The position numbers were made by a program, and so were the translations under genes. From Halobacteriovorax sp. (lineage in GTDB: Bacteria > Bdellovibrionota > Bacteriovoracia > Bacteriovoracales > Bacteriovoracaceae), in contig JAIFLR010000066.1 in the NCBI GenBank assembly GCA_020048985.1, forward strand, positions 1 to 33,006: a stretch of 33,006 bases of DNA. The letters run 5' to 3'. Within the stretch, counting starts at the first letter, position 1. Each line of letters opens with the position of its first letter. The notes under the pieces were generated by a model. That model ran no database searches and was not told where the DNA came from. It saw nothing but the letters and a program-made list of their open reading frames with translations. Of the stretch, positions 1 through 33,006 are shown in pieces.

Positions 1-147
1 ATTAAAAGGAAGGATCTGACAATATTGATCGCGAGAAAGTTTTTTAGATAGCCTCATTTTCTTCCTTGTTGCAAAACTCGTTCGAGACCGGAAAGCCCTA
101 CATCTCTCCTTTATTTTTAAGAAGAGAACATAAACATTATACAATAA

Positions 148-175
148 ATTCCCCCAGACCTAAATCCGGGGGAAT
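148..175 (-). terminator. Probable terminator of acnA
   Basis: Perfect 8-bp arms (attccccc at 148-155, gggggaat at 168-175) enclose a 12-base loop and start a few bases after the acnA stop codon. On the minus strand the hairpin is followed by an AT-rich stretch (aatttattgt) rather than a clean T run, so it may be a weak intrinsic terminator. Confidence 0.6.
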
Positions 176-180
176 ATTCA

Positions 181-2874
181 TTAAGCGTTCAAATTTCTTA
201 AAACGTAGTGAAGGATCCCTGAGTTTTTATAGTACTCAAGTTCATTGGCCGTATCGATACGAGACTGAAGTTTAACCTTCGTCACTTCCCCATTCTTGCG
301 TTTGATTTCGCACTCAAGAACAGCTTTTGGCTTCATCGAAGTCAGGCCGTGGATGGTCACTTCTTCAGTTCCATCGAGGTTCAAAGATTTACGAGTTTGA
401 CCATCAGTGAAGACACAAGGAATAACTCCCATACCGATCAAGTTAGAACGGTGGATACGCTCAAAGCTCTCAGCAATAACTGCCTTGATACCCAAAAGGC
501 GTGTTCCCTTCGCTGCCCAGTCACGACTTGAGCCTGTGCCGTACTCTTTACCAGCAAAAACCACTAGAGGCTTGCCGTCAGCTTGATACTTCATAGAGGC
601 TGCGTGAATGGTCATCTCTTCTTTAGTCGGCACGTAAGTAGTCACTCCGCCTTCTTTACCTGAAAGAACCATTTCGTTTTTAAGACGAATGTTAGCAAAT
701 GTCCCACGAGTCATCACTTCATCGTGACCACGACGAGCACCGTACTGGTTAAAATCTGCTGGCTTCACGCCGCGAGAAACCAAGTACGCACCGGCCGGAG
801 TTTCAGGTTTGAATGATCCAGCTGGAGAAATATGATCGGTAGTAATTGAATCACCGAAAAGCCCGAGAACGTTAGCTGAATGAATATCCTTAACTGCTTC
901 AGGATCTTTTTTCATTCCTTTAAAGTATGGAGGATTGTTGATGTAAGTCGAGTTTGAATCCCAAGCGAAAGTTTCGCCTTCTTTAACGGGAACTTTCTGC
1001 CAATCAACGTCACCCAAGAAAACATCAGAGTAGCGAGATTTATACATCGCAGGCGTGATTGATTTTGCCATCACGTCTTGAATTTCTTGTGATGAAGGCC
1101 AGATGTCTTTTAAGTAAACATCTTTGCCGTTAGAGCCCTTACCTATTGGATCTTTGGAAAGATCAATTTTCACGTTACCAGCAATCGCGTAAGCAACAAC
1201 TAGTGGAGGTGAAGCAAGGTAGTTGGCCTTAGTATCAGGGGAAACACGTCCTTCAAAGTTTCTGTTACCAGAAAGAACTGCTGCTACTGCCAAACCGCCA
1301 TCTTTGATCGTTTTAGAAAATTCTGTGTTAATCGGGCCAGAGTTACCAATACAAGTCGTGCAACCGTAACCAACGAGGTTAAAGCCGATTTTATCTAACT
1401 CAGTCTGAAGACCAGCGGCTTCAAGATAATCAGTCACAACTTTAGAGCCTGGAGCAAGGGATGTTTTTACCCATGGCTTAACAGTTAAACCGAGAGCATT
1501 CGCTTTTTTAGCGACTAACCCCGCACCAATTAGAACTGATGGGTTAGATGTATTAGTACAAGAAGTAATCGCTGCAATCATCACGTCCCCGTGAGTAAGT
1601 GAGAAATCAGCGTGATCAACTTTTTGTTTTTTATTCACGTCATCAGCATTAACTTTGAAGCCAGTTTCAGAAGTAAGATCTTTCATGAATCCAGCAGCTA
1701 AATCAGTCAAAGCGACTTTATCTTGTGGACGCTTAGGACCAGCAAGTGAAGGAACAACAGTTCCTAGATCAAGCTCAAGAGAATCAGTATAAGTAGGATC
1801 TTTAGCATCATTTCTCCAGAAACCTTGCTCTTTAGCGTACGCCTCAACTAGCTGAACGCGGTCTTCTTCGCGTCCTGAGAAACGAAGGTAATCAATGGTC
1901 TTTTCATCAATTGGAAAAAAGCCACATGTAGCACCATATTCAGGGGCCATGTTCGCCACTGTTGCACGGTCAGCAAGAGTCATGTCTTTGAGACCAGGGC
2001 CAAAAAATTCTACGAATTTATCAACCACGCCTTTTTTACGAAGCATTTGAGTCACAGTTAAAACGATATCTGTGGCGGTAACGCCTTCTTTAGCACGACC
2101 AGTGAATTTGAAACCGATCACTTCAGGAATAAGCATAGTGACGGCCTGGCCAAGCATGGCGGCTTCAGCTTCAATACCACCAACACCCCAACCAAGAACT
2201 GAAAGTCCGTTGATCATCGTTGTGTGTGAATCTGTACCAACGCAAGTATCACAGTAAGCAATAGTCTTACCGTCTTCTTCTTTCGTCCAAACAGTCTGGG
2301 CAAGGTACTCAAGGTTTACTTGGTGACAGATCCCAGTTCCAGGAGGAACAACGCGGAAATTTTTAAACGCTTTTTGACCCCATTTAAGGAAGTTGTAGCG
2401 TTCAGCATTTCTTTCGTATTCTAATTTTTTATTTTTCTCAAACGCATCTTTATCGCCGAAGTAATCAACAATAAGGGAGTGATCGATAACTAGATCAACT
2501 GGAACTAGAGGATTAATTTTTTGCGGATCACCACCAACGGCTTTCATGGCGTCTCTCATAGCTGCCAAATCCACAACGGCCGGAACACCAGTAAAATCCT
2601 GCATCAGAACTCGAGCAGGGTAATAATTTATTTCGCGAGTTGATTTTTTATTTTTAGTCCACTCACCCATCGCCTTAATGTCTTCGCCGTACACTGTAAA
2701 TCCATCTTCATTTCGAAGAAGATTTTCCATCAACACTTTTAATGAATAAGGAAGATTATCCACGTCCCCTACACCAGCAGCTTGCGCCGCTTTAAGTGAA
2801 AAATAATCATAAGACTTGTTGCCGACTTTAAGGGTCTTGCGGGTTTTGAAAGAATCCAGTCTCTTTTCTGACAC
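181..2874 (-). CDS. acnA: Aconitate hydratase A
   Basis: Aconitase converts citrate to isocitrate through cis-aconitate in the cytosolic TCA cycle, using a [4Fe-4S] cluster. At 897 residues it has the normal AcnA length. The three cluster cysteines are visible: C439 in TSCTNTSNP, and C505 and C508 in [10 protein letters not shown]. The substrate-loop region [13 protein letters not shown] and the C-terminal swivel domain ([16 protein letters not shown], then [15 protein letters not shown]) are intact. The start is GTG at 2872-2874, preceded by an AGGAG ribosome site about seven bases upstream. The gene stands alone, with its own promoter at 2913-2941 and a hairpin just after the stop. It is transcribed divergently from the small membrane protein gene at 3052 and lies near the OGDH operon, another TCA unit. 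AcnA-type aconitases can act as iron-responsive RNA-binding apo-proteins; nothing here tests that. Confidence 0.97.
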
Positions 2875-2912
2875 TTTGAACTCCTGAAGTTTGAGTGAAA
2901 AATTAATAGCCT

Positions 2913-2941
2913 ATTCTAACGCCCTTAAGGGAAACAGACAA
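2913..2941 (-). promoter_or_regulatory. Predicted sigma70 promoter of acnA with spacer palindrome
   Basis: On the minus strand, TTGTCT (2936-2941) and TAGAAT (2913-2918) are separated by exactly 17 bases, about 40 bases before the GTG start. The 10-bp palindrome CCCTTAAGGG (2922-2931) sits inside the spacer and could be an operator. Confidence 0.55.
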
Positions 2942-2977
2942 AGGGAAAGGCCGTAATTTTAGTCACCTATAGACGTT

Positions 2978-3007
2978 GTATTTCAGTCAGGAATTAAGGG
3001 TTATAAT
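2978..3007 (+). promoter_or_regulatory. Candidate promoter for the 3052 gene
   Basis: A perfect TATAAT at 3002-3007 lies 44 bases before the ATG. The -35 is poor (GTATTT at 2978, 18-base spacer, or TTGTAT at 2976 with 20). The -10 is convincing; the rest is tentative. Confidence 0.35.
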
Positions 3008-3051
3008 TTTTCGCGCATTTTCCGAAAAGCTTAGAATCAAGGCGGTCGTTT

Positions 3052-3498
3052 ATGAAAGACACTGGTTTTTGCATCACAAGAGAAAAGCACATGGATCATA
3101 TGGTGAAGGTCGTACCCTTTATCGTCTGTGCCTACGCGCTACAGTGTTATTTCTTTATGAAATTAGGCCCCGTTAATTTCGCCTTGGATGGTCTCTATTT
3201 CTTAGGCGGCTGCCTCGCCTCCATGATCACAGGCTTTATCACCTATGATTTGACTCATGTTGTAAAATTTGAAGAGGACTCATTCTCTATTTCAGTGAAA
3301 TGGCTGAATTATGAAACATCCTACGCCTACAAAGACCTGGTCGCTATCGAGGTATCCGAAGCCGGACAACCATTCGGCACACTTACGCTGACGACTCAAA
3401 ATGGTAAAAAATTTGGCATTTACTTTGTAGATGCTCCAGATAAAATCAAGTCATGGTTAGAACAAAAACGTGTGCCGGAATTGCAAAAAGCTGCTTAA
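3052..3498 (+). CDS. Small membrane protein with a PH-like domain
   Basis: This 148-residue protein has two hydrophobic segments (about residues 18-36 and 43-64), followed by a cytosolic or periplasmic beta-rich region (about 68-145). The pattern of short strands ending in a helix (DAPDKIKSWLEQKR) resembles bacterial PH domains of the YdbT/bPH type. That is a pattern judgement, not a confirmed match. The ATG at 3052 is preceded by AAGGCGG with a six-base gap. An alternative ATG lies at 3091, within the same N-terminal region. The 3' end overlaps the start of the FecR-like gene by 46 bases, suggesting co-expression. Function unknown. Confidence 0.7.
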   Translation: MKDTGFCITREKHMDHMVKVVPFIVCAYALQCYFFMKLGPVNFALDGLYFLGGCLASMITGFITYDLTHVVKFEEDSFSISVKWLNYETSYAYKDLVAIEVSEAGQPFGTLTLTTQNGKKFGIYFVDAPDKIKSWLEQKRVPELQKAA

Positions 3499-4130
3499 TT
3501 AGCATCGCCCTACTATTACCCTTAATATCTCAGGCGGGAACTTTTAACTTGGGTAAAATTACTCAGGCCGAAGGTGAAATCACTTATCTAAATTTTGCAC
3601 CTCCGCATGCGCTTAAACGAGTCAAGGCGCTGGAAGCGGTTCAAACTGACGGCTCCTACCTAACCCAAGACAACTCTTTCATGACCGTAGAATTATTTGA
3701 CGGCAGCTGGCTCAGAGTTAGCCCGAAGTCGAAATTCACGCTGGAATATCTTCCTTCTTCAAAAACCATTCTTGTTCATCTCTTTTCGGGATCAGCGAAA
3801 TTACTATTTTCGGCCCACCTCAATAACAATGAAGTCCAGAAAATCATGGTGAAGAGTGCTGATACTCTTTTTGAAAGTGTCGATGCAAAATTTAGTGTCG
3901 TTAGAAGTCCTCTGACAGATACGAACAGTCTTTTCGTTGAGAAAGGCACTGTGATGGCGATACAGCATGTTTTCAATGAGAAAAAAGATATGGAGCTTGT
4001 TCATTCAAATGAAACAATCTCAGTAAAAGACAATCAATTAGATATTGAATCCCCAAGAAAGATGTCTGAGAGAGAGATAAAATTTCTTCATCCCTCTCAT
4101 TATCTCAAACAGACAAAAACGAGTCTTTAA
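3453..4130 (+). CDS. Secreted FecR-domain-like protein
   Basis: The 225-residue product has a signal peptide with a basic n-region, a hydrophobic core (LISIALLLPL) and a likely cleavage after SQA near residue 28. The body resembles a FecR domain: short beta strands with a switch from VELFDGSWLRVSPKSKFTL to a second hydrophobic strand ending in FSGSAKLLFS. FecR domains in other families relay signals or form periplasmic scaffolds; no partner is seen here. The ATG at 3453 lies inside the preceding gene, without a clear ribosome site, and no better start exists before the signal peptide, so translation is probably coupled. Its stop overlaps the convergent lpdA stop by four bases, leaving no room for a terminator. 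Confidence 0.7.
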   Translation: MVRTKTCAGIAKSCLISIALLLPLISQAGTFNLGKITQAEGEITYLNFAPPHALKRVKALEAVQTDGSYLTQDNSFMTVELFDGSWLRVSPKSKFTLEYLPSSKTILVHLFSGSAKLLFSAHLNNNEVQKIMVKSADTLFESVDAKFSVVRSPLTDTNSLFVEKGTVMAIQHVFNEKKDMELVHSNETISVKDNQLDIESPRKMSEREIKFLHPSHYLKQTKTSL

Positions 4131-5530
4131 AAATTAAGTCCTCTATTTTCAGTTGCTAGCAAACACGCCTCTTTGAAGGCTTCGGCATATGTTGGATGGG
4201 CGTGAGAGATTCTCCCGATATCTTCGGCCGAAGCTCTGAATTCCATCGCTACAACCGCCTCTGCTATCATATCTGCGGCACGGGGCCCGATCATATGGAC
4301 ACCAAGAATTTCATCTGTATTTTTATCTGCTAGAACTTTAACAAAACCATCTTTTTCGTTGGATGTTTTTGCTCTTCCAGAAGCGATAAATGGGAATTTT
4401 CCAACTTTATATTGAATGCCCTTCTGTTTTAAATCCTGCTCCGTTGGACCAACTCCGGCAACTTCTGGCCAAGTGTAAACCACACCTGGAATGAGGTTGT
4501 AATTCACATGTGGCTTTTGGCCGGCCATTAATTCAGCAACGTAGACGCCTTCTTCTTCAGCTTTATGAGCGAGCATAGCGCCTTTAATAACGTCCCCAAT
4601 AGCGTAGATGTGAGAAACAGTTGTCTGAAGATGGTCGTTCACCGGGATTCGACCACGCTCATCAACTTTAAGAGCAGCGGCTTCCAGGTTCAAACCATCC
4701 GTATAAGGACGGCGACCTACCGCCATCAGAACATAATCACCTTTAAGTTCGATGACACTTTCATCAGCTTTGGCCTTGGCCTTAACTGTGACGTCATTTC
4801 CTTTGCGGGTAACTTCAGTTACTCCGTGGCCAAGATAAAACTCCATGCCATCTTTTTTAAGAACCTTATGCAGCTCTTTTCCAAGATCCTGATCCATTGT
4901 AGCGATAACAGAATCAGCAAATTCAACCACTGATACTTTTGCACCCAGGCGCTTAAAAACGGAACCAAGCTCAAGACCTATAACTCCCCCACCAATCACA
5001 ATTAAATGTTTCGGAACTTCCTGGAGTTTTAATGCTTCAGTCGAAGTGATAATACGCTCTTTATCAATTTTTACATTGGGAAGTGTTGAAGGCTTGGAAC
5101 CAGTAGCAATAATAATATTTTTGCCCTGAATTTCCTGTGTCCCTTTTTCACCTTTAATGACCACGGTGTTTTTATCTTTGAAAGATCCATGACCTTCAAA
5201 AACAGTGATCTTGTTTTTTTTCATCAGAAACGCCACACCTGTCGCGAGTTCACTCACCACTTTGGCCACACGTGCACTCATCTTTTTAGTGTCGAGCTTC
5301 ACGTCTTTGACTTCAATTCCGTGAACATCATGAGAATGAACGGTTTCAAAGTAGCGCTCAGAGGAATCAAGCCACGCCTTTGAAGGAATACAGCCTACGT
5401 TGCCGCAAGTTCCACCAAGGGTTTTATATTTTTCAATAATCGCGACCTTCATTTTTAACTGAGAAGCGCGGATGGCGGCGATATATCCGCCGGGACCTGA
5501 ACCAATAACAATAAGATCGAACTGTTCCAT
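4127..5530 (-). CDS. lpdA: Dihydrolipoyl dehydrogenase (E3)
   Basis: This flavoprotein reoxidises dihydrolipoyl groups on E2 and passes electrons to NAD+. At 467 residues it has the family length. It shows the FAD-binding GSGPGG near residue 10 and the redox disulfide C42/C47 in GGTCGNVGCIPSK (the usual Leu after the first Cys is Gly). A second Rossmann motif (VIGGGVIGLELG) binds NAD, and the C-terminal catalytic pair is H445/E450 in HAHPTYAE. It is the last gene of sucA-sucB-lpdA, 14 bases after sucB, with AGGAT before its ATG. It most likely serves the OGDH complex, though E3 is often shared with pyruvate dehydrogenase. Confidence 0.96.
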   Translation of the reverse strand: MEQFDLIVIGSGPGGYIAAIRASQLKMKVAIIEKYKTLGGTCGNVGCIPSKAWLDSSERYFETVHSHDVHGIEVKDVKLDTKKMSARVAKVVSELATGVAFLMKKNKITVFEGHGSFKDKNTVVIKGEKGTQEIQGKNIIIATGSKPSTLPNVKIDKERIITSTEALKLQEVPKHLIVIGGGVIGLELGSVFKRLGAKVSVVEFADSVIATMDQDLGKELHKVLKKDGMEFYLGHGVTEVTRKGNDVTVKAKAKADESVIELKGDYVLMAVGRRPYTDGLNLEAAALKVDERGRIPVNDHLQTTVSHIYAIGDVIKGAMLAHKAEEEGVYVAELMAGQKPHVNYNLIPGVVYTWPEVAGVGPTEQDLKQKGIQYKVGKFPFIASGRAKTSNEKDGFVKVLADKNTDEILGVHMIGPRAADMIAEAVVAMEFRASAEDIGRISHAHPTYAEAFKEACLLATENRGLNF

Positions 5531-5544
5531 AATAAAAATCCTAA

Positions 5545-6756
5545 TTAAAGATCAAGTAACAAACGTGAAGGATCCTCAAGCATTTCTTTCACTGCTTTCA
5601 GAAAAGAAACTGACTCGCGGCCGTCAATAATCCTGTGGTCGTAAGACAGGGCGAGATACATAATTGGACGAATCACAACTTGTCCGTTTACCGCCACTGG
5701 GCGCTCAACAATGTTGTGCATGCCAAGAATAGCTGACTGAGGAATATTGATAATCGGAGTTGAGAGCATAGAACCAAAGATTCCACCGTTAGTGATAGTG
5801 AATGTTCCATTTTGCATTTCATCGATTGTCAGTTTGCCGTCTCGGGCGCGAGTAGCAAGTTCAATAATTTTAAGTTCAATCTGCGCCAAGCTCATAGATT
5901 CGGCGTTACGGATAACCGGAACCACGAGGCCTCGTGGAGTTGAAACCGCTACTCCCACATCGGCGTAGTTGTGATAAACAAGATCTGTTCCATCAATCAT
6001 GCCATTAACTGCAGGGAATTGTTTCAAAGCAGCTGTACAGGCCTTGGTAAAAAAACTCATAAAGCCCAAACCAACACCATGTTTTTCTTTGAAAGCATCT
6101 TTGTATTTTTTGCGAATTTCCATTACCGCACTCATATCAACTTCATTAAAAGTTGTGAGCATGGCAGTCGTGTTTTTTGCAGTTACTAAACGGTTAGCAA
6201 TAGTCTTACGAAGGCCAGACATCTTCTCACGGCGAATTTCACGGGAGAATGACGAAGAAATTGTTTGTTGAGCAAGGGACTTAAGATCTGAAGGTGCCGC
6301 TGCTGAGGCTGGAGCAGCTGAAGAAGACATGGCATCAGCTTTAGTGATTCTGCCATCTTTGCCAGATCCCTGAACACTAGCTGAATCCACACCTTTTTCG
6401 GCGAGAATTTTTGCGGCAGAAGGTGAAGGAAAATTCTTATCACCCGATGCTTTTGTTTCTTGTTTTGGTTCAGCTTTAGCAGCTGGTGCAGAAGCAGATG
6501 GAGCGGAAGAAGCACCGGCAGTCGCTGTCTCATCAACTTCAGCAACTTTGGTTCCGATGGCCACAGTCTCGCCTTCTTGACTGAGAATTTTAAGTTTTCC
6601 GGCCTTAGGGGCAGAAATCTCAAGTGTGGCCTTATCAGATTCAATCGAACAAATAGGCTCATCCAATTTCACCATGTCGCCATCTTTTTTTAGCCAGCTG
6701 GCAATGGTAACTTCTGAAATGGACTCTCCAACACTAGGAACTTTTACATCAACCAT
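5545..6756 (-). CDS. sucB: Dihydrolipoyl succinyltransferase, OGDH E2
   Basis: E2 forms the core of the 2-oxoglutarate dehydrogenase complex and transfers succinyl from lipoate to CoA. The order is a single lipoyl domain (residues 1-75) with acceptor K42 in ESDKATLE, an Ala/Pro-rich linker (about 78-110), a peripheral-subunit binding domain (about 110-145, [13 protein letters not shown] and [10 protein letters not shown]), a second linker, and the catalytic domain with H374 and D378 in [12 protein letters not shown]. The 403-residue length is normal for SucB with one lipoyl domain. The ATG at 6756 has an AAGGA site upstream. It follows sucA by 22 bases and precedes lpdA by 14, consistent with one transcript. 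Confidence 0.96.
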
Positions 6757-6778
6757 AACTTATCCTTATTTTAACTGC

Positions 6779-9121
6779 TTAAACTGTTTCTATTTTCTCT
6801 GCAAAGGCACCATTCACAATCTTGGCCTGCTCAGCAGCATGCACACTAGCGTAACCAGTAGCAGGTGAAGCTGAAGACTTACGAGCAATCAGTTTGAAAT
6901 CATCAAACTGAACGTAGCGACGTAAAAATGTAAAGGCTCCCATATTCTTAGGCTCTTCTTGAACCCAAACCTTCTCAGCAGCTTTGTACTTCTCAAGAAG
7001 CTTCCAGCTTTGTTCTTCAGGCATTGGGTAAATCTGCTCAAGACGAACAATCGCCACGTCTTTGCGTTTATCTTTTTGTTGCTTGGCCTTAAGGTCGTAA
7101 TAAACTTTACCAGTACACATAACAAGACGTTTAACGTCTTTCGCGTTGACTGATGAGTCATCAATGATTTCCTGGAAACTTCCTTCCGTAAAATCTTTTA
7201 GAGTAGAGACGCATTCAGGGTGTCTTAGAAGTGACTTCGGCGTAAAAATAATGAGTGGCTTTCTGAAGTCCCATTTTACCTGACGACGTAGAATATGAAA
7301 CATATTAGCCGGTGTTGTCAGGTTGGCCACAACCATGTTCCATTCCGCCGCCAGCTGCAGGAATCTTTCAGGGCGAGCGTTTGAATGCTCTGGTCCCTGC
7401 CCTTCATAACCATGGGGAAGCATCATCACGATACCAGACTGACGCTGCCACTTCGATTCACCTGAAGCAATGAACTGATCAATAATAGTCTGAGCACCGT
7501 TAGCGAAATCTCCAAACTGCGCTTCCCAGATATTAAGTGAGCTTGGTGAACCAAGGGAGTAGCCATATTCAAAACCAAGAACCGCGTACTCAGAGAGAAG
7601 TGAGTTATAAATTCTGTAGTTACCCTGTTTCTCAGCAACGTTATTCAAAAACAAATGACGGGTATTGTTAATTTCATCAACCACGCCTGCGTGGCGATGA
7701 GAGAAAGTCCCACGAATACAATCTTGTCCAGACATACGAACAGAAATCCCTTCCTGAAGAAGAGATCCATAGGCCATGAGTTCTCCCATTGCCCAGTCAA
7801 ACTGATCATCAGTCCAGCGTTTTTGTCTTTCTTCCATAAGCTTTTCAATTTTTTGAATCGCTTTAAAATTGGCCGGCAAAGAAGTAAGTGCTTTGAGATT
7901 TTTCTCAAGCACATCCTTTGAGACAGCTGTTTTAGGGGAATAATCAAAGTCTTTAGGTGTTGATCTTCTGAACGCCTGCCACTGTTCTTCTGGTTTTTGA
8001 TAAAGATAAGGAAGTGGCTTCTGCTTAACCATGTTAAAGCGGTCTTGCAGTAAGTTTTTAAACTGCTCTTCCATCTGCACAGCGAGCTGAGCTTCAATCT
8101 GTTTTCCTTCAATCAGTTTATCTTTATAAACTTCTCTAGGGTTGGCATGCTGAGAGATCAGCTTATAAAAAGCAGGCTGAGTAAAGCGAGGTTCATCAGA
8201 CTCATTGTGTCCGTGCTTACGGTAACAAACCATATCGATGAAAACATCTTTATGGAATTTAGCTCTGAATTCAGAAGCAAGCTCAACGGCGTAAACAACA
8301 GCTTCAGCATCATCACCGTTAACGTGTAAAATCGGAGTATCGATAACTCGTGCAACAGAACTCGAATAAACAGATGACCGTGCATCATCAAAATCCGTCG
8401 TAAAACCAATCTGGTTATTGATTACGAAATGAATCGCGCCACCAACATTATAACCTTTCAAGGCTGACATCTGAACCGTTTCGTAGCAAATGCCCTGGCC
8501 CGCAAGAGCAGCATCACCGTGAATGATAATCGGTAAAATTTTATTTGGATCTTCTTTATAGAGTGTATCACCCTGAGCACGTGAGTAACCCAAGACCACC
8601 GCACTGACGGCTTCAAGATGCGAAGGGTTTGGCATAAGTTTCAAATAAACTTGCTGACCACCAGTGGTCGCCACATGAGAGGAATAACCCATGTGATACT
8701 TCACATCCCCGTCACCCATTGTAAGATCCGGAGTTGCCTGACCTTCAAATTCGTTAAAAATATATTCGTAAGTTTTACCCATAATATTGGCCAGAACGTT
8801 CAAACGTCCACGGTGGGCCATACCAATCACAACTTCCTCAACACCAAAAGCAGCAGAGGTATTAATAATGGCATCAAGAGCAGGAATAGTATTTTCTCCA
8901 CCTTCGAGTGAGAAACGCTTTTGTCCAACGTATTTTGTGTGTAGGAAATTTTCAAACGCAACGGCTTCATTTAATTTGGCCAGGATGCGTTTTTTCTTTT
9001 CGATAGTGAGATTTTTTTCTTTAACTGTACTTTCAAATTTAGTTTGGAACCAATCGCGAATTTCTACATCATTAATGTGCATAAATTCTGCACCTATACT
9101 CTGACAATAAACTGACTTCAA
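6779..9121 (-). CDS. sucA: 2-oxoglutarate dehydrogenase E1, main part of split sucA
   Basis: E1 is the thiamine diphosphate enzyme that decarboxylates 2-oxoglutarate and succinylates the E2 lipoate. This 780-residue segment holds nearly all of the catalytic core: GMAHRGRLNVLAN, the ThDP/Mg region (HGDAALAGQGICYETVQM, then VINNQIGFTTD), the 'SGQDCIRGTFSHRH' region, MMLPHGYEGQGPEHSNAR, and an intact C-terminus. The frame is open upstream of the nominal TTG at 9121 to about 9198 and encodes FAIGETVGKANGKLKDI, which belongs to the same protein. TTG 9121 has no ribosome site and falls inside the conserved KSVYCQSIGAEFMHI block, so it is not a real start. The N-terminal part lies in another frame at 9168-9452. 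See the finding on the junction. Confidence 0.9.
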   Translation of the reverse strand: MKSVYCQSIGAEFMHINDVEIRDWFQTKFESTVKEKNLTIEKKKRILAKLNEAVAFENFLHTKYVGQKRFSLEGGENTIPALDAIINTSAAFGVEEVVIGMAHRGRLNVLANIMGKTYEYIFNEFEGQATPDLTMGDGDVKYHMGYSSHVATTGGQQVYLKLMPNPSHLEAVSAVVLGYSRAQGDTLYKEDPNKILPIIIHGDAALAGQGICYETVQMSALKGYNVGGAIHFVINNQIGFTTDFDDARSSVYSSSVARVIDTPILHVNGDDAEAVVYAVELASEFRAKFHKDVFIDMVCYRKHGHNESDEPRFTQPAFYKLISQHANPREVYKDKLIEGKQIEAQLAVQMEEQFKNLLQDRFNMVKQKPLPYLYQKPEEQWQAFRRSTPKDFDYSPKTAVSKDVLEKNLKALTSLPANFKAIQKIEKLMEERQKRWTDDQFDWAMGELMAYGSLLQEGISVRMSGQDCIRGTFSHRHAGVVDEINNTRHLFLNNVAEKQGNYRIYNSLLSEYAVLGFEYGYSLGSPSSLNIWEAQFGDFANGAQTIIDQFIASGESKWQRQSGIVMMLPHGYEGQGPEHSNARPERFLQLAAEWNMVVANLTTPANMFHILRRQVKWDFRKPLIIFTPKSLLRHPECVSTLKDFTEGSFQEIIDDSSVNAKDVKRLVMCTGKVYYDLKAKQQKDKRKDVAIVRLEQIYPMPEEQSWKLLEKYKAAEKVWVQEEPKNMGAFTFLRRYVQFDDFKLIARKSSASPATGYASVHAAEQAKIVNGAFAEKIETV

Positions 9122-9167
9122 GTGTGTGATGATATCTTTTAACTTGCCGTTGGCCTTGCCAACGGTT

Positions 9168-9452
9168 TCACCAATGGCAAAAGACTCTTTTGGTCGTTGA
9201 GATCAGGTGCCCACGAGTTCTATAAGCGTCTATAAGACGGAAAACTTTAAATTCTTTGCCAAGATTTGTTGAAGTCGCTGCAGTCGACTCTCCGGCAAGT
9301 TGTGGCTGACTAAGGGCAAACTCTACACCTTTAAAAAACTGTCTCCATGAAGTATCAACCGATTCAGGATTTTTTCGGTAGTCAGTGTAGAGACCATCGA
9401 TAAAAGAATTATCGGAAGAAGATACGTATGAATAATCATGAGAGAGTGACAT
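9168..9452 (-). pseudogene. sucA: N-terminal fragment of split sucA (OGDH E1)
   Basis: This piece encodes the E1 N-terminus: the E2-binding type helix (DNSFIDGLYTDYRKNPESVD), TSWRQFF, and then VFRLIDAYRTRGHLI, which is a hallmark of OGDH E1. After RGHLIST the frame runs into an eight-residue tail and a TGA. In relatives RGH is followed by an Asp-Pro-type linker of roughly 25-30 residues before the FxxG block, and that linker is missing. The remainder continues in the +1 frame. I prefer ATG 9452 over TTG 9503. The TTG start would place the -10 box inside the coding sequence, and family members begin close to SYxS. Confidence 0.75.
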
Positions 9453-9491
9453 AAATAAGCTCTGATTTTTTGAGGTTAATGTTTGAATAAT

Positions 9492-9520
9492 ATTATAGGC
9501 CAAACCATGAAATAGTTAAA
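9492..9520 (-). promoter_or_regulatory. Candidate promoter of the sucA-sucB-lpdA operon
   Basis: On the minus strand a perfect TATAAT (9492-9497) has a 17-base spacer to a weak TTTAAC -35 (9515-9520). It would give a leader of about 30 bases before ATG 9452. Confidence 0.45.
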
Positions 9521-9580
9521 TTGTTATCCAAGGAAAAATCATAAGTTAAACTCCGAACACGCTGCGCTATTTTTTAATTA

Positions 9581-9609
9581 TTGACCATGATGATTTACCG
9601 GCCTATTTT
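9581..9609 (+). promoter_or_regulatory. Promoter immediately before the 9618 gene, possibly leaderless
   Basis: TTGACC (9581-9586), a 17-base spacer and TATTTT (9604-9609) end only eight bases before the ATG at 9618. There is no ribosome-binding sequence, so a transcript from here would carry almost no 5' leader. Confidence 0.5.
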
Positions 9610-9617
9610 GGTCTTAT

Positions 9618-10562
9618 ATGAAAAAGGTTTTAATCACATTTTTCACTCTGGCCGTAGCCTTTTCTCTTTACGGACAATCCTCTTCTGCGCCTCGTCAGAG
9701 CGATCTCGATGATAATTTTATTCTTTATTCTCTAATCGCAAAGCGTTGTGATCGCTACATGCCGGTGAACATTCTTGCCGAATGCAAGGAATCTGTTTCC
9801 TCCATGGTGAAAGTTTTAGATCCCCACTTGATGTTTCCGGATACCAATTCGTTTCTTTTTATTGCCTTCAAAAAAAATCTAATCGAAGTCCTCTCTAAAA
9901 GAGATACAGAGACCTATTTGAACAAATTGCAAAGTGAAATGAACCAATTCCTTATAGGAGAAAATCAAAATTTCAACTTATGGGATTTTACTTTAAAACA
10001 GTACAAACGACCTGAGCTGGCCGCCCAAATGATCGCCACACTCTTTCAAGACACCACTCACGCCAAGCTTCACTTGGTTTACTTAGAGAAGGCCGATATT
10101 CGCGGTGGGCCTGTTTTCATTCGTAATAAGGAATTATTAAGTCTTACGATTGATACAATGAACTCGTTGTTTGATTATTCAAAAACTAATGCCCATTTTT
10201 TTCCCCGTAACATCAAGGCCAATTTGAACCGAAGCCTCTACCACTTTTATGTTCCTCTGCATCTCTCGCTAGAGCTTAAGACCCAAGGGACAAAAAAACT
10301 AATGGCGTTCACGGCACCTTTCCTCATGACTCTGACTTATGAATTTATTACGGCAACGCCTGATTACCGCTACGTCTTAAGGGACCCAGCGACTCTTGAT
10401 CCACGAAAGCATGAATGGAAAATTAGAGACATCTTTGCGGGATACCTGGGTGCATCCATGGGCGTGGATAAGAAAATAACCAAAGAATTTAAATTTCTCT
10501 CTGACAGTTTTGGTGTTTCAACCAAAAATACGGTAACCGCGCTGCTATTTCATAAAAAATAA
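9618..10562 (+). CDS. Secreted protein of unknown function
   Basis: I do not recognise this 314-residue protein. It starts with a clear signal peptide (MKKVLITFFTLAVAFSLYG, cleavage near residue 20) and the mature part looks mostly helical. Two cysteines occur in CDRYMPVNILAEC (about residues 44-56) and could form a periplasmic disulfide. No lipobox, membrane anchor or catalytic motif stands out. The start is fixed by the signal peptide even though no Shine-Dalgarno sequence precedes it; see the leaderless promoter. It is divergent from the OGDH operon and convergent with the esterase gene, six bases away. Confidence 0.7.
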   Translation: MKKVLITFFTLAVAFSLYGQSSSAPRQSDLDDNFILYSLIAKRCDRYMPVNILAECKESVSSMVKVLDPHLMFPDTNSFLFIAFKKNLIEVLSKRDTETYLNKLQSEMNQFLIGENQNFNLWDFTLKQYKRPELAAQMIATLFQDTTHAKLHLVYLEKADIRGGPVFIRNKELLSLTIDTMNSLFDYSKTNAHFFPRNIKANLNRSLYHFYVPLHLSLELKTQGTKKLMAFTAPFLMTLTYEFITATPDYRYVLRDPATLDPRKHEWKIRDIFAGYLGASMGVDKKITKEFKFLSDSFGVSTKNTVTALLFHKK

Positions 10563-10568
10563 CGAGTG

Positions 10569-11243
10569 TTAAAGGGCAGACAAAAAAGTCTTCACTTCCT
10601 GAATCACCTTCATTGGGATTTCATGCCCGCCTTCAAACACATGCAGAAATCCGCTAAAGTTGAGGCCTTTCATTTTCTCTTCTAGAAGCTGCGCTCCTTT
10701 GATGGGAAGGATAGGATCTTTAGTTCCATGGGACTGATAAAAAGGAATGCCTTTGGCAGTCTTGGGAAAGCGCTCCTCGGCCAGCAAATTGCCTGACAAT
10801 AGAATCAGACCTGTAATAGGTAAATCAGAAATCAGGGCGAGATGAGAAGCGCACATAGCACCCTGAGAGAATCCCCCTATCACAATTTTTTTATGGGTTT
10901 TAGAAAGCTCTCTTAGGTAGTGCTCTAATTGCTTAAGAGTCAGATCAAGTTCAGGCGGCACAGTTTTGGCCATATCTCTAAACTCACCAGTCCTGATTGA
11001 ACGGTCTAAGGCTTCCATGTCAATTGAGAACCAGGCGCGACCTTCGTAATACCCCATAGGCAAAGGCATAATTCCGTTGGGGAAATACCAATTACAATTT
11101 CCGTTATCCCACATTTCCCATAGCGGGAAGAGATCTTGCATATTGGCGCCATAGCCGTGAAGGATAACCACCGCCGTTTCAGGATTCTGGTTTTCAATAC
11201 AAAGGCTTTCGATGCCAACAATATTTTTTACGATGGGTTTCAT
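10569..11243 (-). CDS. Carboxylesterase/phospholipase-family alpha/beta hydrolase
   Basis: The 224 residues fit the small PF02230 esterase group (carboxylesterase, lysophospholipase, YpfH). The oxyanion region is VVILHGYGAN near residue 30. The nucleophile is S126 in GFSQGA, the acid D176 in SHGTKDPILP, and the catalytic histidine H207 in EGGHEIP. No signal peptide is visible, so it should be cytosolic. Its natural ester is unknown. It starts within TAATG, overlapping the stop of the upstream secreted-protein gene by one base, which indicates translational coupling. The coupling suggests a shared envelope or lipid role, but that is inference. Confidence 0.88.
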   Translation of the reverse strand: MKPIVKNIVGIESLCIENQNPETAVVILHGYGANMQDLFPLWEMWDNGNCNWYFPNGIMPLPMGYYEGRAWFSIDMEALDRSIRTGEFRDMAKTVPPELDLTLKQLEHYLRELSKTHKKIVIGGFSQGAMCASHLALISDLPITGLILLSGNLLAEERFPKTAKGIPFYQSHGTKDPILPIKGAQLLEEKMKGLNFSGFLHVFEGGHEIPMKVIQEVKTFLSAL

Positions 11244-12052
11244 TAATTTCCTAACTGGATTCTAATCCATGGTGGGTTAATACTAACTCTTGGGTGATTC
11301 ACCTGGCGGGACAGCTCCGCAAACACCAAAGGGGTAACTGGTAGCACACCGAATTTAACTGAATCAAGTCTGATGGCGAGAGTTTTTCCTTCATTTTCAA
11401 ACTGAGCGTGTCCCCAAAATTTCAGGTAAGCTCGAACCACGTATTTAATTCTCATGTGGGAGAAAAAATCACCCTTGTAAATTGAAAGCGTAAAATCATT
11501 GGCGGGAATGTCACCCTCAGTCTCAGTAGGAACGTCAGGCAATTGTGAAGCGATGGCCGAGAGAAATTGAAAAGGCAATTCCATATGAGCAACAGTTGCT
11601 TCCAATTTATCCAGACAATCTACTTTTAGCCTTTCAACCACTTCAATGGCATTGGATGTCCCCTGACAATTCAAATCATATTTTCCAAAAACAAAGTTTT
11701 CTGATTTCTCACCGGTAAAGCTAAGTGCTTCACCTTTTAGGAAATGTTCTGCGCGATCAATTTTTAAATTGAGTTTTTCAAGGCTCACCTTTTGCAGATT
11801 ATGAAAGAAAGGAATCGGATTCATCCATTGAAAATCAACAAAAGGAGAAAGGACCTCAAAGGAATCGTTTCTTCGGTGGACTTCTACTGGATAGAGGGCC
11901 TGAGACTTAATCGACACACCAACAGAGACTTTTTCCACCACACCAGTTCCATAGGGGGACTCATAATTGAGGTCGAGATTTTTAATTTGAATTTTATCAA
12001 GTCCAGCAAGAGCTGAAGAAATGAGAAAAATAATGAGGATTAAATATGACAC
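11243..12052 (-). CDS. Exported protein of unknown function, beta-rich
   Basis: This 269-residue protein has an N-terminal hydrophobic stretch ending in SSALAG, a good signal peptide. The mature part opens with DKIQIKNLDLNYESPYGTG and has repeated short beta strands with NLKI and SVKFGVLPVTP patterns. These loosely recall lipid-handling AsmA- or DUF2993-like folds, but I cannot name the family. The GTG start at 12050-12052 has AAGGA about six bases ahead. It is 26 bases downstream of the Pro-rich gene and overlaps the esterase by one base, so these three genes probably form one operon. Confidence 0.7.
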   Translation of the reverse strand: MSYLILIIFLISSALAGLDKIQIKNLDLNYESPYGTGVVEKVSVGVSIKSQALYPVEVHRRNDSFEVLSPFVDFQWMNPIPFFHNLQKVSLEKLNLKIDRAEHFLKGEALSFTGEKSENFVFGKYDLNCQGTSNAIEVVERLKVDCLDKLEATVAHMELPFQFLSAIASQLPDVPTETEGDIPANDFTLSIYKGDFFSHMRIKYVVRAYLKFWGHAQFENEGKTLAIRLDSVKFGVLPVTPLVFAELSRQVNHPRVSINPPWIRIQLGN

Positions 12053-12078
12053 GGTTCATCCTTAGTTTATGGATGATC

Positions 12079-12684
12079 CTATTTTCTTTTCTTTGCAGTG
12101 AAATCGGCAAGGATCTTTTTGATCATTAACACTTCTTGCTTCATATCCGGGTGTTTAGCATTAATACGAACGAGTAATTGGTTAACCTGATGATCCATCA
12201 ACTTCATATCGCTAAGCAGCTCGCTAAGAATATCTGTCTTAAACTCAGCAACCTGCACTTTAACTTCTGCATCAAACTCGGCTTTGCGAGCTCTTTCTCT
12301 CAACTGAACAATCTCTTCACTCTCCAAATCATAATGACCTTCCACCACTTGTTGTGGCTGGGTCTTCATCGCATTCGCTCCTACGACTCTTGGGGAAGAA
12401 TTTTCTCCCATCGGACGAGGAGCTGCTGATCCTGGAGCAACTGGACGCCTTACTTGTTGAGCGACACGAGCATCATCAAGTTTTTTTACTTGTCCCATTG
12501 GTTGTGGAGCTGGCGGTCTTGCTGCTCCTGACGGAGGAGGACCACCCGGACGGGTAGGACGTGGCTTCACTTCGCTCTCTTGCATCTGGAATTCCAGATC
12601 AACATCCTGATGGACGGCGTCGTTTTTCTTCTTTTTCATCTCGTCTTCGTCTTCGAATTCGAGGTCTAGATCATCCAGTGCCAT
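12079..12684 (-). CDS. Acidic, Pro-rich protein with C-terminal coiled coil, unknown function
   Basis: The 201 residues have three parts: an acidic N-terminus with two DxDLEF-like motifs (residues 5-10 and 27-32), a disordered Pro/Ala/Gly/Arg linker (about 40-115), and a helical, probably coiled-coil C-terminus (about 120-201) with heptad-like leucines ending in basic AKKRK. No enzyme motif or membrane segment is present. The layout suits an adaptor that binds partners through its short motifs and oligomerises through its tail. The ATG has an AAGGAAAGG site about 11 bases upstream. It is divergent from the receiver-like gene at 12844, whose N-terminus carries a related ELEF motif. Confidence 0.7.
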   Translation of the reverse strand: MALDDLDLEFEDEDEMKKKKNDAVHQDVDLEFQMQESEVKPRPTRPGGPPPSGAARPPAPQPMGQVKKLDDARVAQQVRRPVAPGSAAPRPMGENSSPRVVGANAMKTQPQQVVEGHYDLESEEIVQLRERARKAEFDAEVKVQVAEFKTDILSELLSDMKLMDHQVNQLLVRINAKHPDMKQEVLMIKKILADFTAKKRK

Positions 12685-12793
12685 TGGCTTACATTCCTTT
12701 CCTTACCAAACCTATCGGTTTTTAGTTGAGAAACTTGAGCTTTTCTCTAGGTTTGAGCTTTTGGGCTTGTTTTATGTTAAGCTTTTAAGCCAT

Positions 12794-12821
12794 TTGGACG
12801 ATAAGCCAGTAGATTTATAGA
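12794..12821 (+). promoter_or_regulatory. Candidate promoter of the receiver-like gene
   Basis: TTGGAC (12794-12799), a 16-base spacer and TATAGA (12816-12821) lie about 20 bases before the strong GAAGGAG ribosome site of the gene at 12844. An 18-base alternative uses TAGATT at 12818. Confidence 0.4.
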
Positions 12822-12843
12822 TTATTCATGCGAAGGAGCTCCC

Positions 12844-13440
12844 ATGTCGGGTGCAGACGAAGACGATAAGCCAACGGTAGTGTTGGATCTTAACGCCTTA
12901 AAAAAACAGAAATTAAAGCAAGAAGAAGACCTTGCCAATATCGCTTCTGAGCTGGAATTTAATATTCCACCAGAAGGAGAAGCTGGAGCTGAGCTTTCGG
13001 AAGAATTACCTCCTGCAAAGTCGCCCGGAACTAATTCAAAAATTACTCCGACCACTGAAGCCAATATCCCTGTTATTCTTTTTGATTTTGGCTCAGACTT
13101 TTTTCAAAAATCTCAGGCACAATTCCCCAAGGGATTTGCCTATAAAGTGATTAAAACTCTCCCTGAACTCAATCAATGCCTGAAGTATAAGGGTTTTCAG
13201 ATTGTGGTTTTTAACTACGACGCAAATCCAAAAGCGGTGAATCAGTTGTGTGCACAGATCAAGGCGAAAATGCCGGTAACAAAAACCATGATCATGGCCA
13301 AAGCGATCTCGCCTGAGAAGGCCAAGGCCCACGCTAAAACTGCCTCCGGGGCCAGTGGTTATTATCAGTACCCACTTGAAGCAGCAAAGATCCAAAAAGA
13401 ATTTCAGAAGATTCAACAACTCGTTAAAAAAGTTTCTTAG
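12844..13440 (+). CDS. Degenerate receiver-like (pseudo-REC) protein
   Basis: This 198-residue protein has an acidic, disordered N-terminus (1-75) with the motif ELEF at 36-39, and then a domain (about 77-195) that follows the receiver-domain pattern. A first strand VILFDFG is followed by FQIVVFNYD where phospho-Asp normally sits, QLCAQIKAKMPVTKTMIMAKAISPEKAKA in the place of beta4-alpha4, and SGYYQYPLEAAKIQKEF where receivers have DYLxKPF. The phospho-acceptor Asp appears to be Asn, the switch Thr/Ser is Ala, and the conserved Lys is Tyr. If the alignment is right it cannot be phosphorylated normally and would act as a binding module. The ATG has GAAGGAG upstream, and a strong terminator follows the stop. 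Confidence 0.65.
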   Translation: MSGADEDDKPTVVLDLNALKKQKLKQEEDLANIASELEFNIPPEGEAGAELSEELPPAKSPGTNSKITPTTEANIPVILFDFGSDFFQKSQAQFPKGFAYKVIKTLPELNQCLKYKGFQIVVFNYDANPKAVNQLCAQIKAKMPVTKTMIMAKAISPEKAKAHAKTASGASGYYQYPLEAAKIQKEFQKIQQLVKKVS

Positions 13441-13446
13441 GCAAAA

Positions 13447-13479
13447 AAAAAGCCATCGCGGTCAAGACGATGGCTTTTT
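13447..13479 (+). terminator. Strong intrinsic terminator
   Basis: A 12-bp perfect stem (aaaaagccatcg 13447-13458, cgatggcttttt 13468-13479) with a nine-base loop ends in five T's, starting a few bases after the stop of the receiver-like gene. Its A-rich left arm means it could also work from the other strand. Confidence 0.92.
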
Positions 13480-13590
13480 AAGATCTGGGAGTTGAAATCA
13501 TGGCTAGATGATTTCGAACACATCATTTATGAATCGCTAATTTCCGTCAACCAACCAATTTCCTTTTTTTGTAACACTCAATACCAATCG

Positions 13591-13608
13591 TGATGTTAGA
13601 AAACATCA
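13591..13608. promoter_or_regulatory. Inverted repeat just upstream of the cytochrome promoter
   Basis: TGATGTT-agaa-AACATCA has perfect 7-bp arms and ends two bases before the TTGACG -35 at 13610. The position suits an activator or repressor site; it could equally be an RNA hairpin only if transcription came from upstream. Confidence 0.4.
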
Positions 13609-13609
13609 G

Positions 13610-13638
13610 TTGACGGGCCCTGTCTGGTTTTGAATCAT
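13610..13638 (+). promoter_or_regulatory. Candidate promoter of the cytochrome gene, possibly leaderless
   Basis: TTGACG (13610-13615), a 17-base spacer and AATCAT (13633-13638) end six bases before the ATG at 13645, which has no ribosome site. The geometry repeats that seen before the gene at 9618. Confidence 0.4.
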
Positions 13639-13644
13639 AGATAG

Positions 13645-14184
13645 ATGAAAAGTCTAAAATCGTATAAATACTTATTGTTTACAATCCTCACTCTCCCGGC
13701 CTGGGCCCAAAATTGGGACCAGGGATTTGAAGTACTGGAACCGAGAGAGAATATCTATCAGCTTGAAGCGGATACCTTTCAGAAGAGAATCAATGAAGGC
13801 AGAAAGATCGCGCTCTTTTATCCCGTCACCGTCAGTGAATTATTAATCCCCTATCAACCGTTAAAAACATTTTTTGAAAGTGATCCAAACGACCCAGTTC
13901 GAAAAGTGCTTTATGACTTGGCCCGGGTTGTTTCTCCCTTCAAATCCATGGGAGATGTTTTTAATTGGCTGGGAGTTCATGAATTTCCCGCCACCGCCCG
14001 ACCATCATTCATACCGAAAATGGAGAGGCACTCACTTTCGGATGTGCCGCTTGTCACTCCTCTGATCTTTTTGGTGTTAAAGTTCTGGGACTCACTAACA
14101 GATTTCCTCGAGCGAATGAATTTTTTAGACAAGGTCAGACCTTCGCTCCTTATATCAACTCCTTTCTGTTTAAAAATCTTTTGA
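13645..14184 (+). pseudogene. N-terminal part of a frameshifted RoxA-like cytochrome gene
   Basis: The reading frame begins with a signal peptide (LLFTILTLPAWAQ, cleavage near residue 21), as expected for a periplasmic c-type cytochrome. It stays convincing to about GVHEFPATARP (near 14005). Beyond that the frame gives unremarkable sequence, whereas the frame one base behind encodes ENGEALTFGCAACHSSDLF with a heme-binding CAACH at 14043-14057 and runs unbroken into the large downstream frame. That frame is closed by TGA at 13980-13982, so the switch must lie between 13983 and about 14040. A single missing base near gcccgacc would restore a protein of about 538 residues spanning 13645-15260. 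Confidence 0.75.
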
Positions 14185-15260
14185 AAACAACAGAAGGTGA
14201 AAGATTAATGATGGCAAATGCCAAGCACGCGATGAAATGGATCGGGGCCAAGGAGCCCACCACTCTTGGTCTAGATACCAGTCTGGCCCAGGTTGCACTT
14301 TCTCTTTCAAAGAGAGAAAAAGATGATTACGCCACTCGCACCGATCGATCGGCCAGATCCCCACGCCCGAGTAAACTTTCAACCATGGTGAGTGACTCTA
14401 AACCGGCCGTGTGGTGGAACGTAAAATATAAAAATCGCTGGCTCTCTGATGGATCCATTGTTTCAGGAAATCCTGTTCATACAAATTTTCTTTGGAACGA
14501 AATTGGACGCGGGACGGATCTGAGAAAACTAGAGACCTGGATGAAGGACAGCAATCATCAAATCGAGGCACTCACAGCAGCGGTGTTTGCCACTAAACCA
14601 CCACGCTACGAAAAATTCTTTGGGGTTGAGGCGATAGATATCGAGAAGGCCCGCCGCGGACAAAAACATTTTGTCCAATCTTGCCAAAAGTGTCACGGGA
14701 CCTATGAAAAGGGTTGGGATCAGGCAGAGGCCAATAAATTATCTACTGCGAAGTTGCTGCAAAACTTCAAAGTCACTTATCACAAAAAAACTCCCGTCAT
14801 TGACGTGGGCACTGATCCAGGCAGGTACCTGGGCATGAAAGAATTTTCGGACGACTTGAACCGACTTCAGATTTCAAAAAATTTGAACGCTGTAGTCGAG
14901 CCTCAGAAAGGCTATGTGCCACCTCCCTTGGAAGGAATCTGGTCACGCTGGCCCTACTTTCACAACAACTCTGTACCTAACCTCTGCGCGCTCCTGACAG
15001 TTGCTTCTGCTCGTCCTAAAACCTACGTGGCCGGAAAAGCGATTGATAAAAAAAGAGATTTTGACCAGGAATGTGTAGGGTATCCAATTGGTGATAAAGC
15101 ACCTGAGGAATGGAAATCAAACAAGGCCTACTTTTATGATACCCAAAGAGAAGGTCTCTCTAATTCTGGTCACGATGAAAAGATTCTTGTGAGAGAGGGA
15201 AAAGAGATTTATTCACAGACTCAAAAATCCGAGCTCATAGAGTTCCTTAAAACTCTTTAG
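14181..15260 (+). CDS. C-terminal part of a RoxA-like di-heme cytochrome c
   Basis: This 359-residue part carries the second heme motif, CQKCH (14682-14696), and the block PPPLEGIWSRWPYFHNNSVP followed by LCALLT and RPKTYVAG. That arrangement (PPL-G-W-PY-HN-SVP-L, RPKTF) is typical of the di-heme cytochrome c peroxidase superfamily, in particular the RoxA/RoxB-like oxygenase branch. The protein should act in the periplasm; whether it cleaves a polymer, reduces peroxide or carries electrons cannot be told from sequence. The nominal start is a TTG at 14181 without a ribosome site. The frame is open from 13983 and includes the first heme site CAACH, so this is one gene with the fragment at 13645. 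It is convergent with the GNAT/C39 gene seven bases away. Confidence 0.8.
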   Translation: MKTTEGERLMMANAKHAMKWIGAKEPTTLGLDTSLAQVALSLSKREKDDYATRTDRSARSPRPSKLSTMVSDSKPAVWWNVKYKNRWLSDGSIVSGNPVHTNFLWNEIGRGTDLRKLETWMKDSNHQIEALTAAVFATKPPRYEKFFGVEAIDIEKARRGQKHFVQSCQKCHGTYEKGWDQAEANKLSTAKLLQNFKVTYHKKTPVIDVGTDPGRYLGMKEFSDDLNRLQISKNLNAVVEPQKGYVPPPLEGIWSRWPYFHNNSVPNLCALLTVASARPKTYVAGKAIDKKRDFDQECVGYPIGDKAPEEWKSNKAYFYDTQREGLSNSGHDEKILVREGKEIYSQTQKSELIEFLKTL

Positions 15261-15267
15261 GCAAAGA

Positions 15268-16401
15268 CTACTCTCCGTAGACCACAACAGTAGCGGACAC
15301 TTTGGCCTTGCCCCAACGTGAAATTTTAAGGAATTGATCTTCTGGTATAGGGATGTGCACTCGGCTGATCACGCCCTCATGTTCAAAATCCTGATCAGGG
15401 TCGTGAATGAAAACAAAACCATCATCATAGGCCGTAACAACGACCCAGTGAGGAACGTGGTTTTGGTCAAAGTGATAGGTCGTGATCAAGACAATGGGAA
15501 CTCCGCCTTTTTTCAAAATCGCCTCTAAATCTTCCAGAGTTAGGCGTTTCTTGTGCATCTTAATATTGGTCATTTCAATTTTTTTGACAAAATCTTTATG
15601 AACTAGATCAATGATTTTTTTCTTCTCCAGACTTCTGACGGAACTCAGAAACATGGGAGAAGTTTGCGAAAGATAAACTTCGGTTCTATAGCCGCGCCTC
15701 CAGGCAGATAGAGCTATGCCGTGAGGACCACATCCTCCGTGCCCAGAAGTCATAAAAATTGTGGTGGCCTCGCGCCAGATCTGCAATTCATTTGATAGAG
15801 ACATATCGCAATTAGCATTAAAAGTTCTCATGGCCATCATGAGACAGGCAGCTCCACAGGTAAAGTCTGTGCCCTGCTGGTGATAAGGAATATTTAAGCG
15901 TGGTGGCTTTTTAAGAGTTCGTATTCTTTTTTCAAAGCAGAAGGCGGTGGTGCCATCATCATAATAATTTTCTTTTTGAGTGAACTTAACGTAACCCAGT
16001 TTTTTGTAGAGGCCAATCGCCCCCTTATTATCGGCCTTCACCTCTAAGCGAAGGTAGGCACAATCCTCTTCATCCGCAGTTCGGTCTTCCAGGTCATTCA
16101 TAAGTTTAGTCGCCAATCCAAAGCCCTGAAACTCTTTCAAGGTACAAATGGAATAGAGCCTGGCCAAACTCGTTCCCCTATTGACCAAGACCAAACCGTA
16201 CCCGACCAAATGAGTCTTACACTCAAGCACCAGGAAGATTGAGCGGGCGTGTTTGATCATCCAATGAAAGCTGCGCCTACTCATCTGATCATAGCTAAAA
16301 CAAGCGTTTTCAAGCAGAACCAGTTGTCCCAAGTCGGCCAATTTAGCTTTTCGAATTTTTACTTTAGAAGGGTCAATGCCCCCCTTGAAGATGCGTTCCA
16401 T
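15268..16401 (-). CDS. GNAT acetyltransferase fused to a C39-like cysteine peptidase
   Basis: Of 377 residues, about 13-155 form a GNAT domain with the acetyl-CoA loop in EFQGFGLATKLM and the late NKGAIGLYKKLGY motif. About 170-377 form a papain-fold, peptidase C39-like domain with C182 in TDFTCGAAC, H318 in VPHWVVVTAYDD and a third residue near D335 in FIHDPD. There is no signal peptide, so both should act in the cytosol. The GNAT would N-acylate an amine and the C39 domain would cut a peptide or isopeptide bond; substrates are unknown. I chose ATG 16399-16401. The frame continues 20 codons upstream, but those would run across the palindrome and the neighbour's start. It is divergent from the ATP-grasp gene with only 40 bases between starts. 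Confidence 0.88.
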   Translation of the reverse strand: MERIFKGGIDPSKVKIRKAKLADLGQLVLLENACFSYDQMSRRSFHWMIKHARSIFLVLECKTHLVGYGLVLVNRGTSLARLYSICTLKEFQGFGLATKLMNDLEDRTADEEDCAYLRLEVKADNKGAIGLYKKLGYVKFTQKENYYDDGTTAFCFEKRIRTLKKPPRLNIPYHQQGTDFTCGAACLMMAMRTFNANCDMSLSNELQIWREATTIFMTSGHGGCGPHGIALSAWRRGYRTEVYLSQTSPMFLSSVRSLEKKKIIDLVHKDFVKKIEMTNIKMHKKRLTLEDLEAILKKGGVPIVLITTYHFDQNHVPHWVVVTAYDDGFVFIHDPDQDFEHEGVISRVHIPIPEDQFLKISRWGKAKVSATVVVYGE

Positions 16402-16408
16402 TCTGATA

Positions 16409-16425
16409 TTGTACTTAAAGTACAA
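16409..16425. promoter_or_regulatory. Perfect 17-bp palindrome between divergent starts, candidate operator
   Basis: TTGTACTTAAAGTACAA has 8-bp perfect arms around one central A (16417). It sits almost exactly midway in the 40-base gap between the GNAT/C39 start (16401) and the ATP-grasp start (16442). A dimeric regulator here could control both directions. Confidence 0.6.
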
Positions 16426-16441
16426 ACAACTTGGAAGGCAC

Positions 16442-17935
16442 GTGGCCAAAATTATTGTCATCGTCGAGAAACTAAAAGACTGGAACTCTTATTTCCCCGT
16501 AGAACAGCTTATGACTCCTCAGGACTACCTGGTGAATTGGGATGAAAGTCTCCACTCCCCCAAGCACGCCGATGGAAGAATCAAAATTATCAACCTCTGT
16601 CGAAACTATAAGTACCAAAGTAACGGTTACTACTGCTCACTTTTGGCCGAGGCCCGTGGTCATTCGGTCATTCCTTCGATCAAGGCGATCAATGACTTGA
16701 GTAAATCTTTTTTTTATTCACTGCAAACTGAGGATTTGGACTTAGATCTTCAAAAAGCCTTTAAAGGGCAAAGCACAACTGAATCTTTCACCATCTCGAT
16801 CTATTTTGGAAAAACTGAAAAAGAACAGCTGCAAGATGTGGCGAGACAGATTTTTGATCTCTTCGCTGCCCCCATTCTTCACGTTGATTTTGAGTGGGAC
16901 AAGAAATGGGAAATTAAAAGTATTCGTGCGGGAAGTTTAAATGCACTGACTCCGGCCGATGAAGATAAGTTTGCGACCTCTCTCGATGAGTACTCAAATA
17001 AGATCTGGCGCAAGCCCAAGGCCAAGAAAAAATTCCGCTACGACCTGGCGATACTCCATAATCCGAATGAGGCTATGCCTCCTTCAGACAAGAAGGCCCT
17101 GGCAAACTTTATCAAGGCCGGAAAAGAGTGCGATGTACTGGTTGAATTAATTGAGAAAAAAGATTATTCCAGAATTGCAGAATTTGACGCTCTCTTTATC
17201 CGCGAAACGACTGCCATTAATCACCACACTTACCGTTTTGCTAAGAAAGCTGAATCTGAGGGTTTAATAGTCATTGATGATCCTATTTCGATTTTGAGAT
17301 GCACCAATAAGATCTACATGCATAATCTTCTTCAATCAAATAACATCAACACACCAAAGACTCTCGTTATCAGCAATAGTCCAGAGCAACTCAAAGAAGC
17401 CGTGGAAGAAATTGGATTCCCAATGATCATCAAAATCCCTGATGGCTCATTCTCTAAGGGTATTTATAAAGTTAAGACTCTGGAAGAGATGAAAAAGATC
17501 ACAGAGGATCTGTTCAAAAAAACTGCACTTCTTCTTGCTCAAGAATATTTTTACACCGATTTTGATTGGCGCATAGGCATCTTAAATGATCGCCCCATTT
17601 ACGCCTGCAAATACTATATGACTAAAGGTCACTGGCAAATTTACAACCACGAAAATAAGGACAAGGTGACGAAGGGAATTCAGTCAGGCGATGCAGAGAC
17701 CTTCCCCATTTCTAAAGTCCCTAAGCACGTAATATCCACCGCCCTAAAAATGGCCAGCCAGATCGGGAACAGTCTTTACGGAGTCGATCTGAAGGAAAGA
17801 GATAAAAAGGCTTACATTATCGAGATCAACGATAATCCGAATATTGATGTAGATGTTGAGGACGCTATTGCAGGCATGGATCTCTACCACAATATTATTA
17901 ATGAATTTGTTCGAAGGATTGAGGCGAACAAATGA
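16442..17935 (+). CDS. RLAN/RimK-type ATP-grasp amidoligase
   Basis: This protein should join a carboxylate to an amine using ATP through an acyl-phosphate. The 497 residues comprise an N-terminal RLAN-like region (about 1-230, including INLCRNYKYQSNGYYCSLLA and ARGHSVIPSIKAINDL) and a C-terminal ATP-grasp domain (about 270-497). The latter shows the Lys and glycine-rich loop IIKIPDGSFSKGIY, then QEYFYTDFDWRIGIL, and the metal-binding IIEINDNPN. I chose GTG 16442, which begins AKIIVIVEKLKDW and has GGAAGG close by; an ATG-initiated 519-residue version would run back into the divergent gene. It overlaps the aspartoacylase-like gene by ATGA, so the two are translated together. RimK relatives make glutamyl peptides, and mammalian RIMKL enzymes make N-acetylaspartylglutamate; the substrate here is unknown. 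Confidence 0.88.
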   Translation: MAKIIVIVEKLKDWNSYFPVEQLMTPQDYLVNWDESLHSPKHADGRIKIINLCRNYKYQSNGYYCSLLAEARGHSVIPSIKAINDLSKSFFYSLQTEDLDLDLQKAFKGQSTTESFTISIYFGKTEKEQLQDVARQIFDLFAAPILHVDFEWDKKWEIKSIRAGSLNALTPADEDKFATSLDEYSNKIWRKPKAKKKFRYDLAILHNPNEAMPPSDKKALANFIKAGKECDVLVELIEKKDYSRIAEFDALFIRETTAINHHTYRFAKKAESEGLIVIDDPISILRCTNKIYMHNLLQSNNINTPKTLVISNSPEQLKEAVEEIGFPMIIKIPDGSFSKGIYKVKTLEEMKKITEDLFKKTALLLAQEYFYTDFDWRIGILNDRPIYACKYYMTKGHWQIYNHENKDKVTKGIQSGDAETFPISKVPKHVISTALKMASQIGNSLYGVDLKERDKKAYIIEINDNPNIDVDVEDAIAGMDLYHNIINEFVRRIEANK

Positions 17936-18774
17936 GTAAACCATCTCGAGTTGTTATCGTTGGGGGGACTCACGGTAATGAATGGACTGGAATTCAGATT
18001 GTTCAGCACTATCAAGATGAGCTAAGAAACAAGTTTCCTAGTTTAAAGTTGGAATTTATTTTTGCTAACCCCGAGGCCCATAAACTGAATTCACGTTTCA
18101 AAGACGAGGATCTTAATCGTGCCTTTGAACACCTTCAGGTGTCGCGCCAGTCCTATGAGCATGCCAGGGCCCACGAAATAAAAAAGATTATTGACCGCGA
18201 ACCATGCCTCGTACTCGACCTCCACACCACCACCGCCTCCATGGGAAATACCATCATTGTTTCCCACTATAATCCTCTCAACCTTTCGTTATGTTCGAAA
18301 TTATCCCAGGAATTTAAGGACTGTCGTGTTATTGGGGCCCCGGACCCTAAATTAAAATACCTTGCCAGTCAGTCTGGGTTTGGCCTGATCCTGGAAGTAG
18401 GTCCGGTGGCAAATAGCGTTGTTGAAGCTGTGGCATTAGAGTCGACCCTGAGCTTAATGGCCTCCATCCTTAGCGCCATGAGCGCCTCGTCGGACGAGCC
18501 ACTTCATGGCAGCGTTGAGCTCTTTGAGGAGACGCAAGATGTGCCCTATCCCAAGAATGATAAAGGTGAATTAAATGGCTATATTCATTCCGGTTTTCAA
18601 GGCAAAAATTTCCAGGTTATAGAAGGAAAATTTGTCCCCTTTAGAACCTTCCAAAATCAAAATATTGAGATGAAAACGGAAGAAAAGTTGTTTCCCATTT
18701 TCATTAATGAAGCCGCTTATTATGCACAAAATCTCGCTTTTACACTGTGCCGAAAGAAAACAATTACATTCTAG
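17932..18774 (+). CDS. Aspartoacylase-like zinc amidohydrolase
   Basis: This 280-residue protein belongs to the AstE/aspartoacylase (M14-like) family, which hydrolyses N-acyl amino acids. The zinc ligands H14 and E17 lie in GGTHGNEWTG and H98 in DLHTTTASMGNT. The substrate-binding N62/R63 lie in DLNRAF and the catalytic E155 in LILEVGPV. DLHTTT-MG and EVGP are closer to aspartoacylase than to succinylglutamate desuccinylase. It starts inside the stop of the ATP-grasp gene (ATGA), the arrangement expected for enzymes on the same metabolite. It is cytosolic by lack of a signal. About 110 bases of apparently gene-free DNA follow before the lipoprotein promoter, without a clear terminator. Confidence 0.88.
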   Translation: MSKPSRVVIVGGTHGNEWTGIQIVQHYQDELRNKFPSLKLEFIFANPEAHKLNSRFKDEDLNRAFEHLQVSRQSYEHARAHEIKKIIDREPCLVLDLHTTTASMGNTIIVSHYNPLNLSLCSKLSQEFKDCRVIGAPDPKLKYLASQSGFGLILEVGPVANSVVEAVALESTLSLMASILSAMSASSDEPLHGSVELFEETQDVPYPKNDKGELNGYIHSGFQGKNFQVIEGKFVPFRTFQNQNIEMKTEEKLFPIFINEAAYYAQNLAFTLCRKKTITF

Positions 18775-18880
18775 TGCAATGCAGTATTCTGGGGTCCTAA
18801 AAACTTGACGCCATCAAACAGTTAAAATAATTAAGATAACATCTTGCGCACATAAATAAGTTCGACTAAATTTAAGATAA

Positions 18881-18909
18881 TCAATCAAGAATTACGAATC
18901 ATCTATAAT
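18881..18909 (+). promoter_or_regulatory. Candidate promoter of the small lipoprotein
   Basis: A perfect TATAAT at 18904-18909 lies 34 bases before the ATG; the matching -35 region (tcaatc at 18881) is weak. A TTGACG at 18805 could belong to a second upstream promoter, but its -10 is unclear. Confidence 0.4.
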
Positions 18910-18943
18910 ACGCAAATTGGATGAATCACAAAAAGGAGATTTT

Positions 18944-19141
18944 ATGTCTAAGTTTTTATTCCTAGCTGCTGCTCTTATCGTTCTAGCTGTTGCTTGTAAC
19001 AAGAAAGAAGAAGTTGCTGCACCTGCTGAAGCTACTACAACTGAACAAGCTGCTCCTGAAGCTGCTCCTGCTGAAGTTGCTCCAGTTGAAGCTGCTCCTG
19101 CTGAAGCTGCTCCTGCTGCTGAAGCTCCAGCTGCTGAGTAA
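18944..19141 (+). CDS. Small Ala/Pro/Glu-repeat lipoprotein
   Basis: The 65-residue precursor has a lipoprotein signal ending in the lipobox VLAVAC (acylated Cys at residue 18), then NKKEE and about 40 residues built almost only of Ala, Pro, Glu and Val. The mature chain would be an extended, acidic tether on the membrane with no globular domain. The ATG at 18944 has a strong AAAAGGAG site. An upstream in-frame start at 18917 would add nine non-signal residues and is less likely. A clear promoter -10 and a UUCG terminator frame it as a single-gene unit, perhaps highly expressed. Function unknown; similar tiny repetitive lipoproteins are common in Bdellovibrio-like genomes by my recollection. 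Confidence 0.8.
   Translation: MSKFLFLAAALIVLAVACNKKEEVAAPAEATTTEQAAPEAAPAEVAPVEAAPAEAAPAAEAPAAE
19061..19120 (+). repeat. Four 15-bp in-frame tandem units in the lipoprotein gene
   Basis: Units of 15 bases (consensus GCTGCTCCTGCTGAA) run head to tail: 19061-19075 and 19091-19105 are identical, 19076-19090 and 19106-19120 differ at a few bases. Each adds five residues (A/V-A-P-A/V-E/A), so length changes would keep the frame. Confidence 0.8.
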
Positions 19142-19167
19142 TTTTGAATTAAATCAAAATCAAAAAG

Positions 19168-19196
19168 AGGCCTGCTTTCGAGCAGGCCTTTTTTTT
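19168..19196 (+). terminator. Strong intrinsic terminator with UUCG tetraloop
   Basis: A 9-bp perfect stem (aggcctgct 19168-19176, agcaggcct 19181-19189) with loop ttcg is followed by eight T's, 27 bases after the lipoprotein stop. Confidence 0.95.
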
Positions 19197-19300
19197 CTAA
19201 AAATGGCAACCACCTGAATTTACGCACTTTTAATCCAAAAAAATCAACTTTTATTCATCTCTAACCGATAAGCACACTGAACTCTATATAAGGACTCGGT

Positions 19301-20824
19301 ATGAAGCTGTTACTGATCAGTTTGTATTTTTTACCTGCGACCATTCTGGCGCAAGAAAATTACCGTGAGGCCACGCTAGAAGAAAAACAAATCATACTTC
19401 CCACTGAAGAACAAAAAAAAATGAAAGAGTTGGGAGTAGAAGCATCCAAAGAAACTGAAAGAAATATCATGAACAAAGCTTTGCTGAGGCAGGTAATGGT
19501 AAGCGGTAAACTAGATGATGTTCAAATAAAATCCTATATTCAAAAACTAACCGACCAAGGTCTAAACCAAGAGCAAATCAAAGCAGAAATAGAAAACCTA
19601 AGTAACAATTATTTCGCTGAACTCCAGTTAAAAAACTTAGAAAAAGTTTTAACACCGGAAAAACAAAAACAATATGAAACAAAGTTTGCGCAGCTGCAAA
19701 CAAGATATGAGGAAGGAAAACTTTCACATGAAGAGTTGGATAAAGGAATCTCGCTCCTCGATGCAGAAATCTCGCAATCTTCAGTCACTAAGGAAAATGA
19801 AGTCAAGTTAGCCGAATTCAAGCAATCATTTCTTACTGTGGGACAAGATAATACTTTTGTTAAAAAACCTTACGTCTTAGACCCAAAACATTTTGGACCC
19901 ATAAAGGTCATGGTGCCTTTAGATTTTGATCTTAAAAAATTTAAAAACCAAGATCCCTTATGCCTTGAGCAAGCTGGAATATCTCACGGCTCACAACTCG
20001 ATCAATTAAATGAACAAATGAAATCTATAACAATAGATGGGGACAATAATAAGAAACCATTCATTAAAGAAATCTATTTTGCTTGGGGATACAATAGAAA
20101 CTACCACTCAAATACAGATGTAAAGTTCACAACAGCGGACGGAACATTTACAGTCCATAATACAGTTGGAAAAGATAGACCAAGCCCTTTTGGTCTAAAT
20201 GAATATTTCAACCCAAGCAATTTAAGCATCCCCCAGTACAACATGGAAATTGGTGTGATGTTCAATGAAAAATGGGGACTAGAGGCCAAACAAGATCACA
20301 TGAAGCTCGTATTTGATAATTCCAGACCGTACGAAATTACTGGGGACTATAACCGACAGGTTGTTGTCACCAATGAGCATCCAACAAGTGAGTGGGATCA
20401 ACAAATCCCGGTGGATTTCAGTGTGGCCAAAGCAAACAAGGACGCTACCTGGCTTAATTTTGAGCACTCAGATGGCTATAACTATGTCAGCTTAGGGGCG
20501 GTCTACAATCAAAGGCTTTATCAAACGAAGAAAGAGAAATTTAAAATTGATTCTCGCTTTGGGGCCGGAGCTGGACTCATGATTCCCAAAACCAAAGTCA
20601 TGATGCACCAGGATCGTCAGTGGAATTGGGAAGGTTTAGATAATAAATTTCACATCGCTGGCGGTGGAGTTCATGCGGAAGCAAAACTCCGCTTCACATT
20701 TTGGAACTCTATCTTTCTTCAGGCAGCAGCCTATCGCTTCGATTCAATTCATGGGACAGATCGGATATGTCCACACCTTCAAACCCAAAAAGAAAAAGAT
20801 TCCCAAAGGATGACATCAGGGTGA
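19301..20824 (+). CDS. Outer-membrane beta-barrel protein with helical N-terminal domain, C-terminus out of frame
   Basis: The frame gives 507 residues: a signal peptide (LLISLYFLPATILAQ), a charged helical region (about 20-180) that may form a periplasmic coiled coil, and a C-terminal half with alternating strands and aromatic girdles (about 235-480, for example FGAGAGLMIPKTK and AKLRFTFWNSIFLQAAAY) typical of a barrel. The last 24 residues (DSIHGTDRICPH...) do not look like a barrel end. The +1 frame from 20742 reads IQFMGQIGYVHTFKPKKK and stops at 20811-20813, a classic final strand. The true protein probably ends there. The ATG has AAGGA upstream. As it stands the stop overlaps the convergent hydrolase gene by nine bases; the corrected stop would not. 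Ligand or role unknown. Confidence 0.75.
   Translation: MKLLLISLYFLPATILAQENYREATLEEKQIILPTEEQKKMKELGVEASKETERNIMNKALLRQVMVSGKLDDVQIKSYIQKLTDQGLNQEQIKAEIENLSNNYFAELQLKNLEKVLTPEKQKQYETKFAQLQTRYEEGKLSHEELDKGISLLDAEISQSSVTKENEVKLAEFKQSFLTVGQDNTFVKKPYVLDPKHFGPIKVMVPLDFDLKKFKNQDPLCLEQAGISHGSQLDQLNEQMKSITIDGDNNKKPFIKEIYFAWGYNRNYHSNTDVKFTTADGTFTVHNTVGKDRPSPFGLNEYFNPSNLSIPQYNMEIGVMFNEKWGLEAKQDHMKLVFDNSRPYEITGDYNRQVVVTNEHPTSEWDQQIPVDFSVAKANKDATWLNFEHSDGYNYVSLGAVYNQRLYQTKKEKFKIDSRFGAGAGLMIPKTKVMMHQDRQWNWEGLDNKFHIAGGGVHAEAKLRFTFWNSIFLQAAAYRFDSIHGTDRICPHLQTQKEKDSQRMTSG
20742..20751 (+). repeat. ATTCA x2 tandem repeat at the frame break
   Basis: Two abutting ATTCA copies lie exactly where the barrel protein leaves its expected frame. 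A third copy would give DSIQFMGQIGYVH and restore the C-terminus. Confidence 0.7.
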
Positions 20825-21886
20825 TGAGTAGACTTTTTTTCCAATAGCGGTACTTAGTTTTTTTCGAAATTCACTAAATGGCTTTTTAGTTCGCTCATCT
20901 CCCATAAAAACCCGGTTAGACAAGAAAAGATAGAACGTTTCTGATTGAGGATCGATCCAAAGAGTAGTGCCGGTGTAACCCGTGTGCCCAAAAGAAACCC
21001 CCAAGGGGAAGACCTCACCTCTGGGTGCAGTTGAGAACTCACTGGTGAAATCCCACCCCAAGCCCCGAGGACCTGAGGCCGTGGTCATTTTAGAGACCGA
21101 TTGTTTTGAAAGGATTCGCACGCCGTCCAATTCACCACCGCCCAAGATCATGCGTCCGAATCGTGATAAATCCTCCAAGTTGGAAAATAATCCGGCATTT
21201 CCAACGCTGGCGGGTAGAAAATGGAAAGCAGTGGGATCATGAACTTGGCAATTTCTGGCGACACTAGTAGGAGCACATCTAAGCAAGTTCGCGGTTGAAA
21301 CTTTAAAAGAGGAATTAAGCATTTTGAGCGGAATGAAAATATTTTGGCTTGCAAAATCTGCTAACAGAATTCCAGAAACCATTTCCACCAAACGACCAAG
21401 GAGAATAAAACTCAAGTCTGAATAGACGGTTTTTGAAAGTGGCTTATAGTTGAGATCCTGCGAGCAGACTCTCTTAAGATAAGCATCCAAGGACTCTGCC
21501 TCTGAAACTTTTGCCCCAGAAGGAAGGCCAGAGCGATGGCGCATTAAATCTTCGATTGTCACAAGATCTTTATTCTCGCCGACAAATTCAGGAAAATATT
21601 TTGAAACCTTATCTGAAAGTGACAACTCCCCTCTCTCAACAAGTATCATGACAGCAGTTGTGGTCACCACGACCTTAGTCAGGGAAGCGATATCGTAGAT
21701 TTTCCCAGCATCACTATCTCCGACAGAGTGTTGATTAAGTCCCACCTGAGTGCTACCCACGTAAAGGGATGCCCCAGAGAACAACTTATCAGAAAGACCG
21801 GCCTGAAGAATTGAATTCACATTGGCCCAATCACCTGCATGAGCAGAAGTGAGGGACAAAACTAAAAAGCAAAAAAAGAATTTCAT
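20816..21886 (-). CDS. Exported serine hydrolase of the beta-lactamase class C/EstB family
   Basis: The 356-residue protein (PF00144-type) has a signal peptide ending in SAHAG. The family triad is complete: S68-x-x-K71 in IASLTK, Y155-S-D157 in TVYSDLSF (usually YxN in true AmpC), and H301-T-G in GHTGYTGT (KTG in AmpC). The Asp in YSD and the His in HTG point to esterase, D-aminopeptidase or peptidoglycan-related activity rather than beta-lactam resistance. It should work in the periplasm. It starts three bases after the stop of the DUF2330-like gene, so the two are co-transcribed. It is convergent with the barrel protein gene. Confidence 0.88.
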   Translation of the reverse strand: MKFFFCFLVLSLTSAHAGDWANVNSILQAGLSDKLFSGASLYVGSTQVGLNQHSVGDSDAGKIYDIASLTKVVVTTTAVMILVERGELSLSDKVSKYFPEFVGENKDLVTIEDLMRHRSGLPSGAKVSEAESLDAYLKRVCSQDLNYKPLSKTVYSDLSFILLGRLVEMVSGILLADFASQNIFIPLKMLNSSFKVSTANLLRCAPTSVARNCQVHDPTAFHFLPASVGNAGLFSNLEDLSRFGRMILGGGELDGVRILSKQSVSKMTTASGPRGLGWDFTSEFSTAPRGEVFPLGVSFGHTGYTGTTLWIDPQSETFYLFLSNRVFMGDERTKKPFSEFRKKLSTAIGKKVYSSP

Positions 21887-21889
21887 GCA

Positions 21890-22732
21890 TTATTCTACCC
21901 CGAAAAGTGGATCAGGGGAATCAGATTTTGTCCCTAGGAACTTGCCTTCATACTTAAAAAAGTGCCCGGAGCCGCTAGGGAAAAATTTCGAAATCTCCGG
22001 ATAATTAGAATCAGGGATAGAGAAATTGGTAGATGATGAGAGATCAAGGAATCGATCATCTTTAGATAACTTTAAATTCATGGTATAAACGTCAACTGCG
22101 AATGCCCTGCCTACATGGGTAAAATTAAGGGGCAAAGAATATTCTGTTAATGGCTTAAGCACGATATGCAAAGGCTTAAAATCCACAGCTGAAAGCCCTT
22201 TTAAGTCGGCCTCAATAACTAGAAAGACTGAGCCTTTAACAAGATAACGAAGTTGTTTTTCTTTTGGCATCATTTTAAGATTATTACTTTTCAACCACAC
22301 GTCTAGTGCTGATGCAGTTGCTGAATTTGCATCCAGAATCTCAAGAGGTCTAACCTTGTAGCGACCAACTGTCTGTGCTTCATGAACTTTTATACCGGAA
22401 ACGGAATTGAGCCCTTCTGACTTAGGGAGTGATCTCACACCATCTGCAGCAGGTGACGTGATTTGGTAAAGCTCTTTGAAGACTTGGGGTGAAACCTCTT
22501 CGTACTTAACAGGAACAGAAGGAAGTGGAAAAACCCAGGCCAGCCTTTCTGGTAGTTTCCCAGAACTTGAAAGATTTGTTTTGGCAATAATGTGAAAGCT
22601 CTCTTTTGAACCAAAAAGAAAAAACTCTTTTTTATGCTCAGTTACAGTACCCGCGTAATCATTAGGATAATGCAGGCATGCTGATGCGTTGAGAGAAAAG
22701 TACATTAAGCCAAACATAAGATATTTTTTCAT
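21890..22732 (-). CDS. Exported DUF2330-like protein
   Basis: From ATG 22732 the 280-residue product begins MKKYLMFGLMYFSLNASAC, a signal peptide; the Cys sits at the cleavage point but the preceding residues make a poor lipobox. The block ERLAWVFPLPSVPVKYEEVS followed by FKEL resembles the 'aWvlPvP...F..L' core of DUF2330 proteins, which are exported and uncharacterised. The frame extends to a GTG at 22765, but that would put 11 polar residues before the signal. No good ribosome site precedes either start. It is divergent from the glucan synthase, with about 146 bases between starts, and directly upstream of the serine hydrolase. Confidence 0.65.
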   Translation of the reverse strand: MKKYLMFGLMYFSLNASACLHYPNDYAGTVTEHKKEFFLFGSKESFHIIAKTNLSSSGKLPERLAWVFPLPSVPVKYEEVSPQVFKELYQITSPAADGVRSLPKSEGLNSVSGIKVHEAQTVGRYKVRPLEILDANSATASALDVWLKSNNLKMMPKEKQLRYLVKGSVFLVIEADLKGLSAVDFKPLHIVLKPLTEYSLPLNFTHVGRAFAVDVYTMNLKLSKDDRFLDLSSSTNFSIPDSNYPEISKFFPSGSGHFFKYEGKFLGTKSDSPDPLFGVE

Positions 22733-22878
22733 TATTTGATTATGCACGTTTGTATTCAAACACACAACGCCACAAAAGGCAGTGAGCCGAGACGTTTGGA
22801 GATAAAACTGATCTAGTGCATTTGCTTTGGTTAGAAAATGACCGGAGCTTCAATAATCTTTTTCCTTTGGTAGGTTGA

Positions 22879-25800
22879 ATGAAATTTGGCCAATACCCCT
22901 CTGATTTAATAAATGACGAACATGTTAACAGTGAAGTTCTGAGCATTGAGCGCCTTGAACTAGTTGCTATAGAACTCGCCCAGCGACTTAAAACTCATGC
23001 GAAACCGAGTAAAGGAATAAATCTTTTACCCCAGATGAAAAACTCATCTGAAAAACTGCTTGAAGCCTATCTTATACTGACTCAAGAAATGTCTAACCAA
23101 AACTTAACACCTGCTTCGGAGTGGTTTTTAGATAATTTTCACATCGTTGAAGATCAGCTAAGAAGCATTAAAAGAGACTTACCAAAAAACTTTTATGATG
23201 AGCTTCCAAAGATTTATGAGGGTGAGTTTGATGGGTATCCAAGAGTCTACGCAATTGCTAGCATTTTCGTCTTGAATACTGATGCCAGACTCGACCTTGA
23301 ATCAATTAAGAAATTTGTTCGTGCCTTTCAAAAAAAGACTCCGCTAACAATCGGTGAATTATGGGCAACCGCCATAACTTTTAGAATCTCACTTATTAAA
23401 CGACTGCAACCATTAGTTGAAGGAATCATTTCATCACAACGAAAAAGGGAAGAAGCAGATAATCTGGCAGATGAAATTTTAAAGATGGCGGCCAAGGCTG
23501 ATACCAAACCTGAAGAACTTATTCTTTATCTGGCAAAAAGCTTGGGAGTGAAAGAAAAATACAAACGCCCCCTTATTGTTCAACTCATACAAAGATTACG
23601 AGACCAAGACCCGAGTATTTCAGGGACTTTCGATTGGCTTGAGAAGACATTGCAAGAGTGTCAAACAAGCTCGAGTGAGTTAATCCAAAACGAGCATTAC
23701 CGTCAGGCCGCAACCCAGGTCACAATTGGCAACATCATCTCAAGCATGAGGCTGATTTCAAAAATTGACTGGCACGATTTCTTTGAAGACGTTAGCTTCA
23801 TCGATCCCATATTATCTCAGGATCCTCCAGGCATTTATGACCTCATGGATAGGGCAACAAGAGATTCCTACCGAAAGGTGATTGAGAGAATTTCCAAAAG
23901 GACTCTTTTTTCAGAAACGCAAGTCGGTCTAAGGGCCGTTGAGTTAGCAAAAAATTTCAAATCGGATGTGGTCGCTGACAAACGCAAAAATCACGTTGGT
24001 TACTACCTTGTAGATCAAGGTGTCCTTGAGCTTGAAAATTCTCTTCAGTATAAATCTCCTTATAAAGAAAAAATCGTCCGATTCATTGATGATGACCCCA
24101 CATTTATTTATTTTGGGACGCTCTTCATTCTCATGGTCTATTTTATTTCAACAATTTTAGTTTTATTTGATGCCCCCTACCAATCACCACTAAGAACATG
24201 GTCGATAATTTTTCTTGTTGTGATTCCTGTAAGTGATCTTTCATTAAGCATTCTTAACTTTGCTATCAGCCTTCTTAGAGTCCCAAAGAAGTTGCCACGA
24301 ATGGAGACAGAAAAAGGTATAGACCCAAAAGAAAGCACAATGGTTGTGGTGCCCTGCCTGCTCTTAAGTCACTCAATTATCCATGAACTAATTAGCAACC
24401 TAGAAGTTCAATATCTGGCCAATCAAGACCCAAATATCTATTTCGCCATTCTCGGAGACCTCGGTGATGCTTCTGCTGAAATAACCGATCGAGATCAGGA
24501 TTTGTTAACTCAAGCCTTTGAGGGCATTGAGGAATTAAATCGAAGGTATATTGGAGGTACAAGGCCGAAATTCTATCTTTTTCACCGTGCCCGACTCTAC
24601 AATCCTTCGGAAGGGAAATGGATCTGCTGGGAGAGAAAAAGAGGCAAAATAGTAGAGTTCAATCGGCTCTTGAGAGGCGATCAATCAACAACCTACGTAA
24701 ATCAGGATCTAGACCATGACTTTTTAAATAGTATCGTCAACGTCATTACTCTTGATGCAGATACGCAATTGCCCCTCCAGAACGCCCGGCGCTTAATCGG
24801 AACGATCTCTCATCCACTTAACGCCCCCGTATATTCAAAAAAAGAGAACCGTATAATTGCTGGATATGGAATACTTCAACCTCGCATAAGCGTATCCATC
24901 GTATCTGCATCGAAAACTCGTTTCTCTAGAATTTTTTCAGGTAATACGGGTATAGATCCCTACACAACAGCAGTTTCGGATGTGTATCAGGATTTATTCA
25001 ACGAAGGGAGCTTTACGGGAAAAGGACTTTATGTTGTCGATGCCTTTGAGCAGGTTATGGGAGATCGAGTTCCAGAAAACTGTGTCCTCAGTCACGATCT
25101 TTTGGAAGGAAGTTATGCACGAGTTGGGCTGACTACAGATATTGAACTTATTGACGACTATCCATCCAACTTTGAAATCTACGCCAAAAGGATGCACCGC
25201 TGGACCAGAGGTGACTGGCAAATTTCACTTTGGCTCCTGCCCTTCGTTCCCAACAACAAAAATAAATGGGTTAGAAATAATCTCCCATTGATTGCTCGTT
25301 GGAAAATATTTGATAATCTACGCCGAAGCCTTCTGAGTCCATCAATTCTTTTATGGTTGGTTTTAAGTTGGACTGTCCTCGTTGGAAATCCATTTGCCTG
25401 GACAATAACAGTTCTTGTTGTGATGGGCTTTCCTGTATACGCCCCTTCAATAGGTGATATCCTAAAAAAGCATGACTGCAGCTGGAGAGAACACCTAAAA
25501 ACGTGTTTGACAGCGGCGAAAAATCGAATAAGACAAGTAATTCTGATGTTAATCTTCATGCCATCAATGGCAGTTGATCAAGTTGACGCCATCACACGAT
25601 CCCTCTATAGAATGATCATATCCAAAAAGAAACTTTTGGAATGGGTTACTTTCTCGCAGACTCAAACACTTGGAACATCGGAATTTGGATGGAAAGAAAT
25701 ACTATCAAATGGGCCAATGTTATCCGCCTTGAGTGCCATCTTTATTCTCATATTTCGACCAGAGAGTTTGCCCGTTGCCTCCCCCTTCCTCCTGGCATGG

Positions 25801-28800
25801 TCCTTATTGCCGCTAGCTTCAAGATGGACCAAAGACAAGGCCAAAGCTCAAATTAGTCCACTCAATAAGGATGAGATTAAACTCTACCGCCGTTATGCCA
25901 GGCTAACCTGGCACTTCTTTGAAACCTTCGCCAGGGCCGAGAACAATTGGCTGGCCCCCGACAACTTTCAAGAAGACCCAAAACCGATCATTGCCCACCG
26001 GACTTCTCCCACAAATATTGGTCTGCATTTGCTGGCAATCCTCTCCGCCTATGACCTAGGCCATATTGGTTTTAGAGAAATGGTTGCACTCCTTGAGGAA
26101 ACACTCGCAACAGTTAAGAAGCTTGAACGAATGAACGGGCACTTTTTTAACTGGTATAACACTATAACTTTAACTCCCCTGCACCCTCGATATATTTCTT
26201 CCGTCGATAGTGGAAACCTTGCTGGACACCTGATGGTAGTCAAACAAGCTTGTTTGAAACTGAGTGAGGGGCCCTATATCAATCCTCATACTCAAGCAGG
26301 TATGCGTGATGGCTTAGATATTTTAACAACTGCAATACAGAAAAATCGTCTACAAGGGGTGACTCCCATTGAAGATGAGGTGCTAAGTAAAACACTCAAA
26401 CTTATAGCGACTGTTAACTTAAATCTTGAGAAATGTGACTGTAGAAAAATAACTGGGGATCTTCAGGCAGCAAAAGAGTTACTCGTAACTCTCTCCCTAC
26501 CAACCAATTCCGAAGTTATGAGTTGGATGAACAGTGTCTTATTTCAGGCATCTTCATTTCAGCATGATGAGCTAGAAAACCACACTGATCTGCCAGGGAG
26601 ACTAAATTCAATCGCCACACAATGCCAGGAAATCTATCTTGCGATGGATTTTCGCTTTCTGTTCGATGAAGAACGAAAGATATTTGCCATTGGTTATAAT
26701 GTAACAGATGGACGCAGAGATGATTCCTATTACGACCTTCTCGCATCAGAATCAAGATTAACAAGTTTTTTTGCCATTGCAAAAGGTGATGTCCCTGATG
26801 AACATTGGTTTCGACTAGGAAGACAACTCACTAACGTCGTAAATAGTCGGGCACTCATTTCTTGGAGTGCAACGATGTTTGAATACTTGATGCCCCTTTT
26901 AGTCATGAGACGGTATGAATCAACACTCCTAGATCAAACCTATGAATCAGTTGTACAGAGGCAGATTGAATATGGAAAACAGCGTAACATCCCTTGGGGC
27001 ATATCCGAGGCAGGCTATAATGCCAGGGATTTAAATTTCAATTACCAATATGGTCCTTTTGGAATTCCAGGACTAGGGCTTAAGCGTGGACTCAGAGATG
27101 AGCTCGTTATTTCACCCTATTCAACTATGTTGGCGGCGATGATATCACCCCAGGAGTCACTCGAGAACCTTGTCACCTTAGAGAAAATGGACGTCTTAGG
27201 AAGTTATGGGTTTTATGAATCTATCGATTATACAACTGAGCGACTACCCAAAGATAAAAAATCCATCATCCTCAAATCATACATGGCCCACCATCAGGGA
27301 ATGAGTTTAATTTCCATTAATAATCTTTTAAATAAATCAATTATGCAGCGTAGGTTTCACGAGGAGCCTAGGGTTAAAGCAGTACAACTTCTGCTTCAGG
27401 AGCGCATCCCTGCAGTGGCCCAAATAAGTAAGCCAAGAGCAGAAGAAACCCATATTGAGAGTTTTGCAAAATTCAGCGAAAGCTTCATCACTAGAATTTA
27501 CACTGACCCATCACTGTCGACGCCTAGAACTCAAATCCTCTCGAATGGAAATTATTCAGTCATGATGTCAACGTCCGGCTCTGGCTTCTCTAAATGTGAG
27601 GAGCGCCTTGTATCCCGCTGGAAAGAAGATCCAACCCAGGATAACTGGGGTCAATATATTTACATTCAAAACGTAGACACACAAAAAACCTGGTCAGCAG
27701 GCTATCAGCCGATGGTTGGAAAAATCACAAAATATGAAACCCATTTCTCCGAGAACAAAATAGAAATCCTCCGTGAAGACAGCAACATTTCAACTCACAC
27801 AGAAGTCATTGTTTCGACTGAAGATAACGTAGAAATGAGAAGATTAAGTCTTACAAATAATACTGACAAGACCATAGAATTAGAAATTACGAGCTACATG
27901 GAAGTGGTCTTAAGTAGAGCGAACGACGATAGTGCTCATCCTTCATTTAGCAACCTATTTGTTCAAACTGAGTACCTACCTGAAACACAATCCCTCCTTG
28001 CACACAGACGATTGAGGTCAAAACATGAAACTGAAGTTTGGGGTCTTCATCTTCTAACATTAGAGGGCGAAGGAGTTGGATCAATCCAGTATGAGACAGA
28101 TCGAAGCAAATTCATAGGTCGAGGAAGAAATGTTAGTAATCCTTTGGTCATGACAAATGAGATAGATCTTTCAGGCACAGTCGGGGCAGTACTTGATCCT
28201 ATATTTTCTTTAAGGCAGCGGATTAAAATCCAACCACAACAGACTTCAAGGTTAACATTTGCAACGGGGCTTGTTTATTCAAGAACAGAAGCATTGAGGG
28301 TTATTGAGAAATATCACGACCCCCATATCTTTCTAAGGCAGTTAAATCTTGGGTGGGTTAAAAATCAAATCGAACTTCGTCATTTAAATATCACCATGGA
28401 AAGCGCCCACCTCTATCAACGGCTTGCTGGTAGAATTCTTTATCTTGCCCCATATCTCAGAGCGCAGTCTGAAATTTTAATGTTGAATAAAAAAAATCAA
28501 TCCGCACTTTGGGCCTATGGAATCAGTGGAGACCTGCCCATCCTTCTCACAAGAATTCAAGATGAGAAGGATATGGAAATGATCAGGCAACTCTTGCGAG
28601 GGCATGAATATTTGAGATTAAAGGGTCTAAAAATTGATCTCGTTATTTTAAATGAGCATCCAACTAGTTACATGCAACACCTGCAGGAAGAACTGATGAG
28701 ACAGATTCTCATCAGTGGATTTCACTCACTCCTGGATAAGCCAGGGGGAATATTCATCAGAAAATCGGACCTGATTCCAGCTGAGGATCTGATTCTCATA

Positions 28801-31347
28801 AAATCTGTTGCTCGTGTCAGCTTATACGCCAATAAGGGCACACTATCTGATCAGCTGAGAAGAAGACCTCATGATCAGGAACTACCGGCACGATTTCGTC
28901 CTGTTGCACAAAAAAGAGATTTCGCACGGACACATTATCCACGAGTGGATTTAAAGTTTTTTAATAGTATTGGTGGTTTTACTCAAGAAGGCGATGAATA
29001 CGTAATAACGCTAAAACCTGACCAATGGACACCTGCTCCTTGGATAAATGTGATTGCCAATAAAAAAGATTTTGGATTCATTGTTTCCGAATCTGGCCTA
29101 GGTTATACCTGGTCAGTTAACAGCCGTGAGAATCGTCTTTCTTCGTGGTCAAATGATCCAGTTTCGGACCCTACATCAGAGGCCATCTATGTGCGTGATG
29201 AAGAGAGCGGAGCTTTCTGGACTCCAACAGCACTACCAATGAGAGACTCAGGGGAATACCTCGTCAAACATGGACATGGGTATTCTGAGTTTCATCATGA
29301 AGCTTATGGTATCTCAAACAAAATGACAGTTTTCACACCGACTGAGGATTCAGTTAAAATCATTTCGCTCAAGATCAAAAACAATAGTCAAAGACCTAGA
29401 AAACTATCCATAACAAGTTATGTAGATTGGGTACTCGGTTTCTCAAGGGCACAGTCTCCACAAACATTAATAACCAAATGGGATTTAGAATCTCAATCCA
29501 TTTTGGCCTCCAACACTTACAATAATGAGTTTTCCGAACGAGTCGCCTTTATTAGCAATAGTGGAGATAACGTTACCTTCACAGCTGACAGGAAAGAATT
29601 CATAGGCCGCAATGGCTCACTGGTCAAACCCGCTGCACTTTCAAGAAAACATTTGAGCTCAAAAACCGGTGGCGGTTTTGATTTATGTGGTGCTGTTCAA
29701 TCCAGCGTGAACCTAAAGGATGGGGAAGAAAAAGAAATCATCATTCTTTTGGGACAAGGGTCCAATGCGGAAGAGGCAAAACATTTATCAACATTTTATA
29801 AAGATTCAAAAAATGTAGAAAATGCATTGATCGCCGTAAAGGAGTATTGGAAGGAAACTTTCAACACTATAAGAATTAAGACTCCAGATGCCTCTATGGA
29901 TATGATCGTCAACAAATGGCTTCCCTACCAAACCCTGGCCTGCAGGATCTGGGCCCGCTCAGCTTTTTATCAATCAGGTGGTGCTTTTGGCTTCAGGGAT
30001 CAGCTTCAAGACGTCATGGCAATGGTTTACTCCCACCCCGAAATTACGAGGGAGCAAATCAAGCTTGCAGCTTCAAGACAGTTCAAAGAAGGCGATGTTC
30101 AGCATTGGTGGCATCCCCCAACGGGTCGAGGCGTGCGTACAAGATTTTCAGACGATTTACTCTGGCTCCCCTTCGTCGTGAATTACTACGTTGAAGTAAC
30201 TGGAGATACCTCAATTCTAGACGAAGTTGTACCCTTAATAGAAACCCCTCAGTTAACAGAAGGTCATGACGAAACTTATACCCAACCAGAAACCTCTAAG
30301 GAGACTGCAACGGTATTTGAACACTGCTGTCGAGCGCTGGATAGAAGTCTGAAAGTAGGAAACAACGGCCTTCCACTCATGGGATCGGGTGACTGGAATG
30401 ATGGAATGAACCGAGTCGGGAATTTAGGTTTGGGCGAAAGTGTTTGGCTCGGATGGTTTCTGCTCAAAACACTTAGAGGATTTGTCCCTTTGTGCGATAT
30501 CAAAAATGACATTGAACACTCAGAAAAATATATCGTACATATCGTGAAATTAAAAAACGCCATTGAAAGCAACGCCTGGGATGGACAGTGGTATCTTCGT
30601 GCCTATTTTGATAACGGTGACAAAATGGGATCACACTTAAGCGAAGAATGCAAAATCGATGCTATTGCTCAGTCTTGGTCTATTCTCTCTGGAGAAGGAA
30701 ATCCGGGCAGAGGAAGAATGGCCCTTGAAGCCGTGAATAAATATCTTATCAATCGTGAAGACAAAATCATTAAACTTTTCACACCACCATTTGATAAGAG
30801 TCCAGCGGATCCCGGCTATATCAAAGGATATGTCCCAGGAGTTAGAGAAAACGGAGGGCAGTATACACATGCTGCAATCTGGACAATGATGGCCTATGCG
30901 GCCATCAAAGATGGAGAGACAGCTCATGAACTATTCTCTTTAATTAATCCAATCAATCGTTCTACCTCTTTGACAGGTGTTCAAAAGTATAAAGTTGAGC
31001 CCTACGTAATATCAGCAGACATCTATGGCGTGAACCCACATGTGGGCAGAGGTGGTTGGAGCTGGTACACAGGATCAGCGAGTTGGATGTATCGAAGTGC
31101 TATCGAATCAATTCTAGGCTTTAAGCTGCGAAACAATATATTAATGATTGAACCATGTATCCCTAAAGGATGGGATCAATTTGAAATTAGCTATATCAAA
31201 GGAAAATCAAAATATAATATCAGGGTCTTAAATAATCAAAACCTTAGTTCTGTAGAATTAGATGGGGTTCTCATCGAAAGCAAGGAGATCCCAATTAAAG
31301 ATGATGGGAAAGAACATCAAGTGACAGTTAAACTTCAGTTAACTTGA
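22879..31347 (+). CDS. Cyclic beta-1,2-glucan synthase (NdvB/ChvB/Cgs family)
   Basis: This inner-membrane enzyme polymerises UDP-glucose into beta-1,2-glucan, cyclises it and trims chain length. At 2822 residues it matches ChvB and Cgs. The order is: an N-terminal region (to about 400, including YPRVYAIASIFV); membrane segments (about 409-432 and 440-466); the GT84 transferase with DADTQLP near 625 and RMHRWTRGDW near 773; more membrane segments (about 821-855, 886-900 and 944-980); the glycoamylase-like cyclisation domain with WGISEAGYNARD near 1373 and YGPFGIPGLGLKRG; two GH94 N-terminal-type sandwich regions; and the GH94 phosphorylase with GSGDWNDGMNRVG near 2503. All expected catalytic motifs are present and the frame is unbroken. 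No NdvA-type ABC exporter is in the window. The ATG has a modest TAGG site. The stop overlaps the convergent recQ stop by nine bases. Confidence 0.95.
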   Translation: MKFGQYPSDLINDEHVNSEVLSIERLELVAIELAQRLKTHAKPSKGINLLPQMKNSSEKLLEAYLILTQEMSNQNLTPASEWFLDNFHIVEDQLRSIKRDLPKNFYDELPKIYEGEFDGYPRVYAIASIFVLNTDARLDLESIKKFVRAFQKKTPLTIGELWATAITFRISLIKRLQPLVEGIISSQRKREEADNLADEILKMAAKADTKPEELILYLAKSLGVKEKYKRPLIVQLIQRLRDQDPSISGTFDWLEKTLQECQTSSSELIQNEHYRQAATQVTIGNIISSMRLISKIDWHDFFEDVSFIDPILSQDPPGIYDLMDRATRDSYRKVIERISKRTLFSETQVGLRAVELAKNFKSDVVADKRKNHVGYYLVDQGVLELENSLQYKSPYKEKIVRFIDDDPTFIYFGTLFILMVYFISTILVLFDAPYQSPLRTWSIIFLVVIPVSDLSLSILNFAISLLRVPKKLPRMETEKGIDPKESTMVVVPCLLLSHSIIHELISNLEVQYLANQDPNIYFAILGDLGDASAEITDRDQDLLTQAFEGIEELNRRYIGGTRPKFYLFHRARLYNPSEGKWICWERKRGKIVEFNRLLRGDQSTTYVNQDLDHDFLNSIVNVITLDADTQLPLQNARRLIGTISHPLNAPVYSKKENRIIAGYGILQPRISVSIVSASKTRFSRIFSGNTGIDPYTTAVSDVYQDLFNEGSFTGKGLYVVDAFEQVMGDRVPENCVLSHDLLEGSYARVGLTTDIELIDDYPSNFEIYAKRMHRWTRGDWQISLWLLPFVPNNKNKWVRNNLPLIARWKIFDNLRRSLLSPSILLWLVLSWTVLVGNPFAWTITVLVVMGFPVYAPSIGDILKKHDCSWREHLKTCLTAAKNRIRQVILMLIFMPSMAVDQVDAITRSLYRMIISKKKLLEWVTFSQTQTLGTSEFGWKEILSNGPMLSALSAIFILIFRPESLPVASPFLLAWSLLPLASRWTKDKAKAQISPLNKDEIKLYRRYARLTWHFFETFARAENNWLAPDNFQEDPKPIIAHRTSPTNIGLHLLAILSAYDLGHIGFREMVALLEETLATVKKLERMNGHFFNWYNTITLTPLHPRYISSVDSGNLAGHLMVVKQACLKLSEGPYINPHTQAGMRDGLDILTTAIQKNRLQGVTPIEDEVLSKTLKLIATVNLNLEKCDCRKITGDLQAAKELLVTLSLPTNSEVMSWMNSVLFQASSFQHDELENHTDLPGRLNSIATQCQEIYLAMDFRFLFDEERKIFAIGYNVTDGRRDDSYYDLLASESRLTSFFAIAKGDVPDEHWFRLGRQLTNVVNSRALISWSATMFEYLMPLLVMRRYESTLLDQTYESVVQRQIEYGKQRNIPWGISEAGYNARDLNFNYQYGPFGIPGLGLKRGLRDELVISPYSTMLAAMISPQESLENLVTLEKMDVLGSYGFYESIDYTTERLPKDKKSIILKSYMAHHQGMSLISINNLLNKSIMQRRFHEEPRVKAVQLLLQERIPAVAQISKPRAEETHIESFAKFSESFITRIYTDPSLSTPRTQILSNGNYSVMMSTSGSGFSKCEERLVSRWKEDPTQDNWGQYIYIQNVDTQKTWSAGYQPMVGKITKYETHFSENKIEILREDSNISTHTEVIVSTEDNVEMRRLSLTNNTDKTIELEITSYMEVVLSRANDDSAHPSFSNLFVQTEYLPETQSLLAHRRLRSKHETEVWGLHLLTLEGEGVGSIQYETDRSKFIGRGRNVSNPLVMTNEIDLSGTVGAVLDPIFSLRQRIKIQPQQTSRLTFATGLVYSRTEALRVIEKYHDPHIFLRQLNLGWVKNQIELRHLNITMESAHLYQRLAGRILYLAPYLRAQSEILMLNKKNQSALWAYGISGDLPILLTRIQDEKDMEMIRQLLRGHEYLRLKGLKIDLVILNEHPTSYMQHLQEELMRQILISGFHSLLDKPGGIFIRKSDLIPAEDLILIKSVARVSLYANKGTLSDQLRRRPHDQELPARFRPVAQKRDFARTHYPRVDLKFFNSIGGFTQEGDEYVITLKPDQWTPAPWINVIANKKDFGFIVSESGLGYTWSVNSRENRLSSWSNDPVSDPTSEAIYVRDEESGAFWTPTALPMRDSGEYLVKHGHGYSEFHHEAYGISNKMTVFTPTEDSVKIISLKIKNNSQRPRKLSITSYVDWVLGFSRAQSPQTLITKWDLESQSILASNTYNNEFSERVAFISNSGDNVTFTADRKEFIGRNGSLVKPAALSRKHLSSKTGGGFDLCGAVQSSVNLKDGEEKEIIILLGQGSNAEEAKHLSTFYKDSKNVENALIAVKEYWKETFNTIRIKTPDASMDMIVNKWLPYQTLACRIWARSAFYQSGGAFGFRDQLQDVMAMVYSHPEITREQIKLAASRQFKEGDVQHWWHPPTGRGVRTRFSDDLLWLPFVVNYYVEVTGDTSILDEVVPLIETPQLTEGHDETYTQPETSKETATVFEHCCRALDRSLKVGNNGLPLMGSGDWNDGMNRVGNLGLGESVWLGWFLLKTLRGFVPLCDIKNDIEHSEKYIVHIVKLKNAIESNAWDGQWYLRAYFDNGDKMGSHLSEECKIDAIAQSWSILSGEGNPGRGRMALEAVNKYLINREDKIIKLFTPPFDKSPADPGYIKGYVPGVRENGGQYTHAAIWTMMAYAAIKDGETAHELFSLINPINRSTSLTGVQKYKVEPYVISADIYGVNPHVGRGGWSWYTGSASWMYRSAIESILGFKLRNNILMIEPCIPKGWDQFEISYIKGKSKYNIRVLNNQNLSSVELDGVLIESKEIPIKDDGKEHQVTVKLQLT

Positions 31348-33006
31348 AAAGTTATTAATCAGGCCAAGGAAGGCTTTGCCGTAATTATCAAGTTTATTTT
31401 GACCAACACCGTGAACCATTAAAAACTCTTCATCGTTTCGAGGAAGAAGTGAGCACATATCATGCAGAGATTTATCATTGAAAACGATATAGGAAGGGAG
31501 ATTCTTTTCTTTGGCCAACTTATTACGAAGGCCCTTGAGAGCATTAAAAAGAGTATCCTGACCGTGACTAGACTCCCTGGACTTGGATGTTTTCTTTTTT
31601 GCTTTCTCGGAGAGAACGGAAAACTCCTGCTTCCGTAATTGAAGCTTAGCTTTTCCAGTCAATATTTCCAGGGATTTCTGATTAAGACCTAAACTGCGGT
31701 ACTCCCAGTTTTTGATAAAAATAAAATTTAGATTAATTAATTGCCTTAAAACACTATTCCAGTGCTCCTTCGGCTTTGCTTTACCAATCCCATAGACTGA
31801 TAAAGCATCATGTTTTTTCTCGGTAATTTTAGTGCTCTTGCTGCCGCGAATGACTTCAATAATATGCCCGGCACCAAATACCTGTTGAGTACGGTAGATA
31901 GTTGACATAATTTTCTGTGCATCCTCAGTCGCATCCCAAAGAACTGGCGGCTCCATACAAGAATCACAGTTCCCACAAGCTTCTTGATTTTCTTGACCAA
32001 AATAACGAAGGAGATAATTCCTCCGGCAAGATCCCGTCTCGCAAAGGGCAAGCATTGAGTCCAATTTATGACGAGCAACTTTTTTATAACTTTCATGGGC
32101 ATCTGTTGTCTCAAGCATTTGAGACAACTTCACCACGTCCTGGAGACCATAAATCATCCACGCATTTGATGGTTTCCCGTCTCGTCCCGCTCTTCCTGTT
32201 TCTTGATAATAGCTCTCGATACTTTTTGGTAAGTCCAGGTGTGCGACAAATCGAACATCCGGTCTATCTATCCCCATTCCAAACGCAATGGTAGCAACCA
32301 CAATAATTCTTTCTTCTGTATTAAAAAGACCCTGATTTTTTGCCCTTTCCTGTTGAGTGAGACCTGCATGATAAGGCACTGCAGGATAACCAAGCTTTCT
32401 TAAAGCAGCAGCAACTCGTTCAACTTTGTCGCGGGAGAGACAATAAACAATTCCTGTATCAAGAGCATGGTGGCCTTTGATAAACTCATTGAGTTGTTTC
32501 ATCTCATCACTACGTTCCAAGATCATATATTTAATATTGGGGCGATCAAAAGATGAGACAAAGACTTCTGGGGAATTAAGTGAGAGCTGCTCAGAAATGT
32601 CGACTCTGGTTTTTGCGTCGGCAGTTGCTGTTAAGGCAATGACAGGAACACTGGGGAATTTTAATTTGAGTTCACCAAGTCGAGTATAATCTTTTCTGAA
32701 TTCATGGCCCCACTGTGAGACACAGTGAGCTTCATCAATGGCAATGAGAGATATTTTGACTTGATCAAAAAATTCCGACAAATGAGGAGAAAGGATTCCT
32801 TCCGGAGAAACGTAGACAAGCTTTATCTTCCCTTGAAGTATTTTCCCTTTTGTTTTCTGGGCTTCGCTATAACTTAATGATGAATTTAAAAAAACGGCTT
32901 CAACGCCGTATTCTTTAAGGTTCATCACCTGATCTTGCATGAGGGAAATGAGTGGCGAAATAACTAAAGTGACGCCGTCTAAATATAAGGCCGGAATTTG
33001 ATAACA
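31339..33006 (-). CDS. recQ: ATP-dependent DNA helicase RecQ, N-terminus beyond window
   Basis: RecQ unwinds DNA 3'-5' in recombination and repair. The frame is open to the window edge: the last 22 codons before 33006 read CYQIPALYLDGVTLVISPLI, which follows Walker A (GKSxCYQ), so the first roughly 50 residues are off the end. Visible are the DEAH box in AIDEAHCVSQWGHEFR, motifs V-VI in TIAFGMGIDRPDVRF and QETGRAGRDG, the zinc cysteines (CETGSCRR, CGNCDSC), an RQC winged-helix region, and a C-terminal HRDC domain (LFNALKGLRNKLA, LLPRNDEEFLMVHGVG). The ATG at 32940 is internal, not the start. The 3' end overlaps the glucan synthase stop. Confidence 0.95.
   Translation of the reverse strand, partial: CYQIPALYLDGVTLVISPLISLMQDQVMNLKEYGVEAVFLNSSLSYSEAQKTKGKILQGKIKLVYVSPEGILSPHLSEFFDQVKISLIAIDEAHCVSQWGHEFRKDYTRLGELKLKFPSVPVIALTATADAKTRVDISEQLSLNSPEVFVSSFDRPNIKYMILERSDEMKQLNEFIKGHHALDTGIVYCLSRDKVERVAAALRKLGYPAVPYHAGLTQQERAKNQGLFNTEERIIVVATIAFGMGIDRPDVRFVAHLDLPKSIESYYQETGRAGRDGKPSNAWMIYGLQDVVKLSQMLETTDAHESYKKVARHKLDSMLALCETGSCRRNYLLRYFGQENQEACGNCDSCMEPPVLWDATEDAQKIMSTIYRTQQVFGAGHIIEVIRGSKSTKITEKKHDALSVYGIGKAKPKEHWNSVLRQLINLNFIFIKNWEYRSLGLNQKSLEILTGKAKLQLRKQEFSVLSEKAKKKTSKSRESSHGQDTLFNALKGLRNKLAKEKNLPSYIVFNDKSLHDMCSLLPRNDEEFLMVHGVGQNKLDNYGKAFLGLINNFSS

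Follow-up and report, generated by a model that had tools for sequence, protein, structure and literature searches.

A GNAT-papain fusion, an RLAN-ATP-grasp ligase and an aspartoacylase-family hydrolase in Halobacteriovorax: a possible lineage version of a modular capped-peptide kit

We find that three neighboring ORFs at 15268-18774 of a 33,006-nucleotide stretch of Halobacteriovorax sp. DNA (the whole stretch is the window below) encode a GNAT fused to a papain-like (DUF3335) domain, a divergently read RLAN-ATP-grasp ligase and an aspartoacylase. All three proteins keep their catalytic residues and evolve under purifying selection. The GNAT/RLAN pairing recurs well outside the host genus, the aspartoacylase was added locally in a single Bacteriovoracaceae-like clade, and RLAN ligases form two clades with different partner sets. 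We tentatively propose, with a probability of roughly 0.4, that these genes are one lineage's form of a modular RLAN kit for building and taking apart a small capped peptide. The features are as follows.

15268-16461, minus strand: GNAT-papain fusion, mechanical ORF (ORF list)
15268..16401, minus strand: GNAT-papain-like (DUF3335) fusion, 377 aa, ATG at 16401 (PF00583 and PF11814 over cut-off)
15277..15894, minus strand: papain-like (C39/DUF3335) domain (profile match)
15928..16362, minus strand: GNAT domain, RimI/Ard1-like (profile match)
16402..16441, no strand: divergent gap of ~40 bp between the two inferred starts (sequence and alignments)
16376-17935, plus strand: RLAN-ATP-grasp ligase, mechanical ORF (ORF list)
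16442..17935, plus strand: putative RLAN-ATP-grasp amide ligase, probable GTG start (PF14401 and PF08443)
16559..16978, plus strand: RLAN domain (PF14401, E 3.3e-51)
17303..17899, plus strand: RimK-like ATP-grasp domain (PF08443, residues 310-508 of the 519-aa ORF)
17932..18774, plus strand: aspartoacylase-family zinc hydrolase (NF002601 over cut-off)

The mechanical starts of the ligase and the GNAT fusion are probably too far upstream. In alignments, ligase homology begins at GTG 16442; an ATG for the fusion lies at 16401, and with these starts the two genes are separated by ~40 bp instead of overlapping by 86 bp. The ligase and aspartoacylase ORFs overlap as ATGA. Apart from these small start corrections, the layout in the original prediction (a GNAT fusion, a divergent ligase and an ATGA-coupled aspartoacylase) was borne out. 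The locus had also been called a switchable unit; however, the promoter scan found 6 promoter-like sites against 7.1 ± 2.9 in shuffled sequence, which is no excess, and a regulated divergent promoter was dropped.

Profile searches placed each protein well above family thresholds. The fusion ORF matched the Pfam families DUF3335 (269 bits, cut-off 25) and Acetyltransf_1 (57.8, cut-off 20.7), and the ligase ORF combined RLAN (170.9, cut-off 25) with RimK (51.1, cut-off 21; PF08443, E 1.6e-13). The ligase scored 35.4 bits against the NCBIfam S6-glutamate-ligase equivalog, whose cut-off is 331. By these profiles it is a member of the RLAN-ATP-grasp family and a putative amide ligase. The third protein matched AstE_AspA_cat (87.7, cut-off 25) and AstE_AspA_hybrid (44.8, cut-off 25) in Pfam and the NCBIfam equivalog 'aspartoacylase' NF002601 (234.8, cut-off 180). 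Loss of catalytic residues in homologs had been named in advance as a finding that would speak against the pathway; the presumed catalytic residues were invariant among the aligned homologs. These included Gln176, Cys182, His318 and Asp334 of the fusion protein (26/26 sequences), which leaves the Cys-His-Asp of the papain-like domain (Cys182, His318, Asp334) intact, and Lys290, Lys331, Asp449, Glu461 and Asn463 of the ligase (39/39), which we take to bind ATP and metal. In the hydrolase, His14, Glu17, Arg55, Asn62, Arg63, His98 and Glu155 were invariant in all 23 aligned sequences, with His14, Glu17, His98 and Glu155 presumably serving as zinc ligands and catalytic Glu.

Recurrence in the own-genus genomes and the phylum panel indicates that the three-gene grouping is not due to chance. 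Among 18 own-genus genomes, RLAN was found in 17, DUF3335 in 15 and an over-cut-off aspartoacylase in 14, always directly behind the ligase by coordinates; the same placement was found in two other genera. As for the other four, two are interrupted by contig ends (G275 and G283), one lacked an over-cut-off aspartoacylase (G223), and one had none of RLAN, DUF3335 and aspartoacylase over cut-off (G184). Strong DUF3335 matches (E < 1e-50) occurred in 31 genomes of the 290-genome phylum panel; RLAN was present as well in 30 of these, and in 29 the two genes are neighbors by coordinates. RLAN ligases occurred in 42/290 phylum-panel genomes and in 63/274 genomes of a Competibacter-class panel, suggesting that the metabolite or modification concerned is common. 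The predicted gene association held across genomes for the widely kept GNAT/RLAN core; the aspartoacylase belongs to one clade.

We surveyed 145 RLAN loci (60 gammaproteobacterial, 59 named and 26 Bdellovibrionota), sets that overlap in part (L049 with L107, L061 with L139, L076 with L106) and that include related, non-independent genomes. In clade A the partner is a GNAT that in most cases carries a fused papain-like domain, whereas in clade B the partners are a separate papain-like gene and a GCS2 amide ligase, often with an N-formylglutamate-amidohydrolase-like enzyme (FGase). The papain-like domain of the fusion is homologous to the clade B papain-like gene (hhalign 96%, E 1.5e-9). A GNAT adjoined RLAN, with and without a papain-like domain respectively, in 40+4 of the 60 gammaproteobacterial, 38+13 of the 59 named and 14+1 of the 26 Bdellovibrionota loci; the corresponding counts for GCS2 were 11/60, 3/59 and 9/26. 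FGase was present in 13/13 gammaproteobacterial and named loci with both the papain gene and GCS2. No locus among the 145 combined a match to the fusion-family GNAT profile with GCS2 or with the papain gene of clade B. Partner sets are less exclusive than this profile shows, since a GNAT from a different subfamily follows GCS2 immediately at the clade B locus L105 and another precedes RLAN at L197. Two further loci (L033 and L174) have RLAN and match neither GNAT nor GCS2. The ligase tree of 131 labeled rows required one A/B change. Ligase positions conserved to at least 95% in both clades numbered 62, and 39 were fully shared; four were clade-specific at the 80% level, and conservation was confined to clade B at 24 positions and to clade A at 15.

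In the proposed kit, the RLAN-ATP-grasp ligase would form an amide between the amino group of an amino acid and a free carboxylate on its substrate, which would itself be an amino acid or a short peptide. The GNAT domain would place an acyl group on the amine end, a step for which the GCS2 ligase of clade B would substitute by forming a second amide, and the papain-like domain may cleave or transfer within the product. The zinc hydrolase, here the aspartoacylase, would act on the same product, cutting the amide beside the free-carboxylate amino acid and so reversing one step. The partner counts, the single A/B change, the positions shared by both ligase clades, the ligase fold and the zinc-hydrolase genes near the gammaproteobacterial core speak for this kit; the clade-specific ligase positions, the other GNATs at L105 and L197, the loci L033 and L174 and the clade-A loci lacking a zinc-hydrolase neighbor speak against it. 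A broader version, which we consider doubtful, is that RLAN marks a single ancient make-and-break module with two unrelated amide-forming partners (GNAT or GCS2) and repeatedly recruited zinc amidohydrolases, serving one shared capped-peptide metabolite or tag across Bdellovibrionota, Gamma- and Alphaproteobacteria, Bacteroidota and Verrucomicrobiota. If the capped-peptide reading is right, the partner sets would narrow the chemistry to a product in which one amide adjoins an amino acid with a free carboxylate and another is made from acyl-CoA or by a second amino-acid ligation.

The main rival, conceivable if rather unlikely, is that the substrate is a protein and the modification reversible: the RimK-like ligase would extend a protein carboxylate by at least one amino acid, the zinc hydrolase would trim what was added, and the GNAT-papain protein would cap and process a protein N-terminus. 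The predicted ligase model matched ArgX (3vpc), RimK (5zk6) and LysX (3vpd), and ArgX, RimK and D-Ala ligases are the closest in fold; a protein tag would fit RimK, which acts on ribosomal protein S6, and ArgX and LysX, which act on the carrier protein LysW. It would likewise fit the GNAT domain, whose best Foldseek matches were RimI (5isv) and Ard1 structures, protein N-acetyltransferases. A ligase with an M20 hydrolase also resembles the LysX/LysK pair. On the other hand, no shared carrier or target gene was found among recurrent flanking ORFs of at least 90 aa, and those enzymes related to GCS2, FGase, ArgE and aspartoacylase that have been studied use small molecules. All 50 Foldseek matches listed for the fusion were acetyltransferases, with none to the papain-like domain.

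That the GNAT lies nearest to protein N-terminal acetyltransferases, and the ligase to enzymes some of which use protein carboxylates, runs against a small-peptide kit and favors a protein substrate.

The capped-peptide reading gives the zinc hydrolase a part in the system. In gammaproteobacterial clade A, M14, DUF2817 and ArgE genes occupy the place held by the aspartoacylase in the window, at fewer than half of the loci. The commonest Pfam families among 83 adjacent ORFs there were M20 (9), DUF2817 (4) and M14 (4). These three were absent from the families listed for 110 distal ORFs, a scan that covered 110 of 190 ORFs and listed 25 of 136 families, such that a single distal M14, M20 or DUF2817 match is possible. 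Custom profiles had found 19 zinc-hydrolase genes in 78 kb near the core and 0 in 317 kb far from it; because they were seeded from near genes, the control was repeated with Pfam. None of the five zinc families had a gene beside the core in 25 of 44 gammaproteobacterial clade-A loci. Bdellovibrionota clade A outside the aspartoacylase clade had no such gene scoring at least 20 bits within 900 bp, and among named clade-A loci a zinc-family neighbor occurred only in the aspartoacylase and ArgE groups. The M20 neighbor scored as the arginine-pathway enzyme ArgE in 7/7 tested cases and ArgA lay close by in 4/11 gammaproteobacterial loci, so the ArgE placement may be merely positional; leaving ArgE aside, zinc neighbors remain in 8/44 loci. 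A common fold for all the zinc hydrolases was set aside, as profile comparison gave weak support for DUF2817 alone: the aspartoacylase matched it at 67% (E 5e-5, HGxE- and DLNR-like motifs aligned), against 9.6% for FGase and 0.5% for M14. All these families presumably belong to one Pfam clan.

An unlikely explanation is that the aspartoacylase is a hitchhiker, or an independent salvage enzyme, that happens to be co-transcribed in one Bacteriovoracaceae-like clade and that the system proper is GNAT-C39 plus RLAN. The gene occurs in a single ligase clade of 18 rows, its distribution requires three changes on the ligase tree, and it evolves faster (dN 0.18-0.23 versus 0.04-0.09). The phylum panel has 30 over-cut-off aspartoacylases: 16 immediately follow RLAN, another is 1.6 kb off (G188) and 13 are elsewhere or in RLAN-less genomes. 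Arguing against a mere passenger are the adjacency held in the 14 own-genus genomes and two other genera, and the M14 and DUF2817 genes that adjoin the core elsewhere.

We judge it very improbable that the locus is catabolic, with the ligase priming or recycling prey-protein peptides and the hydrolases degrading N-acylated peptides as food. The close relatives are named as the Bacteriovorax group, which has a predatory lifestyle, and two hydrolytic domains are present, but Azospirillum, Pseudoalteromonas and Competibacter, which are not known as predators, carry the core as well, and an ATP-driven ligase is ill suited to catabolism.

Least probable of all is a bacterial N-acetylaspartate/N-acetylaspartylglutamate circuit as in mammals, which matches in its three enzyme classes (GNAT, RimK-like ligase and aspartoacylase; NAT8L, RIMKLA/B and aspartoacylase in mammals) but is weakened by a patchy aspartoacylase, missing at the majority of RLAN loci, by a GNAT that is RimI/Ard1-like in sequence and fold (best matches RimI/Naa/Ard1), and by an aspartoacylase pocket that differs, with Gln at the position of human Arg168, presumably a substrate-pocket residue, and Ser in aspartoacylase-2/aminoacylase 3. 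Because of this Gln, 'aspartoacylase' for the window enzyme is a family assignment by profile only. The cap, ligate and cleave pathway originally envisaged survives in outline, its domains being real, intact and adjacent; its mammalian parallel, its switchability and the suggested role as an osmolyte or signal find no support in these results.

The capped-peptide kit can be set beside several known systems. The window ligase shares the ATP-grasp family with RimK, the S6 glutamate ligase, and differs in its RLAN domain and neighborhood; it is near ArgX and LysX of the LysW pathway in fold, RLAN again being extra, and in that pathway the amidohydrolase LysK undoes the ligase's bond; no LysW-like gene was noticed next to the core. 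An RLAN/GNAT-papain neighborhood was reportedly predicted in the comparative amidoligase work of Iyer et al. in 2009; like the window, it has an RLAN ligase beside a GNAT-papain fusion. The present analysis found the aspartoacylase member, the split of the ligases into two clades, FGase as a partner and the M14/DUF2817 neighbors. The Pfam text for RLAN names M20 peptidases and GCS2 as neighbors. Literature searches, judged by title and abstract opening, listed no paper recognizable as experimental work on RLAN or DUF3335. PA1345 is probably the RLAN gene of P. aeruginosa PAO1. In the NAGGN (N-acetylglutaminylglutamine amide) osmolyte operon of Pseudomonas aeruginosa, PA3459-PA3461, Ngg alone both N-acetylates glutamine and joins the second glutamine, and a putative aminopeptidase gene is included, according to PMC8070244. 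By contrast, the GNAT and ligase of the window are separate divergent genes, the GNAT carries a papain-like domain in the same protein, and a scan of ten window proteins gave no asparagine-synthase-like/amidotransferase domain, the NAGGN partner. In PMC12802237, PA1345 is one entry of a table of Cpx sites.

Profile and ORF evidence confirmed that the three reading frames carry the domains named in the original prediction, in the following arrangement around the RLAN-ATP-grasp ligase gene.

15268-16461, minus strand: ORF with GNAT and papain-like DUF3335 ('Peptidase_C39 like') domains, by domain profiles
17932-18774: AstE/aspartoacylase-family ORF, its start overlapping the ligase stop as ATGA

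The 17932-18774 protein is an aspartoacylase by NCBIfam equivalog (234.8 against a cut-off of 180). In alignments, homology of the ligase begins at GTG 16442, and an ATG at 16401 is available as the start of the GNAT fusion, so about 40 bp would lie between the two genes.

We asked how widely this neighborhood, whose GNAT-papain/RLAN part was reportedly already predicted in a 2009 paper, is kept. Among 290 Bdellovibrionota genomes, RLAN was over cut-off in 42, DUF3335 was strong in 31 and aspartoacylase was over cut-off in 30. RLAN was also present in 30 of the 31 strong-DUF3335 genomes and stood side by side with DUF3335 in 29 of them, and the pairing recurs in other groups, so the gene association assumed in the original prediction is upheld for GNAT and RLAN. 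Among 59 named loci from other genomes, GNAT adjoins RLAN in records titled Bacteriovoracaceae, Competibacter, Contendobacter, Alteromonas, Pseudoalteromonas, Thalassolituus, Bacteroidales and Alphaproteobacteria; GNAT-C39 also lies just upstream in 8 of 11 plasmid records matching most of the ligase (7 Azospirillum, 1 Tistrella; positions checked in detail in two records). The aspartoacylase is directly behind RLAN in 16 of the 30 genomes, 14 from the window's own genus plus G016 and G201, and in genome G188 it lies 1.6 kb from the GNAT-C39 gene. DUF3335 proteins are described as often fused to GNAT domains (PMC10318531). We conclude that the GNAT/RLAN core is a conserved functional unit.

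Alignments with relatives picked for length and spread showed no loss of the residues that we take to be catalytic: ligase Lys290, Lys331, Asp449, Glu461 and Asn463 are invariant in 39/39 sequences, Gln176, Cys182, His318 and Asp334 of the papain-like domain in 26/26, and His14, Glu17, His98 and Glu155 of the zinc hydrolase (aspartoacylase) in 23/23, as expected if the enzymes proposed originally are active. Between the window and related loci L035 and L036, non-synonymous distances are 0.04-0.23, against differences at 70-82% of the synonymous sites, indicating that all three genes are under purifying selection; the aspartoacylase is the fastest-changing of the three.

For the ligase, the structures nearest to its AlphaFold2 model (pLDDT 83, pTM 0.74) are ArgX, RimK, D-Ala-D-Ala ligases and LysX, matched over ~300 columns with TM below 0.5 by query length and ~0.65-0.85 by target length. 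For the GNAT-papain model (pLDDT 85, pTM 0.58), the nearest of the matches listed are the RimI and Ard1 acetyltransferases, over ~155 columns. Judged by these predicted folds, the ligase and GNAT would act on the ends of peptides or proteins. A RimK-type ligase makes an amide with a free-carboxylate amino acid on the amine side, and the aspartoacylase, M20, M14 and DUF2817 families cut such an amide. Of the readings weighed, the likeliest is that the locus is a kit that both builds and takes apart a capped peptide, with a protein tag as the main rival. The parallel with N-acetylaspartate drawn earlier is weakened by one residue: Arg168 of human aspartoacylase helps bind aspartate, but the position aligned to it holds Gln in the window and Ser in aspartoacylase-2/aminoacylase 3, and one would therefore not expect the window enzyme to act on N-acetylaspartate. 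Among the experimentally studied bacterial systems that we met, the closest parallel is the NAGGN operon, in which a single enzyme N-acetylates glutamine and also joins a second glutamine (PMC8070244).

RLAN ligases were found with two partner sets: GNAT (clade A), or a separate papain-like gene with a GCS2 amide ligase (clade B), frequently joined by an N-formylglutamate-amidohydrolase-like enzyme (FGase). A panel from the class of Competibacter, the Gammaproteobacteria, had RLAN in 63 of 274 genomes, one copy each, and 60 loci were used after excluding G447, G410 and G556 for short or partial reading frames.

Partners of RLAN at 145 loci (sets overlap in part)
60 gammaproteobacterial: GNAT+papain 40; GNAT alone 4; separate papain-like gene+GCS2+FGase 10; GCS2 alone 1; papain-like gene alone 1; none 4 (2 near piece end)
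59 named: GNAT+papain 38; GNAT alone 13; papain-like gene+GCS2+FGase 3; GCS2 alone 0; papain-like gene alone 0; none 5
26 Bdellovibrionota: GNAT+papain 14; GNAT 1; papain+GCS2 6 (4 with FGase); GCS2 alone 3 (1 with FGase); papain gene alone 1; none 1

None of the 145 loci combines GCS2, or clade B's papain gene, with a match to the GNAT profile, which covers only the GNAT family of this system and misses others. Pfam placed a GNAT of another subfamily directly after GCS2 in a clade B locus (L105:10014-10409), where other loci have FGase, and another GNAT before RLAN in locus L197. Profile comparison shows homology between the free-standing papain-like gene and the fused domain (hhalign 96%, E 1.5e-9), with Cys, His and Asp in register. 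In a tree of 137 RLAN ligases, built quickly and with long-branch warnings, one change suffices for the two partner sets, and the 25 rows of clade B group with an SH-aLRT of 100%. Across the 137 rows 39 ligase positions are at least 98.5% conserved. A conservation of 95% or more is reached at 62 positions in both clades, at 24 in B alone and at 15 in A alone, and four positions distinguish the clades at the 80% level, one of them at 85%. From these sequence comparisons we infer that the central reaction is common to both clades and that the second amide is formed by GNAT in one and by GCS2 in the other; the substrate may have shifted between them. Literature searches listed nothing that we recognized as dealing with the two sets of partners or with the neighboring zinc hydrolases.

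On the same tree the aspartoacylase is restricted to one clade of 18 ligases. Another zinc hydrolase lies within 900 bp of the core in 19 of 44 gammaproteobacterial clade A loci (11 M20, 4 M14, 4 DUF2817), a count inflated, like the other neighbor counts, by kinship of the loci. DUF2817 sits between ligase and GNAT in 4/4 loci, and no gene of these three families was found in 317 kb further out on the same pieces. By Pfam, M20 (9), DUF2817 (4) and M14 (4) are the most frequent families in 83 adjacent ORFs, M28 (also 4) being a second match on M20 enzymes in the proteins inspected; all three are absent among the families listed for 110 distal ORFs drawn from 190 (25 of 136 families, covering every one with at least two members). 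Against a general zinc-hydrolase slot, the M20 neighbor scores over cut-off as the arginine enzyme ArgE in 7/7 tested, and ArgA is close by in 4 of 11 gammaproteobacterial loci. With M20 left out, only 8 of the 44 loci have a zinc hydrolase beside the core. Among the named clade A loci such a neighbor is confined to the 14 with aspartoacylase and the 11 with ArgE, and of 15 Bdellovibrionota clade A loci only two have one, both aspartoacylase, with two zinc-hydrolase genes further out in 142 kb. DUF2817 resembles aspartoacylase by profile comparison (67%, E 5e-5); FGase and M14 showed no resemblance to it by this comparison.

Several loci differ in composition. The control genome of Methanosarcina acetivorans had DUF3335 over cut-off and RLAN not, so the papain-like domain also exists apart from the RLAN system. 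Locus L033, from a Pseudomonas aeruginosa record, has RLAN near a glutamate/aspartate transporter and a gamma-glutamyltransferase, with no GNAT, papain-like or GCS2 match within 6 kb of the ligase. Genome G245 alone in the phylum panel has two RLAN matches (contigs C17 and C22; L110, L111), which score equally and lie near contig ends and so may be one gene assembled twice. The Psychromonas ligases (L070, L074) cluster with Bdellovibrionota-panel ligases on the tree, which suggests gene transfer, and L064, titled Phycisphaerales bacterium GAO1, carries an entire Competibacter-type cassette, so its contig may be misbinned. In the Competibacteraceae-type loci L053, L056, L058-L065, L083 and L139, the region downstream of RLAN contains a gene for a high-potential iron-sulphur protein, identified by Pfam from the L059 copy. 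In seven relatives (L038-L043 and L051) the next gene after GNAT-C39, downstream and in the same orientation, is an FHA-domain gene (L038:3407-4576, the copy on which Pfam identified it); its profile has no match in the window. A RoxA-like/di-haem cytochrome c peroxidase-like gene at 13645-15260 is split into two ORFs in different frames, its counterpart in relatives such as L036 and L042 being a single ORF of ~560 aa; the split reflects either misassembly or decay of the gene. One 2822-aa ORF (22879-31347) adjoins the region.
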